Assembly: GCA_016933155.1 (NCBI GenBank)
Contig: JAFGBM010000004.1
Coordinates: 1 to 64,000, forward strand
DNA from: Demequinaceae bacterium
Lineage (GTDB): Bacteria; Actinomycetota; Actinomycetes; Actinomycetales; Demequinaceae
Length of the DNA: 64,000 bases
Direction: 5' to 3'
Shown: positions 1-64,000 of the stretch, piece after piece
How the letters are laid out: every line of letters starts with the position of its first letter
Position numbering within the stretch: the first letter of the stretch is position 1
Notes under the pieces: generated by a model
What the model was told of the DNA's origin: nothing
Databases searched by the model: none
What the model saw: the letters and a program-made list of their open reading frames with translations, nothing else
Translations under genes and position numbers: made by a program

Positions 1-2245
1 ACATCAACGCCGCAGCCAATGTTGCGAGGCCTTTCGGGCCAATGGTGGGAACGGCGGCCATGATCTCGGCCAACGCCTCACGGCGCTGCTCGTCAGTTGA
101 TGCCAGGGTCACCAACGCCTCAGGCAACTCTTCGGCGCCATAATGGATTCCGGCCTCGGGGAGGGCGGCGATGATCGCGGCCGATACCTCACGGTTGGAG
201 TCGGTCCAGTGGTTGGTTTCTGTGACGAGGGAGAGTTCTTCGATCGCGCGGCGAATCCGTGCCGTTTCGATTCGTGCTGCTTGTTCCGGCGACCAGTCAT
301 AGGGAGCGGATTCGGCTCCGATGCGCAGAAGGAGTCGATCCGTCTCCGCCGATGCCGCCTCTCCTATTGGATCACTTGAGCGGATTTTCCGGCCCAGAAG
401 TCTTTCGAGTAGAAGGCTCCTGTCCGAATGGGCGGCGATCGCAGCGGGCGCTGCGACCTCCCAGTCAGGATCGAACCAAAGGTGGGGTAGTAGTTGCACG
501 GCGGCTGTCTCAACGTCCATGCCGGCGAGATGCTCAGCGACATAGTGTTCAAGCAGTGTGCGGTGAACGAACCTTCGAGTGATGTTCCCCTCCCCGTCGA
601 GAAAAACTCGTGGAGCGACGTGGTCGATCGCCCTTGAGTATTCCGGGCGCGGTCTTGATGGTTGGGTGAACGCTTCCGGCCAGTTGCCAATTCCGCTAGG
701 AGTGATGGCATCTTCGACAGCGGACCACGCCCACTTGAGGAGCAGTCGATGGCAGTGTCCTAGGTCGGGAGGGAGTGGTGGGTCATTGGACCAAGCCGCT
801 GTGAGAAGGCGGTTCGTGAGCCGTGTGTAGAGCTCCCGTCGGAGAGACGGAATGTCTCCATCCTCCTCCGCGAGAAGACAGTAGAAGGTCAGGAACAAGG
901 GAACTGAGGCTAGCCGGCGTAACTCACTCCGGTCCCGGATCTCGGCGAGGAGGTGGTCTGCTCGATCGTGTTCGTCTTCGAACCACGAACAGACGAACGC
1001 TGTGACATCTTTGGGGTACTCCATTGGCTCGAGTTCAACTTCGCGCGCAGCACTACCAGAACCACTTTGGCTGGCCTCCCATGCGCCCACTCGACTGGTG
1101 ACGACGACTCGCCAGCCCGCCTTGGCCACCGACACGAGGTCCCTCAATCGTGTTCGTTGACCCGCCTGTGAGAAGCGGTCAGCTGCCTCATCGAGCGAAT
1201 CGACGATCATCAAGATTCGAGCCTTGGGCCGGGTAAGCGCGCGGCGCAGCCGGGGCATTGAAAAATCGTCATCTAGGTCGTCGATCCCGCGCGAGGTGGA
1301 AGCCTGAACCAGGCCCTCGCGGAGGTCGGCAGCTTGAAATCGGGCCCAATGGTCCCATGTCGTTAGCAACGGAATTTCGACCTTGTCCAGCCTCATTCCG
1401 GCATCGAGGTCCTCCAAGGCGCGTTCTGCTGCTTGTCGGGCATAGCGCTTCGCCAGCCAAGTCTTGCCCGATCCAGGCCCACCCAACACCACCAACATCG
1501 ACGCACCGTCCAGAGCATCTTCGGCCGCCACGAGATCCCAGGAACGAAGGTTGCTGTCATCAGTCGTCCTTACCCGCAGCCGTTGTTCCAACTCTGAAAT
1601 CTGTCGCGTTCTTGGATGCCAGTCCGTCTCGTTCCATCGACGAATCTGAGCGTGGAGATAGGCTCGAACGTCATCCTCCGTGGCAACAGCGCTCGACGCA
1701 GCAACGAGTTCACCCAGGGATTCCGCAACGGCACTCTGGTTATTCGCCAGGTTGACCAGGTGCTCATGCATCCAACCCATAGAGGCCATGAGCAAGGGGT
1801 CATTCTCGTTGTACCGCCGCACCAATCCGGTGTAAACCACACGGATCGCCCGCTCTGCCATGTCGTAATGAGGCTCGCGGCCCCAGTTTCGGTCCTCATC
1901 CTTGGCACAATTGATCACCGCATCCGCTGCCGCGTCGGCATCGAAGCCCTTTTGGACGAGGCCGTCGAGGGGCAGTCCGTACTTTGCGACCGTGGCAGTC
2001 GCGAGTTCGAGCCCGAGGCCGACGTCGGTGTCTGAAACTCGTTCACCCTTGGCGATGGCCTCGAGATCAGTCGCAACCGCACGCCGTAGGTTTCGGTTGT
2101 CGGCGTCTTCGTCGTACCACTTCCGAGCGAGTTTCACTAACTCGGTCAATGTCGCGCCGACGGCAGGGACCGGCCCCGCGAGCGAAGCTATTGCGATTGT
2201 TGCGAGTGACTCCGCAAGACGCGAGCGACTTGGTGGATTCGGCAC
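1..2245 (-). CDS. NACHT-domain NTPase (NLR-like STAND protein), 3' end beyond window
   Basis: About 748 codons are visible, with no stop before the window edge. The chosen start is a GTG preceded by GAGGAG and gives MPNPPSRSRL. Residues 1 to about 200 are a helical domain I do not recognise, with an early hydrophobic stretch near residues 10-35. Walker A GGPGSGKT is at about 255-262 and the Walker B/NACHT motif IVDSLDE at about 347-353. A winged-helix-like stretch follows, then the typical post-NACHT element FVHRTLLEHYVAEHL near 555-570, then HEAT-like helices. In bacteria this architecture is mostly found in anti-phage or conflict STAND sensors, where the N-terminal domain is the effector and the C-terminal repeats sense the trigger; that role is inferred. 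Base composition is visibly lower in GC than the neighbours and codon use is broader (TTA, ACA, AAA), which suggests transfer. No defence partner gene is visible on the right side; the left side is outside the window. Confidence 0.85.
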   Translation of the reverse strand, partial: MPNPPSRSRLAESLATIAIASLAGPVPAVGATLTELVKLARKWYDEDADNRNLRRAVATDLEAIAKGERVSDTDVGLGLELATATVAKYGLPLDGLVQKGFDADAAADAVINCAKDEDRNWGREPHYDMAERAIRVVYTGLVRRYNENDPLLMASMGWMHEHLVNLANNQSAVAESLGELVAASSAVATEDDVRAYLHAQIRRWNETDWHPRTRQISELEQRLRVRTTDDSNLRSWDLVAAEDALDGASMLVVLGGPGSGKTWLAKRYARQAAERALEDLDAGMRLDKVEIPLLTTWDHWARFQAADLREGLVQASTSRGIDDLDDDFSMPRLRRALTRPKARILMIVDSLDEAADRFSQAGQRTRLRDLVSVAKAGWRVVVTSRVGAWEASQSGSGSAAREVELEPMEYPKDVTAFVCSWFEDEHDRADHLLAEIRDRSELRRLASVPLFLTFYCLLAEEDGDIPSLRRELYTRLTNRLLTAAWSNDPPLPPDLGHCHRLLLKWAWSAVEDAITPSGIGNWPEAFTQPSRPRPEYSRAIDHVAPRVFLDGEGNITRRFVHRTLLEHYVAEHLAGMDVETAAVQLLPHLWFDPDWEVAAPAAIAAHSDRSLLLERLLGRKIRSSDPIGEAASAETDRLLLRIGAESAPYDWSPEQAARIETARIRRAIEELSLVTETNHWTDSNREVSAAIIAALPEAGIHYGAEELPEALVTLASTDEQRREALAEIMAAVPTIGPKGLATLAAALM

Positions 2246-2481
2246 GCAGAGCTCCTCTGAATCAATGCATTGGAGAACTAGCCTACTGAGGGTGTCTGCG
2301 ACGCGCGCGTCGAGGGCGCGACTTCTGCGGTGGCACCCAACTCCTCCACCTATTGGATGTCCCCAGGGCGTGCGGCCGTCTCGTAACCCCCAATTCCGCC
2401 GCCCCGATTCGCATGCACTCCCGTCTCGCGGCCACCCTGGACGCACGCCGCACCGTGCGGCCGTGCCGAAGGAGGGCGCAC

Positions 2482-3006
2482 ATGAATGACCTGATCATGA
2501 CCATCAACGGCTGGGTGGCAACCGAACCCAGCCAGCACGTCGGGCCGACGGGCGCGAGGCTCACGAGTTTCCGCATGGCCTCGACCAGCCGGTACTACGA
2601 CCGCGAGAAGGGCGAGTGGGCAGACGGGCGGACGGAATGGTTCACCGTCAAGGTGTTCCGTTCGGCGGCCATCACCGTCGCCAACTCGATCCACAAGGGC
2701 CAGCCGGTGACCGTCCACGGGCGATTCCGGACCGCGGAGTGGGAGGGCGAGGGCGGCACCCGCACGGACCTCGTCATCGACGCGACGAGCGTCGGCCACG
2801 ACCTCACCAGGGGCACCGCGGAGTTCACGAGGGCCTACGGTGATGCCGCTTTGGCGGGCGATGACTCAGACACCCCGGCCCCCGATGAGGGCCCGACCGG
2901 GGACCCGGCCGAGGACCCGGCCGATGATTCCGAGGAAGAGACGGAGGGCTCTCCGGTGGGACCGACGTCCGAGGAGGAGGCCGTCGAACTCGCCATGACC
3001 GCGTAG
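2482..3006 (+). CDS. ssb: Single-stranded DNA-binding protein (SSB-like)
   Basis: 174 residues. The start is an ATG with AAGGAGGG 6 bases upstream; a longer in-frame start at 2353 would add a stretch with no family match. Residues 1-110 form an SSB OB-fold: MTINGWVATEP at the N-terminus, then RYYDREKGEW and the conserved WFTVKVFRSAA strand, then a GDRVTVHGRF-like turn (QPVTVHGRF). Residues 125-174 are an acidic, low-complexity linker rich in E, D, P and T. The tail ends ELAMTA and lacks the usual acidic DDDIPF-type tip that recruits repair proteins, so this is probably an accessory or divergent SSB rather than the replication SSB. It lies 81 bp upstream of ettA on the same strand, a common actinobacterial neighbour pair. 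Confidence 0.85.
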   Translation: MNDLIMTINGWVATEPSQHVGPTGARLTSFRMASTSRYYDREKGEWADGRTEWFTVKVFRSAAITVANSIHKGQPVTVHGRFRTAEWEGEGGTRTDLVIDATSVGHDLTRGTAEFTRAYGDAALAGDDSDTPAPDEGPTGDPAEDPADDSEEETEGSPVGPTSEEEAVELAMTA

Positions 3007-3087
3007 GCTAGTCGCGGACCGTCAGCGTGCCTCGCCCCCGCGGCGGGGCCGCCGACGGACGCGACGACTACCTTCTGCGGAGATTCA

Positions 3088-4770
3088 GTGGCTGAGTTCA
3101 TTTACCAGATGTACAAGGCGCGCAAGGCGCACGGAGACAAACTCATCCTCGACGACGTCACCCTGGCCTTCCTGCCGGGAGCCAAGATCGGCGTCGTCGG
3201 CCCGAACGGGGCAGGCAAGTCGACGGTCCTCAAGATCATGGCCGGACTCGAAACCGCCTCGAACGGAGAGGCGCGACTCAGCCCCGGGTACTCCGTCGGC
3301 ATCCTCATGCAGGAGCCCACCCTCAACGAGGAGAAGGACGTCCTCGGCAACGTCCAAGAGGGCGTCGGCCCCATCAAGGCCAAACTCGACCGCTTCAACG
3401 AAGTCTCCTCCCTCATGGGAGAGCCCGACGCCGACTATGACGCCCTCCTCAAGGAGATGGGAACCCTCCAGGAGGAACTCGACCACGCGGACGCCTGGGA
3501 CCTCGACTCCCAGCTCGAGCAGGCAATGGACGCCCTCCGCTGCCCCCCCGGGGACGCCTCCGTCGCCACCCTCTCCGGCGGCGAGCGCCGTCGTGTCGCC
3601 CTCTGCAAACTCCTCCTCGAGAAGCCCGACCTCCTCCTCCTCGACGAGCCCACGAACCACCTCGACGCCGAATCCATCCAATGGCTTGAGCAGCACTTGG
3701 CCAAGTATCCCGGCGCCGTCCTCGCCGTCACCCACGACCGATACTTCCTCGACAACGTCGCCGAATGGATCCTCGAACTCGACCGCGGCCGGGCCTATCC
3801 CTACGAGGGCAACTACTCAACCTACCTGGAGAAGAAGCGGGAACGCCTGGAGGTCCAGGGCAAGCGGGACCAGAAACTGGCGAAGCGCCTCGAGGACGAA
3901 CTCGCCTGGGTCCGCCAGAACGCCAAGGGCCGCCAAACGAAATCCCGCGCCCGGCTCGAACGCTACGAGGAGATGGCCGCCGAGGCCGACAAGACCCGCA
4001 AGCTGGACTTCGAGGAGATCCAGATCCCCCCAGGCCCCCGACTCGGAAACCTCGTCCTCGAGGCGAAAGACCTCAAGAAGGGCTTCGGCGACCGGGTCCT
4101 CATCGAGGGTCTCTCCTTCTCCCTGCCCAAGAACGGCATCGTCGGCGTCATCGGGCCGAACGGCGTCGGCAAAACGACGCTCTTCAAGACCATCCTGGGA
4201 TTGGAGCCCTTGGACGCGGGTGAGCTCAAGATCGGCGAGACGGTCTCGATCGCCTACGTCGACCAAGGACGGGAGGGAATCGATCCCAAGAAAACCCTCT
4301 GGGAGGTCGTCTCGGACGGGCTCGACTTCATCCATGTGGGCAAGGTGGAGATGCCGTCCCGTGCGTACGTGAGTGCCTTCGGCTTCAAGGGTCCGGACCA
4401 GCAGAAACCGGCAGGAGTCCTCTCCGGAGGGGAACGAAACCGCCTCAACCTCGCCCTCACCATGAAGCAGGGCGGGAACCTCCTCCTCCTCGACGAGCCC
4501 ACGAACGATCTTGATGTTGAAACCCTCGGCTCCCTCGAGAACGCCCTCCTCGATTTTCCCGGATGCGCCGTCGTCGTCTCCCACGATCGCTGGTTCCTCG
4601 ATCGCGTCGCGACGCATATCCTGGCCTATGAAGGCACTGCTGAGGATCCGGCGCACTGGTTCTGGTTCGAGGGCAACTTCCAGTCCTACGAGGAGAACAA
4701 GATCGAGCGTCTCGGCCCCGAGGCCGCCCGCCCGCATCGTGTGACCTATCGGAAACTCACCCGGGGGTGA
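3088..4770 (+). CDS. ettA: Energy-dependent translational throttle protein EttA (ABC-F)
   Basis: 560 residues, the normal length for EttA, starting at GTG (MAEFIYQMYK). Two ABC ATPase domains are fused with no membrane segment: Walker A GPNGAGKST near residue 39, signature LSGGERRR near 168, Walker B LLLLDEPTNHLD near 187; then Walker A GPNGVGKTT near 355, LSGGERNR near 450 and LLLLDEPTNDLD near 470. Between them is the ABC-F interdomain linker, rich in charged residues (about 245-310). EttA binds the ribosomal E site and gates entry into elongation according to ATP/ADP ratio. The family assignment rests on N-terminal and linker similarity to EttA rather than Uup or antibiotic-resistance ABC-F proteins. 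Confidence 0.95.
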   Translation: MAEFIYQMYKARKAHGDKLILDDVTLAFLPGAKIGVVGPNGAGKSTVLKIMAGLETASNGEARLSPGYSVGILMQEPTLNEEKDVLGNVQEGVGPIKAKLDRFNEVSSLMGEPDADYDALLKEMGTLQEELDHADAWDLDSQLEQAMDALRCPPGDASVATLSGGERRRVALCKLLLEKPDLLLLDEPTNHLDAESIQWLEQHLAKYPGAVLAVTHDRYFLDNVAEWILELDRGRAYPYEGNYSTYLEKKRERLEVQGKRDQKLAKRLEDELAWVRQNAKGRQTKSRARLERYEEMAAEADKTRKLDFEEIQIPPGPRLGNLVLEAKDLKKGFGDRVLIEGLSFSLPKNGIVGVIGPNGVGKTTLFKTILGLEPLDAGELKIGETVSIAYVDQGREGIDPKKTLWEVVSDGLDFIHVGKVEMPSRAYVSAFGFKGPDQQKPAGVLSGGERNRLNLALTMKQGGNLLLLDEPTNDLDVETLGSLENALLDFPGCAVVVSHDRWFLDRVATHILAYEGTAEDPAHWFWFEGNFQSYEENKIERLGPEAARPHRVTYRKLTRG

Positions 4771-4772
4771 CC

Positions 4773-5153
4773 ATGGATGTCGTTTCTCCCTCTCCCAGCC
4801 CCTCCGTGTCCTACATCGACCCCTTCGGCCCGTGGCCGGTGGACAAGTACCCTCCGGCCCCCGATTGGCTCCTGCCCGCCGTCATGGTCGTCTTCGTGGC
4901 CGCCTGCCTCACCATCGCCGTGCTGCTCGTCATGTGGGGCATCGCCCGACGAAAGTCGGCGGCGGCCCTCGCTGCCGGACGCGGGATCACCTCCACCTGG
5001 GTGGACCTCAAGGAATTCGACCCCAAGGCCGATCCCCGGCGGCCGAAGAGCCCGAAGGTCGTCCGGGAGGACGACGTCAACCGCAAGCAGACACGGAAGG
5101 GGCCGGGGCAGGGCAAGGTGCCGGGCAAAGGTCAGGCAGAAGGGAAATCCTAG
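4773..5153 (+). CDS. Small single-pass membrane protein of unknown function
   Basis: 126 residues from the ATG; an alternative GTG six bases earlier overlaps the ettA stop (GTGA). The protein has a short acidic/proline N-terminus, one strong transmembrane helix at about residues 28-52 (LLPAVMVVFVAACLTIAVLL), and a basic C-terminal half rich in K, R, G and P. The predicted layout is N-out, C-in by the positive-inside rule. I recognise no domain. It sits directly behind ettA and is likely co-transcribed. Its 3' end overlaps the convergent tesB stop by 4 bp. Confidence 0.6.
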   Translation: MDVVSPSPSPSVSYIDPFGPWPVDKYPPAPDWLLPAVMVVFVAACLTIAVLLVMWGIARRKSAAALAAGRGITSTWVDLKEFDPKADPRRPKSPKVVREDDVNRKQTRKGPGQGKVPGKGQAEGKS

Positions 5154-6067
5154 GATGACCCCGCGAGTTCGTCGGCCTGACCGCCCAAGCCGTTCGCGAG
5201 CCTGAAAACCCCTTCCTGGGCGACGCTGGCCACGAGCCTCCCGTCCTCGGAGAAGACCCAGGCCCCGGTGAGGCCGCGCCCGCCCTGCGCGGTGGGGGCA
5301 TCCTGGACGAACAGGAGCCACTCGTCGGCCCGCGCCGACCGGTGCCACCACATGGCGTGATCGAGGCTTGCGATGGTGATCCCCGGAGTCGCCCACGAGA
5401 TCCCATGACGCCGGATCAGGGGCTCGAGCATCACCTGATCGCAGCCGAACACAATGAGGGCGCGGTGGGTCAATTCGGACACATCGATGGGGCGCCGGAT
5501 CCTCATCCAGGTGGTCTGGTAAGCGCGGGGATGCGGGTCGACCCGGTCGAAAAGGGTCCCCTCGACGTGGCGCACATCGAAGGGGGCATCCTTGAGCCAG
5601 AAGTCGGCCATCGGCTGCCCCTCGTAACCCCGCAGGACCTCCACGCCGGGCTGGGCCTCGTCCGGGGGCGGCACCTCGGGCATGAGGATGGAATGGTCGA
5701 AGCCCTCCTCCCCCTCCTGAAACGACGAGATCATGCTGAGGAGGGGGCGTCCCTCCTGGAAGGCGTGAGTCCGACGGGCGGAGAAGGACCGCCCGTCCCG
5801 GAGGAGTTCGACCTCAAACCGGATCGGCCGTGTCGCATCCCCCGGCCTCAGGAAATAGGCGTGAAGGGAATGGACGTGTCGCTCCGCCGCGACCGTGTGA
5901 CCGGCCGCGATCAAACCCTGAGCGAGCATCTGCCCCCCGAAAACCCGATCACCGGGAACCCTGAGGGAGTTGCCCTCGAAGACCGTGGGCTCGAGTGGCG
6001 TGAGGTCGAGGATCCCCAGGCCGGACGCCACGGCGGCCTCTCCCCACGGGTCGTCCGGCTTCATCAT
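5150..6067 (-). CDS. tesB: Acyl-CoA thioesterase II (TesB family)
   Basis: 305 residues, close to the 286-300 typical of TesB. The double hot-dog layout is clear: the N-terminal FGGQMLAQGLIAA helix near residue 43, HSLHAYFLRPGD near 66, then RDGRSFSARRTHAFQEG near 90, and a second hot-dog with TPGITIASLDHAMWWH near 230, whose D is the catalytic aspartate of the family, and a final RLVASVAQEG strand. The enzyme hydrolyses medium/long acyl-CoA to free acid and CoA in the cytoplasm. It is convergent with the small membrane-protein gene. Confidence 0.93.
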   Translation of the reverse strand: MMKPDDPWGEAAVASGLGILDLTPLEPTVFEGNSLRVPGDRVFGGQMLAQGLIAAGHTVAAERHVHSLHAYFLRPGDATRPIRFEVELLRDGRSFSARRTHAFQEGRPLLSMISSFQEGEEGFDHSILMPEVPPPDEAQPGVEVLRGYEGQPMADFWLKDAPFDVRHVEGTLFDRVDPHPRAYQTTWMRIRRPIDVSELTHRALIVFGCDQVMLEPLIRRHGISWATPGITIASLDHAMWWHRSARADEWLLFVQDAPTAQGGRGLTGAWVFSEDGRLVASVAQEGVFRLANGLGGQADELAGSS

Positions 6068-6132
6068 CGAGTTCCCTTCTTTGGGTCCACTCCGAGGCTA
6101 CCGCGTCCGACCGCTTCCGCTACAGTGACGAC

Positions 6133-6780
6133 ATGACGTCGGGCCCAGAGACGCAGGATCCGTTTCTCACTAGGCCGGATCGCTCCGTCCGATCTGGGCG
6201 GCCGATCGATGCCCCTCCTCCGGCCGGACCCCGGCTCGACGGCCCCCCTCCCCCGGCCCGCCCGGTCTCGTGGTCCGCCATCTCCGATCCCGAGGTGAAC
6301 GGCCCGCCTCCTCTCGGGGGTTACCCCCAACCCTTTGCACGGACGTGGAAGGTGACACGCCGGAGGTGGGGACGCGCGTGGCTGGCGTTCCTCGCCCTTG
6401 GGGCGCTTTTCGGTGTGTTCCTCGGCACCGCCTATCCGGCCACCTATGGGTATGACGAAACGTCCGGTGTACCCTACTCCATCGGGACTTTCTTCGGGCT
6501 GACGATGAGCTATCTCGCGTTGTTCGGCTGGTGGCTCGACCACATCCTGGCGCAGGCGGGCTTCAAGGTCTCGCTTCTCGTGCAGGCCATTCTTGCCGGA
6601 GGGGTCGGGCTGATGGCGGGCTCAGGAGCCGAGACCAGCGGCGATCCGCTCGGATATCCCACCGGGTACCTCTTCCTCTTCGGCGTCCTTGCCGTCGCCC
6701 TCGCTAACTACGCCAGCAGGAAGGTCGAGGGATCCTTCAGACCCCCGGATGAGTCCTCCTACTCCCCGTCCGGCATGTAG
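6133..6780 (+). CDS. Proline-rich multi-pass membrane protein, unknown
   Basis: 215 residues. The first 75 are hydrophilic and rich in P, R and G (PPPAGPRLDGPPPPARP), followed by three or four hydrophobic segments at about 80-102 (AWLAFLALGALFGVFLG), 118-137, 143-160 and 175-192. No enzyme motif is visible. The layout resembles the proline-rich-head membrane proteins common in actinobacteria, but I cannot name a family. The 3' end overlaps mscS by 22 bp on the opposite strand, so neither gene can have a separate terminator there. Confidence 0.65.
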   Translation: MTSGPETQDPFLTRPDRSVRSGRPIDAPPPAGPRLDGPPPPARPVSWSAISDPEVNGPPPLGGYPQPFARTWKVTRRRWGRAWLAFLALGALFGVFLGTAYPATYGYDETSGVPYSIGTFFGLTMSYLALFGWWLDHILAQAGFKVSLLVQAILAGGVGLMAGSGAETSGDPLGYPTGYLFLFGVLAVALANYASRKVEGSFRPPDESSYSPSGM

Positions 6781-7715
6781 ATCCGGTTCTCCGACACCGC
6801 CAGGCGGATCTTCGCCTTCGTGAACTCCCGATGAATCTCGGCCCGGATCGCACGCTGGACATCCCACTGACGACCGGGACGAACCTGGACGAATACCCGG
6901 AGCACGATCGCATCCCTGGCGATGGATTCCACCCCAGGAACGTCGGCCGTGCCCAGGACGACAGGGGCGATATCCTCCCGGGTGATCGCGGCCTCGGCCG
7001 CGCTCAGCAGCGTCGCCTTCGCGACCTCGACATCGACCTTGGGATCGACGCGGATCTCGACCATGGCCCGAGACCACAACCGGGACTGGTTGCCGACCCG
7101 CCGGATCTCGCCGTTGGGGACGAACCACACCGTCCCGTCGAGGCCCCGAAGCCGAGTGGTTCGAAGCCCCACCTCCTCCACGGTGCCTTCCGCCTCACCG
7201 AGATTGACCCAGTCCCCGACCCCGTATTGGTCCTCCGCAAGGATGAACATGCCGCCGAGCAGGTCCTTGACGAGGGACTGGGCCCCGAATCCCAGCGCGA
7301 CGCCGATGAGTCCGGCACCCGCGAGGATGGGACCCAAGTCGATCTCGCGTTGGGTCAGGATGACGATCCCGGTCGTGATGATGACGAAAGCACTGAGGAC
7401 GGAGCGGAGGGCGGTCCCGATGGTGTTGGCCCGGCGTTGCCGACGTTCGTCCTCGAGACGGTCCTCAAGGACGGACGCGGCCGACGTGCGGTGGGATCGG
7501 CGGAGGAAACGGGGCAGCCGACCCTCGCCCTTGGGAAGGCCCTCCCGCAGGCCTCTGATCGCCAGGCGGATGAACAATCGCCCGAGGACCCAGATGCCGA
7601 TCGCGACGACAAGGGTGATGCCGAGTTCAGCCAATGCATCCTCATGCCGGTCGAACCACGAGGCGATCGCATCCCACCAGTCGGAGAGGGTCGTTCCCAA
7701 GCCGTATCGCATCAC
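6759..7715 (-). CDS. mscS: Small-conductance mechanosensitive channel, MscS family
   Basis: 318 residues. Hydrophobic helices lie at about 27-50 and 105-128, followed by the pore-lining TM3 with the small-residue pattern LAGAGLIGVALGFGAQSLVKDLLGG (about 130-154), then the MscS beta domain (QYGVGDWVNLGEAEGTVEEVGLRTTRLRG and VPNGEI) and the alpha/beta C-terminal domain. The channel opens on membrane tension and vents solutes during hypo-osmotic shock. A charged cytoplasmic insert (about 60-100, RRQRR) precedes the pore. It is divergent from malQ with 49 bp between start codons. Confidence 0.93.
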   Translation of the reverse strand: MMRYGLGTTLSDWWDAIASWFDRHEDALAELGITLVVAIGIWVLGRLFIRLAIRGLREGLPKGEGRLPRFLRRSHRTSAASVLEDRLEDERRQRRANTIGTALRSVLSAFVIITTGIVILTQREIDLGPILAGAGLIGVALGFGAQSLVKDLLGGMFILAEDQYGVGDWVNLGEAEGTVEEVGLRTTRLRGLDGTVWFVPNGEIRRVGNQSRLWSRAMVEIRVDPKVDVEVAKATLLSAAEAAITREDIAPVVLGTADVPGVESIARDAIVLRVFVQVRPGRQWDVQRAIRAEIHREFTKAKIRLAVSENRIYMPDGE

Positions 7716-7764
7716 AGGGCCAGCCTATCCCAGCGCCCCGCCGGACCTCTGGCAGGATGGAGCC

Positions 7765-9939
7765 GTGAGCGAGGCCGATGGCCCAAGGGCTTTTACCGAC
7801 GCGCCCAGGGCGAGGGTGAACGCCCCGTCCGCGGCGCTGCTTCGGCTTGCGGAGGCCTATGGGATTGCCGCCGAGTACACGGGATGGGACGGCGGAGTCC
7901 ATCGGAGTTCCGCCCAGGCGATCCGCGGCGCACTGGACGCCATGGGTGTCTCCTCCGACGACGACCTCACGTGCCAGAGGGAGGTCGACCGCCTGGCGGG
8001 AGCGAGGGCCTTGCGCTCCCTTCCCCCGGTGGTGGTGTCCCGCGAGGGCTCGACCATCGAGGTGCCGGTGCGCGCCCCTCGGGGCTCGTCCATCGCGGCA
8101 ATGGTGCGCCTCGAGTCCGGGGAGATCGCCACCCCGGATATCGCCGAGGCGACGGTCGATCCTCCGGACGGCGGAAGCCGAGTGCTTCAGGCCACCATCC
8201 TGACCCTTCCCGATCTGCCCCTGGGCTACCACACCCTTGAGGTGGTGGCAGGACCGGGATCCGCGCCCGAGTGTTGCTCCATCATTGTGACCCCGGAACG
8301 CCTGAGCCTTCCCGAGTTCGGCCGCCGTCCCTGGGGACTGACGGCCCACCTTCCCTCCATCCGGTCCACCGCGTCGTGGGGCATCGGGGATCTTGCGGAC
8401 CTCCGTGACCTGGCGATCCTCGGGGCCCGCAAGGCGGGGGCGGATTTCATCGCCGTCACCCCTTTGTGCGCCGCCGAACCCGTTCCACCCCTGACCCCCT
8501 CCCCCTACCTGCCCACCTCCCGTCGCTTCATCCATCCCCTCGCGATCCGGGTGGAGGACATCCCCGAGGCCGCCTACCTTGACGCCGCCGATCGTGCCCT
8601 CGTCGCTTGGCTGGGGGAGACCCCACGGAAGGCCTCGCTCAACCGCCTTCTCCTCGACCGCGACGCGGTCTGGGCGGCCAAGAAGTCCGCGCTCGAGGAG
8701 GTGGCCAAGGTTCCGCTGACGGCGGCCCGACAGGCGGAGTTCGAGGCCTTTGTCGCCGATCAGGGCCCCGGGCTGACGGATTTCGCCACATGGTGCGCCA
8801 TCGTCGAGTCGAGGGCGGACGGGGGGGAGGATGGGGAATGGCCGCAGGACTTCGCCCACCCGGCGGCCCCCGGCGTCAGAGATTTCAGGGAAGCCCATCG
8901 GGACCGCGTCCGATTCTTCGAATGGCTTCAGTGGGTGGCAGACGGCCAAAGGGAAGCCGCCCAGGAAGGGGCCCTGCGAGCGGGGATGAGAATCGGCGTC
9001 GTGACCGATCTGGCCGTCGGCGTCAATCCCCTGGGGGCCGACGCGTGGACGCTGGGGAAGGTCCTTGCCCACGGAGTCGGGGTCGGGGCGCCGCCGGACA
9101 TGTACAACCAGCTGGGTCAGAACTGGTCCCAGCCGCCCTGGCAGCCGCGAGCCCTCGAGGAGGCCGCCTACCTTCCCTTCCGTGACGTCGTCAGGGCGAC
9201 CCTTCGGCACGCGGGTGCCATGCGCATCGATCACATCCTCGGCCTTTTTCGGCTGTGGTGGGTCCCCGGTGACAACCCCCCTGAAGACGGGGTCTACGTC
9301 CGATACGACCACGAGGCCCTCGTTGGCATCCTGGTGCTCGAGGCCGAACGGGCGGGGGCGATCGTCATCGGCGAGGATCTCGGGACCGTCGAGCCCTGGG
9401 TCAGCGAATACCTGGACTCCCGCGGAGTCCTCGGCACATCGGTCATGTGGTTCGAGAAACTCAGCGACGGTTCACCCAAGCCCCCCGAGGACTACCGGCC
9501 GGGGGTCCTCGCGACCGTAACAGTCCACGACATCCCGCCTACGGCCGCGTATCTCACTGGGGAACATGTGACCCTGAGGGAGAGCCTCGGGCTGTTGACA
9601 GGACCCGTCGACGAGATCCGAGCCGAGGCGAATCGGGAGCGGGAGGCCATGACCAGGATGCTGGTCGATCACGGATGGCTTGAGCCCACGGCGAGGGAGG
9701 ACAACGACGCGATTCTCATCGGCCTCCATCGGGCGCTCCTGGCCTCGCCCTGCGCCCTCGTCGGGATCTCCGTACCCGACCTCGTCGGCGACGTCCGAGC
9801 CCTGAACCAGCCCGGGACCAACAATGAGTATCCCAACTGGAAGTTCCCGCTGTGCGATGGCCATGGCGCACCCGTCACTCTGGATGCCCTTTTCGATCAC
9901 CCTCGGGCGCGGGCGCTGCTCGAGGCTATCCGTCGCTGA
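7765..9939 (+). CDS. malQ: 4-alpha-glucanotransferase (amylomaltase, GH77)
   Basis: 724 residues from a GTG (MSEADGPRAF); longer in-frame starts would run back through mscS antisense sequence. It has the actinobacterial layout with an N-terminal beta-sandwich extension (about 1-190) before the GH77 barrel. Barrel landmarks: RPWGLTAHLPSIRS near 200, the WGIGDLADL segment, the nucleophile region MRIDHILGLFRLWWVP near 490, the acid/base region VIGEDLGTV near 535, and a late VTVHDIPPTAAYL stretch near 590. It moves maltodextrin units between alpha-1,4-glucans. The stem-loop at 9963-9995 follows the stop. Confidence 0.95.
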   Translation: MSEADGPRAFTDAPRARVNAPSAALLRLAEAYGIAAEYTGWDGGVHRSSAQAIRGALDAMGVSSDDDLTCQREVDRLAGARALRSLPPVVVSREGSTIEVPVRAPRGSSIAAMVRLESGEIATPDIAEATVDPPDGGSRVLQATILTLPDLPLGYHTLEVVAGPGSAPECCSIIVTPERLSLPEFGRRPWGLTAHLPSIRSTASWGIGDLADLRDLAILGARKAGADFIAVTPLCAAEPVPPLTPSPYLPTSRRFIHPLAIRVEDIPEAAYLDAADRALVAWLGETPRKASLNRLLLDRDAVWAAKKSALEEVAKVPLTAARQAEFEAFVADQGPGLTDFATWCAIVESRADGGEDGEWPQDFAHPAAPGVRDFREAHRDRVRFFEWLQWVADGQREAAQEGALRAGMRIGVVTDLAVGVNPLGADAWTLGKVLAHGVGVGAPPDMYNQLGQNWSQPPWQPRALEEAAYLPFRDVVRATLRHAGAMRIDHILGLFRLWWVPGDNPPEDGVYVRYDHEALVGILVLEAERAGAIVIGEDLGTVEPWVSEYLDSRGVLGTSVMWFEKLSDGSPKPPEDYRPGVLATVTVHDIPPTAAYLTGEHVTLRESLGLLTGPVDEIRAEANREREAMTRMLVDHGWLEPTAREDNDAILIGLHRALLASPCALVGISVPDLVGDVRALNQPGTNNEYPNWKFPLCDGHGAPVTLDALFDHPRARALLEAIRR

Positions 9940-9962
9940 AGGCAAGCCAAGAAGGACGACGC

Positions 9963-9995
9963 GGGGCGGGGGCGGTTTGTGGCCGCCCCCACCCC
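9963..9995. terminator. GC-rich stem-loop between malQ and the ankyrin gene
   Basis: A 13-base arm (GGGGCGGGGGCGG) is followed by a 7-base loop and its near-perfect complement, with one G-T wobble. It lies 23 bp after malQ and 18 bp before the end of the convergent ankyrin gene, so it can serve both. There is no T-tract, as is usual in high-GC actinobacteria. Confidence 0.6.
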
Positions 9996-10013
9996 GATAA
10001 GCCTCCTACTGGA

Positions 10014-10745
10014 CTATGCCGTCACACCGGCGGCTTCGAATGCAGCCACGACGTCGGGGTAGTTGTTGAAGACACCCCATTCGTAGGCGGTGTTGCCGAA
10101 GTTGTCCTCGAGCGTGACGTCTGCTCCGTTGGCGATCAGCACCGTGACTACCTCGGGCTGTCCCGCCGCCGCCGCCCAGATCAAAGGCGTGACGTTCAGC
10201 GAGTCGGCCAGGTCGACGTCGGCACCACCGTCGATCAGGGCCTGGGCGCCATCGGCATTGCCGTGCTGAGCAGTCCACAGAAGGGCGGTGAAGGTGTACT
10301 GGCCGTCCTCTCGGATCGACGTTTCCGCCCCGTACTCCAAGAGCACGCGAATGGTGTCGCCATTGTCCTGAATAGCGGCCAGGATGAGGGGCGTCTTTCC
10401 CTTGTCGGCGAGGGCGTTGACATCGGCCCCTGCCTCACACAGGACACGGGCGATCTCGGCGCGGTTTCCACCGGCGGCCAGGTGCAGGGCGGTGTAGTCC
10501 GCCTGGTACCTGGTCTCGAGGTCGACCCCGGCATCGACGAGGGCGCGAACGGCGTCGACATCCTCGTTGAGAATGGCCGTCCTGAGTTGTGGCTCGAGGG
10601 GCGAGTCAAGATCGATGGTGGAGACCCCCACCGAGGCGTTGGTACCAGGAGAGACGGAGTCGTCTGCTGGAGCACATGCGGACAGAACAAGCGTGATCGC
10701 CAAAGCGATCGGTAGGGTCGTGCGGGTTGAGAAGAGTGTCTTCAC
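10014..10745 (-). CDS. Ankyrin-repeat lipoprotein
   Basis: 243 residues from a GTG with AAGGAGGA upstream; a longer in-frame start at 10823 lacks a ribosome site. The signal peptide ends in a lipobox (LVLSAC), so the protein is predicted to be lipid-anchored on the outer face of the membrane. Residues from about 55 to the end are five or six ankyrin repeats (TALHLAAGGNRAEIARVLCEAGADVN; TPLILAAIQDNGDTIRVLLEYGA; TPLIWAAAAGQPEVVTVLIANGADV). Ankyrins bind protein partners; no partner is evident nearby. It is similar in layout to secreted ankyrin lipoproteins that in some bacteria accompany catalases or toxins, but nothing here supports a specific role. Confidence 0.85.
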   Translation of the reverse strand: MKTLFSTRTTLPIALAITLVLSACAPADDSVSPGTNASVGVSTIDLDSPLEPQLRTAILNEDVDAVRALVDAGVDLETRYQADYTALHLAAGGNRAEIARVLCEAGADVNALADKGKTPLILAAIQDNGDTIRVLLEYGAETSIREDGQYTFTALLWTAQHGNADGAQALIDGGADVDLADSLNVTPLIWAAAAGQPEVVTVLIANGADVTLEDNFGNTAYEWGVFNNYPDVVAAFEAAGVTA

Positions 10746-10960
10746 TTGGGTCCTCCTTACGGACCAGGAAAGACTGCCGGAACGGCTGGTGGATTCTGGG
10801 GCCAAGCCGGGATCGTTATTCATCCGTGACGTCGAGAAGACGACCCGCCGACTCCCCCTCCCAGTGGCCCACTTCCCCTGTCCCCCTTTTCCCGCGGGCT
10901 CCCGTGCCCCGTTGTTTCTGTTCCCCTGTGGCCCCCTTCCCAGCCGTCGCCCGCGGGGGT

Positions 10961-10980
10961 AACCTACGGTATCGTAGGTT
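10961..10980. promoter_or_regulatory. Perfect palindrome at the trhA start, candidate TetR-type operator
   Basis: AACCTACG-GTAT-CGTAGGTT is a perfect 8-bp inverted repeat with a 4-bp centre, ending one base before the trhA ATG. Its size and symmetry fit a dimeric helix-turn-helix repressor site. No Shine-Dalgarno sequence fits between it and the ATG, so the transcript may be leaderless and the palindrome may overlap the core promoter. The regulator is not identified; the TetR gene in this window is about 19 kb away. Confidence 0.55.
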
Positions 10981-10981
10981 C

Positions 10982-11662
10982 ATGACGATGACCGAGACCC
11001 GCCCCGCCTCGACCACCCCGGGCGCCGACCAGGGCAAGCCCCTCATGCGCGGATGGCTTCACCTGGGCACGGCCCCGGTCGCGCTTCTCGCCGGACTCGT
11101 ACTCGTCGCCCTCGGCCCGACCCTGGCCGGACGCCTGACCGCCGCCGTCTTCACGATCACGGCCGTCCTCCTCTTCGGCATGTCGGCCCTCTACCACCGG
11201 GGCAACTGGGATACGGGGATCCGCGGGGTGCTCCGCCGAATCGATCACGCCAACATCTTCCTCATCATTGCCGGCACCTACACCCCCCTCACGGTCATGC
11301 TCCTGCCGCAGAAAACCGCGATTGTGGCCCTCTCGATCATATGGGTGGGGGCTATCGGGGGCCTGATCCTCAGCGTCCTCTGGGTGAATGCCCCCCGGTG
11401 GCTATACGTCCCCCTCTACCTGGGCCTCGGGTGGGTTGCCGTCGGATTCATGCGCCCGTTCTACGAGGCAGGCGGACCGGCGGTTCTCTGGCTCGTCGCC
11501 GGTGGCGGACTCGCCTACACCGTCGGGGCGATCATCTATGGTACGAAGTGGCCCAACCCGAGCCCCCGGTATTTCGGTTTCCACGAACTGTTCCACGCCT
11601 TGACGATCGTTGGCTACGTGTGCCACTACATCGCTGCCGCCATCGCCATCCTCCGCGGCTGA
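10982..11662 (+). CDS. trhA: Hemolysin III / TrhA family (PAQR-like) membrane protein
   Basis: 226 residues with seven predicted membrane helices. The family metal-binding residues are present: MSALYHRGNW near residue 62 with the first His, RRIDHANIFLIIAGTYTP near 80, and the C-terminal GFHELFHALTIVGYVCHYIA with the paired His residues near 200-215. These proteins belong to the CREST/PAQR superfamily of putative metal-dependent hydrolases and have been tied to membrane-fluidity homeostasis; the haemolysin label is historic. The start follows the palindrome at 10961-10980 directly, with no ribosome site. A 44-bp tandem repeat begins within the last codons. Confidence 0.9.
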   Translation: MTMTETRPASTTPGADQGKPLMRGWLHLGTAPVALLAGLVLVALGPTLAGRLTAAVFTITAVLLFGMSALYHRGNWDTGIRGVLRRIDHANIFLIIAGTYTPLTVMLLPQKTAIVALSIIWVGAIGGLILSVLWVNAPRWLYVPLYLGLGWVAVGFMRPFYEAGGPAVLWLVAGGGLAYTVGAIIYGTKWPNPSPRYFGFHELFHALTIVGYVCHYIAAAIAILRG

Positions 11663-11750
11663 ACCGCTTGCCCGTCACAGTCGTCACCGCCATCCTCCCC
11701 GGCTGAAACACTTACCCACCACAGCCGTCACCGCCCTCCTGCGCGGCTGG
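11647..11750. repeat. Degenerate 44-bp tandem repeat covering the trhA stop codon
   Basis: Unit 1 is 11647-11690, unit 2 is 11691-11734 and a partial third is 11735-11750. Each full unit starts CATCCTCC and includes CGGCTGA, which in unit 1 contains the trhA stop, and ends GTCACCGC. Units 1 and 2 differ at about ten positions. It looks like an old duplication of the gene's 3' end in the gap before greA. No clear hairpin is formed. Confidence 0.8.
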
Positions 11751-11811
11751 TCCCGCTTCCCCCCCGCGATGCCCCTTGGTATCGTGGTTGCCTTCCCCAA
11801 AAGGAGCAACC

Positions 11812-12294
11812 GTGACCGACACCCGTGCCTGGCTCACCCAGGAGGCCTACGACCGCCTGGCGGAGGAATACGCCTTCCTGGTGGGGGAAGGCCGTGCCAC
11901 CCTTGCCCGACAGATTGATGAGTGCCGCCGCGAGGGCGACCTCAGCGAGAACGGCGGATACCACGCAGCTCGCGAAGAGCAGGCGAAGCAGGAGGGACGG
12001 ATCGCCCAGCTTCGCCGCACTCTTGACCAAGCCGTCGTCGGGGAACCCCCCAGCGGAGATGGGTCTATCCAACCCGGCATGGTGGTCACGGCCGACGTCG
12101 GTGGCCGCTCCATGCGATTCCTGGTGGGTTCACGCGAGGTCGCCGAGGGTACGGACATCGACGTCTTCTCCCCCAATTCCCCGCTCGGGGCAGCGCTCCT
12201 CGGCAAGCGGCCCGGCGATGAGGCGACCTATTCGGCCCCGAACGGTCGAGAGATCGCCGTCAGGATCGTCGAGGCCGAGCCCTTCTCAGCCTAG
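11812..12294 (+). CDS. greA: Transcription elongation factor GreA
   Basis: 160 residues from a GTG with AAGGAG six bases upstream. The N-terminal coiled coil holds TQEAYDRLAEEYAFL, the acidic tip region DLSENGGYHAAREEQ (residues about 42-56) whose D/E residues stimulate RNA polymerase cleavage of backtracked transcripts, and GRIAQLRRTL. The C-terminal FKBP-like domain spans about 85-158, with GDEATYSAPNG near 138. It shares 35 bp with the convergent AI-2E transporter gene. Typical GreA is 155-165 residues. Confidence 0.95.
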   Translation: MTDTRAWLTQEAYDRLAEEYAFLVGEGRATLARQIDECRREGDLSENGGYHAAREEQAKQEGRIAQLRRTLDQAVVGEPPSGDGSIQPGMVVTADVGGRSMRFLVGSREVAEGTDIDVFSPNSPLGAALLGKRPGDEATYSAPNGREIAVRIVEAEPFSA

Positions 12295-13474
12295 GCTCCT
12301 TCGCCGACTTCGGGCCCTGAACCGCTTGTCCCCCTCGGGAATCAAGTATCGCCCGCATTTCCCTAAGGTCGATCTCCGTCGTCGGACCCAGGCCCGTTCG
12401 TCGTAGAGCGTCGAAGAAGGTCTTGATGAGCGCCACGATCGGCACCGCGAAGAAGGCCCCGGGGATCCCGGCGATCAGGGTGCCCGAGCCGATGGTGAGC
12501 AGGATCGCCACCGGGTGCATGGCGGTCGCCCTCCCGAACAGCCACGGGTACAACACGTTCCCCTCGACGAATTGGACGATGACGACGCAGCCCACCATGA
12601 CCAAGGCCCTGACCCAGGAGGTCTCAACCAGGATGACGAGGACGGCGACGGAGCCCGAGATGGTCGCCCCGATGAGGGGGAGGAACGAGGTCAGGAATAC
12701 CAGGATCGCGATGGGCAGGGCGAGTTTGCTGCCCAAGAGGAAGGCCGCTAAACCGATTCCCGTCGCGTCGACGAAGGCGACGAAGACCGAGGTCTTCGTG
12801 TAGGCGGCGAGCATCCGCCATGCCGCGATCGCGGCGTAGTCGACCCGGGCCCGGGAGCGTTCGGGCACGATGGACACCACCTGAAGCCACAGGCTCCGCC
12901 CCTCCTTGAGGAAGAAGAAGAGGCAGAAGAGGGCGATGACGGCTCCTGCCGTGAGGGCCCCCACCTGGGAGGTCAACGAGAGGGTCTTCGATATCACGCC
13001 GGATTTGCTCGCCCCTAGGGTCTCGGTGGCGCGATCGCGGAAGTCCTGAATCTGCTCCTCGCTCATGTGGAAGGGCCCGTCGGCGAGCCAGGCGATGACG
13101 GTATCCAGGCCGCTGTTGGCCTTGTCGCGGAGGTTGCCCAGGCTGGAGACCACGGACGTGCTGGCGACCGCCGTCAGCCCGAGGACAGAAACGATGAGTC
13201 CGAGCACGATGGAGATGGCCCCAAGCCCCCGTGGAATGCGGAAATGCTCCATCATCGTCACCACCCGCTCCAGGGGTGCCGCGATCAGGACGGCCACCGC
13301 CACGGGGATGACGATGGGGGCGAGGGTCGCGAGGACGCTCAGGATGGCCATGATGACAACGCCGACCACGATGAGGCGCCACGACCACGCGCCCGCGATG
13401 CGCAAGAGGGGCGGGACGTGCTGCAAGATCGGAGGGGCAATTTCCTCTTCGTCGGATGAAGGCTCGTTCTCCAT
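12260..13474 (-). CDS. AI-2E family transporter (YdiK/PerM-like permease)
   Basis: 404 residues from ATG ([11 protein letters not shown]); the upstream in-frame extension is antisense to msrA and is not convincing. Eight hydrophobic segments are visible in the family layout: two close helices at about 33-75, one near 90-115, a soluble middle with an amphipathic region (about 120-185), then a cluster of helices from 190 to 365. The conserved family stretch [25 protein letters not shown] is at about 315-340. Members export varied small substrates or ions; the AI-2 name is historical and the substrate here is unknown. It is divergent from msrA. Confidence 0.88.
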
Positions 13475-13603
13475 GGATCGAGCGTATCGCGTCGGATCGG
13501 CTTCTCCGCCGAGAAACGGGAGACCCGGCGGCGAAGCGGGACGCGCGGAGGAACAGATGGCATCGAGGCCGTGTTCGACCAGGGGAGGACGAAAGGATGG
13601 GAC

Positions 13604-14179
13604 ATGAACGGACCGGACGAGGCCCCGTACGACGACGCGTTTCCAGGGCATGAGGTGATCTACCTGGCCATGGGGTGTTTCTGGGGGGCAGAAAGGATCT
13701 TCTGGCGGATCGAGGGCGTCCATTCGACGACCGTCGGATACATGGGGGGACGCACGTCCAACCCCACCTACGAGGAGGTCTGCACCTCCCGTACCGGGCA
13801 CGCCGAAACGGTCCGGGTCGCCTACGACCCGACGAGGGTGTCCACGGAGGCGCTTCTTGCGGCCTTCTGGGAGAACCACGACCCGACCACACCCAACCGC
13901 CAGGGCAACGACATCGGCACCCAATACAGGAGTGCGGTCTTCACGACGACTGAGGCCCAACTGACCGAGGCGGAGGCTTCCCGGGAGCGATATCAGGCGG
14001 CGTTGTCGTCACGGGGGTTCGGGATGATCGCGACAGAGATCCAGGCGGCCGATGAGGCCGGTGATGGTGTTTTTCACCCCGCGGAGGAGTACCACCAGAA
14101 GTACCTCCGCAAGAACCCGGGCGGGTACTGCAACCACGGGTTCTGTCAGGTCGCATACGACTCTCTGCGATCCGACTAG
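13604..14179 (+). CDS. msrA: Peptide methionine-S-sulfoxide reductase A
   Basis: 191 residues from an ATG with GAAAGGATGG upstream; a GTG at 13571 would add 11 residues. The catalytic motif GCFWGAE is at about residue 24, followed by [24 protein letters not shown], then [19 protein letters not shown] and [15 protein letters not shown] with resolving cysteines at the C-terminus (GGYCNHGFC). It reduces the S-epimer of methionine sulfoxide in proteins. The stop codon overlaps the first base pair of a 23-bp tandem repeat. Confidence 0.95.
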
Positions 14180-14269
14180 GCCCCGAGCCGCTATCCAACC
14201 AGGCCCCGATCCGCTATCCGACCAGGCCCCGATCCGCTATCCGACCAGGCCCCGATCCGCTATCCAACC
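14178..14269. repeat. Four 23-bp tandem repeats between convergent msrA and CE7 esterase genes
   Basis: Copies at 14178-14200, 14201-14223, 14224-14246 and 14247-14269 follow the unit AGGCCCCGATCCGCTATCCG + ACC. Copies 2 and 3 are identical; copies 1 and 4 differ by one or two bases. The array overlaps the msrA stop on one side and contains the esterase stop (CTA at 14260-14262) in copy 4, so every copy carries a TAG in the esterase frame. There are no spacers, so this is not a CRISPR array. Confidence 0.9.
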
Positions 14270-15231
14270 AGATCCTGGGCGAAGGAGAATTGGCGCTTGG
14301 TCTGGTGGGGGCCGCCGCCTTCGTGCCCGTTGTACGGGTACACGGCAATGTCCTTGGGTCGTCCGGCATAGGCGTTGAAGGCCGCGAAGACCGTCGACGG
14401 CGGGCACGTCTGGTCCATGAGGCCGACGGAGAAGAGGGCCGGGGCGTCCGTGCGCTTGGCCAGGTTGACGCCGTCGAAGTATGAGAGGGTGTCGAAAACC
14501 TCGTCGGCCTTGGCGCGGTGGACGGCAAGGTACCGGCGAATCTCGCCGAAGGGATCGGTGTCCGTCACCGCGAGCGCCCGTTCGTAGTGACACAGGAAGG
14601 GAACGTCGATCATCGCCCCGACAAGGTCGGAGACAAGGCCCGCGGCGGCGAGTGCGATGCCCCCGCCCTGAGATCCCCCGGTGACGAGGGTGCGGGAGGC
14701 GTCAACCCCCGGGAGGGAACGCGCTGCATCGACCGCCCGGACGGCATCCGTGAAAACCCTCCTGAAGTAGTACTCGTCACGATCGAGGATCCCCCGGGTC
14801 ATGAATCCCGGAACGGCGGCCGACGAGGCCCCAGGATCCGGGGTCTCCCCGCCCCCACCCCAACTCGAACCCTGGCCCCTGGTGTCCATCATGACGTGGG
14901 CGAATCCGGCCGACGCCCAGAAGGTGTGCTCGATGGCGAGTCCTCGCCCGCCCCCGTACCCCTGGAACTGGACGACGACGGGAAGGGACTCGTCCCTGCC
15001 TGAGGGCCGCGAATACCAGGCCTTGATGGGATGCCCGCCGAACCCGGGGAACGTCAGATCGTAGGCCTCGACCTGGGGGAGGGGCAGATCGACGGCCTGG
15101 AGGATCGGCTCCCCCCCACACCCCCTCGATTCCGCAATAGTGGCCTGCCAGAAGGAATCGAAATCCGCCGGCTCCCGCACGGTCGGGGCGTAGGCCCGCA
15201 GTTCCTCCAGGGGCAGGTCGTAATGGGCCAT
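14260..15231 (-). CDS. axe: Acetylxylan esterase / cephalosporin-C deacetylase (CE7)
   Basis: 323 residues, matching the CE7 family length (315-330). The alpha/beta-hydrolase landmarks are present: the oxyanion-region RGQGSSWGG near 120, the nucleophile elbow TGGSQGGG near 183, an Asp in GLMDQTCPP near 272 and a His in YNGHEGGG near 302. CE7 enzymes deacetylate xylo-oligosaccharides, other acetylated sugars and cephalosporins, usually inside the cell. It lies last in a run with the BI-1 and membrane-protein genes. The stop codon lies inside the fourth 23-bp repeat. Confidence 0.93.
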   Translation of the reverse strand: MAHYDLPLEELRAYAPTVREPADFDSFWQATIAESRGCGGEPILQAVDLPLPQVEAYDLTFPGFGGHPIKAWYSRPSGRDESLPVVVQFQGYGGGRGLAIEHTFWASAGFAHVMMDTRGQGSSWGGGGETPDPGASSAAVPGFMTRGILDRDEYYFRRVFTDAVRAVDAARSLPGVDASRTLVTGGSQGGGIALAAAGLVSDLVGAMIDVPFLCHYERALAVTDTDPFGEIRRYLAVHRAKADEVFDTLSYFDGVNLAKRTDAPALFSVGLMDQTCPPSTVFAAFNAYAGRPKDIAVYPYNGHEGGGPHQTKRQFSFAQDLVG

Positions 15232-15242
15232 GGGCTTCGCTG

Positions 15243-15863
15243 CTAGAGGTAGGCCGCGAGGTCACGGACGGCTGAGACCGCACTGGGAACGAACAGGACG
15301 AAGAGGGAGATCGCCGCAACCCAGACCGATTTCGGGTTTCGACGCAGGGAGTCGGTGTACATCCTCGCTGCGAAGAATGCCGTCGCGGTCGCCGTCATGA
15401 AGAGGACCGCGACCGCGGTGCGATCGGACGAGTTTGCGGCATCGAACACCACGCCGTCATGGTTGTAGATCCAGGTGACGATCATGTAGGACCAGAAGTA
15501 GCCGACGACGGCCCCCGTGAGCACGAAGACCAGCCCGGAGACGCCCACATGCGAGCGCCTCGTCACGGCTTCGAGGACGAATCCGAGGGGAAGAGCCGCC
15601 ACCAGCCCGATGAGGGCCACCGGGGCGACCAGGCTGAGGAAGAGCGCAGGCTCGTAGAAGGTGACCAGGAGGACGAAGGTGAGAACAGTCCACACGCCGA
15701 CGAGGTAGGCCGTGAGGAAACGTGGGGCTGGGCGGACCTCTGCCCGCTTCCGCGCCGCCTCGCGTTCCGCCGCCCGTAACTCCCTGGCGTCGTCCGGCCA
15801 CTCGAATTCCCAAGGCTCCTCTCCTGGGGCGGGTCCTGTGACCCTCGTGCCGCTATCTGCCAC
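15243..15863 (-). CDS. Multi-pass membrane protein of unknown function
   Basis: 206 residues from a GTG that overlaps the end of the BI-1 gene by 11 bp; a start further upstream at 15986 would read through BI-1 coding sequence. The N-terminal 45 residues are charged (EFEWPDDARELRAAEREAARKR). Hydrophobic segments follow at about 55-78, 82-105, 112-135, 150-170 and 180-200. No catalytic motif is visible and I cannot name a family. The overlap suggests translational coupling to the BI-1 gene; the esterase gene starts 11 bp downstream. Confidence 0.65.
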   Translation of the reverse strand: MADSGTRVTGPAPGEEPWEFEWPDDARELRAAEREAARKRAEVRPAPRFLTAYLVGVWTVLTFVLLVTFYEPALFLSLVAPVALIGLVAALPLGFVLEAVTRRSHVGVSGLVFVLTGAVVGYFWSYMIVTWIYNHDGVVFDAANSSDRTAVAVLFMTATATAFFAARMYTDSLRRNPKSVWVAAISLFVLFVPSAVSAVRDLAAYL

Positions 15864-16644
15864 GCAGGATCGCCAGAACCCGGAGGAACTCAACGTACAG
15901 CCACACGAGGGTGACGACGAGGCCGAAGGCGGCGGCCCACTCAAAGATCTCGGGAACCCCCCTCTCGACCCCCCGCTTGATGCCATCGAAGTCCATGATG
16001 AGGCTCATCGACGCCAGGACGATGGCGATGGCCCCCACGATGATCCCGAGGGGGATGCCCCCGATCTTGACCTCCGAGCGAAGGCCCCACCCGTCCATCC
16101 CGCCAAGGACGAGGACGAAGTTGACGAGGCAGAAGATCCCGTAGGAGATCATGCCCATCAGGAGCACCCGCTTGTAGCCCTCGGTCACGCGGACCCGGCC
16201 CGAGCGGTACAGCCACAGGCACACGGCCGCCGTCGTGCCGGTCGCAAGGAGCGCCTGGAAGGCGACGCCCTGCATCCCCTCCCCCTGCTCGACGATGGCG
16301 CTCAGACCTCCGAGGAAGACCCCCTCCGCGGCGGCGTACGCAATGATGAGTCCAGGCTTGATCTGCTTCTTGAAGATGATGACGAGGGCCAGAACGAAAC
16401 CGACTATTGCGCCGATGATGCCCAGCATGGGCTCGACCAGCCAGGTCACGGTGGCAGTGGCGAAGAGCAGAGTGAGAAGCCCCGTGGTCTTCGTGACCGT
16501 TCCTTCGTAGGTCATCCGCCCGGTGTCGAAGCCCGTCGCCGATGGCGCGCTGTAGGCGGCTTCGAGTTCCTCGACGCTGGGGGTCGCAGCGCCGCTCCTC
16601 GGCGCCGAAAACGCGCGATTGCTTGTGAAGTATGGATTGGCCAT
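15853..16644 (-). CDS. Bax inhibitor-1/YccA family membrane protein
   Basis: 263 residues: a 50-residue hydrophilic N-terminus (MANPYFTSNRAF, typical of the actinobacterial version), then seven hydrophobic helices at about 55-250. Family hallmarks are MTYEGTVTKTTGLLTLLF near 44, YAAAEGVFLGGLSA near 100 and the last helices with SLIMDFDGIKRGVERGVPE, which carries the conserved acidic pair associated with pH-sensitive calcium leak in this family. The physiological role in actinobacteria is not known. The start has AAGGAGCC upstream. Confidence 0.9.
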   Translation of the reverse strand: MANPYFTSNRAFSAPRSGAATPSVEELEAAYSAPSATGFDTGRMTYEGTVTKTTGLLTLLFATATVTWLVEPMLGIIGAIVGFVLALVIIFKKQIKPGLIIAYAAAEGVFLGGLSAIVEQGEGMQGVAFQALLATGTTAAVCLWLYRSGRVRVTEGYKRVLLMGMISYGIFCLVNFVLVLGGMDGWGLRSEVKIGGIPLGIIVGAIAIVLASMSLIMDFDGIKRGVERGVPEIFEWAAAFGLVVTLVWLYVEFLRVLAILRGR

Positions 16645-16703
16645 GCCAGGCTCCTTCGTGAATTGAGGTTCCGCAGCCAGCGTACATCGCGCGGGCCTGT
16701 GGG

Positions 16704-16780
16704 TGGTGCCCCCGGCAGGGATCGAACCTGCACTTGACCGATTTTAAGTCGGCTGCCTCTACCGGTTGGGCTACGGGGGC
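16704..16780 (-). tRNA. tRNA-Leu(UAA) with a short variable arm
   Basis: A 74-nt cloverleaf plus encoded CCA. The acceptor stem GCCCCCG/CGGGGGC is perfect and the discriminator is A73. The D-arm has a 3-bp stem with a Leu-like enlarged loop (AACCGGTAGA), the anticodon stem GCCGA/TCGGT encloses loop CTTAAAA (anticodon UAA), the variable loop is only CAAGT, and the T-arm is GCAGG-TTCGATC-CCTGC. A15 and U48 fit the Leu-type Levitt pair. Standard tRNA-Leu is class II with a long variable arm, so the isotype call rests on the anticodon and A73. Confidence 0.85.
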
Positions 16781-16800
16781 CCAGGACGATTGTTCCAGGT

Positions 16801-17772
16801 TCACCCCCCGGCGGGCGAGGCTCCCGAGGCGGTCTCCCAGGCGATTCCATCCAGAATGTCGTGTTCGCTCGTGACGACGGTGTCGAGGCGGGCTCCGGCC
16901 AGCATCGTCTCCATCTCGACTCGGAGCATGACTTGCCGCCACACGAGAGCCCCGGCCCCGATCACGTCCACCCGTCCGGGATCCATGAAACCCAGCGCCG
17001 CCCGTTCGTCGTGCGTCATCCGGGTGAGCGAGGACGCCGCCTCACAGGCCTCCTCGATGAGGAACACACTCCCATGGATACGCTCGCGATCGTAGGTCGC
17101 GAGGTTGAGGGCATGGGCGGCGATGGTCGTGACCGTCCCGGCGAGCCCGACCAGTGTGCGTGTCCGCCCCAGCGGAACGGCTTCGGCCGCCCGATCGAGT
17201 GCGGCGTCGATGTCCGCAACCGCCGCCTCGATCTCCGCGTCCGTCGGAGGATCGGAGAAGTCATGCCTCTCGAACATCCTCACGCACCCGACGTCCATGG
17301 AATACTCCGCCTCTGGGTTGTCCATGCCGAGCACGAGTTCGGTCGACCCTCCCCCGAGATCGGCCACCAGGTACGGTCCCGGATGCGTCTCGTCTAGGGC
17401 CTGGGTGGCTCCCCGGAAGGAGAGCCTGGCCTCCTCCACCCCCGAGATCACGTCGGGTTGAATCCCCAATCGTGACTCGACTCCGGCGACGAACTCGTCG
17501 CGGTTGGAGGCGTCCCGAGTCGCCGATGTTGCCACGAAGCGGATCAACTCGACCCCGGCGGCCCGGCATTGCTCCCCGTAGAGATCGATGACGTCGAAGG
17601 CCCGCACAAGAGCCTCGTCGGCGAATCGCCCCGTCCTGTCCACCCCCTGGCCAAGGCGGACGATCACCATGTCCGAGTGGACCTCGGTCAACTCGCCCCT
17701 GCCGACATCGACGTCGGCGATGAGCAGTCGGAGGGAGTTGGTTCCACAGTCGATGGCGGCGACGCGAGGCAT
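16801..17772 (-). CDS. ppx: Ppx/GppA family exopolyphosphatase
   Basis: 323 residues, the short two-domain form typical of actinobacteria. ASKHA-fold motifs: AAIDCGTNSLRLLIADV at the N-terminus (phosphate 1), FVATSATRDASNRDEF near 82, ISGVEEARLSFRGA near 108, DLGGGSTELVLG near 140 (phosphate 2) and GLAGTVTTIAA near 208. Members hydrolyse polyphosphate or (p)ppGpp; short actinobacterial forms are usually polyphosphate hydrolases, but substrate choice is not readable here. It ends the mfd-mazG-ftsB-DUF501-ppx run; 109 bp separate it from the DUF501 stop. Confidence 0.92.
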   Translation of the reverse strand: MPRVAAIDCGTNSLRLLIADVDVGRGELTEVHSDMVIVRLGQGVDRTGRFADEALVRAFDVIDLYGEQCRAAGVELIRFVATSATRDASNRDEFVAGVESRLGIQPDVISGVEEARLSFRGATQALDETHPGPYLVADLGGGSTELVLGMDNPEAEYSMDVGCVRMFERHDFSDPPTDAEIEAAVADIDAALDRAAEAVPLGRTRTLVGLAGTVTTIAAHALNLATYDRERIHGSVFLIEEACEAASSLTRMTHDERAALGFMDPGRVDVIGAGALVWRQVMLRVEMETMLAGARLDTVVTSEHDILDGIAWETASGASPAGG

Positions 17773-17881
17773 ACGCCTAGCGTATCGGCGGGGACTCTAA
17801 GCCTCATGCGGGAGCCTCAACCCCGGCCAAGAGTCTCAACTCCGAGCGCAATCCCTGGGCTCCGGGCGGCAGCCAAATCGT

Positions 17882-18406
17882 TCAGGGGCCCGGCTCCGCA
17901 CAAGTGCACCGATCGATTCGCCACTCCGAACGAATGGCTTCCAACGCCTCATCCCCCAACGGGTTGACCCCCGGCCCTGCAGCGAGGGCGTGTGCGACGA
18001 GAACGTGCAGGCATTTGACCCGATCGGGCATTCCCCCGGCGCTCACCCCGTCGATCTCTGGCACCTCGCCCAGCCGCCGCCGATCCTCGAGGTAGGCCTT
18101 GTGCGCAGCCCGGTACCGTGCGACAAGCGCCTCGTCCTCCCTGAGTCGGTCCGTCATCTCCCGCATCCGCCCGGCGGCCTCGAGCCGGGACACTGCCGCG
18201 ACCGCCCCCGGATGGGTGAGGTAATACAGGGTGGGGAAGGGCGTTCCGTCTTCGAGTCGGGAATCGGTCATCACGACGACCGGATTGCCGCACAGACACC
18301 TCGCGGACACGGCGACTACCCCGCGGGGCTTTCGGCCGAGTTGACGGGCGAGGATGGCAAGATCGGCAGAGGTCACCCCTGGCGGTTCCGGACTGATGGC
18401 TTTCAC
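17882..18406 (-). CDS. DUF501 family protein
   Basis: 174 residues from a GTG that overlaps the ftsB stop (GTGA). The DUF501 signature is readable: LARQLGRKPRGVVAVSARCLCGNPVVV with a Cys pair near residue 40, GTPFPTLYYLTHPGAVAAVSRLEAAGRM near 58-85, and VKCLHVLVAHALAAGPGVNPLGDEAL near 130, ending in CTC. The family is nearly always found between FtsB/DivIC and Ppx in actinobacteria. Its function is unknown; the conserved Cys residues suggest metal binding (inference). Translational coupling to ftsB is likely. Confidence 0.92.
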   Translation of the reverse strand: MKAISPEPPGVTSADLAILARQLGRKPRGVVAVSARCLCGNPVVVMTDSRLEDGTPFPTLYYLTHPGAVAAVSRLEAAGRMREMTDRLREDEALVARYRAAHKAYLEDRRRLGEVPEIDGVSAGGMPDRVKCLHVLVAHALAAGPGVNPLGDEALEAIRSEWRIDRCTCAEPGP

Positions 18407-19011
18407 CCCCCCTCGGGGTTCTCGAGGGAGCCCCATACGACGGAGTACCACGGCGCCCCGTCCCGGATGGCCGGAGCGTCCGGCTCCACGACGGGATCGG
18501 GCGCACCCGTTGCCGTCTCGGGGTCGATGACACGGTAGGGAGTCTCGCCGGGAAGCACGTAACTCAGCCTCTCGCGCGCCCGGGCGATGACATACGCCGG
18601 GTCATCCCATCGTGCGAGCTCCGCCTCGAGATCGGCAACCTCGGCAGAAGCGGCCTCCGCATCGGCGCGAAGTTCTGCAAGCCGGTCCCGCTGCCGGACG
18701 TATGCCCGAAGCGAGGGCAGCAAGACGGCAAGCGCCATGACCAGGACGAGGATGAAGACGACGACCCGCCAGGACGCCGTCGTCCGGCCGGTCGATCCCC
18801 TCCGGATTCTGGCGAGGTGCTCATGTGTCGAGGACCGTCGGGGGCGTTCGGCCGACGCGGATGCCTGCCCGGTCGCGGTGGGGGGCTGTGCGGTCGCGGC
18901 GGATGCCTGCCCGTTCGCAGCGGAAGGCTGCGTGGCTGCCGTCAAAGGCTTCTCGCGCCGGGCGGGCCTGCGAGGTACACCTGGACGGGTGGGGACGGTC
19001 ACGCCTTCCAT
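18403..19011 (-). CDS. ftsB: Septum formation initiator FtsB/DivIC family
   Basis: 202 residues from ATG (MEGVTVPTRPG); starts at 19092 or 19002 are possible. The first 95 residues are a low-complexity, Ala/Thr/Gln/Ser-rich cytoplasmic tail with short repeats (QPSAANGQASAATAQPPTATGQASA), then one transmembrane helix at about 103-125 (VVVFILVLVMALAVLLPS), then an extracellular coiled coil (RQRDRLAELRADAEAASAEVADLEAEL) and the conserved DPAYVIARARERLSYVLPGE of this family. It forms part of the divisome FtsQLB complex. Enolase, which usually lies between mazG and this gene in actinobacteria, is absent. Confidence 0.92.
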   Translation of the reverse strand: MEGVTVPTRPGVPRRPARREKPLTAATQPSAANGQASAATAQPPTATGQASASAERPRRSSTHEHLARIRRGSTGRTTASWRVVVFILVLVMALAVLLPSLRAYVRQRDRLAELRADAEAASAEVADLEAELARWDDPAYVIARARERLSYVLPGETPYRVIDPETATGAPDPVVEPDAPAIRDGAPWYSVVWGSLENPEGG

Positions 19012-19057
19012 TGTCCAGACGGTTCTCGTCCGGACCCACCACTGGGACCGCGAGTCG

Positions 19058-19696
19058 CTAGGCCGTGCCGTTCGCGACCGGACCGGACTCAACCTCCCGA
19101 ACCGCCTCCTCTAAGGCCCTCACGGCCGATCGGAGCTCCCCCTCGGCGTCCCGACCTTCCGCCTCCGCCCGGGCCACGAGATCGAGAATCGCCTTTCCCA
19201 CCCCAACCCCTGCGGGATCGCGGAAATCGATCCCCGCCCGACTGGCGCGGGAGAGGACCTTCTGGGCACGGGCGAGGGCAGGCATGTCCCGGGGGAGCCC
19301 ATCGAGAACAGAACCCGTCTGCCTCGACTCGGCCTTGATGCGCTCCCACGTCTCATGGACGTCCCTCACACCCGTCGCCGTCTCATCGCCGAAGACGTGG
19401 GGGTGACGCTTCACAAGTTTGTCGGCGACCAGCCCGGCAACCTCGTCGAGGTCGAACGAGTCGGTGGGGTGCTCCTCGGCGATCCTTGCGTGGAACACCA
19501 CCTGAAGGAGCACGTCGCCCAGTTCCTCGCGTAGGTCCACCCGACTCCCCCCCTCGATGGCGTCGACGAGTTCGTAGACCTCCTCGATCGCGTGCTTGAC
19601 GAGAGACTCGTGAGTCTGCTCAGCATCCCAGGGGCATCCGCCGGGAGACCGGAGCCGATCCATCACCTCGATGAGGCGCTGGAGCCCATCACTCAC
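19058..19696 (-). CDS. mazG: Nucleoside triphosphate pyrophosphohydrolase MazG
   Basis: 212 residues from a GTG that overlaps the preceding lipoprotein gene by 8 bp. The MazG all-alpha domain has MDRLRSPGGCPWDAEQTH near residue 10, the Mg-binding EEVYELVDAIEGG (EExxE) and REELGDVLLQVVFHARI (ExxD) near 33-65, then KLVKRHPHVFGD near 85, and a second, degenerate helical half. It hydrolyses non-canonical dNTPs and, in some species, (p)ppGpp. The position after mfd and the SurA-like lipoprotein is standard for actinobacteria. Confidence 0.94.
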   Translation of the reverse strand: MSDGLQRLIEVMDRLRSPGGCPWDAEQTHESLVKHAIEEVYELVDAIEGGSRVDLREELGDVLLQVVFHARIAEEHPTDSFDLDEVAGLVADKLVKRHPHVFGDETATGVRDVHETWERIKAESRQTGSVLDGLPRDMPALARAQKVLSRASRAGIDFRDPAGVGVGKAILDLVARAEAEGRDAEGELRSAVRALEEAVREVESGPVANGTA

Positions 19697-20315
19697 CCGA
19701 GATCCAGTCGGGTTGATCGGTGACGGAGAATCCGTTGATTTCCTTCCAGGCCACGAACTGCGCGGGTCCGTACACGAGCGTGTTATCGGAGATGTCCTGC
19801 TCGATGACTCGGATGGTGTCAATGAAGGACTCGAGGGTGAAGTCGCCGTACCTGGGAGACACGGTGGCATTCTCGTCGATGTCCGTCACTAGTTCTATCA
19901 GGGCGAGGGTGCCATCAACTTCGTGCATCAGAATGGCGACGTACTGGACCACCCGAACCACCTCGAGGGCGCCGGTGGTGAGTTCGGTGTTCAGACATAG
20001 CGGATCGTTCTCGTAACTGACCCAGATCTCCGCCTGGGTCGCGAGTTGCTCATCGGTCATGCCATAGCCCAGGTCCTCGGCGAGCGCGACGACCTCAGGG
20101 CCGAGCAGGAGCAGGGTGAGGTCTTCCCCGGAGTTCGGTCCCGAGCAGAGTTCGTTCATTCCCAGACGAATGGCGGTGATGTCGGCATCCGTGATCTCCC
20201 GATCGTGGTAGACGGCGACGACCCCGGGTTCCCCTTTGCCGGGGACAGCGCAGCCCGCCAGGGCCAGAAGGGCGACGGCGATGAGGGGAAGCGAACGGAG
20301 CGGATTTGCGGTCAT
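19689..20315 (-). CDS. SurA N-terminal-like lipoprotein
   Basis: 208 residues. A signal peptide ends in lipobox LALAGC at about residue 22. After it, VVAVYHDREITDADITAIR resembles the start of SurA/PrsA N-terminal chaperone domains (VVATVNGxxIT), and the rest is mainly helical without a PPIase domain. Position between mfd and mazG matches the SurA_N lipoproteins found in other actinobacteria. A role in folding of exported proteins is inferred from family; similarity is weak by eye. It starts 10 bp after mfd stops, and its 3' end overlaps mazG. Confidence 0.75.
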   Translation of the reverse strand: MTANPLRSLPLIAVALLALAGCAVPGKGEPGVVAVYHDREITDADITAIRLGMNELCSGPNSGEDLTLLLLGPEVVALAEDLGYGMTDEQLATQAEIWVSYENDPLCLNTELTTGALEVVRVVQYVAILMHEVDGTLALIELVTDIDENATVSPRYGDFTLESFIDTIRVIEQDISDNTLVYGPAQFVAWKEINGFSVTDQPDWISGE

Positions 20316-20324
20316 GGGGTCATC

Positions 20325-23300
20325 CTAGCCACCGGCGATGGCCCCGACGACGGATCGCACCCATTCGAGGACGGAGGGGCCGGAGATCGCCGTCTCGCCT
20401 ACCCTCGTCGTCGTCGGCGCTGGGACAAGGATCTGCCGAACGGCGGGCTTGATGATGGTGCCGGGATAGAGGCGACGGACCCGGAGGGCGGCGCTGTCGG
20501 CGAGGACGACGGGGAAGAATCGCACGTACCGACCTTGGACGGTGGCCTCACTCAGCCCGCGGGCGGCCAGGTCGAGCCGAAGAGCGGTGATGGAGAAGAG
20601 GTTGCGAACGACCTCGGGCATCTCGCCGTAGCGGTCGACGAGTTCGTCCTCGACGGCCGTGATCGACTCGCCGTCCTCGATGGCCGCGATCTTGCGGTAG
20701 GCCTCCAGACGGAGCCTCTCGTGGCCGATGTACGTCTGCGGGATGTGGGCGTCGAGGGGGAGGTCGATCGTGACGGGAGTGACCTCTTCTGGCGCTCCAC
20801 CCCGGAACGACTCCACGGCCTCCCCGACCATCCTCATGTACAGGTCGAACCCGACCCCTTCGATGTGCCCGGATTGCTGGGCGCCGAGCAGGTTCCCCGC
20901 CCCCCGGATCTCCAGGTCCCGCATGGCGACCGCCGTCCCCGACCCCAGGTCAGTGTGGGCGGCGATAGTCTGAAGCCGATCGTGGGCGGTCTCGGTCATG
21001 GTGCGATCGGGGGGATAGAGGAAATAGGCGTATGCCCGCTCCCGGCCCCGGCCTACACGACCCCGGAGTTGGTGAAGCTGGCCGAGGCCGAGCTTGTCGG
21101 CTCGTTCCACGATGAGGGTGTTGGCGTTCGGGATGTCGAGCCCCGACTCCACGATCGTGGTGCACACCAGGACGTCGTATCGACGTTCGTAGTAGTCGAC
21201 CATGACCTGCTCGAGTTGGTGCTCCGCCATTTGGCCGTGTGCAATACCGATCCTCGCCTCCGGGACCAGGTCGTTGAGGTGGGAGGCAGCCCGTCCGATG
21301 GTTGCCACCGAATTGTGGATGAAGAAGACCTGGCCGTCGCGGAGGAGCTCCCTCCTGACGGCCGCGACGATCTGGGCATCCTCGTTCGGGCCGACATACG
21401 TGAGGATGGGAAGCCGCTCCTCCGGAGGCGTGGCGAGGGTGGAAAGCTCGCGGATTCCCGTCACGGCCATCTCGAGGGTCCTCGGGATCGGGGTGGCCGA
21501 CATCGCCAGGACGTCGACATTCGTCCGCATGGCCTTGAGGGTCTCCTTGTGCTCGACGCCGAATCGCTGCTCCTCGTCGATGACAACGAGCCCAAGCCGT
21601 TTGAACCTTACCTGCCCGGTCAGGACCCGGTGGGTCCCGATGACGATGTCCACCGACCCATCGGCTACCGCCTCTGCGACCTCTCTCGCTTCCTTGTCCG
21701 TCTGGAATCGGGAAAGGGCCGCGATCCGGACGGGGAACTGGGCCAGCCTGCCCGCGAAGGTGTCGGCGTGCTGCTTGACGAGGAGCGTCGTCGGGACGAG
21801 GACCACGACCTGCAGGCCCTCCTGGACGGCCTTGAAGGCCGCCCGAACCGCGATCTCCGTCTTGCCGAAGCCGACGTCGCCGCACACGAGGCGATCCATC
21901 GGAACCGGGCGTTCCATGTCGGCCTTGACCTCGTCGATCGTTGCGAGCTGGTCGGGGGTTTCGATGTACGGGAAGGACTCCTCGAGTTCACGCTGCCAGG
22001 GGGTGTCCTCACCGAAGGCGTGACCCTCGCTGGCCATCCGGGCGCTGTATAGGCGGATCAATTCGGCGGCGATCTCCCGGACGGCCTTGCGCGCCTGGCC
22101 CTTCGCCCGTTCCCAGTCGGCGCCCCCCATCTTGCTCAGACTCGGGGTCTCCCCGCCGACGTACTTCGTCACCCGGTCGAGGTGGTCGGTCGGGACCGAT
22201 AGACGGTCCCCCGGCATCCCTCGCCGCGAGGGCGCGTACTCGATGACGAGGTACTCCCTCTCGACACCCCGGACAGTCCGGCGGGCCATCTCGATGAACC
22301 TTCCGATCCCGTGCTGATCATGGACGACGAAGTCTCCCGGCCGAAGCGATACCGGGTCGACGGCCGCTCGCCGACGGGCAGGGGTCCGGCCGGTCTGGGC
22401 GATGGAGGAGGCCCGTCCCGTCAGATCCGATTCGCTGAGGACGAGGAAGCGGGAGGAGGGAAGGGTCCAGCCATTGCCGGATACGTAGGGCACGACGGAG
22501 ACGACGGAGTCCACGGGAAGGTAGACCTCCTGGACGCGCGCCGGGATATCTTCCTCCGCGCACCGCTCGACGAGCCGCTCCGCACTGCCCTGACCGGCCG
22601 CGGCCACCACGACGCGCCATCCGTCGGCGAGCCGGGCTTTGATGTCCTTGAGCGCCCGATCCGGTTGACCCCTATGCTCGTCCGTCCCTCCAATGCCCGT
22701 CACTATCGCCCCAGATGCGCCGAAGGGGCCGAGGCTTCCCCAGGAAAGCCCCCGCGAAACACCCTCGGTCCGCAGGTCGTCGAGCCTGCGGAAGGCCCCT
22801 GCGGCAGCCCCTGCATCGGCCCCGCCACCGACCCCCGCACCAGCCCCCCCACCGACCCCCGCACCAGCCCCGCCACCGACCCGGGTTGCGTGGTCGATCG
22901 GGGCCTTCGCCCCGGCCATCGCCGAGGACCACGCGGCCGCCAGGAACTCGGCGGCAGTCCGGGAGAGGTCCTCCTCCCGGCGGGCGAGTCTCTCCGGCTC
23001 GATCTCGACAACCCTGGTTCCGGCGGGGAGTTCCTCGACGAGGGATCTCATGCCGTCGGCGAGCAGGGGAAGGAGGCTTTCCATGCCCTCCGTGACGACG
23101 CCGGAGGCGACCCTCTCGAGGATGTCGGAGGCGGCCGGGAGGGAGGGGAGGAGGGCAGCCGCTTTCGCCCGGACCCCATCCGTGAGGAGGAGTTCCCTGC
23201 AGGCGGGAGCCCAGAGGCGCCCGACGTCCGTCAGGGACCGCTGGTCGGCCACCGAGAAGGACCGGATCGACTCCACCTCGTCGCCGAAGAACTCTATGCG

Positions 23301-24110
23301 CACCGGGTGCGGATCGATCGGGACGAAGACGTCGACGATGCCGCCCCGGACCGCGAAGTCTCCGCGGCTTTCCACCATGTCGACGCGGGAGTATCCGGAC
23401 TCCGCTAGGGAGGCCGTCAGGGCCGTGAGGTCGAGTCGATCCCCCAGCCGGGCCGTGATGGGGACGAGGTCGGCAAGCCCGGTGGCGAGGGGCTGGATGA
23501 CGGCGCGAATCGGGGCGACGACGACCCGAATCGGGGGGAGCCCCGATTCCTGGGCGGCGATGGAGGGGTGGGCGAGACGGCGAAGGGCGGAGATGCGGCG
23601 GCAGACGGTGTCAACCCGGGGGGAGAGCCGTTCGTGGGGGAGGGTCTCCCAGGAGGGGAAAACAGCGATCCGGGCGGGGTCGAGGTAGGCTCCGAGGGTT
23701 TCAGCGAAAGCCTCCGCCTCCCGTCCCGTGGCCGTGATGACGAGCGTGATGGGGGTGGCCCCGAACAGGTCGTCGGGAGCCTCCGAGCCCGTGTCGTTCG
23801 CGGTCCCCTCCCCGATGGTGCAGGCAAGAGCAACCAGGGCTGGTGCGGAGGCCGTCGCGGCAACCACCCGATCCGATGCTGGATCTAGCCGAGCGAGGGC
23901 GGGGTCATCCCGGAGTATGTCCAGGATCGCGTAAAGGAGCGGTTCTGGGGATCTCACGTCTCTCCGGGGGTTCGGCCCGATTCTGGGCAGGGCAACGGTT
24001 CCGGCGGATGCCGGCCCTGCCATTCTAGTTTGGGCTCCAGACATACCCGTTTGGGCTCCGGCCACGCCTGGTTCTGGGCTCGGGTCACGCCCGACTCTGG
24101 GCTCCGGCAT
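20325..24110 (-). CDS. mfd: Transcription-repair coupling factor Mfd
   Basis: 1261 residues. The UvrB-homology region with DTVCRRISALRRL and RGGIVDVFVP is at about 80-330. The RNAP-interaction domain follows, with GDFVVHDQHGIGRF and LVIEYAPS near 605-650. The RecG-like helicase core has GDVGFGKTEIAVRAAFKAV near 745, DEEQRFGVEHKE near 850, SATPIPRTLEMA near 880 and QLRGRVGRGRERAYAYFLY near 1030; the TRCF domain is C-terminal. Mfd removes stalled RNA polymerase and recruits UvrA. Two oddities: a 24-bp-repeat-encoded Gly/Ala/Val insert at about 407-431, and a repeat-like N-terminal 50 residues (PEPGVAGAQTGMSGAQTRMAG). The first ATG has GGAG five bases upstream; an ATG at 24023 is the alternative. 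The start overlaps the small upstream gene by 26 bp. Confidence 0.95.
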   Translation of the reverse strand: MPEPRVGRDPSPEPGVAGAQTGMSGAQTRMAGPASAGTVALPRIGPNPRRDVRSPEPLLYAILDILRDDPALARLDPASDRVVAATASAPALVALACTIGEGTANDTGSEAPDDLFGATPITLVITATGREAEAFAETLGAYLDPARIAVFPSWETLPHERLSPRVDTVCRRISALRRLAHPSIAAQESGLPPIRVVVAPIRAVIQPLATGLADLVPITARLGDRLDLTALTASLAESGYSRVDMVESRGDFAVRGGIVDVFVPIDPHPVRIEFFGDEVESIRSFSVADQRSLTDVGRLWAPACRELLLTDGVRAKAAALLPSLPAASDILERVASGVVTEGMESLLPLLADGMRSLVEELPAGTRVVEIEPERLARREEDLSRTAAEFLAAAWSSAMAGAKAPIDHATRVGGGAGAGVGGGAGAGVGGGADAGAAAGAFRRLDDLRTEGVSRGLSWGSLGPFGASGAIVTGIGGTDEHRGQPDRALKDIKARLADGWRVVVAAAGQGSAERLVERCAEEDIPARVQEVYLPVDSVVSVVPYVSGNGWTLPSSRFLVLSESDLTGRASSIAQTGRTPARRRAAVDPVSLRPGDFVVHDQHGIGRFIEMARRTVRGVEREYLVIEYAPSRRGMPGDRLSVPTDHLDRVTKYVGGETPSLSKMGGADWERAKGQARKAVREIAAELIRLYSARMASEGHAFGEDTPWQRELEESFPYIETPDQLATIDEVKADMERPVPMDRLVCGDVGFGKTEIAVRAAFKAVQEGLQVVVLVPTTLLVKQHADTFAGRLAQFPVRIAALSRFQTDKEAREVAEAVADGSVDIVIGTHRVLTGQVRFKRLGLVVIDEEQRFGVEHKETLKAMRTNVDVLAMSATPIPRTLEMAVTGIRELSTLATPPEERLPILTYVGPNEDAQIVAAVRRELLRDGQVFFIHNSVATIGRAASHLNDLVPEARIGIAHGQMAEHQLEQVMVDYYERRYDVLVCTTIVESGLDIPNANTLIVERADKLGLGQLHQLRGRVGRGRERAYAYFLYPPDRTMTETAHDRLQTIAAHTDLGSGTAVAMRDLEIRGAGNLLGAQQSGHIEGVGFDLYMRMVGEAVESFRGGAPEEVTPVTIDLPLDAHIPQTYIGHERLRLEAYRKIAAIEDGESITAVEDELVDRYGEMPEVVRNLFSITALRLDLAARGLSEATVQGRYVRFFPVVLADSAALRVRRLYPGTIIKPAVRQILVPAPTTTRVGETAISGPSVLEWVRSVVGAIAGG
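22819..22890. repeat. 24-bp tandem repeat inside mfd
   Basis: Three 24-bp units (22819-22842, 22843-22866, 22867-22890) of the form GCCCCGCCACCGACCCCCGC + ACCA; the last unit diverges in its second half. Read on the minus strand it encodes the octapeptide GVGGGAGA two to three times. The length keeps the frame. It lies between the UvrB-like part and the RNAP-interaction domain and is expected to form a flexible loop. Confidence 0.9.
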
Positions 24111-24318
24111 CGCGTCTCCGGATCTCTCCGGCCACCAGAGCCATCAATACGTCCGCATCCCGCCGAAGCCTCGCCACCTCGCCCGACATCTCGAGCAACT
24201 CCGAAGCAGGGAGGTCGGCGACGTCGACGCCGTCACGGGAGCACAGGGCCGAGAAGGCCGCCCGCAACGAGTCGATGTGGAATCTCATGACACCCATTCG
24301 ATCACCCCCCTCTGACAC
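24085..24318 (-). CDS. Short DUF222-like protein, probable remnant of an HNH nuclease-type gene
   Basis: 77 residues. The sequence ADLPASELLEMSGEVARLRRDADVLMALVAGEIRRR resembles the N-terminal helical part of actinobacterial DUF222/HNH proteins, where a similar helix pair precedes a long linker and a C-terminal HNH nuclease. Here the protein stops after that helix pair, inside the start of mfd (26-bp overlap). It may be a real small gene translated ahead of mfd, or the stub of a deleted HNH gene. The start could also be one of the two later Met codons. The call is tentative. Confidence 0.5.
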   Translation of the reverse strand: MSEGGDRMGVMRFHIDSLRAAFSALCSRDGVDVADLPASELLEMSGEVARLRRDADVLMALVAGEIRRRDAGAQSRA

Positions 24319-24407
24319 GCTTGCCCCGTTTTGCCCGACTATGTGTGGAAAACCGCCCCACTCGCACGACCTGGGGACACTAGTTGGGCGCGATCGGCCC
24401 GACGCCC

Positions 24408-24989
24408 CTACCCCGCTGTGTGGAAGCGCTGCTGGGCGGCCTCGAGCCCATCCGTCAGCACGGCCTCGATGGCCTCGACGGCCTCATCGACGAGCCCGGG
24501 CACGGCCTTGCGATCGGCAGCGGCAAAGGGCCTCAGGACATAGTCGGCGGCGTCCATCCGGCCGGGCCTCCCGATCCCGAATCGGATCCTGACGTAGTCG
24601 GCCGTGCCGAGTGATCGGGTTACGCTCCGAAGCCCGTTGTGCCCCCCCTCGCCCCCGCCCCGCTTGAGGCGGATCGTCCCGAGGGGCAGGTCGAGGTCGT
24701 CGTGCACGACGACGATCTCCTCGGGCGCGACCTTGTGGTACCGGGCGAGGGCCGCGACCGGACCCCCGCTCAAGTTCATGAAAGAGAACGGCACGGCGAG
24801 GACGATCGGGCCGAGGTCGGGTTTCGCCCCCGGAAGTCTGGCCGTCCCGACGAAGGCGCCAGACTTGTGCCTCGACAGCGTCGTCCCGTATCGGGAGGCG
24901 GCCTCGGTGACGATCGTTTGGCCGATGTTGTGACGCGTATCGGCGTACTCGGGGCCGGGATTCCCGAGCCCGACGACCAGGGCGGCCAT
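24408..24989 (-). CDS. pth: Peptidyl-tRNA hydrolase
   Basis: 193 residues, the normal Pth length. Key motifs: VVGLGNPGPEYADTRHNIG (catalytic His in TRHN) at 5-23, VPFSFMNLSGGPVAAL near 66, VVHDDLDLPLGTIRLKRGGGEGGHNGLRS near 92-120 (Asp and the GGHNGL loop), and RIRFGIGRP near 132. It releases tRNA from prematurely dropped peptidyl-tRNA. It follows rplY by 14 bp, a typical rplY-pth operon. Confidence 0.97.
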   Translation of the reverse strand: MAALVVGLGNPGPEYADTRHNIGQTIVTEAASRYGTTLSRHKSGAFVGTARLPGAKPDLGPIVLAVPFSFMNLSGGPVAALARYHKVAPEEIVVVHDDLDLPLGTIRLKRGGGEGGHNGLRSVTRSLGTADYVRIRFGIGRPGRMDAADYVLRPFAAADRKAVPGLVDEAVEAIEAVLTDGLEAAQQRFHTAG

Positions 24990-25003
24990 CTCCCGCCCCC
25001 TCC

Positions 25004-25639
25004 CTACTCCTCGGAGGATTCGGATTCGGCCGACGCTTCGGCGGCAGCTGCGGCTTCTGCCGCGACCTCCGCCTCGGCCCTGACGACAGGCTCCTCGACG
25101 CGCGTCTGGTGGGTGATGCCGACGACGAGGGCCTCCGGGTCCATCTGCAACTCCACACCCTCCGGCAGGACGACCTCGCCCGCGTGGATCTTGTCGCCGT
25201 CCACGAGGCCTTCGATCGACACCTCGACCGACTCGGGCAGGTGGGTCGCCTCCGCCAAGACGCGGATGGTGGCGTGCTCGAGAACGTGGAGGGTGCCCGG
25301 GAACGACTCCCCCATGAGGTGAACCGGGACATCCACCGCCAGCTTCTCGCCCTTCTTAACGATCAGGAGGTCGATGTGCTCGATCACCTGGTGAACAGGA
25401 TCCGTCTGGACGTCCTTCACGATCACCAGTTCGGAGTCCTTGCCGACGACGATGCTCAGGAGGGCATTCGAGTGCTTGAGCGCCAAGGTCGTCGCGTGCC
25501 CGGGCAGGAGCACGTGCCTCGGGTCCGTGCCGTGGCCGTACAACACAGCCGGGATCTTGCCGGCCGCGCGCGCACGCCTCGACGCCCCCTTGCCGAACTC
25601 GGTCCTGGCTTCGGCTTCAAGGATCAACTGATCGGACAT
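25004..25639 (-). CDS. rplY: 50S ribosomal protein L25, general stress (Ctc) form
   Basis: 211 residues from ATG with GGAG upstream. The N-terminal L25 5S-rRNA-binding domain (about 1-95) has EARTEFGKGASRRARAAGKIPAVLYGHG and the C-terminal TL5/Ctc beta domain follows (about 96-185, with VPVHLMGE and LPESVEVSIEGL). The final 25 residues are an Ala/Glu/Ser-rich acidic tail (EAEVAAEAAAAAEASAES). It binds 5S rRNA in the large subunit. Confidence 0.96.
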   Translation of the reverse strand: MSDQLILEAEARTEFGKGASRRARAAGKIPAVLYGHGTDPRHVLLPGHATTLALKHSNALLSIVVGKDSELVIVKDVQTDPVHQVIEHIDLLIVKKGEKLAVDVPVHLMGESFPGTLHVLEHATIRVLAEATHLPESVEVSIEGLVDGDKIHAGEVVLPEGVELQMDPEALVVGITHQTRVEEPVVRAEAEVAAEAAAAAEASAESESSEE

Positions 25640-25815
25640 GGGGACTCCTCCATCTACGGTTGCATCGTGGCCTCGTGAGGCAGGGCCGCCCGACGCGACC
25701 GCGTCGATCACGGAAGGTCGAACCCTCCCTCGCCGAGGAATGACACGTAGTGTACCCGTCCGCGCGCCGACCACGCGAGTCGTTATGATGGTCGAGGGGA
25801 CGGAGGTGCCCTCTG

Positions 25816-26997
25816 ATGCAGAATCGCGGGATTCGCCACAGCGTCGTGGCAACCATTTCTTGTGCGGCCTTGCTCCTTGCCGGGTGTTCCTCGGGCGACC
25901 CCGACCCGACCGGCCTCACCCCGTCGGCCTCCGCCAGCCCCACGGCGTCGCCGAGCACGACTCCGACCCACCCCAGCAACACCGGTCGTGATTCCGGGAT
26001 GACGGACCTCGAGGCGCTCGCCCGACTCCTGACCCCCCAAACCGGCGAAACTTGGTTCGACACCCCTGTCCAGATCTCGACCCCGTCCTGGGCCATCGGC
26101 GACGAGTATCTCGACCAGGATTGGGTCACGTGGTACGAACTGGGCGCCAGGGACGGCCGGAGCATCGTCGGATTCAGCGCGGAGGCCGTTCAAGAGATAT
26201 TCGAGATGGCCGGAGACGGGACCTGGGAGTGGATTCCCTTCCCGTCGGCTCGGGCCACGGTGACCCCCACGGCGGACTCCTTCGGCTATGACGAAGTGCC
26301 CACGAACACTTCCCTGTATTACGACTCCCTCACCTTGCCCGCCGTATTCACGCTGCCGACCGGCGAGCCCCTCCTCACCCCGGAATACGACTGGGGAAGC
26401 CCAGGAATCCCCGGACGCGAATCTCTCACCCCTGAGGATGGCGAGGTAGTCGAGCAGATCGGGGGCTACGAGGTCCTTCGCATCGCGGGGGACGCCCGGT
26501 GGATCTGGTCCGACGTCTATGCGGTTACGGCGCCCGTGGGTCTCACCTACGAAGAGTTCATGTATGTCTTGGGCACCCCGTACGGCATGTTCATTCCCCT
26601 CGAGTACGCACCCCTCGGGGAACTGACGGACATCACATGGGCCATCCCGACGAGCATCGCCACGGACGGATACACCTCGCTCGCGGACATCAACGACATC
26701 GGCTGCGGGCCCCGCGATTCCGATCACAACACCACCGTTTTCGGCACCCAGGGTTCCGATTGGGTCCAGGCTGGAACAACGGCGCATGGGGACAAGGTCT
26801 ACATCCCCACCGCTACGAATCCCCTCACGCAGCCGATGTACGACTCCTACACCGCCTTCAAGGAAGGCTACGGGGAGACCCCGGTATCCCTCGAACAGTT
26901 CCTCAACGGGCCTGCCCTCATCGGATACAAGGCTCCCGGGACGGGTGACTGGGTCGTCTACCTCAACGGGGCCTATTCGGGCCGGGCGTGGTGCTAG
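25816..26997 (+). CDS. Secreted lipoprotein of unknown function
   Basis: 393 residues. The signal peptide ends in lipobox LLLAGC near residue 24, followed by a Ser/Pro/Thr/Ala linker (about 26-60, SASASPTASPSTTP) and then a globular part rich in W, Y, G and D with no recognised motif. Two Cys residues (GCGPRD near 297 and the C-terminal Trp-Cys at the end) could form a disulfide. It starts 176 bp from rplY on the other strand; a TATGAT hexamer at 25784-25789 could be a -10 box but no matching -35 is visible. It ends 3 bp before the convergent prs stop. Confidence 0.75.
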   Translation: MQNRGIRHSVVATISCAALLLAGCSSGDPDPTGLTPSASASPTASPSTTPTHPSNTGRDSGMTDLEALARLLTPQTGETWFDTPVQISTPSWAIGDEYLDQDWVTWYELGARDGRSIVGFSAEAVQEIFEMAGDGTWEWIPFPSARATVTPTADSFGYDEVPTNTSLYYDSLTLPAVFTLPTGEPLLTPEYDWGSPGIPGRESLTPEDGEVVEQIGGYEVLRIAGDARWIWSDVYAVTAPVGLTYEEFMYVLGTPYGMFIPLEYAPLGELTDITWAIPTSIATDGYTSLADINDIGCGPRDSDHNTTVFGTQGSDWVQAGTTAHGDKVYIPTATNPLTQPMYDSYTAFKEGYGETPVSLEQFLNGPALIGYKAPGTGDWVVYLNGAYSGRAWC

Positions 26998-27000
26998 CGG

Positions 27001-27969
27001 CTAGGAATTCCCGCTGAAAAGACTCGTGACCGAGCCGTCATCGAAGACCTCCTGGATGGCTCGCGCGATGAGCGGGGCGATCGAGAGGACCGTCAGCCCC
27101 TCCCACCGTTTCTCGTCTGCGATGGGCAGGGTGTCGGTGACGACGACCTCCTGAATCGAAGAGTCGCGAAGCCGCTCCACGGCCGGACCGGAGAGCAGCC
27201 CATGAGTCGCGGCGACGAGGCAGGCCTTCGCGCCATTCTCCATGAGGGCCTCGGCCGCCTGGACGATCGTCCCCCCCGTATCGATCATGTCGTCGATGAT
27301 GACGCACGTACGGCCCTCGACCTCGCCAACGAGTTCGTGGACCCGGGCCTCGTTGGGGACACGCGGATCACGCCTCTTGTGGATGATGGCCAGCGGGGCC
27401 CCGAGGTGATCCGACCACTGATCGGCGAGCCGCACGCGTCCGGCGTCCGGGGACACGACGGTGATGCTGTCGGGTGCGACCCGGGTGCGGATGTAGGCGG
27501 CGAGGAGCGGCATGGCCCACAGGTGGTCGACAGGGCCGTCGAAGAATCCCTGGATCTGAGCCGTGTGGAGGTCGACGGCCATGATCCGGTCGGCGCCCGC
27601 CGTCTTGAAGAGGTCCGCCATTAGCCGGGCGGAAATCGGCTCCCGGCCCCGGTGCTTCTTGTCCTGGCGGGCGTAGCCGTAGCACGGGGCCACGATCGTG
27701 ATCCGGGAGGCCGAGGCGCGTTTCAGGGCGTCGACCATGATGAGGTGCTCCATGATCGAACGGTTGATCGGATCAGCGTGGGCTTGGATGACGAACACGT
27801 CCGTTCCCCTGACGCTCTCCCCGAACCGGATGTACAGTTCCCCGTTGGCGAAGGTGTAGGCATCCATCGGCACCAACTCCGTGTGAAGCTCGTCGGCGAT
27901 GGCCTTGGCGAGTTCGGGGTGCGCCCGTCCAGACGCCAAAACCATCCGGTGTTCCTGCCTCGTTGACAT
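27001..27969 (-). CDS. prs: Ribose-phosphate pyrophosphokinase
   Basis: 322 residues from an ATG that overlaps the glmU stop (TGATG). It makes PRPP from ribose-5-phosphate and ATP. Visible motifs: FANGELYIRFGESVRGTDVFVIQ near 42-65, YGYARQDKKHRGREPISARL (ATP/flexible loop) near 101, VDLHTAQIQGFF near 135, VSPDAGRVRLAD near 172, and the PRPP loop CVIIDDMIDTGGTIVQAA near 224. It is full length. Pairing with glmU is the standard actinobacterial arrangement and links nucleotide and cell-wall precursor supply. Confidence 0.97.
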   Translation of the reverse strand: MSTRQEHRMVLASGRAHPELAKAIADELHTELVPMDAYTFANGELYIRFGESVRGTDVFVIQAHADPINRSIMEHLIMVDALKRASASRITIVAPCYGYARQDKKHRGREPISARLMADLFKTAGADRIMAVDLHTAQIQGFFDGPVDHLWAMPLLAAYIRTRVAPDSITVVSPDAGRVRLADQWSDHLGAPLAIIHKRRDPRVPNEARVHELVGEVEGRTCVIIDDMIDTGGTIVQAAEALMENGAKACLVAATHGLLSGPAVERLRDSSIQEVVVTDTLPIADEKRWEGLTVLSIAPLIARAIQEVFDDGSVTSLFSGNS

Positions 27970-29459
27970 CACGGAGTCCCTTCTCTTGTCTTCTCTGTGC
28001 CTTGAGTTCTTCCCGCGCTCTTCGCAGATTCGGCGGCCGCCTCGGCCGAGGGGCTCCCGGGCCGGTTGCTCTCGACCCATCCCTCCCTGTTCTCCTGGGA
28101 GGAGATGTTGAAGGCCAGGGCTCCCGGTGGAACGTTCCGGCGGATGGTCGAACCGGCCCCCGTGTAGGCGCCGTCTCCGATCGTCACCGGGGCGACGAGG
28201 GTGTTGTCGGATCCGATCCGGACGTGATCCCCGACCGTCGTGTGATGCTTCGTGACTCCGTTGTAATTGGCGACGATCGTCCCGGCCCCGATGTTCGTCC
28301 CCTCGCCGATGGTCGCGTCCCCAACGTAGGAGAGGTGGGGCACCTTGGATCCGACGCCGATCGTCGCGTTCTTCGTCTCGACGAAGGCCCCGATCTTTCC
28401 GTCCGCACCCAGGCGTGTCCCGGGGCGAAGGTAGGAGAAGGGCCCGACGACGGCCCCTTTTTCGATGGACGCGCCCGTTCCGTGCGACCGAACGATGATC
28501 GCCCCCTCGCCGACCGTGCAATCCCTCAGGGTCGTGTCGGGGCCGATGGTCGCCCCCGCAGACACCGAGGTCACGCCCTGGAGTTGGGTGCCGGGCAGGA
28601 GGGTGACGTCTGCCGACAACACGACGTCGATGTCGATCCAGGTGGTCGCAGGGTCGACGATCGTCACGCCCTCGGCCATCCACCGCTCCAGAACCCGGGC
28701 GTTGAGGGCCGCCCCCGCTCTGGCCAGCTGCTCGCGGTCGTTGACCCCCTCGACGATCTGGGGCTCATCCGAGATGAGCGCGTGGGACTGCCCTCCGGCC
28801 TCCCGAACCTGCGCGACGACGTCCGTGAGGTAAACCTCGCCCTGGGCGTTGTCCCTCTCCAGGCTCGTCAGGGCTTCCCGAAGTGCCCCGGCGTCGAATG
28901 CATACAGGCCGGCGTTGATCTCCGAGATGGCGCGCTCCCGATCGTCGGCGTCCCCGTGCTCGACGATGCGGAGCACGTCCCCGGTCTCGGGTTCCCGCAC
29001 AACCCTGCCGTAGCCGGTCGGATCGGACACGATCGTTGTCAGGAGGGTCACGGCGTTGCCGTCGGCGGTGTGGGCGGAGACAAGTTCGGCGAGGGTTCCC
29101 CCGTCGACGAGGGGAACGTCGCCGGAGGTCACGAGGACCGTTCCGGTGAGGGGCCCGGCCGCAGCCTCATCGAGGGCGGCGAGCCCGCATGCGACCGCGC
29201 GGCCCGTGCCTGGGATCTCGTCCTGCTCCGCGACGATGACGTCCGGGGCGATCTCACCCAGGTGGGCAGCCACGAGGTCCCGCTCATGGCGGACGACGAC
29301 GGCCACCCGCTCGGGCCGAGTCTCGCGGACAGCGGCGATGGCGTGGCCGACGAGGCTGCGCCCCCCGATCGAGTGGAGCACCTTGGGTAGGGCCGATTTC
29401 ATCCGCGTGCCCGCCCCCGCGGCAAGGATGATCGCCGCGGACGGTCGCTCGTCAGTCAA
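27969..29459 (-). CDS. glmU: Bifunctional GlmU: GlcN-1-P acetyltransferase / GlcNAc-1-P uridyltransferase
   Basis: 496 residues from a TTG with GGAGGGG seven bases upstream; a farther ATG at 29546 lacks a ribosome site and would reach the tRNA gene. The N-terminal uridyltransferase has ILAAGAGTRMKSALPKVLHSIGG near 8-30, EIPGTGRAVACGL near 78 and GDVPLVDGGTL near 110. The C-terminal left-handed beta helix has hexapeptide repeats from about 250 to 450, with RPGTRLGADGKIGAFVETKNATIG and the active-site His in HLSYVGDA. A hydrophilic 45-residue tail follows. It makes UDP-GlcNAc for peptidoglycan. Confidence 0.96.
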   Translation of the reverse strand: MTDERPSAAIILAAGAGTRMKSALPKVLHSIGGRSLVGHAIAAVRETRPERVAVVVRHERDLVAAHLGEIAPDVIVAEQDEIPGTGRAVACGLAALDEAAAGPLTGTVLVTSGDVPLVDGGTLAELVSAHTADGNAVTLLTTIVSDPTGYGRVVREPETGDVLRIVEHGDADDRERAISEINAGLYAFDAGALREALTSLERDNAQGEVYLTDVVAQVREAGGQSHALISDEPQIVEGVNDREQLARAGAALNARVLERWMAEGVTIVDPATTWIDIDVVLSADVTLLPGTQLQGVTSVSAGATIGPDTTLRDCTVGEGAIIVRSHGTGASIEKGAVVGPFSYLRPGTRLGADGKIGAFVETKNATIGVGSKVPHLSYVGDATIGEGTNIGAGTIVANYNGVTKHHTTVGDHVRIGSDNTLVAPVTIGDGAYTGAGSTIRRNVPPGALAFNISSQENREGWVESNRPGSPSAEAAAESAKSAGRTQGTEKTREGTP

Positions 29460-29558
29460 GGGCCCCTCCGATCGGGTCGGGGATCGCTCGTGTCCAGGGT
29501 CGTGGGCGGGCGCATGCCCGCGCGACAAGTCTATCCGGCCAGCCACCCCGGCGATCGG

Positions 29559-29630
29559 CTCCGCCCTCAGGATTCGAACCTGAACCGCAAGGCTCCAAAG
29601 GCCTGCATGCTGCCATTACACTAGGGCGGA
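29559..29630 (-). tRNA. tRNA-Gln(UUG)
   Basis: 72-nt cloverleaf without encoded CCA. Acceptor TCCGCCC/GGGCGGA, D-arm TAGTGTAATGGCAGCAT, anticodon loop CTTTGGA (anticodon UUG), T-arm TTCAGGTTCGAATCCTGA. It lies just upstream of glmU, where many actinobacteria carry tRNA-Gln. Confidence 0.95.
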
Positions 29631-29688
29631 TCGTGGACCCCGGGGGCCCAAGGGGACAGTCTGCCAGGAATCACGGCACACTATAAGC

Positions 29689-30333
29689 GTGTCCAAGGAA
29701 CCCAAGCGACCCCCGAGGTCGCGCATGACCGCCCACGAACGACGCGAGCAGTTGCTCACCGTCGGTCGCACCCTCTTCGCGGAGAAGGGCTTCGAGGGCA
29801 CGTCCGTCGAGGAAATCGCCGCGCGCGCACACGTCTCCAAACCAGTCGTATACGAACACTTCGGGGGCAAGGAGGGCATCTACGCCGTCATCGTCGACCG
29901 AGAGGTCCAGTCGCTGCTCGGCGCCCTCACTGGAGCCCTTGCTAAGAGGGGGCATCCCAAGCAACTCGTCCAGCGGGCGGCTCTCGCCCTGCTCGGCTAC
30001 ATCGAGACTTCTCCCAACGGATTCCGCATCCTTGTTCGCGATTCCCCCGTGGCCCAGGCGACTGGAACCTTTTCGAGCCTTATCGGGGATGTCGCCGCCC
30101 AGGTGGAGCACCTCCTCGCCGCCCAGTTCGCCAAGAGGAACCTCGACCCCGCCGTCGCCCCCATCTACTCGCAGATGCTCGTGGGCATGGTGGCCCTGAC
30201 CGGGCAGCACTGGGCCGAGGTCCGCGAACCCTCCAAGCAGGTCGTTGCGGCCCATCTCGTCAACCTGGCGTGGAACGGGCTGTCTGCCCTGGAGCGGCGT
30301 CCGGTCCTGGCGCGGGACGAGGAGCATCCCTAA
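29689..30333 (+). CDS. TetR/AcrR family transcriptional regulator
   Basis: 214 residues from a GTG. The N-terminal helix-turn-helix reads TAHERREQLLTVGRTLFAEKGFEGTSVEEIAARAHVSKPVVYEHFGGKEGIYAVI (about 14-68), the full TetR_N signature; the ligand-binding half is helical without known specificity. A TATAAG hexamer ends one base before the GTG. If that is the -10 box, translation would start at the ATG at 29725 instead. It is divergent from tRNA-Gln/glmU, a position shared with TetR genes in related genomes; the target is unknown. Confidence 0.9.
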   Translation: MSKEPKRPPRSRMTAHERREQLLTVGRTLFAEKGFEGTSVEEIAARAHVSKPVVYEHFGGKEGIYAVIVDREVQSLLGALTGALAKRGHPKQLVQRAALALLGYIETSPNGFRILVRDSPVAQATGTFSSLIGDVAAQVEHLLAAQFAKRNLDPAVAPIYSQMLVGMVALTGQHWAEVREPSKQVVAAHLVNLAWNGLSALERRPVLARDEEHP

Positions 30334-30398
30334 GCCCAATCGCGTCGGTCCCCGACTGCCTGCGAACACACCCCGTGTCGAATCGCTAGGCTCCTTCC

Positions 30399-31163
30399 AT
30401 GATCCGTCCTCTTCGCCTCTCCGTCCTTGCGATCGCCGCGACGGGCGTGCTCGCCGCGTGCAGCGGATCCGAGCCCGCGTCGCCCAGCCCATCGGAGAGC
30501 CCCTCCCCGAGCGCGTCGGCCTCCGCTTCGCCCGCCCCAACGCCGACGCCCGAACCGGTCTCGTCGCCGACACTCGAGCCCACGCCCCCTCAACTCGTCT
30601 CCATGACGGACGACAATCTCACGTTCGGATATGCCGACTTCGCGGGATTCTTGATCGGGTCGACGCGCGATGATTTCGCCACTGGTACGGGTTTCCCCAG
30701 CGAGGTGTGCTTCGAGTATGGGCACGAAGGCTTCTATCCAGCCACGGGGGACAACAACAGTGACGGGCACGTGACGTTCTACGACGCGGACTGGGTGGTC
30801 TGGGTTGACTCCGCCAACAACCAACCCGGCTTCGACCCCGATTCCTGGATCATCCATCAGTTCGCCCTTCGTGCGGGGCCAAGCGTCCCGCTCGACACCC
30901 CATTCGGGCCGACGGGACCGAGCGACGTTCGTCTGGGAATGTCAGAGGCCGACGTCACGGCCGCCTTTCCCCAGGCCATTGTCCAGACCTACGACTACCC
31001 CTACCCCTTCTGGGACTCCCCCGACATGACATACATCCAGCACATCGTCTCAGCATTGAACGGCACCTTCATGGTCATCACAACGGTCGGCGATGCGGTG
31101 GTCGACGTCCATTGGGGTTCGTCTTCCCTGGGAAACGGTTGGCAGGGAACCCTCTGCGACTAG
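30399..31163 (+). CDS. Secreted lipoprotein with Ser/Pro linker, unknown
   Basis: 254 residues. Lipobox GVLAAC is at about residue 21, followed by a long Ser/Pro/Ala/Thr linker (about 24-65, SPSPSESPSPSASASASPAP) and a globular domain. Near residue 187 is VRLGMSEADVTAAFP, a pattern seen in SmpA/OmlA-like modules (xxGMSxxxVxxxxG). The rest has no match I can name. Two Cys residues (EVCFEYG and C-terminal TLCD) could pair. It ends 3 bp before the convergent ispE stop. Confidence 0.72.
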   Translation: MIRPLRLSVLAIAATGVLAACSGSEPASPSPSESPSPSASASASPAPTPTPEPVSSPTLEPTPPQLVSMTDDNLTFGYADFAGFLIGSTRDDFATGTGFPSEVCFEYGHEGFYPATGDNNSDGHVTFYDADWVVWVDSANNQPGFDPDSWIIHQFALRAGPSVPLDTPFGPTGPSDVRLGMSEADVTAAFPQAIVQTYDYPYPFWDSPDMTYIQHIVSALNGTFMVITTVGDAVVDVHWGSSSLGNGWQGTLCD

Positions 31164-31166
31164 CCC

Positions 31167-32117
31167 CTACTCCTCGTCGGTGGCGATCACAGTCGCCCCC
31201 GATACCGGCCCCGAGGCGACTAGTACGGCATCGGCCGTATCGGATGCGGTGAGGCCTGCGGCGACGGCGAGGGCGTGCTGACGGGAACGCGCGAGCGCGA
31301 GGACCGTCGGCCCGGAACCCGACACGATGGCCCCGAGGGCCCCCGAGTCCTCGGCCGCCTCCAATACCCGGCGAAGGTGGGGGGCGAGAACCAGCGCGGC
31401 ATCCTGCAGGTCGTTGGACATCCGTTCGGCCACCCCGACGGGATCCCCGGCCCTGAGCGCAGTCATGAGCTCCTCGTCGATGTGGTGCTCGCGTGCGAGC
31501 CGGTCGCCGGAGTCGATGGACCGATCGAACTCCTCGTACACCGAGGCCGTCGAGAGTCCCGACGCCTGGGTGGCGATGACCCAATGCAGTTCCCCCTTCG
31601 TCATCGCCGGGGTGAGCACGTCCCCGCGGCCGACCCCGACCGCAGTGTGCCCATGGAGGCAGAACGGAACGTCGGATCCCAGCCCTACCGCCAACTCCGT
31701 CAACTCCGTTCGGGTGGCCCCCACCCCCCATGCCTCAGAGCTCGCGACGAGGGCAGCGGCGGCGTCGGCGCTTCCCCCCGCCATTCCGCCGGCGACGGGC
31801 ACGCTCTTGACGATCCGGAGGTCGATCCCGTTCGGCACCCCGAACCGTTCGGCGACCGCCTTCGCCGCGCGCACGGCCAGGTTGTCCTCGTCGAGCGGGA
31901 TCCCCTCGATGTGGACGGTGGGGTGGGCGTCGACCGTGACCGTGATCTTGTCGTCGTCCCTGGGTGAGGCGATGACCGTCTCCCAGAGGGACACCGCCTG
32001 GAAAACGGTCGTCAGGGGATGGAAGCCGTCGTCCGCCTTGGGTCCGACGGCCAACTGCAGGTTGATCTTGGCGGGTGCCTTGACGCCGACCATCCGCGGC
32101 TCGGGCCGGGAGCTCAT
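31167..32117 (-). CDS. ispE: 4-diphosphocytidyl-2-C-methyl-D-erythritol kinase
   Basis: 316 residues from an ATG that overlaps the rsmA stop (ATGA). GHMP kinase motifs: VKAPAKINLQLAVG at 12-25, the ATP loop PVAGGMAGGSADAAAALVA near 103-121, and VSGSGPTVLAL near 270. Asp and Lys of the active site lie in AKINL and SDVPFCLHG. It carries out the fourth step of the MEP isoprenoid pathway. The gene is last in the vanY/rsmI/metG/tatD/rsmA/ispE operon; ksgA-ispE pairing is standard. Confidence 0.96.
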   Translation of the reverse strand: MSSRPEPRMVGVKAPAKINLQLAVGPKADDGFHPLTTVFQAVSLWETVIASPRDDDKITVTVDAHPTVHIEGIPLDEDNLAVRAAKAVAERFGVPNGIDLRIVKSVPVAGGMAGGSADAAAALVASSEAWGVGATRTELTELAVGLGSDVPFCLHGHTAVGVGRGDVLTPAMTKGELHWVIATQASGLSTASVYEEFDRSIDSGDRLAREHHIDEELMTALRAGDPVGVAERMSNDLQDAALVLAPHLRRVLEAAEDSGALGAIVSGSGPTVLALARSRQHALAVAAGLTASDTADAVLVASGPVSGATVIATDEE

Positions 32118-33019
32118 GTCCCCACCGTGCCAGAGGCTGTCCCCTCGGGGAAGGGCATCTCCTCCGCGAGGCGGGCGAATTCCGCGATCCCTAAAGTCTC
32201 GCCCCTGGCCAGGGGGTCGATTCCGGCCGCGGCGAGCGCCCGTTCCGCCTGGCTCGCCGACCCCGCCAGCGAGGCCAAGGCCCCTCGAAGGCCCTTCCTC
32301 CGTTGGGAGAAGGCGGCGTCGACGACGCGGAAGACGTCGGCACGGTCCGCCGTCGTGACGGGCGTCTCCCGGCGTTCGAGAAGGACCAGGGAACTGTCGA
32401 CCCGGGGCACGGGCCAGAAGGCCGAGCGGCCGACGGTTCCCACCTGGCGAGCGGAGGCGTACCAGGCGACCTTCGCGGAGGGGATGCCGTAGGTCCTCGA
32501 CCCGGGCCCCGCCACGACCCGATCGGCCACCTCGGACTGCACCATGACGAGGACGCGTCTGAGGCTCAGGAATTCCTCGAGGGCGTGGAGGATGACGGGG
32601 ACGGCGACGTTGTAGGGGAGATTGGCCACAAGGGTCGTGGGGTCGAGTACGGACTCGCCACCCCACGCGTTCCGGACGTCCCCCGGCCCTGCCTTCATCG
32701 CGTCCCCGTCAATCACCGCGAGCATCCCCGCCTGCTCCCCCGCCCGACCGCTCACGGTCTCGGGCAGCGCCCCCGCGAGCGCGGGGTCGATCTCGATCGC
32801 CGTGACCCGTGCCCCGGCCTCGAGCAACGCCAGGGTCAGTGATCCCAGGCCCGGCCCCACCTCGAGGACGTGCTCCCCCGCGGTGAGCTTGGCCAACCGG
32901 GCGATGCGTCGGACCGTCCCGGCGTCGACCACGAAGTTCTGTCCCCAACGCTTGGCCGGCCGGACCCCCAGCCGCTCGGCCAGAAGCCGGACGTCCGTCG
33001 GCCCGAGAAACCTCACCAT
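32114..33019 (-). CDS. rsmA: 16S rRNA (adenine1518-N6/adenine1519-N6)-dimethyltransferase RsmA (KsgA)
   Basis: 301 residues from an ATG that overlaps tatD by 7 bp; a GTG three bases later (GTGA with the tatD stop) is nearly as good. Motifs: KRWGQNFVVD near 24, SAM loop VLEVGPGLGSLTLAL near 50, AIEIDPALAG near 73, catalytic NLPYN in LVANLPYNVAVP near 133, and the C-terminal helical domain with FWPVPRVDSSLV and FSQRRKGLRGAL. It dimethylates two adenines near the 3' end of 16S rRNA. Confidence 0.96.
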   Translation of the reverse strand: MVRFLGPTDVRLLAERLGVRPAKRWGQNFVVDAGTVRRIARLAKLTAGEHVLEVGPGLGSLTLALLEAGARVTAIEIDPALAGALPETVSGRAGEQAGMLAVIDGDAMKAGPGDVRNAWGGESVLDPTTLVANLPYNVAVPVILHALEEFLSLRRVLVMVQSEVADRVVAGPGSRTYGIPSAKVAWYASARQVGTVGRSAFWPVPRVDSSLVLLERRETPVTTADRADVFRVVDAAFSQRRKGLRGALASLAGSASQAERALAAAGIDPLARGETLGIAEFARLAEEMPFPEGTASGTVGT

Positions 33020-33864
33020 GGGCCGTACAGCTCGTCCGTCGTCGCCGACACCACGGAGCACGCCTCCTCGAGCGGGACGTCGAGGACCCGGGAGATCTCC
33101 CGCATGGTCAGGGGAATGAGGTAGGAGGCGTTGGGCTGCCCACGATGGGGATGCGGGGTCAGGTAGGGGGCGTCCGTCTCGACGAGGACGCGGGAGAGGG
33201 GGGTGGCCGCGAGGGCCTCGCGGAGGGGATCCGCGTTCCGGAAGGTCACATTGCCTGCGAACGAGAGGTACCAGCCCCGCTCGACGCACAGGCGGGCCAA
33301 TGCGGCGTCCCCGGAGAAACAGTGCATGACCGTGCGCTCGGGGGCGCCGTCCCTCTCGAGGACCTCGATCACCTCGGCATGCGCATCGCGGTTGTGGATC
33401 TGCAAGACCTTGCCGAGTTCCTTGGCTAGCGCGATGTGGTCCCGGAACGACCGCTCCTGCGCGTCCTGCCCTTCCGGGCCGGTGCGGAATCGGTCGAGGC
33501 CGGTCTCGCCGATGACCCGGATCCGGCCCCCCGTCGCCAGGGAGGCCACCTCGGCGAAGGCGTCCTCGTAGCCGACCCCCGACGGATGGGTCCCGGCGGC
33601 GTGACGGGCGGCGTCGTTGGGGTGGAGGGCCACTCCTCCCAGGAGGGCGGGGTGCCGATCGACGGCCTCGATGGTCCATCGGGCGGAGTCGAGGTCGCAC
33701 CCGATGTGGAGGATCCGGTCCACCCCGACGCTTGCGGCGTCCGAGATCAGGCGGTCGACGGTCCGCGGCTCGTCCCCGGCGGGGATGTCGATGTGGGTGT
33801 GGTTGTCGGCGACGGCGACGGGCAGGGGTTCGGGAACTTCGGGCCAGTCACCCGGACGCGACAT
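33013..33864 (-). CDS. tatD: TatD family metal-dependent hydrolase (DNase)
   Basis: 283 residues. Metal-site motifs of the TIM-barrel family are complete: DNHTHID near 20 (HxH), ALHPNDAARH near 79, VIGETGLDRFR near 118 (Glu), QIHNRDAH near 153 (His), MHCFSG near 179 (His) and VETDAPYLTPHPHRG near 227 (Asp). A 3'-5' DNA/RNA exonuclease or D-aminoacyl-type hydrolase role is known for relatives. It lies 9 bp after metG and overlaps rsmA. Confidence 0.95.
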   Translation of the reverse strand: MSRPGDWPEVPEPLPVAVADNHTHIDIPAGDEPRTVDRLISDAASVGVDRILHIGCDLDSARWTIEAVDRHPALLGGVALHPNDAARHAAGTHPSGVGYEDAFAEVASLATGGRIRVIGETGLDRFRTGPEGQDAQERSFRDHIALAKELGKVLQIHNRDAHAEVIEVLERDGAPERTVMHCFSGDAALARLCVERGWYLSFAGNVTFRNADPLREALAATPLSRVLVETDAPYLTPHPHRGQPNASYLIPLTMREISRVLDVPLEEACSVVSATTDELYGPW

Positions 33865-33873
33865 CCAGGCCGC

Positions 33874-35670
33874 CTATTCCTCGGCCATCCGGGCCAGCTC
33901 GGCCTCGACGATGTCGTCGTCGAGCTTGGTGAACACCGGGGTGGCAGCCGGGACTTCGACCCCCGCGACGAGGTCACAGCGCTTCCACGTTCCCGCGACG
34001 GCCGAGTAGTCCCCCGTCATGATGGGATAGTGACGCTTCGGAAGGTCGAGGTCGTCCACCTCCTCGATGACGGGCATGGGCGAGAACTCGCCGGTCCCTC
34101 CCAGGGCCTCGTGGACCTTCTGCGCGGAGTGGGGGAGGAAGGGGGCGAGCAGGGTGTTGGCGTCCGACACCAATTGGGCCGCCACCCCGAGGACCGTCGC
34201 CGTCCGGTCGGGGTCGGTGGTCTTGGTCTTCCAGGGCGCCGTCTCGGCGAGGTACTTGTTCGCGTCCGACACGACCCGCATGGCCTCGGAAATCGCCTGC
34301 CGCTGACGGTGCTGACGGATGAGACCTCCGACCGTGGCGAAGGCCTCCTCGGACCCGTCGAGGGCGGCCCGATCGATCGGCTGCAACTCACCCAGCACCG
34401 GAAGGGCACCGAGGTTCTTGTGGATGAGGGATACCGTCCTATTGACCAGGTTCCCCCAGGTCGCGACGAGTTCGTCGTTCGTCCGGCGCTTGAACTCGGC
34501 CCAGGTGAAGTCCGAGTCCGAGGTCTCGGGGCCCGCGACGGAGATGAAGTACCGGAGGGCGTCGGGCTGATACCGCTGGAGCATGTCCCGGACATAGATG
34601 ACGTGCCCACGGGAGGAGGAGAACTTCGACGACTCCATCGTCAGGAATTCGCTCGAGACGACCTCCGTCGGCAGTTGGAGGTCACCGAACCGGCTCATCT
34701 CCCCTCCCTTGGATCCCTGGCCGTTGGCCGCGAGGAGTTCGCCGGGCCAGATCTGGGAGTGGAAGGTGATGTTGTCCTTGCCCATGAAGTAGTACGACAT
34801 GGCTTCGGGGTCGTTCCACCATTTCCGCCACGCCTCGTCGTCGCCCGACCGTCGTGCCCACTCGATGGAACTGGACAGGTAGCCGATGACGGCATCGAAC
34901 CAGACGTACAGGCGTTTGTTCGGGTTGTCCACCCAGCCGGGAAGCGGCACTGGGATGCCCCAGTCGATGTCGCGGGTCATGGCCCTGGGCCGGATGTCGT
35001 CGAGCAGGTTGAGGGAGAAGTTGAGGACGTTCGGGCGCCAACCCTGCCTGGACTCGAGCCAGGTGGCGAGTTGGGCGGAGAGGGCGGGAAGGTCGAGGAA
35101 GAAGTGCTCGGTCTCTACAAACTTGGGGACCTCGCCGTTGATCCTGCTGCGGGGGTTCTCGAGATCGACCGCGTCCAGTTGGTTGCCGCAGGTGTCGCAC
35201 TGGTCGCCGCGGGCCCCGTCGGCTCCGCAAATGGGGCAGGTGCCCTCGATGTACCGGTCCGGAAGGGTGCGGCCCGTGGAGGGGCTGACGGCTCCGCGTG
35301 TCGTCTTCTCGATCATGTAGCCGTTGGTGTGGAGGGCCTTGAAGAGCTCCTGGGCCACCCGGTAGTGGTTGCCCGTCGTCGTCCTGGTGAAGAGGTCGTA
35401 GGAGAGCCCGAGCGCGGTGAGGTCCTCCACGATGACCCTGTTGTACCGGTCCGCCAGTTCCTGGGGGCTCACCCCCTCCTGCTCGGCCTGGACCAGGATG
35501 GGGGTGCCATGCTCGTCCGTGCCGGAGATCATGAGGACGTCGTGCCCGGCCATCCGCATGTACCTCGAGAAGACGTCCGAGGGCACCCCGAATCCTGCGA
35601 CGTGGCCGATGTGGCGGGGGCCGTTGGCGTAAGGCCAGGCTACGGCGGAGAGGATGCGGGACATGGCCAC
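33874..35670 (-). CDS. metG: Methionyl-tRNA synthetase
   Basis: 598 residues from a GTG (or ATG two codons later). The class I HIGH motif is HIGH in [14 protein letters not shown] near residue 20. The knuckle carries the zinc Cys set [18 protein letters not shown] near 143-160. The KMSKS loop is the actinobacterial variant [10 protein letters not shown] near 345. The anticodon-binding helical domain follows, and there is no C-terminal tRNA-binding extension (about 600 residues total, as in other actinobacteria). It charges initiator and elongator tRNA-Met. It starts 3 bp after rsmI. Confidence 0.97.
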
Positions 35671-35673
35671 ATC

Positions 35674-36525
35674 TTATCGAGACGGCTCAGTGGGGGATGC
35701 GGCCCGCCGAGCGAGCACCTCACCGTAGAGGTCCTTGGATCTCACGCCCACGGCCCCGGCGATGTCCGCGACGACGTCCTTGAGCCTCTCCCCGTTTCCG
35801 ACCCTCGCCTCTGCCTCGTCCGCGAGCGAGGCGAGGGAAGGCGTCCCAGCGGGCGCCCCCTCGACCACGATCGTGACTTCGCCGAGGACCTCCTCCGAAC
35901 CGGCCCAGGCCGCCAACTCGGACAGGCAACCCCGTCGGACCTCCTCATGGGTCTTCGTCATCTCCCGGGCGACGGCCACCCGTCGGTCGGGGCCGAAGGC
36001 CTCCGCCATCGCCTTGAGGGTCCCGGCGACTCGGCGGGGGGACTCGAAGAACACCATCGTCCGGCGTTCGCCCCGAAGGGCTTCGAGGGCCGCCGCCTTG
36101 GAGACGCGGGGAGGGAAACCCTCGAAGCAGAATCGGTCCGTGGGTAGGCCGGAGACGGCGAGGGCGGTCAGGACCGCGCTCGGCCCCGGCAGGGCCGTGA
36201 CGGCGACGCCTGCCGCGACGGCTGCCTCGACGAGACGGTATCCGGGGTCGGAGACGGAGGGCATGCCGGCGTCGGTGACGACGAGGACGGTCGCGCCCGT
36301 CACCGCCCGTTCGACGAGGGCCTCGGCCCGGGAGGCCTCGTTGTGGTCATGGAAAGCGACGACCGCGCCCGTGATCTCGACCCCGAGCCGACGGGCGAGG
36401 TCTTTCAGCCGCCGGGTGTCCTCCGCGGCGACGACCTCGGCCGTCGCCAGGGCCTCCCGCAGTCGGGGGGAGGCGTCGCCGACGTTGCCGATGGGGGTGG
36501 CGGCGAGGACGATCTGCCCGGTCAT
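35674..36525 (-). CDS. rsmI: 16S rRNA (cytidine1402-2'-O)-methyltransferase RsmI
   Basis: 283 residues from ATG (MTGQIVLAATPIGN). The tetrapyrrole-methylase fold is clear: LAATPIGNVGDASPRLREAL at 6-25, AAEDTRRLKDLARRL near 33, VVTDAGMPSVSDPGYRLVEAA near 81, ALPGPSAVLTALAVSGLPTDRFCFEGFPP near 108-136 and FESPRRVAGTLKAM near 158. The C-terminal region ends with a typical RsmI tail. It modifies C1402 in the ribosomal P site. It starts 4 bp after the carboxypeptidase gene stops. Confidence 0.96.
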   Translation of the reverse strand: MTGQIVLAATPIGNVGDASPRLREALATAEVVAAEDTRRLKDLARRLGVEITGAVVAFHDHNEASRAEALVERAVTGATVLVVTDAGMPSVSDPGYRLVEAAVAAGVAVTALPGPSAVLTALAVSGLPTDRFCFEGFPPRVSKAAALEALRGERRTMVFFESPRRVAGTLKAMAEAFGPDRRVAVAREMTKTHEEVRRGCLSELAAWAGSEEVLGEVTIVVEGAPAGTPSLASLADEAEARVGNGERLKDVVADIAGAVGVRSKDLYGEVLARRAASPTEPSR

Positions 36526-36529
36526 GGTT

Positions 36530-37384
36530 TCAGTATGTCGGAGCGGCGGGAAGCCCGAAGAACTCCTCGAGGGTCTCGATCCCGGTGGCGTGCATCTCGG
36601 AGGACAGTTCGACCCCGACATACCTCAGGTGCCAGGGCTCCCAGATGAACCCCGTGATGTCCACCGAGTCCTCGGGGTAGCGCAGGATGAATCCGTACTC
36701 CCACGCGTGGGCGGCCACCCACTTTCCGGCCGGGGTCCGGCTGAAGCAGTACTGGAGCCTGCACTCGTCCGTGTCGTAGATGTCGAGGGCCCAGCCCGTC
36801 TGATGTTCGGAGTATCCCGCCCGAGCGGAGGAACGATCCGCCCACCACTGGCCCTTCTCGTCGACCCACCGCCGGTAGATCACCCTCTGGTCGCCATAGG
36901 TCCTCTCGGCGGTGGCCACGGTGAAGGTGACCCCGTCCGCCTTGGCCGCGGCATACAGCAACCGGAGGGCGTCCGCCGCCTCCGTCCTCATGTACTGCCA
37001 CGATCCGTTCGGGACGGGGGACAGGTCGCTCATGTCGGATGAGGCGTAGTCGAGGGGGTCGAGGGGCCGGGACTTGTTGACGACGACCCACTTCGACGTC
37101 GGGTCGTCGATCGAGAAGGCCTCCTTGTCGAAGCCCGTCGGGGACGGGGAGGCGGACGGGCTGGGCGACGGGCTGGGAGAAGGGTTCAGTGGGGCGGTGG
37201 GGGACGAACTGGGGGACGGACTCGGCGATGGGTTCGGGGAAACCGAGGGCGCCGGCCACAGGAGGACGGCCAGGACAAGACCACCCACGAAGGCGGCCCC
37301 GACGGTCGCCCAGGCCGCTCGGGTGGACGGGATTCTCCCCCAGAAGGCGGCGAGGTGTTTGTCCCACAGGGTGCCCACGCGCAT
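36530..37384 (-). CDS. Membrane-anchored D-alanyl-D-alanine carboxypeptidase (VanY/LdcB family)
   Basis: 284 residues. There is one N-terminal transmembrane anchor at about 25-45 (WATVGAAFVGGLVLAVLLW), a Ser/Pro repeat linker (about 46-83, NPSPSPSPSS) and then a VanY peptidase domain. Zinc and catalytic motifs are present: SEHQTGWALDIYD near 195 (H and D ligands) and FIWEPWHLRYVG near 251 (catalytic Glu and His). It trims the terminal D-Ala of peptidoglycan stems outside the membrane. The linker is a likely wall-spanning and possibly O-mannosylated segment; the protein mannosyltransferase gene is divergent, 66 bp away. Confidence 0.92.
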   Translation of the reverse strand: MRVGTLWDKHLAAFWGRIPSTRAAWATVGAAFVGGLVLAVLLWPAPSVSPNPSPSPSPSSSPTAPLNPSPSPSPSPSASPSPTGFDKEAFSIDDPTSKWVVVNKSRPLDPLDYASSDMSDLSPVPNGSWQYMRTEAADALRLLYAAAKADGVTFTVATAERTYGDQRVIYRRWVDEKGQWWADRSSARAGYSEHQTGWALDIYDTDECRLQYCFSRTPAGKWVAAHAWEYGFILRYPEDSVDITGFIWEPWHLRYVGVELSSEMHATGIETLEEFFGLPAAPTY

Positions 37385-37450
37385 AGCCCAACCCTAAACG
37401 GGTGCCCGGGCATTCGTGTCCTGCGGCGCGTCCTCGCTAGGCTAGCGATC

Positions 37451-39013
37451 GTGCTCCTCGACAGGCTGTATCGCTTCCGACTGGCCCTCATGCTCTCGTC
37501 CGTGGGCGCCCTCGCGGGCATCCTCCGGTTCGTCGGCCTCTCTCAACCGAAGACCCTCGTCTTCGACGAGCTGTACTACGCCAGGGGGGCCTACTCCCTG
37601 CTTCATCAGGGATACGAGGGATGGTGGGGAGGGGAGAGCCAGGACTTCGCGAACGGCGACTTCTCGGGGCTCGAGGTGCGTGCCGACAAGGTGGTGCATC
37701 CGCCCCTCGGGAAGTGGATGATCGCCGCGGGCATCAAGCTCTTCGGCCCGGGGCCTTTCGGGTGGAGGTTCTCGGCCGCCCTCATCGGAACCGTCACCGT
37801 CGTGCTCGTGGCCCTGATCGCGTACCACCTGTTCCGTTCGGTCGTGTGGGGGGGCGTCGCCGGGATCTTCCTCGCCGTCGACGGCCAGCACCTGGTCCTG
37901 TCCAGGACGGCCCTCCTCGACATCTTCCTGACCTTCTTCGTCGTGGTCGCGTTCGGTTTCCTGCTCCTCGACCGACGACGGAACAAGCGAAGACTCGAGG
38001 AGCGGGCGACCCTGGGGCGGGAACGGCTCGGCTTGGCCGATACCGTCCCCCTGCCGAAGTCCGGGCCCCGGGGGGGCATCCGATGGTGGCGGCTCGCCGC
38101 GATCGTCACCCTTGGCCTCGCGACGGGGGTCAAGTGGTCCGGCCTCTACTTCGCGGTGGCCTTCCTCGCCCTCTCCATCGCCTGGGAGGCGGTGGACCGA
38201 TGGAAGCTCAATCTCGACGTCTTCACCCCTCGGGCGTTCTTCGCCCGATTGACCGTGCCCGTGGCCGTCACGACGATGGTCCTCCTCCCGTTGACCTACG
38301 TCGGCTCCTATTCCTCGTGGTTCGTCTCCGACTCGAGTTACATGCGGCACTGGGCGGCGCTCCACGAGGACGAGGGCATCCAGTGGCTCCCCGAGACCCC
38401 CCGGTCGTTCGTCGCCTACCAGCAGGAGATCTACCGGTTCCACACCACCCTGACCTTCTCCAACGGCGTCGACCATTCCTATGCGGCCCGGCCGTGGGGA
38501 TTCCTCCTCCAGATCCGGCCGACGGCCTTCTACTGGGAAGACGTCCCCGCCGGTGAGGGCGACCCTCCGAGCGACGAGCGGTACGTCGCCGAGACCATCG
38601 CCCTGGGGAACCCCTTGCTCTGGTGGGCGGGGGCGGTCGCCTTCTTCTATGCCCTCGCCCGCCTCATCAGGCGAGGCGACCTCCTCGCCGGGGCGGTCAT
38701 CATCGGCACCCTTGGCGGCTGGGTGCCCTGGTTGTTCTACCCCGATCGGGTGATGTTCACGTTCTACTCGGTGGCGTTCTCCCCCTGGGTGATGCTGACC
38801 CTCGTCTGGGCGCTGAGACGCATAGCGCAACCTCCCCATCTCAAGGGAGGGTGGTCGCGTCGCGGGTCCCTATGCGTCGGGGGCTTCATCGCCCTGGCGC
38901 TCCTGCTCTCGGGGTTCTACCTCCCCATGTGGAACGGGCAGTGGATTCCGTACGACTACTGGCACCAGCACATCATCGACGTGGGTGGGGTCGCGGACTG
39001 GAACTGGATCTAG
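37451..39013 (+). CDS. pmt: Dolichyl-phosphate-mannose-protein mannosyltransferase (PMT, GT39)
   Basis: 520 residues from a GTG; a farther GTG at 37355 would run into the divergent gene. Multiple membrane helices are present throughout. The family first-loop motif is FDELYYARGAYSLL near residue 38, with the essential Asp-Glu, followed by VHPPLGKWMIAAGI near 86. Central helices contain GVKWSGLYFAVAFL, and the C-terminus holds GFYLPMWNGQWIPY. It transfers mannose from polyprenyl-phosphate-mannose to Ser/Thr of proteins exported through Sec. Divergent pairing with rsmI is conserved in actinobacteria. The Ser/Pro-linker lipoproteins in this window are plausible substrates (inference). Confidence 0.95.
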   Translation: MLLDRLYRFRLALMLSSVGALAGILRFVGLSQPKTLVFDELYYARGAYSLLHQGYEGWWGGESQDFANGDFSGLEVRADKVVHPPLGKWMIAAGIKLFGPGPFGWRFSAALIGTVTVVLVALIAYHLFRSVVWGGVAGIFLAVDGQHLVLSRTALLDIFLTFFVVVAFGFLLLDRRRNKRRLEERATLGRERLGLADTVPLPKSGPRGGIRWWRLAAIVTLGLATGVKWSGLYFAVAFLALSIAWEAVDRWKLNLDVFTPRAFFARLTVPVAVTTMVLLPLTYVGSYSSWFVSDSSYMRHWAALHEDEGIQWLPETPRSFVAYQQEIYRFHTTLTFSNGVDHSYAARPWGFLLQIRPTAFYWEDVPAGEGDPPSDERYVAETIALGNPLLWWAGAVAFFYALARLIRRGDLLAGAVIIGTLGGWVPWLFYPDRVMFTFYSVAFSPWVMLTLVWALRRIAQPPHLKGGWSRRGSLCVGGFIALALLLSGFYLPMWNGQWIPYDYWHQHIIDVGGVADWNWI

Positions 39014-39318
39014 CGGCCTGCCCCCGAAGGAAATGCCGATTCTGAACCTTGATGGATCAAGTCTTGGGATCGTATGTCGCGTCTTCTCGATAGGCACGAT
39101 ACTTGTGGAGCTGCACTTTGTAGTCTCGAAGCCGGCTGAGTCAAGGTACGTTGGCCAGAAGACGAAATCGGACAACATCTTTGGTCCATCCATGATCTGC
39201 GTAGCACTATTTCCCCTGACCTCTGGCGTGTTGAACTTCTGAAAAGCCGCCACCAACCCCAGCCAAGATGCCTACGCCCAGGGACTCAGACCTGAGAAAG
39301 AGAGAGGAACACGACGTC
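39014..39318. other. Gene-free, low-GC spacer
   Basis: 305 bp between pmt and the IMP cyclohydrolase-like gene. GC is visibly lower than elsewhere (runs such as GAACCTTGATGGATCAAG). Open frames on both strands code for no recognisable protein. No tRNA, clear terminator or inverted repeat is seen. It may be the remains of an inserted segment. Confidence 0.55.
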
Positions 39319-40002
39319 ATGAATGTCGTCGACTACGTCTCCAGTTCAGGCTATCCGGGACGGATCATCATCACGGGTCGCGACGCGGCGGGCACCCTCT
39401 TCATTCTCTACACCCTGACCGGTCGCAGCGCAGCTTCCAAACGACGGGAGTTCCGTCCCGCGGTCGACCGCCTTGAGGTCGTCGACACCGAAGGAGGACC
39501 CTTCGATCCGCTTCGGCATTACGCGGCTGCGGTGAGCCAACGCGGATTGGCGGTGATCGGGAACGGCGACCATGTCGTACCACTGTTCTCCAAGATCTCC
39601 GAGGGTCAGGACCCGTACTCCGCTATCGGCCAGATCGACGCGGAGCCGGACCCTCCCATCTGGACTCCACGCATCGGCACGGTCGCTTTCCTGGGCGAGA
39701 GCCCGCGCGCCCATCTAGTGGTGTTTGGCGCGGCGAGGCGTCCGACCGATCCTCCAGCCGGGAACCGCGCAGTCTTGACTGTGAATGCGCTCGAAGCCGG
39801 GCACGCTATTGGGGTGAAAACGTACCGCGGTTCGGTCAACGATGTCGTCGTGGACGGCGTCCCCGTAAAAATGACCCTGAACGGCGAGTGGAGCGACGCG
39901 TTGACGCATCTGCAGCAAGCCATCGACCCCGCCGTCTTCATCGCCAGCGTGGGGACTACGTTGACCCAGGACGGGCTCGCCGCGCCATGGAGTCGCCACT
40001 GA
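39319..40002 (+). CDS. IMP cyclohydrolase-like protein (PurO-like family)
   Basis: 227 residues from an ATG preceded by GAGAGGA; an ATG at 39268 has no ribosome site. The N-terminal stretch SSGYPGRIIITGRDAAGTLFILYTLTGRSAASKRREF matches the IMP cyclohydrolase-like family (archaeal PurO and bacterial homologues), whose Arg and Ser residues in YPGR and GRS are near the active site. Later segments include FDPLRHYAAAV, GNGDHV, and WTPRIGTVAF. Members may close the purine ring (FAICAR to IMP) or act in a related amidohydrolase-type step. Since actinobacteria normally use PurH, this would be a spare or re-purposed copy. Base composition is lower in GC than its neighbours and it sits next to tRNA-Ala. 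Confidence 0.65.
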   Translation: MNVVDYVSSSGYPGRIIITGRDAAGTLFILYTLTGRSAASKRREFRPAVDRLEVVDTEGGPFDPLRHYAAAVSQRGLAVIGNGDHVVPLFSKISEGQDPYSAIGQIDAEPDPPIWTPRIGTVAFLGESPRAHLVVFGAARRPTDPPAGNRAVLTVNALEAGHAIGVKTYRGSVNDVVVDGVPVKMTLNGEWSDALTHLQQAIDPAVFIASVGTTLTQDGLAAPWSRH

Positions 40003-40097
40003 GCGCACGTGCCTTGGGGTCCACGCGGAATCCCGGTGGCGAGATGCGACGGGCGATGTCCGGTGCCGCACGCGCCGACGTTCGAGAGACGTCTTTT

Positions 40098-40173
40098 TGG
40101 TGGAGCTGAGGGGACTCGAACCCCTAACCCCCTCGATGCGACCGAGGTGCGCTACCAATTGCGCTACAGCCCC
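40098..40173 (-). tRNA. tRNA-Ala(CGC)
   Basis: 76 nt including encoded CCA. Acceptor GGGGCTG/CAGCTCC contains the G3:U70 pair that is the alanine identity element. Anticodon stem CCTCG/CGAGG encloses GTCGCAT (anticodon CGC). T-arm is GGGGTTCGAGTCCCC. Confidence 0.96.
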
Positions 40174-40206
40174 AAAGGCGCCTACCAGGGTACCACCGAG
40201 GCTTGG

Positions 40207-41187
40207 TCAGGCGCTCTTCCTCCGGCGCCTCTGGAGGATGTCCTCGAGGGTCTGGGTCGAGGCCTCCGGCTCCACGGCGGGCAGTTCCGGCGTCAACGCG
40301 ATTTCCCGTTCGAGGGCCGCTCGCTTGGCCGCCTGCGTCCCGGCGGCCAGGTCCTCGTCCGAGATCGGCCGTGGGGTCTGGACCTTGGCCGCGGGCTTGA
40401 GGGTGTAGGTCGGGATGGGGAGCATCCCGGGCGACCAGCCGGGGTCCTGCTCCTCCTCGGGGGGGCGGACGGACGGAACGGCGGGCGCAGCCTCCGGGAG
40501 GGGCGCCTGCCTCGTCACAACCTCGATGGCCTGGGTCTCGGCGTCCGACGGACGGACCTCGTGACCAGCCGCCCGCTCCACCGCGAGCCTCTGGAGGGCG
40601 GCCGCGGCCGTCGCGGCGACCGCGACCTCCCGCGCCACGGGAACCAGTCGCTCATCGGCCTTCCGCTGTGCCCGAACCGCCCGGCGACCCGCGATGCCGA
40701 CGCCCCCGACCGCGGTGCTGGCCGCGACGGCCGACCACAACGGCCAGGCCGACGCCGCCACGAAGCCCCAGGCCGTCGATGCGGTGAAGAGGAAGAGCAT
40801 TCCCACGACGGCGCGACGACGAGCCTGAGCGGCCCTCCTGGCCAGCACCCGGTCGTAGTCCCTTTGCATGGCGATCATCTGCCGTCGGGCGACGGTCGCG
40901 GCCCGGTCGAGAGGAGCTGCGGGACGGGACATGACGGTTCCCCCTAGTGCCTTGATGGATGCCTTGGCCTCGCGCGGGGCGAGCCCCTTGGAGCGTTTCT
41001 TCGCCACCGGCCGGACGGGCTCCTGATCGATCCTGGCCGCCGACGAGCGCATCACCTCGAGGTCCGGCCGGAAGCGGCCCTCCGTGCGAACCATCGCGTA
41101 GTGGCCGGTGTCCCGGATCCTGTCGGGCAAGGCGTAGACGAGGACGAGGCCGAGCGCCGCGATCGCCAATAGTCCCACCGGAGGCAT
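40207..41187 (-). CDS. Membrane protein, candidate GlpR/SepX-like divisome factor
   Basis: 326 residues. An N-terminal hydrophobic helix (about 4-20, VGLLAIAALGLVLVYALPD) and two close helices near 128-165 (VVGMLFLFTASTAWGFVAASAWPLWSAVAAS) flank a basic region that contains ARRQMIAMQRDYDRVLARRAAQARRR. The C-terminal 150 residues are hydrophilic, rich in A, E and P, and end RRRRKSA. It lacks enzymatic motifs. The gene is fourth in galU-moeA-rimJ order, the place held by the membrane receptor of the gephyrin-like protein Glp in corynebacteria and by SepX in Streptomyces. By synteny and topology it is a candidate for that family; sequence identity was not tested. Confidence 0.6.
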   Translation of the reverse strand: MPPVGLLAIAALGLVLVYALPDRIRDTGHYAMVRTEGRFRPDLEVMRSSAARIDQEPVRPVAKKRSKGLAPREAKASIKALGGTVMSRPAAPLDRAATVARRQMIAMQRDYDRVLARRAAQARRRAVVGMLFLFTASTAWGFVAASAWPLWSAVAASTAVGGVGIAGRRAVRAQRKADERLVPVAREVAVAATAAAALQRLAVERAAGHEVRPSDAETQAIEVVTRQAPLPEAAPAVPSVRPPEEEQDPGWSPGMLPIPTYTLKPAAKVQTPRPISDEDLAAGTQAAKRAALEREIALTPELPAVEPEASTQTLEDILQRRRRKSA

Positions 41188-41239
41188 ACCCTGACGGTAC
41201 GGCCACGCCAGGGCTCTCCACCGGAGCGCCCTCGGCGTG

Positions 41240-41851
41240 TCAGGCGAGTGACGCCGGGGTGATCCCGTCCTTGAGCATCTCCCAGTACTCCCCGGTTCGT
41301 TTCTCGTCCACCGTCAGGGCGAAAACCCGGTGATCGCGCCATCCGCCGTCGACATACAGGTAGCGCTTCCGGAGCCCCTCGTCCCTGAAACCGAGCTTGT
41401 TCACCACCGTCAGGCTCGCCTGATTCTCCGGACGGGTGGCGATCTCTATTCGATGCAATCCCAGATCGAAGCCCTGCTGGGTGAGGAGCGCCGCGGCGAA
41501 GGGGACGATGCCCCGCCCCGCGTGCTTCTCATCGATCCAATAGCCGAGCGATCCCGTCCGTGCCGAACCCCACTCGATCCCCGTGATGCACACCCGGCCC
41601 ACGAGCTGCCCGTGCACGACGATGACCATGTTGAATGACCGTCCACGCCTCCACAGGAGCCTGTCCCTCCGGACCATGGCCCCGAAGCCCATGCCCCTCG
41701 CCATCCGTCCGGGGGGATCCGTCGCCTCCCACGGGCGCAGCCACGCCCGGTTCCTCTCCCGAAGGTCGAGCCAGGCCGCCTCATCCTTGCGGCGAAGCGG
41801 CCGGACGACCACGTCCCCGCATGCGAGGGCCCTGGGGCGGCTCCTGGTCAT
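41240..41851 (-). CDS. rimJ: GNAT family N-acetyltransferase (RimJ/RimL-like)
   Basis: 203 residues. GNAT strands are recognisable: VVRPLRRKDEAAWLDLRERNRAWLRPWEA at 15-43, FNMVIVVHGQLVGRVCITGI near 73, LGYWIDEKHAGRGIVPFAAALLTQQGFDLGLHRIEIATRPENQASLTVVNKLGF with the acetyl-CoA loop (HAGRG) near 105-155. Close relatives acetylate ribosomal protein N-termini or other small targets. It is in the moeA-like operon (3-bp gap after it). Confidence 0.9.
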   Translation of the reverse strand: MTRSRPRALACGDVVVRPLRRKDEAAWLDLRERNRAWLRPWEATDPPGRMARGMGFGAMVRRDRLLWRRGRSFNMVIVVHGQLVGRVCITGIEWGSARTGSLGYWIDEKHAGRGIVPFAAALLTQQGFDLGLHRIEIATRPENQASLTVVNKLGFRDEGLRKRYLYVDGGWRDHRVFALTVDEKRTGEYWEMLKDGITPASLA

Positions 41852-41854
41852 CGG

Positions 41855-43090
41855 CTAGTCGTCCCAGATCAGGCAAACGACCGGATCGCCCACCGCAACC
41901 TTCGTGGTCTCCTCCGGAATGACGGCGAGGCCGTTGGCCCGGGCGAGGTCGACGAGGGAGGGCTGCCAGGGATGCCCGATGGGCGTTGCCTGCGCATCCC
42001 TGGTCCGGGGGTGCTCGATCTGGACGGGCACGCACTGGACGACCCCGCTCGGAGATTCCCATGCCTTCGTGGCCCGGGCCTTGAACCTCGGCCGCTCCTT
42101 CTCCGCATACGCCGACATGGTGCGGAGGACCGGACGGACGTACATCTCGAAGGCGATGACGGCCGCGGCGGGATGCCCGGGAAGGGCGATGACGGGGGTC
42201 GACGGGCCCTGCCCCCCGGAGGAGATGGCCCCGTGTCCGTGGCGACGCCCCGGCATCATGGCGACGGGCACGACCTCGAAGGCCCCCAGTTCGGCCAGTA
42301 CCTCTGGAAGGGTGTCGCCCACCGCCCCGCTCAGGCCACCCGTCGTGAGGAGGAGGTCGGCCCGCACCAGCTGGTCCTCGATCGTCGTCCGAAGCGCCAT
42401 GCGGTCGTCCCCGACGGCTCCGACCCGGTAGGCCCGTGCCCCCGCCTCGGCCACCATGACCGACAGGGTGTGGGAATTCGACTCCGGCACCCCCGCGCTC
42501 CTGAGCCGGGAACTCGGGTCTCCTAGTTCGTTTCCGACGGAGAGGATGACGACCCGGGGGGTGGGGTGCACGCTCAGCCGTCGGCGGCCCATGGCCGCAG
42601 CGAGGCCCAACTGGCGGGCACCCAGCCTGGTCCCCGCAGGCACCAACACCTGTCCCGCGGAGGCGTCCGTCCCCTGCTCCCGGACATTGGCCCCCTGCCG
42701 CGAGGCTGCGGTGATCGCGACCTTCGCCACGCCGCCGTCGGTCGCCCCGATGGGCACGACGGTGTCGGCGTTGATGGGAATGGGGGCTCCGGAGACGATC
42801 CTGGCGGCCGTCCGAGGCACGTGACGACGGGGGCCTCGGGCCTCCCAGGCGACATCGTGGGACACCGCGAGGCTGATGGGGGTTGCGGCTGTCGCCTTGG
42901 CCACGTCTGCCGCGGCAACGGCGTAGCCGTCGCAGGTGGCGACGGCTACGGGCGGGATGGGGCCCTCGGATACGAGGTCCTCCGCCAGGATGGATCCGGC
43001 CGAGTCTGCGACGAGCACCTCGATGGCGGGGATGCGTTCGATGCCCTCGAGCAGCGCGGCCCGATACTGGGCGAGGGTGAGCTTCTCCAC
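41855..43090 (-). CDS. MoeA/gephyrin-like protein, candidate Glp
   Basis: 411 residues from a GTG that begins one base after galU stops. The MoeA fold is clear: ATCDGYAV near 52 (usually MDGYAV), RIVSGAPIPINADTVVPIG near 96-115, LSVGNELGDP near 185 (usually TGDEL), the central TTGGLSGAVGDT (usually SGGxSVGxxD) near 248, and LPGHPAAAVIAFEMYVRPVL near 303 (usually LPGNPVA). Several molybdopterin-active positions deviate, and no moa, mog or molybdate genes are visible. Genuine MoeA inserts Mo into molybdopterin; in corynebacteria a MoeA-like protein in this same operon (Glp) instead binds FtsZ and a membrane receptor. The local gene order favours Glp; both readings are possible. Confidence 0.8.
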   Translation of the reverse strand: MEKLTLAQYRAALLEGIERIPAIEVLVADSAGSILAEDLVSEGPIPPVAVATCDGYAVAAADVAKATAATPISLAVSHDVAWEARGPRRHVPRTAARIVSGAPIPINADTVVPIGATDGGVAKVAITAASRQGANVREQGTDASAGQVLVPAGTRLGARQLGLAAAMGRRRLSVHPTPRVVILSVGNELGDPSSRLRSAGVPESNSHTLSVMVAEAGARAYRVGAVGDDRMALRTTIEDQLVRADLLLTTGGLSGAVGDTLPEVLAELGAFEVVPVAMMPGRRHGHGAISSGGQGPSTPVIALPGHPAAAVIAFEMYVRPVLRTMSAYAEKERPRFKARATKAWESPSGVVQCVPVQIEHPRTRDAQATPIGHPWQPSLVDLARANGLAVIPEETTKVAVGDPVVCLIWDD

Positions 43091-44035
43091 CTAGTCCTCC
43101 TTCCCGTCCGAAACGAAAGCATCCAGCCACTTACGAAATGCGGGCCCGAGGTCCGGCCGATCCACGGCGATCGTCACGACCGCCTTGAGGTATTCCAGTT
43201 TGTCACCCGTGTCGTATCGGCGTCCCCTGAAGACCAGCCCGAGCACCCCGCCCCCTTCGTCGACCGGAACCCGGGTGAGCCGATCGATGGCATCCGTCAA
43301 CTGGGTCTCCCCGTTCCTCCCGGGAGGAGTCTCCCGGATGGCGTCGAAGACGGCTGGCGTGAAGAGGTACCGGCCGATCACCGCGAGGTTGCTGTATTCC
43401 TCCCCCCGTGCGGGCTTCTCGTTCAGCCTCAACAGCCGGTGGACCTCGGCGTCGTCGGGTATCCGTGGATCGCGATCCGCACCGGGAATGTCGTCGAGGG
43501 ACAGGGGGAAGGGATCCACCGAGCCGTAGACACCGAGAAGGACGGAGGGCACCTCCATGAGGAGGACGACCGACATCCCCGTGCACTCATGGAGGGCGAT
43601 CATGGTGGGCAGCGCGGGATCCCGTTCGTCACAGAAGTCGTCGCCGAGCATGACGACGAACGGTTCCTTTCCCACGTACTCCTCCGCGACCCCGACGGCC
43701 TTCCCGAGCCCATCGGGCACGTCCTGCACCAAGTACGTGAGAGGGCCGAGCCCCGACGTCCGTCGAACCTCGTCCAGGAAATCCTTCTCGCCCTTCTCCT
43801 TGAGGTGGGCTTCCAGAACGGCGTCGGGGGCGAAATGCTCGGCCACCGCCTCCTTCCCGCCGGTCAGGACAAGGGCAACATCCGACAACCCCGCCGCCAA
43901 GGCCTCCTCGACGACGTACTGGACCGACGGCCGATCAATCACCGGGATCAGTTCCTTGGGAATGGCCTTGCTTGCGGGAAGGAAGCGGGTTCCACGTCCC
44001 GCCGCCGGAATCACGGCTTTGCGCACCTGTGCCAT
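43091..44035 (-). CDS. galU: UTP-glucose-1-phosphate uridylyltransferase
   Basis: 314 residues, full length. Nucleotide-binding motif KAVIPAAGRGTRFLPASKAIPKELIPVIDRPSVQYVVEEALAAG at 6-50, GLGKAVGVAEEYVGKEPFVVMLGDDF near 108-134 (substrate Asp) and NLAVIGRYLFTPAVF near 222 and EFLYG-like GDKLEYLKAVV near 285. It produces UDP-glucose, the substrate of the Ugd encoded at 51671-53002. It leads the operon with the MoeA-like, RimJ and membrane-protein genes, and is divergent from the 5-FCL gene. Confidence 0.95.
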   Translation of the reverse strand: MAQVRKAVIPAAGRGTRFLPASKAIPKELIPVIDRPSVQYVVEEALAAGLSDVALVLTGGKEAVAEHFAPDAVLEAHLKEKGEKDFLDEVRRTSGLGPLTYLVQDVPDGLGKAVGVAEEYVGKEPFVVMLGDDFCDERDPALPTMIALHECTGMSVVLLMEVPSVLLGVYGSVDPFPLSLDDIPGADRDPRIPDDAEVHRLLRLNEKPARGEEYSNLAVIGRYLFTPAVFDAIRETPPGRNGETQLTDAIDRLTRVPVDEGGGVLGLVFRGRRYDTGDKLEYLKAVVTIAVDRPDLGPAFRKWLDAFVSDGKED

Positions 44036-44110
44036 TCCATGAGACTAGCCGTCGGTTCGCGTGGAGCGAACCCCCTGGCCTCCCGAAGGGTTTGGGGGGA
44101 GAATGGGTCC

Positions 44111-44743
44111 ATGCCCTCCTCCGCAACGTCTCCGGCCTGGGTGGATGAGGAGGCCGTCGACGATGCCAAGGCCATCCTGCGGACGGCCGCCGTCGCCACC
44201 CGATCCCAGCGAAGCCAAAGCAAGCATGAGGAGACCGCCCAGGCCATCGCCGATCACCTTCTCGCCCTGCCCGAACTCCGGGTCGCGACATGCGTGTCGA
44301 TCTACGCCTCGAGGCCGACGGAGCCGGGGACCCTCCCGACCATCGAGGCCCTGGACGCTCTGGGGATCCGGGTCCTGCTGCCCGTCCTCGGCGAAGGGCT
44401 CCAGAGGTGCTGGGGAGAGTTCCGGGGGACCGATGATCTGGTCCAGCGAGCCCCGGGGCGGCCGCCGGAACCCTCCGGAGACCACCTTCCCCCGTCCGCG
44501 ATCGCCGATGCCGACGTCATCGTGGCCCCCGCCCTCGCCATCGACGGGGTCGGCACGCGCCTGGGCCAAGGGGGCGGCTGGTACGACCGTGCCTTGAAGA
44601 GGGCCCGGCCCGATACCCTCCTGATCGCAGCCGTCTTCGCCGACGAGGTCCACCTGGACGGAAAGCCCCTGCCTCGGGCGACCCACGACGTCCCCGTGCA
44701 TGCGGTGGTCACCCCCAAAGGCGTGACCCGGTTCACCCGCTAG
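44111..44743 (+). CDS. 5-formyltetrahydrofolate cyclo-ligase
   Basis: 210 residues from ATG. The N-terminal KxxxR-type helix is AKAILRTAAVATRSQRS near 20, then CVSIYASRPTEPGTLPTIEALDALGIRVLLPV near 61, DADVIVAPALAIDGVGTRLGQGGGWYDRAL near 138-167 with the conserved ATP/Mg GxGGGYYD-type motif (GQGGGWYD), and VHAVVTP near the end. It converts 5-formyl-THF to 5,10-methenyl-THF with ATP. It overlaps no neighbour; fmdB follows 5 bp later. Confidence 0.94.
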   Translation: MPSSATSPAWVDEEAVDDAKAILRTAAVATRSQRSQSKHEETAQAIADHLLALPELRVATCVSIYASRPTEPGTLPTIEALDALGIRVLLPVLGEGLQRCWGEFRGTDDLVQRAPGRPPEPSGDHLPPSAIADADVIVAPALAIDGVGTRLGQGGGWYDRALKRARPDTLLIAAVFADEVHLDGKPLPRATHDVPVHAVVTPKGVTRFTR

Positions 44744-44748
44744 CGATC

Positions 44749-44940
44749 ATGCCCACCTACGCCTACGCCTGCCGCGACTGCCACCACCGGTTCGAGGTCG
44801 TGCAGTCGATGAATGAGGCCTCGCTCGCCGCGTGCCCCCGATGCGACGGCTCCCTCCGAAGGGTCTTCGATCCCGTCGGGGTGGCCTTCCGAGGCGCAGG
44901 CTTCTATCGAACCGATTCCCGGCCGAAAGACAAGGAATAG
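44749..44940 (+). CDS. FmdB family zinc-ribbon regulatory protein
   Basis: 63 residues. MPTYAYACRDCHHRFEVVQSM and AACPRCDGSLRRVF hold two CxxC knuckles, the complete zinc ribbon of the FmdB family; the end is basic/acidic and unstructured (RPKDKE). Family members are small DNA- or protein-binding ribbons of uncertain role. It is 5 bp behind the 5-FCL gene, which is its common actinobacterial neighbour. Confidence 0.94.
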   Translation: MPTYAYACRDCHHRFEVVQSMNEASLAACPRCDGSLRRVFDPVGVAFRGAGFYRTDSRPKDKE

Positions 44941-44950
44941 ACGGAGCCGG

Positions 44951-47900
44951 CTACCAGTGCGGGGGCCGGTCGCGTCGGATCTCGTCGTCCCGGCTCCCCG
45001 ACCCGGGATCCCCCCAACCCACGTCCGTATCGTCGACCGACCGGGAGGGGAGGATGCCACCCGACGGAGGCTCCGGCATCGGAGGGCCAGGGGGGGCCGG
45101 TTCGGGCTCGGGCGCCGGGTCCGGTTCGGGCTCGGGCCCGGGTTCCGATTCGGGCTCGGGTTCCGGTTCGGGCGGTTTCGTCGGGACGCCGAACACGGTC
45201 CTGATCTGATCCGCGGCCGCCTCCGGATCCATGAAGACATCGAGGGTGAAGAGCGGCACCACCACCCACCCGAGCGCCTCAAGTCGCTTCCTCTGCCACC
45301 TGACCTGATCCCGAAGGCTCGTGCCCTGCTCCGGGGGCGCCTCGTCTGTCACGATCGCGACCGAAGGTTCACCCCCGATGGCCCCCACGACGAGGGGAAT
45401 AGTCTCTCCCCCCGCGCCATAGCGCTGGAAAACACTGAGCCCGTTCCCCAGCCTCCTCGCCAGGTCGGCGAAGAGCCAATCCCCCTCCTCGCTCCTCGGC
45501 GGGGGCGGACCGGCGTCGGCCAGGGCCACGAGGTCGGCGAAGGCGTCCACCCCATGTCCCAGCTTCCCCTGTTTCGCCGCCCAGCCCAGGTAGTCGAGGG
45601 GCAGGGCGGTGACGACCACGACGTCCCGTTTGGCCGCGACCAGGGCTTGCCTGAGCGCCTGTGCCCCGAGCGGGGAGGAGAGCACTCCGAGCCTTTCGGG
45701 GTATTCCCCCCGGGTGTCGGGACCGTAGCCGAGGGTCAGGACGACGACATCGGCCTCGGCCCCCGCGGCCCTTCCCAGAACGAGCACCGGAACCTCCCGA
45801 TGCGCCCCGTCGTCCCAATCCTCGAGCGCCTCCCTGACCTGGGCGGCGTGGGCGTCGTTTGCGGCAATGACGAGGCGATCCAACCCCTTGAGGGAGGCGA
45901 CCTTGACGCAGGTGGCCGCGACCTCAGCCTGGGTCGTCTCCACCCCGATCAATCCCGGGGCGGGCATCGACACCGCGTCAACGGTGACGAGTTCGAGCGA
46001 ACCCCCGATCCCAGCCGCTGGAAGGGATTCGAGCTCCGAGCCGTATCCGTACTCCGAAAGCACTGCCGTCACGCGGGGATCCCGCGGCTCCGGCAGGGCA
46101 TGGAGGATGAGGTCGGGCAGGATCTCCTTCAGGCCAGGGATCGCCCCCCTCGTGGCCGCATGCGCGTCACCGAGCGCGACGACCTGGACGGAACGGGAGA
46201 TCGCGGGGACAAGTTCGGCGAAGGACGTCGACTCGATCCCGACCAATACGACGGTGTCGACGACCCGCTCCGGCGGGATGAGGTCGGAAGCCTGCTCGGC
46301 CGAGCATAGGACGACCGGCCGAAGCGCCCCGACGAGTTCGGGAAAACGAGCCCAGAGATCCCTGAATGGCCCGTCCCCGCCCTCGACCAAGGTGGCGAAC
46401 ATGTCCCGGGAGTCATCCTGTCTCTGGGCGATGGCTGAGCGCCGGCGTTCGCCGACGGCCCTCAGGAGCGGATGCACCCTGCATTCCGCGAACTCGCGAT
46501 CGCTCGCCAGGAACCGTTCTGCGGCGCGTCCGATCGCGCCATACCTGGCAAGTGCGGGAGCCTCGGCCAGGATCGCCTCGAAGGCGGACGCCCACCAGGC
46601 GAATTCGATCTCGGCGGCCGCCGCGGATGGGGGAACGGACCTCGATGCCAGCTCGTCGAAGAGGACCTCGAGCCCGAGTCCCAGAAGGTGTTCCTGCGTA
46701 TCCCGTACCTCGGACTCCTCGGGGGGCAGTTTCCGGACCTCCGTCAACGATTCGAGGGCGGCCTTGAGCTCCTTCCAGGACCTCTCTGCAAGGCGGCCGC
46801 GGCCCGTCACCGCCTCGACGACGGAGGACAGCCTCGACCAGAGGGCCCAGGCCTCCGCGTTGTGTGCATCGTAGGCGTCGAGGCCGTCCGGCACCCGGGG
46901 CCAACCTCCGCCGCCGCAGTGGGCTCGCCATTTCACCGCCTGGCCGTGGGCCCTCACGAGCGCCTCGTGCAGGCCCTCGGCCGTTCGACCGGGACGCAGC
47001 AACTCCTCGGCCTGACGCCTCAGGGCCTTGGCCTCACGCTTCGGCAAGGTGGCGGCCAGGCTCGACCCCTCCGGCGCGGTCGCCGCGATGAGGTCGGCGA
47101 GGGCTCCTTGGAAGACCGCGGGAGTGAAGCTCTCGAGCGTTGTCCGAAGCTCGTCGAAGAGCCTCACCTGTTCTGTCCATGCCTGAAGCGACCCGGCCTC
47201 GTCGATGCCCGCCTCCATCGCGGCCTCGGTTGCCGCCTCCCTGAGCCGGGGAAGATGGCGAAGCAGGAACGTCGTGAGCATGTCATCCAACTCCGCCCCC
47301 CGCTGCTCGTCGAGGACCGTTCCCTCCCACCAGCGGCGGGAGGGCTCGTCCTCGGGGGCATCCGGGGCGGTGGCCGACGATTCCGGCAGGGGTGTTCCGG
47401 GATCCGCTTCGTTTCCGGGACCCCCGGCGTTCTCGGAACCCTCAAGCCTCCTGCCCCCGATGGTCTCCTCGGCGAAGAGCGCCCCCTGGGTGTCGGCGGC
47501 CACCCTCGCCTCATACTCCCGGGCGGCGGCTGCCGCCACCACCTCGATGCCCCGCTCGACGATGTACTGGACCGCCGTCTCCGCGATCCTGACGGGGGTC
47601 GACGGAGGCTCAAGAGCCGATGTCAGGCGGACGATCTCTTGGACGGCACGATAGGCGCTCACCCCCCAGGGGGCGCGTCGGCGGTGCAGCTCTTCGACCC
47701 TTTCGCGAAGCACGGACCGGGTCTCGATGAGCCGTTCCCCCGCAACCCGGAGCGCCGCCTCGTCCATGGGTGGAGTCGAGGACGTCATCGACTCGAGGAG
47801 CCTCGTGCGGGCGGTGGAGTTCCAGTGGTTGTCCGTCCCGCTCACGTAGAGGTCGCCCGCACCCACGGCGTCGAGGGTGTACGCCACGGACTCCACCGGA

Positions 47901-48844
47901 TGTGCCGTCCCGCCGACAACGGCGACCACGCGTCCCGAGGCGGCCCCGTCCGCGGCGATGGCCGCAGCCATCCTGATCGAGTCCGCGCCCGGCGGGACCT
48001 GGATGAAGAGGTTCCGCCCCGTGGCGATCACGTCGAGGGCGGCGAACTCGACATCGTCCAGGTCGCCGAGGCCCCTCTCCGCGAAGGGATCCCTGTCCCC
48101 CGGGGTCGGGGCCGGGAGCGGGCCTCCGAGTTCCTCGCGGATGCTTCGATCCCCGGCGGCCGCCGCGAGGACGGTGTTGGAGGCGATGAGGTGGCTGCAT
48201 TCGTCCAGGTCGTCGAGCAGCCTCTGCTCGGGATCGTCGAAGGATCCGAGGAGGAGAACCTCCTCGACGACGAGGTCTTCCCCGAAGGCCTCCGTCAGCC
48301 CGCGGATCTCATCCCAGAGGGGACGGGGGTCGAACTGAGGCCCGGCGAGCGTGGCCCGGACCGTCGCATCGAAGGATCGCTCCGGGAGCCTGGACCGGAG
48401 CTCGGCCGCCACCACCGGGTTCAGAGCCACCGCGTGGTGGAGGGTGACCTGGATGTCGGACCCCCGGGACGCTTCGAACGTCACCGGCCGCACCAAGAGG
48501 GGCATGACGTGAAGAGAGCCGTCGTCCGACCACGAGACGCTTCCCACGGCGAGCCCCCCGGTCGCGACTCCCGCCGTCAGGCGTGCAGCCTCGGCCTGCT
48601 CGTGTATCATCCGCGCGATCGAGAGGGCCGGGGCCTGGGCCTCCGGGTCCCGGAAGAGGCTGGACACCAGGGTCGGGCGTTCCGCGAACAGCTGCGCGAG
48701 ACCTCCGGGATGCGCGCCGATGATGTCGAGGACCATGGACCTGGAGAGGTCCCGGAGGGGTGACGGCGTCGCCTCCCCCTCCAGGTCCCGACGCCAGTCG
48801 CGAAGGGCGTCGGCCACAAGGGCGCGCCCGATATAGTCCACCAC
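44951..48844 (-). CDS. Motif-dead SF1 helicase-like protein with nuclease-like C-terminal domain
   Basis: 1297 residues. The overall layout follows the DNA2-like/DUF4011-type helicases: RecA-like start with ALDVIATGRNLFIQVPPGADSIRMAAAI near 270-300, a long helical insert, a second RecA-like half near 850-1090 (VDTVVLVGIESTSFAELVPAISRSVQVVALGDAHAA; DVVVLTLGYGPDTRG), and a restriction-endonuclease-like domain with RWQRKRLEALGWVVVPLFTLDVFMDPEAA near 1175-1205, as in the MTES_1575/DUF559-type nuclease. All expected catalytic sites are altered: GPPGTGKS reads VPPGADSI, DEAS reads GIES, GDPKQ reads GDAHA. The tail is a Pro/Glu repeat (about 1217-1250). Function unknown; a structural or regulatory DNA-binding role is possible. 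It is the longest gene in the window and lies downstream-convergent to fmdB. Confidence 0.8.
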   Translation of the reverse strand: MVDYIGRALVADALRDWRRDLEGEATPSPLRDLSRSMVLDIIGAHPGGLAQLFAERPTLVSSLFRDPEAQAPALSIARMIHEQAEAARLTAGVATGGLAVGSVSWSDDGSLHVMPLLVRPVTFEASRGSDIQVTLHHAVALNPVVAAELRSRLPERSFDATVRATLAGPQFDPRPLWDEIRGLTEAFGEDLVVEEVLLLGSFDDPEQRLLDDLDECSHLIASNTVLAAAAGDRSIREELGGPLPAPTPGDRDPFAERGLGDLDDVEFAALDVIATGRNLFIQVPPGADSIRMAAAIAADGAASGRVVAVVGGTAHPVESVAYTLDAVGAGDLYVSGTDNHWNSTARTRLLESMTSSTPPMDEAALRVAGERLIETRSVLRERVEELHRRRAPWGVSAYRAVQEIVRLTSALEPPSTPVRIAETAVQYIVERGIEVVAAAAAREYEARVAADTQGALFAEETIGGRRLEGSENAGGPGNEADPGTPLPESSATAPDAPEDEPSRRWWEGTVLDEQRGAELDDMLTTFLLRHLPRLREAATEAAMEAGIDEAGSLQAWTEQVRLFDELRTTLESFTPAVFQGALADLIAATAPEGSSLAATLPKREAKALRRQAEELLRPGRTAEGLHEALVRAHGQAVKWRAHCGGGGWPRVPDGLDAYDAHNAEAWALWSRLSSVVEAVTGRGRLAERSWKELKAALESLTEVRKLPPEESEVRDTQEHLLGLGLEVLFDELASRSVPPSAAAAEIEFAWWASAFEAILAEAPALARYGAIGRAAERFLASDREFAECRVHPLLRAVGERRRSAIAQRQDDSRDMFATLVEGGDGPFRDLWARFPELVGALRPVVLCSAEQASDLIPPERVVDTVVLVGIESTSFAELVPAISRSVQVVALGDAHAATRGAIPGLKEILPDLILHALPEPRDPRVTAVLSEYGYGSELESLPAAGIGGSLELVTVDAVSMPAPGLIGVETTQAEVAATCVKVASLKGLDRLVIAANDAHAAQVREALEDWDDGAHREVPVLVLGRAAGAEADVVVLTLGYGPDTRGEYPERLGVLSSPLGAQALRQALVAAKRDVVVVTALPLDYLGWAAKQGKLGHGVDAFADLVALADAGPPPPRSEEGDWLFADLARRLGNGLSVFQRYGAGGETIPLVVGAIGGEPSVAIVTDEAPPEQGTSLRDQVRWQRKRLEALGWVVVPLFTLDVFMDPEAAADQIRTVFGVPTKPPEPEPEPESEPGPEPEPDPAPEPEPAPPGPPMPEPPSGGILPSRSVDDTDVGWGDPGSGSRDDEIRRDRPPHW
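45097..45174. repeat. Pro/Glu-encoding tandem repeat near the end of the helicase-like gene
   Basis: Imperfect units of GGTTCGGGCTCGGG repeated about four times. On the minus strand they encode PEPEPEPESEPGPEPEPDP. Low-complexity tails of this kind vary in length between strains by replication slippage. Confidence 0.8.
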
Positions 48845-49051
48845 TCCACCACGGTAGCGAGGACGGGGTTGGCGGGCATCGTGCCACGCCGCCGCGAGGT
48901 GCGGGGATGTGGAAATGAGACAGTGCGCGCCGCACAGGGGGGCAGGCGACGCGCACCGTTGAAGAGATTGTTCTCCGGGGCAAACCCCAAGTCAATCAGC
49001 CACGCGGGGAGATCAACGGCCGACCGGACCGGTCTCGACGACGGGATCGGA

Positions 49052-49127
49052 TGGTGCGCCTGGCCGGAATCGAACCGGCGACACCCGCCTTAGGAGGGCG
49101 GTGCTCTATCCCCTGAGCTACAGGCGC
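49052..49127 (-). tRNA. tRNA-Arg(CCU)
   Basis: 76 nt including encoded CCA. Acceptor GCGCCTG/CAGGCGC, D-arm TAGCTCAGGGGATAGAGC, anticodon stem CCGCC/GGCGG around CTCCTAA (anticodon CCU), T-arm GCCGGTTCGATTCCGGC. Confidence 0.96.
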
Positions 49128-49168
49128 CTGACCCGAGAAGCCTACCCGCCCGGGACGCGTCTGGTGCC

Positions 49169-50155
49169 CTACCACCGGGAGTGGACGTGCTCCCGGATGT
49201 GGCGGTGGTAGATCTCCGCGAGCGCGGCTTGGGTCTCCTCGCCCAGGGGTGGGAGGTCTCCGACGGCTGCGTTGGCTCGGGCCTGATCCGGGCTGCTCGC
49301 CCCTGGGATGACGGTCGCCACCCCCTGATCCACGATCCATCTCAGGGCGAGTTGGGCGGTCGTCCAGCCGGGCGGGGTCAGGGCCGCGATTTCCCGTGCC
49401 GCCTCGACCCCGACCTCATAGGGGACTCCGGAGAAGGTCTCCCCAATGTCGAAGGCCTCGCCCGTGCGGTTGTAGTTCCGGTGGTCGTTCGGGGGGAACT
49501 CTGTGGTGGCGTCGTACCGTCCGCTCAGGAGCCCGCTCGCCAACGGAACCCTGGCGATGATCCCCACTCCCGCCCCCTGGGCCTCTCCGAGGACCCGCTC
49601 CAGGGGCTTGCGGCGGAAGAGGTTGAGGATGATCTGCACGCTGGCGACCCGGGGCTCCCCGATCGCCTGAAGCGCCTCCTCGCAGGTTTCCACAGAGACG
49701 CCGACCCGCTCAACCCGCCCTTCATCGATGAGGATTCCGAGGTTCTCATAGGTCACGGGATCCGTGAGGACGCTTCCTGGGGGGCAATGGAGTTGGACGA
49801 GGTCGAGTTTGTCGACCCCGAGATTCTGCCGGGAGCGGTCGGTCCAGGCTCGGAAGCTGTCGAGGGTGTAGGCCTCCGGGATATGGGGATTCGCCCTCCG
49901 GCCCATCTTGGTGGCGACGAAGAACTTCTCCCGGTCCGGACGGGAGGCCAGGAACGTCCCGACCGACTTCTCCGAGCGGCCATCGCCGTAGACGTCAGCT
50001 GTGTCGAAGAAGGTCACGCCCGAGTCCGCGGCGGCGGTGAGGATCGCCTGCGAACGCTCGTCGTCGACCTCCCCCCAGTCTCCCCCCAACTGCCAACAGC
50101 CCAGACCGATCGCCGAGATCGGTCGGCCCAACCGTGCCACACGGGTCGTGAGCAT
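49169..50155 (-). CDS. Aldo/keto reductase
   Basis: 328 residues. TIM-barrel AKR motifs: GLGCWQLGGDWG near 17, FFDTADVYGDGRSEKSVG near 48-65 (catalytic Asp and Tyr), FVATKMGRR near 78 (Lys), LDLVQLHCPPGS near 116 (His) and RWIVDQGVATVIPGASSPDQARANA near 278-302 (NADPH binding). The close match of DTADVYGDGRSE and VIPGASSPDQ is typical of sugar-type AKRs. Substrate unknown. No operon partner is evident; tRNA-Arg is 41 bp away. Confidence 0.94.
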   Translation of the reverse strand: MLTTRVARLGRPISAIGLGCWQLGGDWGEVDDERSQAILTAAADSGVTFFDTADVYGDGRSEKSVGTFLASRPDREKFFVATKMGRRANPHIPEAYTLDSFRAWTDRSRQNLGVDKLDLVQLHCPPGSVLTDPVTYENLGILIDEGRVERVGVSVETCEEALQAIGEPRVASVQIILNLFRRKPLERVLGEAQGAGVGIIARVPLASGLLSGRYDATTEFPPNDHRNYNRTGEAFDIGETFSGVPYEVGVEAAREIAALTPPGWTTAQLALRWIVDQGVATVIPGASSPDQARANAAVGDLPPLGEETQAALAEIYHRHIREHVHSRW

Positions 50156-50240
50156 AGTCCGACGCTACCCCCATTCGCCTTCAGCCGCTCGGCAAGAAAC
50201 GGGGGTGTGACGGGTATCACTCGGATGTCGAGACGGCACC

Positions 50241-50873
50241 CTAGGTGACCCTGATGAAGACATACGAGGTTTGCCAGATGGCCCTGAATTGGATGGTCTT
50301 CCCCTCCCGGGGGGCATCGATTTGGAGGTTGCCTCCCGCATAGATGGCCACGTGCCCGCTGGAGACGATGAGGTCGCCGGGCTGGGCGTCCTTCGGGGCG
50401 ATGCGGGTGCCGATGACCCAATACGACGAGGAGGCCCGGGGAAGGGAGACCCCGAACTTGGCATAGACGTATTGGACGAATCCCGTGCAGTCGAATCCCG
50501 CCGGTGTGGTGCCGCCATAGAGGTAGGGGACGCCGACATACTTGGCCGCCTCTTGGAGGATGGCGCTGCCTGCCACGGAGGGGGGGAGGGGGCTGCCAGC
50601 CACCGCCCGCTTGGCCACGGACTTGGGCTTCAGAGGAGACTGAACCGAAATCTCCGGAGAGTCGAAGTCCCAGGACGCCGCACCGGATGCCTCGATGCGG
50701 GCATCGTCGAGGGCGTAGTTGGAGCCGGTGAGGGCTCCCCCGGCGGCGAAGGCATCGCCGGCAAGGTCGAGGTCTTCGCCACGCACTCCCCCGACGGAGA
50801 CGAGGACGGCCCCCCCGAGGATCGCGTGCAGCGCCAGAAGGCGCGCGAAAGCGCGCCACGATCGTATGCCCAC
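50241..50873 (-). CDS. NlpC/P60 family peptidoglycan endopeptidase
   Basis: 210 residues. An N-terminal hydrophobic segment (about 10-30, LLALHAILGGAVLVSVGG) acts as signal or anchor; a linker of low complexity follows. The NlpC/P60 domain (about 105-210) has GVPYLYGGTTPAGFDCTGFVQYVYAKFG with catalytic Cys, GDLIVSSGHVAIYAGG with the His, and LQIDAPREGK with the third polar residue. It cleaves D-Glu-mDAP type stem peptides. It is third in the ugd-dtxR-nlpC order, 111 bp after the regulator. Confidence 0.93.
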   Translation of the reverse strand: MGIRSWRAFARLLALHAILGGAVLVSVGGVRGEDLDLAGDAFAAGGALTGSNYALDDARIEASGAASWDFDSPEISVQSPLKPKSVAKRAVAGSPLPPSVAGSAILQEAAKYVGVPYLYGGTTPAGFDCTGFVQYVYAKFGVSLPRASSSYWVIGTRIAPKDAQPGDLIVSSGHVAIYAGGNLQIDAPREGKTIQFRAIWQTSYVFIRVT

Positions 50874-50984
50874 GGTTGTCCTTCCTGCGCCTCAGCGCCG
50901 GCCCACCCCGTCAACGAGCGGCCAGGCCCCATCGTTTCCGAAGGGGACGGCCGCTCCGGCTGCCCAGGATACCCGACGACCGGC

Positions 50985-51674
50985 TTACGCGGGCTCAATG
51001 AAGACGTGTCGCGCCACGATGCAGAAGATGACGACGGTGCCGTTCCCGGCATCGAGGGTGATGCCGTCGGTGCGCGAGGAGATCCTGATGCTCGCCCCCG
51101 GGACGAGCGAGGCGGCGATCATCTGGTCGAGGACCCCGGGGGCGGACTGTGCGGGTTCTCCGATCCGGGTGAGTCGCCCAGCCTCGGTTCCCGTCGCCAC
51201 GGCGAGTTCGACAGAGACCTCGTTCGTCGCCTCCGGCTCGGAAGTCGATCCGGCTCCGAGTTCCTCCAGGCCGGGGATGCGGTTCCCGTAGGGGGAGAGG
51301 TCGGGCGAGTCGAGGATGGCGAGGAGCCTCTCCTCGACCAGGTCGCTCATGACGTGTTCCCACCGACATGCCTCGTCGTGAACACGCGCGAGGTCGAGCC
51401 CGATGACATCGGTGAGGAGGCGTTCCGCGAGTCGGTGCTTGCGCATGACCCTGGTGGCGATCGCCCGACCGGTGTCCGTGAACTCCAGGTGGTGGTCCCC
51501 CTCGGTCACGACGACCAGCCCATCGCGCTCCATGCGAGCCACCGTCTGGGAGACCGTCGGCCCCGAGTGCCCCAACTGCTCCGTGATCCGGGCCCTCATG
51601 GGAAGAACGCCGTCCTCGATCATCTCGTAGACGGTTCTGAGGTACATCTCCGTGGTGTCGATGAGATCGCTCAT
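50985..51674 (-). CDS. DtxR/IdeR family metal-dependent regulator
   Basis: 229 residues from an ATG that overlaps the ugd stop (ATGA) with GGAGG upstream. Winged helix-turn-helix at about 5-65 (TTEMYLRTVYEMIEDGVLPMRARI and SGPTVSQTVARMERDGLV), metal-dimerisation domain with the conserved CRWEHVMSDLVEERL near 103-117 (Cys, Glu, His ligands of DtxR), and an SH3-like C-terminal domain (FeoA type). Length matches DtxR/IdeR rather than the shorter MntR. It is likely an Fe(II)- or Mn(II)-responsive repressor; its targets are not in the window. Confidence 0.93.
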   Translation of the reverse strand: MSDLIDTTEMYLRTVYEMIEDGVLPMRARITEQLGHSGPTVSQTVARMERDGLVVVTEGDHHLEFTDTGRAIATRVMRKHRLAERLLTDVIGLDLARVHDEACRWEHVMSDLVEERLLAILDSPDLSPYGNRIPGLEELGAGSTSEPEATNEVSVELAVATGTEAGRLTRIGEPAQSAPGVLDQMIAASLVPGASIRISSRTDGITLDAGNGTVVIFCIVARHVFIEPA

Positions 51675-53002
51675 GACGCGTGCCTCCCTAATCCCTGATA
51701 CCGCCACCCTGCCGCACACCAGGCGTCCACATCAAGACAGTTCCTGGCGTCGATGACCTGCCTCTCCACGACCAGTTTGGCGAGCGCGCCCGGGTCGGCC
51801 TCGCGGAACTCCTGCCACTCGGTCGCGACGATGACCAGCCGGGCCCCGGCGACGGCGTCCTCGACGGAATCGGCGAACGCGAGGGTTGGCCATGACCTGG
51901 CGGCGTTGGCCATGGCCCTGGGGTCGTAGACGAGGACGTCGGCACCCTCCAGGTGGAGGCGTCCGGCGACGTCGAGGGCGGGGGAGTCCCGGATGTCGTC
52001 GGAATCGGGCTTGAAGGCCACCCCGAGGACCGCGATCCGGGCCCCCTCCAGCCGACCCCCGACGGCCTGGCGGGCAAGGTCGACGACTCGACCCCTCCTC
52101 CGGGTGTTGATGCTCTCGACCTCGCGCAGGAAGGCGAGCGATTCGCCGACGCCGAGTTCGCTTGCCCTGGCCCGGAACGCCCGGAGGTCTTTGGGGAGGC
52201 ATCCCCCGCCGAAACCGAGACCGGCGTTGAGGAAGGCCCGTCCGATACGGGCGTCGTGGCCGATCGCATCGGCGAGGTCTCTGACATCGGCCCCTACGGC
52301 GTCGCACACCTCCGCCATCGCGTTGATGAAGGAGATCTTGGTTGCGAGGAAGGCGTTCGCCGCAACCTTGGCCAGTTCGGCAGTCGCAAGGTCCGTCACG
52401 ATGACGGGGGTCCCGGCATCGAGGATCGGGGCATAGATCCGACGCGTGACTTCCTCCACCGAACCCGGACGCCCGGGATCGACGCCCAGAACGATGCGAT
52501 CGGGCCGAAGGGTGTCCTGGACCGCGAGGCCCTCGCGGAGGAATTCGGGATTCCAGCCCAACTCGACGGCGGCCCCCGCGGGGGCGAGTTCCTGAAACCT
52601 CATCGTCAACTGGGCGGCGGTTCCGACGGGAACGGTCGACTTTCCGAGGATGACGGCCGGACGGTCGAGCAAAGGGGCGAGGGCGTCGACGACGGCATGG
52701 ACCTGGGTGAGGTCCGCGGCGTGCTTCCCGTGTTTCTGAGGCGTCCCGACCCCGATGAAGTGGACGTCTGCTTCTGACGCGGCCTCGGCCGGATCCGTCG
52801 TGAACCGCAACCGTCCCGACTCGACGTGTCGAGCAAGGAGCTCGGGTAGACCGGGCTCGAAGAACGGGAGGTCGCCGGCTTGAAGGCGGGCGACCTTGGC
52901 CTCGTCGGTATCGACTCCGATGACTTCGTGGCCGAGTTCGGCCATACCCGCCGCGTGGGTCGCCCCGAGGTACCCCGTGCCGAAGACCGAAACCCTTTCC
53001 AT
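51671..53002 (-). CDS. ugd: UDP-glucose 6-dehydrogenase
   Basis: 443 residues. NAD-binding N-terminal VFGTGYLGATHAAGMAELGHEVIGVDTDEAKV at 6-38, GVGTPQKHGKHAADLTQV near 85, STVPVGTA near 122, NPEFLREGLAVQDTLRPDRIVLG near 151, the active-site Cys loop GFGGGCLPKDLRAFR near 262 and the C-terminal VLGVAFKPDSDDIRDSPALDVAGRL near 323. It oxidises UDP-glucose to UDP-glucuronate, joining GalU-derived UDP-glucose to polysaccharide synthesis. It is translationally coupled to the DtxR gene. Confidence 0.96.
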   Translation of the reverse strand: MERVSVFGTGYLGATHAAGMAELGHEVIGVDTDEAKVARLQAGDLPFFEPGLPELLARHVESGRLRFTTDPAEAASEADVHFIGVGTPQKHGKHAADLTQVHAVVDALAPLLDRPAVILGKSTVPVGTAAQLTMRFQELAPAGAAVELGWNPEFLREGLAVQDTLRPDRIVLGVDPGRPGSVEEVTRRIYAPILDAGTPVIVTDLATAELAKVAANAFLATKISFINAMAEVCDAVGADVRDLADAIGHDARIGRAFLNAGLGFGGGCLPKDLRAFRARASELGVGESLAFLREVESINTRRRGRVVDLARQAVGGRLEGARIAVLGVAFKPDSDDIRDSPALDVAGRLHLEGADVLVYDPRAMANAARSWPTLAFADSVEDAVAGARLVIVATEWQEFREADPGALAKLVVERQVIDARNCLDVDAWCAAGWRYQGLGRHAS

Positions 53003-53041
53003 GGCGCTCAGCCTATCTTCTGGAAGGAGCCTCCTTCGGGA

Positions 53042-54205
53042 CTAGGGGCTCAAGGGCACAAACGCCACGGCCGCCCGTCCGGCCGATGCCACCGTCGCCG
53101 GGCCGTCGGAATCGGGGACGAAGGCGGCCCCGCCCCTCGGGAGCGTCAAGGCCTCCCCGGCCGAACGGACGACGGCCTCGCCCTCGAGGGCGACGACCAT
53201 GCGGGGACCGGAACCGAATACCGCCTCTCCCCCGTCGGCGATGGCGAGCCCGAACTCCCGGACCGGCGGGGCATAGTGGGTCGCCCGCCCGTCGCGAGTC
53301 ACCGCCGGACGGAAGGGTTCGCCGGGTGTGGTCACCGAGACGTCGAGGAGGGCTGCGACGTCGATGTGCTTGCCCGTCAGGCCCGCCCTGATGACGTTGT
53401 CGGAGTTCGCCATGATCTCCAATCCGACCCCGCTCTGGTAGCTGTGGACGATGCCGTCGGAGGTGAAGCAGGCCTCCCCTGGTTCCAGATTCACGACGTT
53501 CATGGCCAGGGCGACGAGCGCCCCCCGGTCGCCGGGGTAGGCCGAGGCCGCATGGGCTGCGACCGCCAGGTTGGCGCTCGCCCCCCGCCGGGCCCCGACG
53601 AAGGCGAGGTCCGACACCAGCCCGGGGGCCTCCTCGTCGGCCATCACCCCCCGAAGGAAGGCCGCCAACCCATCCGGCTGGTCGTCGGCGCACAGGGTCG
53701 CGAGCCTCTCTGCGACGGGCCCCCCGATGCCGGCGATGTCCTCCCTCACCTTGGAGGGCTTCCGGAATCCCGAGAGGAGGACCATCGGGGTGAGGGCGAT
53801 GATCATCTCGGGCTTGTGGTTGTCGTCGCGGAACACCCGATCGGGGGCGTCCCTCGGGATGCCGGCCTCCTCTTCGCGGGCGAAACCCGCCCGGGCGACG
53901 TCGAGGCTGGGGTGGACCTGGATCGACAGGGGTCGGGCGATCGCCAGGACCTTGAGCAGGTAGGGAAGACGTTCCCCGAACGCGGCGAGGGACTCCCCCC
54001 CGAGGGCGGCCTCGGGATCCTGGGCGATGACGGCGTCGAGGGGCTTGGCCTCCCCGGCTGTCCCGGCGAGCGCCGGGCCTCCGGGATGCGCCCCCCACCA
54101 AGCCTCGGCGTAGGGCCCGCCGTCCGGCTCGAACCCCAGGAGGTCGGGAAGGTCGGTCTCGGAACCCCAGCCGTAGCGCTGGAGGGCGGGCCGGACGGGG
54201 TACAT
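53042..54205 (-). CDS. manA: Mannose-6-phosphate isomerase, class I
   Basis: 387 residues. Zinc site: QVHPSLDVARAGFAREEEAG near 96 and ACFTSDGIVHSYQSGVGLEIMANSDNVIRAGLTGKHIDVAALL near 240-285 with the second metal-ligand block. KPEMIIALTPMVLLSGFR near 127 is the substrate stretch. The usual RAGLTPKH reads RAGLTGKH. It interconverts mannose-6-P and fructose-6-P, feeding GDP-mannose and the polyprenyl-P-mannose used by PMT. It is divergent from serC (43 bp). Confidence 0.95.
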   Translation of the reverse strand: MYPVRPALQRYGWGSETDLPDLLGFEPDGGPYAEAWWGAHPGGPALAGTAGEAKPLDAVIAQDPEAALGGESLAAFGERLPYLLKVLAIARPLSIQVHPSLDVARAGFAREEEAGIPRDAPDRVFRDDNHKPEMIIALTPMVLLSGFRKPSKVREDIAGIGGPVAERLATLCADDQPDGLAAFLRGVMADEEAPGLVSDLAFVGARRGASANLAVAAHAASAYPGDRGALVALAMNVVNLEPGEACFTSDGIVHSYQSGVGLEIMANSDNVIRAGLTGKHIDVAALLDVSVTTPGEPFRPAVTRDGRATHYAPPVREFGLAIADGGEAVFGSGPRMVVALEGEAVVRSAGEALTLPRGGAAFVPDSDGPATVASAGRAAVAFVPLSP

Positions 54206-54239
54206 GATTCCATCATCCCAGCCCCATCGAGGGCACTAG

Positions 54240-56136
<1,897 letters not shown>

Positions 56137-56137
56137 G

Positions 56138-57331
56138 TCAATCAGGATCGTGCTGGGGCGGGATCCAAGCCTGAAGCATGCCCGTCGAGACCGCTCCCAC
56201 GGCGGCCACCCCAAGGATTCCCAGGGAAAGGCTCGCGAGGGCACCGAGCGACACGATGGCAGGGCCGGCCAAGGCCCCGACATCGGCGATCATCATCCAG
56301 ACGCCGATGAACGCCGAGCGTGACCGACGGGGGGCGAGGTCCGCAGCCAGGGTCATGAGCAGCCCCGACCCCCAGCCATTCCCGATCCCCATGAGCAGCG
56401 CCGCCACCGTCAAGCCCGCGACGTCGCCGGTGAACGGCAGAAACGCGAACCCGAGGGCGAGCACCCCCGTCGACGGCACGGCGGACCAGCGCCTCCCCCA
56501 CCGATCGCTCGCATAACCGGCGGGGTAGAAGAGCGCGGCATCGACGGCCATCGAGGCGGCCCATATGGCCGAGGCCGTCCCCTCCGGGATTCCCAGATGC
56601 TCCGCCCACAGGGGGAGGGCAACCATGCGTGCTGATCGGATCGCGGTCGTCAGCGCGAGCCCAACGCCGAGCGTCCCGATCAGCCGCTTGTGTTCCCGCA
56701 CGACCGCAAGGGACGACCCGCTCTCGGTCTTCACGTGGTTCCGACTCTCGCCCCAGTATCCGGCAGCACACATCCATGCCGCACCCGCAAGCGCACAGAC
56801 GAATCCGAGGGCATAGGCGGTTCGCAAACCCCACGCGTGTATCAGCACCGAGCCGATGACGGGTCCGACGAAGTTGCCCACCCTCCACATCCCCGCTAGA
56901 GTCGTCAGGCCGCGAGCGCGGACGGCACGGCTGACGGCGTGGACCACCTGAGACTGGCGCGCAACGTGGAAGACCGAATGCGCGATGCCGAAGAGCACCA
57001 CCGCCGCCGTGAACGTGGGAATCGTCGTCCCCACGGCGCAGGCTCCAGCCGCGATGCCCATCGCCACCAAGCTGAGGATCGCCGCGCGGGTGGCCCCCCT
57101 TCCGGCGGCGATCCCGCCTCCGATTGCGCTCCCCGCGAGCCGACCGACGACATACATAGTGACGACGGCCGCGGCGATGGTCGCCGAGGCTCCCATGCGG
57201 ACCGCGGAGAGGGCCATGACGGGGTACATGGCGCCGACGCCGATCTCGGCGACGATCGTGGGCACATAGACGGGACTGATGAGCGAGCGGAACCAGGGGA
57301 CGAGGGCCGACGGGCGGCTACTGCTGATCAG
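56138..57331 (-). CDS. Major facilitator superfamily transporter
   Basis: About 397 residues with 11-12 hydrophobic helices. The first clear helix begins near residue 20 (VYVPTIVAEIGVGAMYPVMAL). A G-rich loop MFS motif-like VGRLAGSAIGGGIAAGRG is near 58 and YASDRWGRRWSAVPS near 265. The start is unclear: the only ATG upstream of the first helix (57436) would read a 35-residue Arg/Pro-rich antisense-like stretch out of the DUF3027 tail. A CTG at 57331 has GAGGAGG eight bases upstream and gives a normal N-terminus, so it was chosen. Substrate unknown. It overlaps DUF3027 by 14 bp. Confidence 0.8.
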   Translation of the reverse strand: MISSSRPSALVPWFRSLISPVYVPTIVAEIGVGAMYPVMALSAVRMGASATIAAAVVTMYVVGRLAGSAIGGGIAAGRGATRAAILSLVAMGIAAGACAVGTTIPTFTAAVVLFGIAHSVFHVARQSQVVHAVSRAVRARGLTTLAGMWRVGNFVGPVIGSVLIHAWGLRTAYALGFVCALAGAAWMCAAGYWGESRNHVKTESGSSLAVVREHKRLIGTLGVGLALTTAIRSARMVALPLWAEHLGIPEGTASAIWAASMAVDAALFYPAGYASDRWGRRWSAVPSTGVLALGFAFLPFTGDVAGLTVAALLMGIGNGWGSGLLMTLAADLAPRRSRSAFIGVWMMIADVGALAGPAIVSLGALASLSLGILGVAAVGAVSTGMLQAWIPPQHDPD

Positions 57332-58196
57332 CTGGGCCCTCCTCAGCCGGGCCCTCTTCGGCGGCTTCCGCCCTCGCGGGGGTCTCCTGCTCTGGGGCTT
57401 CCTCCGGGACGTTCTCCCCCGTGTCCTCCGCCGCATCGACGGGCGCGACGTCTTCGGCGTCCAGGTCGATCGCGGTGGCGGCCATGGTGTCGATCACCGG
57501 GGAATCCGAGGGCCAGCGTCCGGAGGAGCGTTCTAGGTCCGTTTCGGAGTGGGCGCCGCATCCGTGATCGAGACTGACGACCCTGCCGTCCGACGGCGAC
57601 CACTCGTTCGTGCAAGCCCCGAAGATCGTCCGGAGTGATCCCGAGAGGGGGGTCCAGAACCCGCAGGTCGCACAGGAGGCCGTCGCCGCGATCGCCTCCG
57701 AGGCGCTCGGCCCGGGCGAGCCGGAATACCACCGGTCCGCCGCCTCCTCCCGGCCTTCCACGCCCAAGACCCTGACCCGTCCCAGACCCATCTCCCAGAG
57801 CGCGACCGCGTCCGCGTCCGCATCGTCCGTCACCTCGTATCCCGGCACCAGGCGGGGATCGTCGGCGATGAAGGGGAGGGCCATCCCGGGCTCGAGGTCG
57901 CCGGGCTGGACCCGCTCCGACCACGGCACCCACGGCGGCGCCAGCAGGGCGTCGTCCGCGGGGATGAGGTTCGCCTCGCAGACCCTCGCCTCGTCGGCGT
58001 CGGGGCAGCGGGAGACGGTCACCGCCCACACCCAGCCCCGGTACCCCGTGATCCGGGCACCGAACAGGTGGGTGACGAGGTACTCCCCAGCCGGGCTCGA
58101 CCCGAGGTGATCCGCAACCTCGCCGGGATCGGAGGCAACCTCGAGGGCGGCCTCCCGGGCGATGTCGACGGCGGAATCGAGGACCGTGTCGGACAC
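57318..58196 (-). CDS. DUF3027 family protein
   Basis: 292 residues from a GTG that shares one base with the cold-shock stop (TAGTG). The DUF3027 signature is readable: ADHLGSSPAGEYLVTHLFGARITGYRGWVWAVTVSRCP near 28-64, CEANLIPADDALLAPPWVPWSERVQPGDLEPGMALP near 73-107 and CATCGFWTPLSGSLRTIFGACTNEWSPSDGRVVSLDHGCGAHSE near 174-217 with several Cys/His residues that may bind a metal. An acidic Glu/Ala/Pro tail follows. The function is unknown. The cold-shock gene is its standard partner. Confidence 0.92.
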   Translation of the reverse strand: MSDTVLDSAVDIAREAALEVASDPGEVADHLGSSPAGEYLVTHLFGARITGYRGWVWAVTVSRCPDADEARVCEANLIPADDALLAPPWVPWSERVQPGDLEPGMALPFIADDPRLVPGYEVTDDADADAVALWEMGLGRVRVLGVEGREEAADRWYSGSPGPSASEAIAATASCATCGFWTPLSGSLRTIFGACTNEWSPSDGRVVSLDHGCGAHSETDLERSSGRWPSDSPVIDTMAATAIDLDAEDVAPVDAAEDTGENVPEEAPEQETPARAEAAEEGPAEEGPADQQ

Positions 58197-58579
58197 TACG
58201 ACTCCAATTGTTCGGCGACGCCGCGGAGGACGGAGGCGATCTTCTTCGCCTTGTCCGGTTCGGGGTAGCGGCCGCGCCGGAGTCCAGTCGACACGCCATC
58301 GAGCATCTTGATGAGGTCCTCGATGATGACGGTCATGTCGTCCGTCGGCTTCCTGTGGGCGGCCACGACGCTCGGGGCGGGTTCGAGGACGGTCAGGGTG
58401 AGGACGGAGGGGCCCCGGCGTCCGTCGGCTACGGAGAACTCCACCCGGGTGCCGGGCCGAAGCGCGGCGACACCGTCGGGAAGCGCGGAGGAGCGCACGT
58501 GAACGTCGCTGCCGTCGTCCCCGCTGATGAAACCGAACCCCTTCTCGGGATCGTAGAACCGAACCTTGCCGGTAGGCAC
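58196..58579 (-). CDS. Cold-shock domain protein
   Basis: 127 residues from a GTG (PTGKVRFYDPEKGFGFISGDDG). The CSD has the RNP motifs GKVRFYD, KGFGFI and DVHVRSSAL at about 3-35. A C-terminal extension of about 55 residues (DMTVIIEDLIKMLDG and DKAKKIASVLRGVAEQL) is helical and is typical of the actinobacterial long form. It binds single-stranded nucleic acid. An ATG at 58597 is the alternative start. Confidence 0.92.
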   Translation of the reverse strand: MPTGKVRFYDPEKGFGFISGDDGSDVHVRSSALPDGVAALRPGTRVEFSVADGRRGPSVLTLTVLEPAPSVVAAHRKPTDDMTVIIEDLIKMLDGVSTGLRRGRYPEPDKAKKIASVLRGVAEQLES

Positions 58580-58818
58580 CTCAACCTCGCTGACCATCCG
58601 GGCGTCGCCGGATGCGGACGCCATCGGACCCAAGTCTAGCCGTCGGCCCCGCCCGGCACATCCGACGGATGTCCAGGGGATGCCCAGAGCCCTCTCGTGT
58701 CCACCGGTAAGGCCCCTCGCTCGCAGGGGTTTGCCGGGCCGTTTAGCGTCGAGGGGTCGGCCACGACCGTGTCGATCGCGACCGATTCCACCATGACAGC
58801 ACCGACCTTGGAGGGGCC

Positions 58819-59109
58819 ATGACCCAGTACCACGTCAATGCAGCAGACATCGCTCAGGCCGGATCGCGGGCGACCGCTTCCGCGGCCGCCATTCGGGCGG
58901 AGGTCGCCGCGATGCTGGGCCACCTCACCGGGCTCGAGACGACCTGGCAGGGGGGAGCGTCCCAGGCCTTCGCGGGCATCCTCGCCGAATGGAGGGCCGC
59001 TCAGGCCCAGCTCGAGCACGCCCTGGACGCGATCTCGACCGGACTTGCGAAGGCGGCCGCCGAGTACGACTTGGCGGAGTCCTCGGCGATGAGGCTCTTC
59101 GCCCGATAG
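58819..59109 (+). CDS. WXG100 family (ESAT-6-like) protein
   Basis: 96 residues, the canonical length. Two helices are separated by the WXG turn (TTWQGGASQAF) near residue 42, and YDLAES near 83 fits the YxxxD/E secretion signal. TGGAGGGG-type ribosome site precedes the ATG. Members are dimers exported by ESX/type VII systems. No EccC, EccD or partner WXG gene is seen within the window, so this copy stands alone. Confidence 0.92.
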   Translation: MTQYHVNAADIAQAGSRATASAAAIRAEVAAMLGHLTGLETTWQGGASQAFAGILAEWRAAQAQLEHALDAISTGLAKAAAEYDLAESSAMRLFAR

Positions 59110-59137
59110 CCGGGACGGTATCACTCAAGGCATGAGA

Positions 59138-59165
59138 AAGGGCCCGGGGAATCCCCCGGGCCCTT
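59138..59165. terminator. Strong bidirectional stem-loop between WXG100 and groEL
   Basis: A perfect 12-bp stem (AAGGGCCCGGGG / CCCCGGGCCCTT) with a 4-base loop AATC. It is followed by TCTCTTT on the plus strand and by TCTCATG on the other. It lies between the convergent WXG100 and groEL genes and can end both transcripts. Confidence 0.9.
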
Positions 59166-59179
59166 CTCTTTCGATGGGA

Positions 59180-60905
<1,726 letters not shown>

Positions 60906-60912
60906 TAGGATT

Positions 60913-60939
60913 CTGGCACTCTCACCCCGAGAGTGCAAA
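60913..60939. promoter_or_regulatory. Second CIRCE-like element, imperfect
   Basis: CTGGCACTC - 9 bp - GAGTGCAAA: arms match the consensus at seven and eight of nine positions. It lies 7 bp from the perfect copy. The pair on one side of groEL suggests cooperative HrcA binding; the upstream gene's 3' end is 14 bp away. Confidence 0.85.
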
Positions 60940-60953
60940 CCCCAGGGGGTCTC

Positions 60954-61568
60954 CTAGGGAGATATGGACGGCGTAGGTTCCGGCCCGAGCGTGACATCCT
61001 CGACGAGGACGATCGCGATATCGGCACCCTCCGTGGGTCCGATCGTGGCGGTGGCGATCCCCAAGAGATCGGCCAGGAACCTCGCCGAATCCCCGTACTC
61101 TTCCGTCCGGAACCGTACCGCATTGGCCGGCGGCGAAGCCCCCGGCCAGTTCGTCGAGGTGACGTTCGAGAAGTCGCTCTGCTCCACGATGTACCCCTGG
61201 ACCTCTCCCGCAACGCCGCTCGGGGCGCTGTCGTTGAAGACCACGACGTTCGCGCCGAGCACGAGGTCGTACGTTGGGCTCGGGGACGGGCTCGGGGACG
61301 GGCTCAAAGAAGGCGTGTCGCTCGGCATCGGGGTGACGATGGGGGCCGGATCGTCATCGAAGGGAGCCCGGATCCAGTTGAGCCACGAGACATCGTCGGC
61401 GATCAGGACGAGGTGTGCCGCGCCCCACGCCAATCCCACCGAGCCGAAGACGACCGCGCAGAAGGTGGCGAACCTGAACCAAGGACGGGGAACCCGCCTA
61501 TGGACGCCTCGGGGGCTGCCCTCGGGAAGTCGATCGAACTCATCCGGCGTGTATCGGTTCCGTGCCAC
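60954..61568 (-). CDS. Membrane-anchored protein with LytR_C domain
   Basis: 204 residues. An N-terminal cytoplasmic segment (RYTPDEFDRLPEG) is followed by one transmembrane helix at about 31-55 (FRFATFCAVVFGSVGLAWGAA), a Ser/Pro linker (SPSPSPSPSPTYD) near 85-100 and a LytR C-terminal-type domain (LVLGANVVVFNDSAPSGVAGEVQGYIVEQSDF... TEGADIAIVLVEDV). In this family the domain binds polyprenyl-linked wall precursors or interacts with ligases. Position between DUF3263 and groEL is standard in actinobacteria. Role in wall synthesis inferred. Confidence 0.85.
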   Translation of the reverse strand: MARNRYTPDEFDRLPEGSPRGVHRRVPRPWFRFATFCAVVFGSVGLAWGAAHLVLIADDVSWLNWIRAPFDDDPAPIVTPMPSDTPSLSPSPSPSPSPTYDLVLGANVVVFNDSAPSGVAGEVQGYIVEQSDFSNVTSTNWPGASPPANAVRFRTEEYGDSARFLADLLGIATATIGPTEGADIAIVLVEDVTLGPEPTPSISP

Positions 61569-61577
61569 TGGATGACC

Positions 61578-61871
61578 TTACCTCGCCGGTGCCAACCCCA
61601 GTTGCCGGGCTTCCCGTCCGCGTTGGCGTGCGTCTCGCATCCGACGCAGGCGCTTGACGAGCATGGGGTCGTAGGCGAGTGCGGCCTCGCTGTCGAGCAG
61701 GACATTCAGGACCTGGAAGTACTCGGTCACCCCGAGTCCGAACAGGGAGCGGATCGCCCCCTCCTTGGCCCCCCCGTGCCTCCACCACTCGCGCTCGAAG
61801 ACCAGGATCCTCGTGTCGCGTTCGGATAGTCTGGGCGCGCCTGCGCCGGGCTCAATCGCCCTCTCCATCAT
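61578..61871 (-). CDS. DUF3263 family protein
   Basis: 97 residues from ATG-ATG with GGGAGG upstream (an earlier Met at 61910 has no ribosome site). The family signature is LSERDTRILVFEREWWRHGGAKEGAIRSLFGLGVTEYFQVLNVLLDSEAALAYDPMLVKRLRRMRDARQ, a basic helical DNA-binding-like protein. It is found next to LytR_C genes in actinobacteria; function unknown. Confidence 0.92.
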   Translation of the reverse strand: MMERAIEPGAGAPRLSERDTRILVFEREWWRHGGAKEGAIRSLFGLGVTEYFQVLNVLLDSEAALAYDPMLVKRLRRMRDARQRGREARQLGLAPAR

Positions 61872-61972
61872 CTCGCCTCCCTGCATGATCCCCGGGATCA
61901 TCAGCACCACTGTACTCCTTGAATTACATAGTTGTCATTCGCTCACCGCGTGCCCCCCGATACTCTTACGGC

Positions 61973-62638
61973 ATGTCCGACGCTTGGCGATCCCAGGTCG
62001 CCCCCGACTGGGCCGACACCCTCGAGCCAGTCGCCCCCGTCCTCACCCGGCTGGGAACGTTCCTCCGGGACGAGATCGCCGAGGGGCGGGGCTACCTTCC
62101 CGCCAGCGAGAACATCCTCCGGGCCTTCCGAACCCCCTTGAGCGAGGTGAAGGTTCTCGTCGTGGGTCAGGACCCCTACCCCACACCGGGCGATCCCGTC
62201 GGGTTGTGCTTCTCCGTCGGCCCCGGCCGCCCCGTCCCCCGCTCCCTCGCCAACATCGCCAAGGAACTTAAGGACGACACCGGCGAGGACCTGGCCGACG
62301 GCGACCTCTCCCCGTGGGCCTCCCAGGGGGTCATGCTCCTCAACAGGGTGCTGACCGTGAGGCCCGGGGCGTCGGGCTCCCACCGGGGGAAAGGCTGGGA
62401 GGAGTTCACGTCACACGCAATCGGGGTCCTGGCCGCCCGAGGGGGCCCGCTCGTCGCCATCCTGTGGGGGCGGGACGCCCAGTCATTGCGCCCGAACCTC
62501 GGGGCCGTGCCCGCCATCGAGAGCGCCCACCCGAGCCCGTTGAGTGCCTCGGCCGGCTTCTTCGGCTCCCGACCGTTCTCCCGCACGAACGCCCTCCTCG
62601 TCGAGCAGGGTGCGACGCCGATCCGCTGGGGGACGTGA
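61973..62638 (+). CDS. ung: Uracil-DNA glycosylase
   Basis: 221 residues from ATG. Family 1 UDG motifs: [22 protein letters not shown] near 58-80 (catalytic Asp), [19 protein letters not shown] near 119-137 and the leucine loop [24 protein letters not shown] near 184-207 (His). It removes uracil from DNA. It is divergent from DUF3263. Confidence 0.97.
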
Positions 62639-62660
62639 CACGGGCCAAGACCCAGACCCC

Positions 62661-63485
62661 CTAGGGGCAGAGGGTCTGGCCACCCCACCAACTGGGTGGT
62701 CCGTTCTCCCCGATGTACAGGGTGGCACCCCAGAAGGCGTTCTCGTCCTCGATGATCAACTCGTCCAGCGGGCTGGCGCACGTGAATCCTGAGGCCTTCC
62801 GCACCTCGTTGCTGTACTGGCCGACCCACACCGGAACCCAAGAGAAGTCCGGATGCGTGAAGTCGATGGTCACCCGCCAGTGCGCCCCGGTGGTGGTCAC
62901 GTTGAACGTGAAGTTCATCATCTCCCCGTCCGGAGGCGATGAGTTCGGGTACGTGCCGGACGTGCCCGTGACGACGACGGAACAGGTTCGCGATAGTTGA
63001 GGATTCCTCCCATTGTTGAGCGCGATGCAACTGACGGACGGGGTGGACGGCACGGAAGTCCACGTGGTGCGGACTCCCCAAGTGCCAATCAGAAGGGCGA
63101 CCCCTTGAACATCCGTACCGCGGTATGAACCCGTAGTGATAATCGCGGATCCGAGAGCCCCCGTGGTGCCCGTTCCCGTGGCAAGTTCCGTCCCTCCGGA
63201 ACCATAGACCACCAAACTCACCGTAAGGCCGTTGCACTCCGAGGGAATGGACTCGATAAGCACCTGGGTGTAACCCCCATGCGAGAAGGGACCCGTGGCA
63301 GCCGTGGGAAGGGTCAGGGTGGTGCACGGGGCCGCCTCGTCCGTTGTGCGATCGCGGCCGAATACCGACAGTTGCGCGGCGGAGGCAACGGTCACCACCG
63401 CGACGGTCGCGGTCAGGCCGACGGCAAGGGCCCACCTGCGCCAGAGTCGGCGACGCCGGCGGCTACGGGATGATCGCTGATTCAT
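62661..63485 (-). CDS. Secreted protein, putative signal-peptidase substrate
   Basis: 274 residues from ATG (MNQRSSRSRRRRR, with GGGGG upstream). A basic N-terminus precedes a hydrophobic helix (about 18-45, WALAVGLTATVAVVTVASAA) of the kind cleaved by SipW-like peptidases after Ala. The rest is rich in T, S and G and looks beta-stranded, with four or five Cys residues that could form disulfides. No named domain is recognised. It is last in an operon behind a signal peptidase and a 57-residue membrane protein, which is the gene order of alternate-signal exported proteins, so it may be the peptidase's own substrate. Confidence 0.7.
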   Translation of the reverse strand: MNQRSSRSRRRRRLWRRWALAVGLTATVAVVTVASAAQLSVFGRDRTTDEAAPCTTLTLPTAATGPFSHGGYTQVLIESIPSECNGLTVSLVVYGSGGTELATGTGTTGALGSAIITTGSYRGTDVQGVALLIGTWGVRTTWTSVPSTPSVSCIALNNGRNPQLSRTCSVVVTGTSGTYPNSSPPDGEMMNFTFNVTTTGAHWRVTIDFTHPDFSWVPVWVGQYSNEVRKASGFTCASPLDELIIEDENAFWGATLYIGENGPPSWWGGQTLCP

Positions 63486-63493
63486 CAATCCCC

Positions 63494-63667
63494 CTACTCC
63501 GACCGGCCGGTCAATCCCCAAGTATAGAGGGCGGCGCCTCGAACGGCCTTGAGGCCCAGACCGACGGGCTCGTGCTCGGAGACCGGGATCTCGACGAGCA
63601 TGTCCTGCGACTTGACCCAGGCGAGGAATCCGCCGAGGGCGGCCGCGCCGAGGAGGGCCGGAATCAC
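63494..63667 (-). CDS. 57-residue membrane protein in the signal peptidase operon
   Basis: 57 residues from a GTG that overlaps the peptidase stop (GTGA) with AGAGG five bases upstream. It begins with a hydrophobic helix (PALLGAAALGGFLAWVK) and continues with a hydrophilic, Val/Gly-rich part ending TGRSE. It ends 8 bp before the secreted-protein ATG. The overlap and spacing support real translation between two coding genes. No family recognised. Confidence 0.65.
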   Translation of the reverse strand: MIPALLGAAALGGFLAWVKSQDMLVEIPVSEHEPVGLGLKAVRGAALYTWGLTGRSE

Positions 63668-64000
63668 GATGACCTCTGGCTGGCCCTCACGGCCGGGACG
63701 CCGGTCGGCGTCGGGGAACCGTTCGCGTCGAAACTCACGCCCGTCAGGCTCGGGTTCCGGGGTTCCTCGTCATCCTCGTTCTCTGGTTCGGGCCAGAGGA
63801 TGAGGACGACGGCCGCGAGGAGGATGAAGCCCCACAGCCAAGGCTGGATGAGGAATTCGGCGATCTGCCCTGCTCCGCCGAAGTGCAGCTCGACGGGTCC
63901 CAAAATCTGCTCGTCCGTCGGCTTCCACTGGTCGATCCAGGAGTTGTTGTCACCCTGGACCTCCCAGCCGTCGACGCCGTTGCCCCCGACCACCCGGTGG
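63664..64000 (-). CDS. Signal peptidase I, SipW-like (N-terminal part beyond window)
   Basis: About 112 codons of the C-terminal end are visible. The stretch HRVVGGNGVDGWEVQGDNNSWIDQWKPTDEQILG matches the S26 signal peptidase box (D-GDNN and VxxDxxxVGxI-type). The catalytic Ser and Lys would lie upstream of the window. A C-terminal transmembrane helix (FLIQPWLWGFILLAAVVLILW) and an acidic tail (PENEDDEEP) follow, as in SipW-type archaeal/actinobacterial peptidases. It cleaves signal peptides at the outer face. The next two genes follow by overlap and an 8-bp gap. Confidence 0.85.
   Translation of the reverse strand, partial: HRVVGGNGVDGWEVQGDNNSWIDQWKPTDEQILGPVELHFGGAGQIAEFLIQPWLWGFILLAAVVLILWPEPENEDDEEPRNPSLTGVSFDANGSPTPTGVPAVRASQRSS

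Follow-up and report, generated by a model that had tools for sequence, protein, structure and literature searches.

A small Demequinaceae genome carries a gene whose product would be annotated as MoeA, and the question is whether this protein makes molybdenum cofactor (Moco) or instead serves septation. The gene lies in the window, a stretch of 64,000 nucleotides (assembly GCA_016933155.1, contig JAFGBM010000004.1, positions 1 to 64,000), and the original prediction, made from the DNA letters, placed it in a probable Glp/GlpR-like cell division module within a galU operon. In C. glutamicum, experiments reported by Martinez et al. (2023, PMC10522489) showed that Glp is a scaffold linking FtsZ, GlpR, and DivIVA.

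A conserved glp-like and glpR-like gene pair

The four predicted ORFs were all confirmed in the window between 40207 and 44035. They lie on the minus strand in the order galU, MoeA-like gene, RimJ-like gene, and membrane-protein gene, with intergenic gaps of 0, 3, and 52 bases in that order. The features of the locus are as follows.

44168..44743, plus strand: divergent 5-formyltetrahydrofolate cyclo-ligase upstream of galU (PF01812, 96.8 bits, residues 535-717 of the frame from 42566)
43091..44035, minus strand: galU, UTP-glucose-1-phosphate uridylyltransferase (TIGR01099, 248 bits, E 1e-73, below the cut-off of 326.8; Pfam NTP_transferase, 74 bits)
41855..43090, minus strand: glp-like gene, Glp-clade MoeA homologue of 411 aa with a GTG start (NF045515, PDB match, tree)
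42554..42568, minus strand: HPTPR, putative hinge 2 between domains I and III, of the Glp-type P-x-P-R (Pro at C. glutamicum position 182)
41858..42118, minus strand: domain IV of the Glp-like protein, by alignment (FtsZ-binding hairpin in C. glutamicum; M361/Y369 not conserved in the window)
41240..41851, minus strand: rimJ-like GNAT acetyltransferase between glp and glpR (Acetyltransf_3, 61.6 bits; PRK10809, 65.7 bits, below the cut-off of 190)
40207..41187, minus strand: glpR/sepX-like membrane protein of 326 aa (NF050099 SepX_GlpR_2, tblastn synteny, iterative HMM, helical model)
40405..40437, minus strand: tail motif W-x-P-x5-P-x-Y (WSPGMLPIPTY, GlpR residues 251-261; P253, P259, and Y261 invariant in 41 aligned GlpR proteins)

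In tblastn searches, the glp-like and glpR-like genes occurred together, with the glpR-like gene downstream, in all 36 other sampled Demequinaceae loci, which implies that their clustering is not due to chance. The rimJ-like gene was at the same place in 35 of these loci. By contrast, galU was present in 4 of the 36 stretches, which covered up to 5 kb per side and in some cases ended at contig ends. Thus, the term "galU operon" suits the window but would be wrong for most of the family.

The MoeA-like protein groups with Glp of C. glutamicum

The MoeA-like protein contains the Pfam MoeA_N, MoCF_biosynth, and MoeA_C domains, and its top PDB sequence match is C. glutamicum Glp (8bve/8bvf). Its top NCBIfam match is NF045515 (Glp_gephyrin; 365.7 bits, below the cut-off of 475 bits, which was likewise exceeded in none of 37 Demequinaceae), compared to 297 bits for MoeA_actino. 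We rejected the NCBIfam score alone as a classifier, because several moaC-linked MoeA proteins of Demequina outscore the glpR-linked copy on the Glp model (391 versus 317 bits in genome G003), and we therefore relied on tree and synteny. The protein fell in a clade with C. glutamicum Glp (support 100/99, branch of 51 rows, with the C. glutamicum row flagged as a long branch) and is 32-38% identical to moaC-linked MoeA. The Demequinaceae tree, like the E. coli residue comparison and active-site scoring below, used 31 moaC-linked MoeA proteins and 37 glpR-linked copies of this family (f1), 10 rows of each being carried into a class-wide tree that left out loci L088 and L093. One branch of the class-wide tree (99/94) split GlpR-linked genes (42 rows) from unlinked MoeA (22 rows), and the C. 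glutamicum row paired with locus L210 (100/100). Locus L076, ungrouped because GlpR was not found in it, was placed by this tree among the GlpR-linked genes.

The fourth gene encodes a probable GlpR/SepX ortholog

The membrane protein has no Pfam match. It matched NF050099 (SepX_GlpR_2) with 36 bits (E 7e-9), short of the cut-off of 150, which was exceeded in 0 of 59 relatives and 0 of 14 control genomes; C. glutamicum was the sole control with any match. In genomes G001 and G029, NF050099 finds no GlpR where tblastn does. Outside the Demequinaceae family, tblastn with the window GlpR found no GlpR, and the proteins found there came from an iterative HMM that was grown on the same loci that it later scored, so that the evidence for them lies in their position rather than in their score. 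Hydropathy of the window protein gives clear TM1 and TM2 and a weak third TM, and its predicted model has helices at 4-52, 92-145, and 150-206, with parts of putative disordered regions modelled as helix. The tail motif was found in 61 of the 5621 ORFs of the loci, and all 61 are GlpR. Together, the synteny in 36 of 36 Demequinaceae loci, the NF050099 match, and the HMM results outside the family bear out the original assignment, and from these sequence comparisons, we identify the fourth gene as an ortholog of GlpR/SepX.

The window and C. glutamicum loci share a clade, a membrane partner, and a single gene between glp and glpR (Cgl0883 and Cgl0885 in C. glutamicum, as given in PMC10522489). 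However, the window GlpR has a basic loop and an acidic tail (pI 11.65 and 5.60), the reverse of the charge order in C. glutamicum GlpR (IDR1, pI 4.05; IDR2, 10.87), and its tail motif is missing from L210, the row beside C. glutamicum in the Glp tree. Locus L206 (family f34, taken for Streptomyces) has the order galU-glp-moaC-rimJ-glpR and retains the tail motif, although Streptomyces SepX (Bush et al., 2022, PMC8748795) differs from the window protein in its low sequence identity and its reported two-hybrid partner, DynB. The word "moeA" is absent from the main text of that paper.

Moco markers are missing and the active site is changed

The assembly is 99.83% complete in 15 contigs. Its one PF00994 match is the MoeA-like protein, which is also the sole NF045515 match and the sole MoeA-family gene found. 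Searches of the genome did not find MoaC, the MoaA C-terminal domain, a second PF00994 protein, or a MoCoBD_1/XDH-type domain, and the sole PF00384 protein is NuoG. The remark that no Moco genes are visible therefore holds genome-wide for the markers tested, a set outside which MoaE and the sulfite-oxidase family lie. The original prediction would fall if the genome had a complete Moco pathway and this were its single moeA; here, another moeA is indeed absent, but the tested Moco markers are absent too. C. glutamicum, unlike this genome, also has moeA1 and moeA3.

The translation contains all four motifs quoted as altered (CDGYAV, SVGNEL, GLSGAVGD, and LPGHPAA). We scored 19 active-site positions at which moaC-linked MoeA is near-invariant and agrees with E. 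coli, a choice that makes the MoeA group high by construction but does not build in the contrast among other groups. The window protein keeps 7 of the 19 and is changed at 12, compared to 17-19 kept in the 31 moaC-linked MoeA proteins, so that most of the scored site is altered. The window protein resembles E. coli MoeA (PDB 1fc5/1g8l) and the moaC-linked MoeA of Demequina in its four-domain fold and in several acidic active-site residues, but differs from them at these 12 positions and in the missing markers of its genome. The retained residues (D59, R137, D142, E188, D228, D259, P298, and P301 in E. coli numbering) would suit a protein that has remained a molybdotransferase, or that acts as some other nucleotide-dependent enzyme, with scavenged pterin as its substrate. 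We regard this as very unlikely, given the replacement of T100, N300, S371, H372, M58, and others and the absence of the searched Moco-synthesis markers and, NuoG apart, molybdoenzyme families. Ordinary MoeA was rejected on the same two grounds, and the warning that the MoeA annotation may mislead proved apt for a Glp-clade gene in such a genome. Because the searched-for Moco genes were not found and the neighbour resembles the receptor GlpR, the most likely identity of the MoeA-like protein is a divergent Glp ortholog, as its clade placement and mostly changed active site also indicate.

The AlphaFold monomer of this protein is confidently predicted (mean pLDDT 94.7). It lies closer to Cnx1E (rmsd 3.1) than to open C. 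glutamicum Glp (8bve_A, rmsd 5.3), and its top VIA Z is to 8bve (38.4), tied within 1 with Cnx1E (38.2). The model shows no open hinge and, as a single chain, cannot separate open from closed. The P-x-P-R hinge is shared with C. glutamicum, and Pro at C. glutamicum position 182 occurs in 37 of 37 Demequinaceae Glp proteins, 8 of 31 moaC-linked MoeA proteins, and 6 of 9 single-copy genes. By contrast, Pro at positions 19/20 (guessed hinge 1) is common in Glp and MoeA alike and does not discriminate between them.

The glpR-linked copy is retained in Demequinaceae without MoaC

Among 37 Demequinaceae genomes, all 31 with MoaC have at least two MoeA-family matches, one beside moaC, and each of the 6 that lack MoaC has a single match, the glpR-linked copy. 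The survivor could be a decaying relic, left functionless by a recent loss of Moco and on its way out; the largely changed active site would fit such decay, as would 4 of the 10 MoaC-less genomes sampled among relatives (G039, G045, G055, and G057), which have no MoeA-family gene. However, the ORF is intact and encodes the confidently predicted fold, the same paralog survives in each of the 6 MoaC-less Demequinaceae and the moaC-linked one never does, and even in the 31 dual-copy Demequinaceae, where MoaC is still present, the glpR-linked copy keeps no more than 5-10 of 19 positions. Moreover, all 17 MoaC-less genomes of the class sample, from 8 families including Demequinaceae, keep a MoeA-family gene. 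A relic is thus improbable. Three of the four MoeA-less relatives give a weak GlpR-model match, which implies that the glp/glpR pair is not always retained together. Nine of the 17 MoaC-less class loci were read, and all 9 hold glp, rimJ, and glpR.

A different arrangement was found in 33 of 118 sampled class members, which have MoaC and one MoeA-family match that always adjoins moaC. The 13 such loci that were read have a canonical active site; 26 of the 33 single-copy genomes were left out of locus reading. These loci are at odds with the published view that bacteria with Glp carry two copies. The glpR-linked genes of L206, L212, L214, and L215 keep 17-18 of 19 positions in genomes with at least two MoeA-family matches, so that a second copy is not always paired with decay.

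Putative FtsZ contacts and divisome partners

FtsZ, SepF, and a DivIVA-domain protein are all present in the genome. The C-terminal end of FtsZ is LDIPDFLKR, and, judged by eye, it keeps the L, V/I, P, and F contacts to Glp described for C. glutamicum (PMC10522489). According to the same report, the domain IV hairpin of C. glutamicum Glp binds FtsZ through a loop in which M361 and Y369 are the key residues, a signature displayed there for Corynebacteriales. In the window protein, alignment across this gappy loop gives E for M361 and A for Y369; M361 occurs in 1 of 20 class loci (L210) and Y369 in 5 of 20. The rarity of these residues would be compatible with a GlpR-docked scaffold that organises something other than FtsZ at the membrane, such as galU-linked envelope precursor supply or dynamin-type SepX partners, as would a two-hybrid report in which DynB was the one tested divisome component that Streptomyces SepX bound (PMC8748795). 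We consider such a scaffold unlikely, since the window FtsZ retains its tail contacts and SepX is reported to co-localise with FtsZ at septa (PMC8748795). From orthology, we infer that the pair probably functions in septation in this Demequinaceae organism.

Discussion

The best explanation, in which we have reasonable confidence, is a divergent Glp recruited to cell division together with its membrane receptor GlpR (SepX). It is supported by the clade, the synteny, the changes at most of the scored active site, and a genome in which the searched Moco genes were not found and which encodes FtsZ, SepF, and a DivIVA-domain protein. The Glp dimer would no longer insert molybdenum, but would be a scaffold in the cytoplasm, docking onto both membrane-bound GlpR and the FtsZ C-terminal peptide and tying the Z-ring to DivIVA if it works as in C. 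glutamicum. A specific guess is that the GlpR tail motif may be the Glp-binding peptide. An ancestor that lost Moco would have dropped the moaC-linked MoeA and kept the Glp copy, because the use of the latter is structural. Gephyrin offers the analogy of a MoeA fold serving as a scaffold for a membrane receptor and the cytoskeleton (PMC10522489). Gephyrin and Cnx1E share the MoeA fold, with high structural similarity to the predicted window model, but are eukaryotic, fused to MogA, and still enzymes; the recruitments of gephyrin and Glp are reported to be independent (PMC11733289).

Taken together, the class-wide loci suggest a broader reading, which we offer tentatively as a whole. Glp may not have been born as a spare, enzyme-dead duplicate. 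Instead, the sole MoeA of many Actinomycetes may be a Glp-clade protein between galU and moaC-rimJ-glpR that, with a full active site, combines Moco synthesis with a role in the divisome, which would make it a bacterial parallel to gephyrin as a moonlighting protein. The active site would decay only once another MoeA assumes the enzymatic task or Moco disappears, the window would be an end point, with Moco gone and the scaffold kept, and the scaffold may have shed domain II in small genomes (family f38, G161). Searches of the open-licence literature showed no report of Glp-only genomes or of Glp without domain II, although supplementary tables may show such genomes, and no paper on Demequina and Moco.

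Genomes of the window type are in effect natural knock-outs, without the Moco markers but with the Glp-clade gene still beside glpR. A "MoeA" annotation in them should not count as evidence of molybdenum metabolism. They are clean hosts for studying the division role, free of Moco background, and the single canonical Glp-clade gene beside moaC and glpR in other genomes makes repurposing versus moonlighting directly testable.

Genes of the module and their surroundings

The four genes of the module lie on the minus strand with gaps of 0, 3, and 52 bases between them, and the MoeA-like gene starts with GTG. Presumably, the same gene order surrounds Rv0992c-Rv0996 in M. tuberculosis.

44035 to 40207, minus strand: galU, MoeA-like gene, RimJ-like GNAT gene, and membrane-protein gene, in that order
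Upstream of galU, divergent: 5-formyltetrahydrofolate cyclo-ligase gene
40405-40437: conserved linear motif W-x-P-x5-P-x-Y in the tail of the membrane protein (GlpR)

Two further proteins are encoded nearby. The first (44951-48844, minus strand) has 1297 amino acids and a Pro-Glu-rich tail; its only domain match, to REase_MTES_1575 close to the C-terminus, is weak (26 bits; cut-off 38.2). The second (39268-40002, plus strand) is IMP-cyclohydrolase-like and exceeds the PF07826 cut-off (57.6 against 28.1 bits); we take this family to be known best from archaea (PurO).

Identity of the MoeA-family paralog

The assembly that holds the window comprises 1,885,200 bases in 15 contigs and is 99.83% complete. 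Its sole MoCF-domain protein is the window's own MoeA-like protein, and no match to MoaC, the MoaA C-terminal domain, or the XDH-type domain (MoCoBD_1) was found in this genome. The single PF00384 protein is NuoG, as judged by eye from its sequence together with the nuoF- and nuoH-like genes beside it. Among 14 reference genomes used as positive controls, PF00994 (MoCF) was detected in 13, MoaC, MoaA, and PF00384 in 11 each, and MoCoBD_1 in 5. The original observation that molybdenum cofactor genes are not seen thus holds genome-wide for the MoCF, MoaC, MoaA C-terminal, and XDH-type searches.

We compared 37 Demequinaceae genomes, the window's own included. MoaC is encoded by 31, and each of these shows at least two MoeA-family matches, one of which adjoins moaC. 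The remaining six (G000, G001, G002, G007, G009, and G035) have no MoaC and exactly one MoeA-family match each, and in all six this sole copy is the neighbour of glpR; G001 belongs to the same genus as the window's genome. In tblastn comparisons, identity of the window protein ranges from 34 to 67% across the 36 other glpR-linked copies, 34 of which reach at least 44.9%, and is about 33-38% with the moaC-linked MoeAs. The same division appeared in a 96-row tree, where the 37 glpR-linked copies form one group (100/99) and the 31 moaC-linked MoeAs a separate one (95/98). The 51-row group that encloses the glpR-linked copies (100/99) includes the C. glutamicum Glp of solved structure, a row that carries a long-branch flag. 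In a class-wide tree, one branch (99/94) parts 42 GlpR-linked genes from 22 others, and the gene of locus L210 is the partner of C. glutamicum Glp (100/100).

In several Demequina, the moaC-linked MoeA outscores the glpR-linked copy with the NCBIfam Glp model, as in genome G003 (C6:968678-969865, 391 bits, versus C6:2307981-2309180, 317 bits), and annotation by this model could exchange the MoeA and Glp names in such genomes. In genome G032, the moaC-linked MoeA (C1:1994356-1995542) was matched as two pieces in different frames, perhaps reflecting a frameshift or a sequencing error.

Active site and predicted fold

Active sites were scored at 19 positions matching E. coli MoeA. The 31 moaC-linked Demequinaceae MoeAs score 17-19, which is high owing to the choice of sites; glpR-linked copies score 5-10 in the 31 genomes with MoaC and 6-9 in the six without. 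C. glutamicum Glp scores 11 and the window protein 7, keeping D59, D142, E188, D228, D259, P298, and P301 and being changed at F53, N55, S56, M58, T100, T185, D187, G256, N300, V302, S371, and H372. All four motifs that had been quoted as altered are present in the protein, and the proposed alteration stands for these 12 replaced positions, although CDGYAV retains the conserved Asp. Four glpR-linked genes (L206, L212, L214, and L215), whose genomes have more than one match, retain 17-18 of the 19.

The predicted structure (mean pLDDT 94.7) confirmed a MoeA-type fold at the level of the model. The top structural match of this monomer model is C. glutamicum Glp (Z 38.4), tied with Cnx1E (38.2); rmsd is 5.3 to the former versus 3.1 to the latter, for a monomer model without the open hinge.

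The membrane partner

The NCBIfam SepX/GlpR model matches the fourth gene at 36 bits (E 7e-9), far below its cut-off of 150. In whole-genome searches, this cut-off was reached by neither the relatives nor C. glutamicum, and genomes G001 and G029 gave no match to the model. With the window GlpR as tblastn query, a relative was found downstream of glp in all 36 other Demequinaceae loci, and beyond the family an iterative HMM picked up a gene at the corresponding position.

The tail motif W-x-P-x5-P-x-Y occurs in 61 of 5621 locus ORFs, every one of them GlpR: that of the window, those of the 36 other Demequinaceae, and 24 of the 31 remaining loci. It is absent from L070, L073 (cut by the contig end), L201, L202, L208, L210, and L212. 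Neither PMC10522489 nor PMC8748795 uses the word "motif" in its main text.

The model of window GlpR has helices at 4-52, 92-145, and 150-206, and hydropathy gives a weak third membrane segment. The pI is 11.65 for its basic first loop and 5.60 for its acidic tail; in C. glutamicum GlpR, by contrast, the order is reversed (first loop 4.05, tail 10.87). Elsewhere among the loci, most first loops are basic, and tail pI ranges from about 4.5 to 11.8. A first-loop pI below 6 was found in L208, L210, and L212, all three without the tail motif; GlpR of L197 has a first-loop pI of 6.3 and carries the motif.

FtsZ and other division proteins

Contig 13 of the genome groups FtsZ (402 bits), SepF (84 bits), and a DivIVA-domain protein of 191 amino acids (53 bits, cut-off 22; Wag31 model 83 bits, below its cut-off of 260). 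In the C. glutamicum crystal, the FtsZ-tail contacts to Glp are given as L435, V437, P438, and F440 (PMC10522489). The FtsZ C-terminus in the window's genome is LDIPDFLKR, which by eye puts L, I, P, and F in the corresponding positions. Agreement is poor for Glp itself, where the window protein has E in place of M361 and A in place of Y369. Among 20 class loci, M occurs at 361 in L210 only and Y at 369 in five; therefore, this loop signature seems to be mostly a feature of the clade's C. glutamicum side, or other members may bind FtsZ in another way.

Retention and variation across the class

All 118 class genomes sampled (own included) have a MoeA-family match. MoaC is absent from 17, spread over eight families, and ten of these have exactly one MoeA-family match. 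The remaining seven carry an additional match, which is short in five genomes (model positions 185-270 or less), partial in G116, and a C-terminal piece in G119. The G119 piece (C47:57409-57990) accompanies a full-length Glp-like gene in a genome without MoaC, perhaps a recent loss. In all nine MoaC-less loci read of the 17, glp, rimJ, and glpR occur together. In the sample of 59 relatives, MoaC is absent from ten; the six Demequinaceae retain a MoeA-family gene, and G039, G045, G055, and G057, from other families, have no MoeA-family match. Retention of the gene in the absence of MoaC is therefore common but not universal. Despite having no MoeA-family gene, G045, G055, and G057 give a weak GlpR-model match.

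In five small-genome loci, the glpR-linked protein has none of the 100 domain II positions, and rimJ and glpR are kept beside these genes:

L196:4848-5798 (family f38): domain-II-less glpR-linked MoeA homologue
L197:4986-5924 (f38): the same
L198:4986-5933 (f38): the same
L199:4989-5900 (f38): the same
L200:4839-5783 (family f48): the same

All ten sampled f38 genomes have, among the matches listed, one starting at model position 138 at least. Eight have no MoaC; the two with MoaC also have a second MoeA-family match, not among the matches listed.

Exactly one MoeA-family match occurs in 33 of the 101 MoaC-bearing class genomes, always within 500 bases of moaC and above the Glp cut-off in 28. 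We read 13 single-copy loci from both samples: all score 17-19 of 19 at the active site, 12 have rimJ and 11 glpR in the fetched stretch (L076 and L082 have no glpR), and the trees place all except L082 on the Glp side. A Glp-clade gene with a canonical active site lies with moaC, rimJ, and glpR in L074, L075, L077-L080, L083, L207-L209, and L213. Single-copy Glp-clade proteins look like candidates for joint MoeA and Glp work in many Actinomycetes.

Orthology and genome context support the interpretation of the window genes as a Glp/GlpR-like module. Binding of FtsZ by the window protein is putative, and the known FtsZ-loop residues are missing. We class the protein as a variant within the Glp clade that probably functions as Glp does, rather than as a member established by all defining features.

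Follow-up and report, generated by a model that had tools for sequence, protein, structure and literature searches.

What does a protein built like a helicase fused to a nuclease do once its catalytic residues have been replaced? This question is raised by a gene in the 64,000-nucleotide stretch of Demequinaceae DNA analyzed here (the window). The gene lies on the (-) strand at 44951..48844, with a GTG start and a stop codon at 44951-44953, and encodes 1297 amino acids. An earlier reading of the DNA, made from sequence only, had described a full-length frame free of frameshifts, and this was borne out: all 1297 codons are open and the terminal stop is the sole one. In alignments, the GTG start coincides with the conserved first residue of homologues.

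The sequence-only reading had also held that every ATPase motif was lost, which proved correct for all the decisive residues but one. In alignments, the position of the Walker A lysine is Ser289 in the window protein, within a degenerate VPPGADSI (residues 283-290; 47975..47998, (-)), and the motif II DE position is Val868-Gly869, within VGIES (residues 868-872; 46229..46243, (-)). Motif VI reads ALVAAKRD where the intact form has AITRSRRR, with the arginines (TRAR) gone. The residue that remains is Asp893 of motif III (LGDAHA, residues 891-896; 46157..46174, (-)), which is also retained in 82 of 88 orthologues from the same order. Erosion in the window family extends to motifs IV and V, which contact nucleic acid. 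When 37 family members were aligned, the sequence at the Walker A position was PPG[AS]D or similar, with the lysine in 0/37; motif II was xES, and the extreme C terminus was PPHW. Within the family, PPG[AS]D has become a conserved P-loop consensus in its own right. Sequencing error, which had been named as a possible refutation, and pseudogene formation were both ruled out: the motif loss is common to all aligned family members, and the genomes agree and contain no internal stops. Because the degeneration is fixed across the family, it is not an artifact. As judged by its lysine, motif II, and motif VI positions, the window protein is predicted not to be an active SF1 helicase of the DNA2/UPF1-like type.

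A second set of catalytic residues is lost in the Vsr-like nuclease domain (residues 1120-1215; 45200..45487, (-)), which was placed by alignment and by a subthreshold match to PF18741 (REase_MTES_1575; 26.2 bits versus a cut-off of 38.2). This was the sole Pfam match of the window protein alone; the same model scored 75.7 bits (3e-21) in the intact orthologue L085. The nuclease catalytic acids (IDxxV, VExD) are replaced in the window protein by Pro1150 and Val1165. Asp1167 is kept both there and in 88/88 in-order orthologues. Loss of the nuclease active site in the window family was absent from the sequence-only reading. The persistence of Asp893 and Asp1167 bears on whether a cryptic activity survives, either as nucleotide binding outside the classical motifs or as nuclease cleavage via Asp1167 and other ligands, and some members of families f5, f6, f7, f14, f15, and f17 do keep both nuclease acids. 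However, the window family carries proline and valine at these positions; its helicase part also lacks the Walker A lysine, the two acids of motif II, and the arginines of motif VI, and we consider such an activity improbable there. Binding of ATP or nucleic acid without the classical residues is possible.

The origin of this architecture was traced through orthologues with intact motifs, among them L085 (G062; family f17) and L074 and L120 (family f5). These forms carry GPPGTGKSQT, DEASQ, GDERQLPPT, and IDLAV...VExDG. In Pfam, L085 matched AAA_11 (1e-18), AAA_12 (4e-8), and DUF4011 (1e-6), and by sequence it found SMUBP-2 (1.5e-13); searching PDB sequences with a profile of the family returned low-complexity matches only. 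Via the intact orthologues, the window protein is collinear with an SF1 helicase. The first part of RecA domain 1 (residues 246-330; 47855..48109, (-)) corresponds to AAA_11 of L085 and is followed by a long, mostly helical insertion (residues 331-830; 46355..47854, (-)), delimited from the model and from comparison of live and dead forms. RecA domain 2 (residues 936-1113; 45506..46039, (-)) was assigned by structure match and motif comparison. The AlphaFold2 (AF2) model of residues 16-1215 had a mean pLDDT of 49, and pLDDT for RecA domain 1 was mostly low in both models; since the full-length model is poor, this domain was assigned from the alignment to intact orthologues alone. The model of RecA domain 2 matched UPF1, Sen1, Aquarius, IGHMBP2, and DNA2 (VIA-align; Z of 12-14 over ∼140-165 residues), with IGHMBP2 as the best Foldseek match (E of 1.3e-4). 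The modeled part is thus SF1-like and not an unrelated fold. Together with the motifs and Pfam matches of the intact orthologues, it upholds the original proposal of an SF1 helicase followed by a Vsr-like nuclease. The ancestry is that of an SF1B (UPF1/IGHMBP2-like) helicase joined to a Vsr-like nuclease, in the DUF4011/ProA/Hhe/PDC-S37 group. Compared with UPF1, IGHMBP2 (SMUBP-2), Sen1, and DNA2, whose RecA domain 2 fold is alike, the window protein lacks motifs I, II, and VI and has an extra N-terminal domain and the ∼500-residue insertion.

Among described systems, the profiles best matched by the window protein were those of ProA (NF058533; 99.7 bits, 8e-29) and PADLOC PDC-S37 (73 bits, 2.5e-21), the latter ranking first in every PADLOC search made. 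Intact orthologues score ∼800 bits (801 bits for L085 against ProA), below the curated equivalog cut-off of 1500 bits, and the ProA and Hhe models were matched by 19/19 order representatives, with the scores seen falling below the ProA cut-off. The ProA and PDC-S37 models are longer and describe proteins with a known or predicted role in defense, whereas the window form is without catalytic residues and is a near-universal chromosomal gene. Hhe (NF042953) and MTES_1575 of Microbacterium testaceum, after which PF18741 is named, likewise consist of an SF1 helicase followed by a Vsr-like nuclease. In 2013, MTES_1575 was described as combining these two domains with HEPN, transglutaminase, and wHTH domains (PMC3710099). 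It exceeds 2100 amino acids, whereas the window protein matched none of these three additional domains; HEPN models also found no match in Pfam scans of its relatives. In Pseudomonas aeruginosa, a core DUF4011 gene flanks a defense hotspot (PMC10250203). A likeness by description, implying no kinship, is offered by Utp25 of the yeast SSU processome, a eukaryotic ribosome-assembly factor and conserved helicase-like protein that has been called a pseudohelicase (PMC9539457). The domain set is therefore already known, and the new part is an order-wide group of dead orthologues. No description of such a group was found in the literature searched, a search that most subscription papers fell outside.

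The feature extends well beyond what the sequence-only reading could reveal. The relatives identified by name belong to Demequina (46-49% identity), placing the host in the Demequinaceae or close by, and the gene was present and free of internal stops in 47/47 sampled genomes of the family. In an even sample of the order, the N-terminal 461 residues had a match in 97 of 99 genomes, representing 52 of 53 genera; the two genomes without one were drafts, 62% and 92% complete, and even a genome of 0.8 Mb (99% complete) has retained the gene. A class-wide sample gave matches in 34 of 198 genomes, 16 within the order and 18 outside it, the latter chiefly in one large-genome family. No relative was found in the viral contigs searched. 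In the window's own genome, a candidate paralogue at C7:290745 was rejected as probably a chance match, with a single weak segment covering the nuclease and tail (8e-4, 29% identity).

Full-length orthologues from the in-order families and from four other families were then compared by alignment. The Walker A lysine was missing from 83 of the 88 in-order sequences, which span 17 families, and occurred together with the motif II DE in 5/88, all from families f5 and f17. It was replaced variously by A, V, G, T, S, Q, or P, and since the rest of the P-loop (GTGxTQ) is still recognizable in several dead families, loss of the lysine is the critical step. Outside the order, the lysine was kept in single representatives of families f45 and f26, and an arginine stood in its place in the six sampled f38 genomes.

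Live and dead forms proved to be the same gene. A gene tree built with the motif columns left out had 21 family-label changes for 21 families, where the minimum is 20. A convergent fmdB gene lay within a few kilobases at 16/20 representative loci and at 7/7 Demequina loci; in the window it encodes an FmdB-type zinc-ribbon protein (PF09723; 44749..44940, (+)). Recurring neighbors also included mscL, galU, moeA, rimJ, and the gene for 5-formyltetrahydrofolate cyclo-ligase, and a tRNA-Arg (CCT), upstream of the gene in the window (49052..49127, (-)), recurred near orthologues in several other families in varying orientation. The intact L074 and L085 have fmdB and mscL in common with the dead loci. 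L085, L074, and L120 are collinear with the window protein over its full length and fall in the same gene tree, and with their motifs kept, they are presumably active. The almost perfect agreement of the tree with family taxonomy and a locus common to live and dead forms identify these as vertically inherited orthologues. Lysine state changed three times on the best tree, and a single dead clade was not rejected (AU test, p of 0.14). The neighbors are convergent, not co-operonic, and therefore say little about function.

This distribution bears on whether the window protein is still an anti-phage sensor, one that binds phage nucleic acid or protein without catalysis and then signals or blocks. 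Its close profile relatives are all known or candidate anti-phage proteins. Defense genes, however, are usually patchy and horizontally moved, whereas this gene is present in 97/99 genomes, tracks taxonomy almost exactly, and sits at a fixed housekeeping locus. Intact forms are inherited just as vertically, so the pattern is not decisive, and we regard a sensor role as unlikely. Given its retention in almost all genomes, we favor a housekeeping role, related to nucleic acids or nucleoprotein, over a strain-specific immune role. We tentatively propose, at slightly less than even confidence, an order-wide conversion in which a helicase-nuclease of anti-phage type became a universal housekeeping factor without catalysis, live and dead orthologues still occupying one locus.

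To ask how the gene has been constrained, dN/dS was estimated by the Nei-Gojobori method over 180 pairs of moderate dS, which are non-independent and mostly from Demequina. Whole-protein values were about 0.09 to 0.40 among the pairs listed, indicating purifying selection; one intact pair gave 0.26. By region, the median was lowest (0.12) in the first part of RecA domain 1, which contains the dead P-loop, followed by the nuclease domain (0.15), the N-terminal domain (0.18), the second part of RecA domain 1 and the insertion (0.19-0.20), and RecA domain 2 (0.30). Residues invariant in four intact forms were retained in the dead forms at fractions of 0.59 in the nuclease domain, 0.56 in the second segment of the insertion, and 0.52 in the N-terminal domain, compared to 0.42 in the P-loop and 0.37 around motifs II and III. 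The second part of the insertion is thus among the stretches best retained between live and dead forms, and constraint has shifted off the ATP site. Given that each domain has a dN/dS far under 1 and that retention is near-universal, the suggestion that selection acts on a non-ATPase job finds support.

The same data address the view that the gene is slowly decaying with its function gone, as the loss of both active sites and the continuing drift of the P-loop between families might suggest. Functionless decay is refuted by the open frames in the family's genomes, the dN/dS of each domain, retention in the 0.8 Mb genome, and conservation of PPG[AS]D within the family, and we assign it a negligible probability. 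Another reading casts the window protein as an inhibitor, decoy, or regulatory subunit of a live, long DUF4011-type relative in the same cell. Dead paralogues often regulate live ones, and long relatives of 1800-2300 residues are indeed encoded by certain genomes in the family and the order. However, they are sporadic, and a search of the genome that holds the window gave nothing for AAA_12 and nothing above the cut-off for AAA_11, so that no such partner is present there and a role of this kind is very unlikely.

Taking these lines of evidence together, we favor, with reasonable but not strong confidence, the hypothesis that this near-universal, vertically inherited gene of the order encodes a domesticated pseudoenzyme that serves, without catalysis, as a scaffold or binding factor. 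The ancestor would have been an active SF1B helicase fused to a Vsr-like nuclease, with both active sites subsequently lost in the window family. We infer that the window protein no longer hydrolyzes ATP or cuts nucleic acid and may instead work as a structural or regulatory binding factor. A protein of about 1300 residues that is found in essentially every sampled species of a large order, with its active sites lost, points to an unstudied cellular role, and helicase or defense-protein labels are possibly misleading for most members of the group. If the order-wide conversion is true, it provides a natural series from enzyme to pseudoenzyme, and the occurrence of intact and dead orthologues at one locus opens that shift to deletion and complementation study.

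The binding surfaces of such a factor would be the N-terminal domain, the large helical insertion, and the nuclease-fold domain. The N-terminal domain, or DUF4011 region (residues 1-245; 48110..48844, (-)), was recognized from its AF2 model, with a pLDDT of ∼80 over most of residues 30-205, and from matches to PF13195 in 6/7 aligned members (best 2e-6), the window protein itself giving no match. Comparison of this domain with PDB structures gave no convincing match (best Z of 4.3; Foldseek E of >0.5). The window protein is strongly acidic (pI 4.7), and a basic DNA-binding surface was ruled out, net charge being negative in each region. This acidity and the eroded motifs IV and V weaken a simple reading of DNA binding or of sliding on nucleic acid.

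The protein ends in a Pro/Glu low-complexity tail (residues 1220-1297; 44954..45187, (-)) with a conserved WG...RPPHW end, PPHW being encoded at 44954-44965. PPHW was considered as a shared C-terminal tag and rejected: among the other PPHW sites checked in the same genome, the lone open reading frame ending there has 33 codons. The RPPHW motif is invariant in the family and is also found in five other families, including in the live form L085; it forms the end of the protein in just 18/99 orthologues. In the lineages that carry it, the disordered tail looks like a short docking motif, and in some of these, including that of the window, it may serve to dock a partner.

In many families, mscL lies either between fmdB, the convergent conserved neighbor, and the pseudo-helicase-nuclease gene or adjoining that gene (loci L085, L069, L070, L071, L073, L074, L079, L081, L082, L084, and L087). 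At L085, a live-form locus, mscL occupies positions 5852-6316. The window and the Demequina loci lack mscL at that position; in these, fmdB and the gene are immediate neighbors. The dead gene also adjoins fmdB at L072, in a strongly reduced genome (G096; 0.8 Mb, 99% complete), where it is kept as an intact 1,205-codon frame even though identity has fallen to ∼24%.

Within the C-terminal part of the pseudo-helicase-nuclease gene, window positions 45060-45180 encode a Glu-Pro repeat tract (PEPEPE) whose length differs among species; read on the plus strand, this segment resembles a glycine-rich ORF. In place of the RPPHW tail in which the window protein ends, members at four loci (L070, L074, L079, and L080; families f3, f5, f9, and f11) carry a helical C-terminal stretch, for example AAALRDELGVTRRSYRIDTAVRSAIARAL, which resembles a winged-helix tail.

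Outside the window's order, all six sampled members of family f38 (L166, L168 to L170, L172, and L173) have arginine at the Walker A lysine position in an otherwise good P-loop (GTGRTQ), a substitution that looks like a separate inactivation. The PF18741 nuclease domain (REase_MTES_1575) was also detected above threshold in two small host ORFs outside the pseudo-helicase-nuclease gene (L177 and L178; 352 and 397 codons; G000:C14:9667-9891 and G000:C11:52086-52358).
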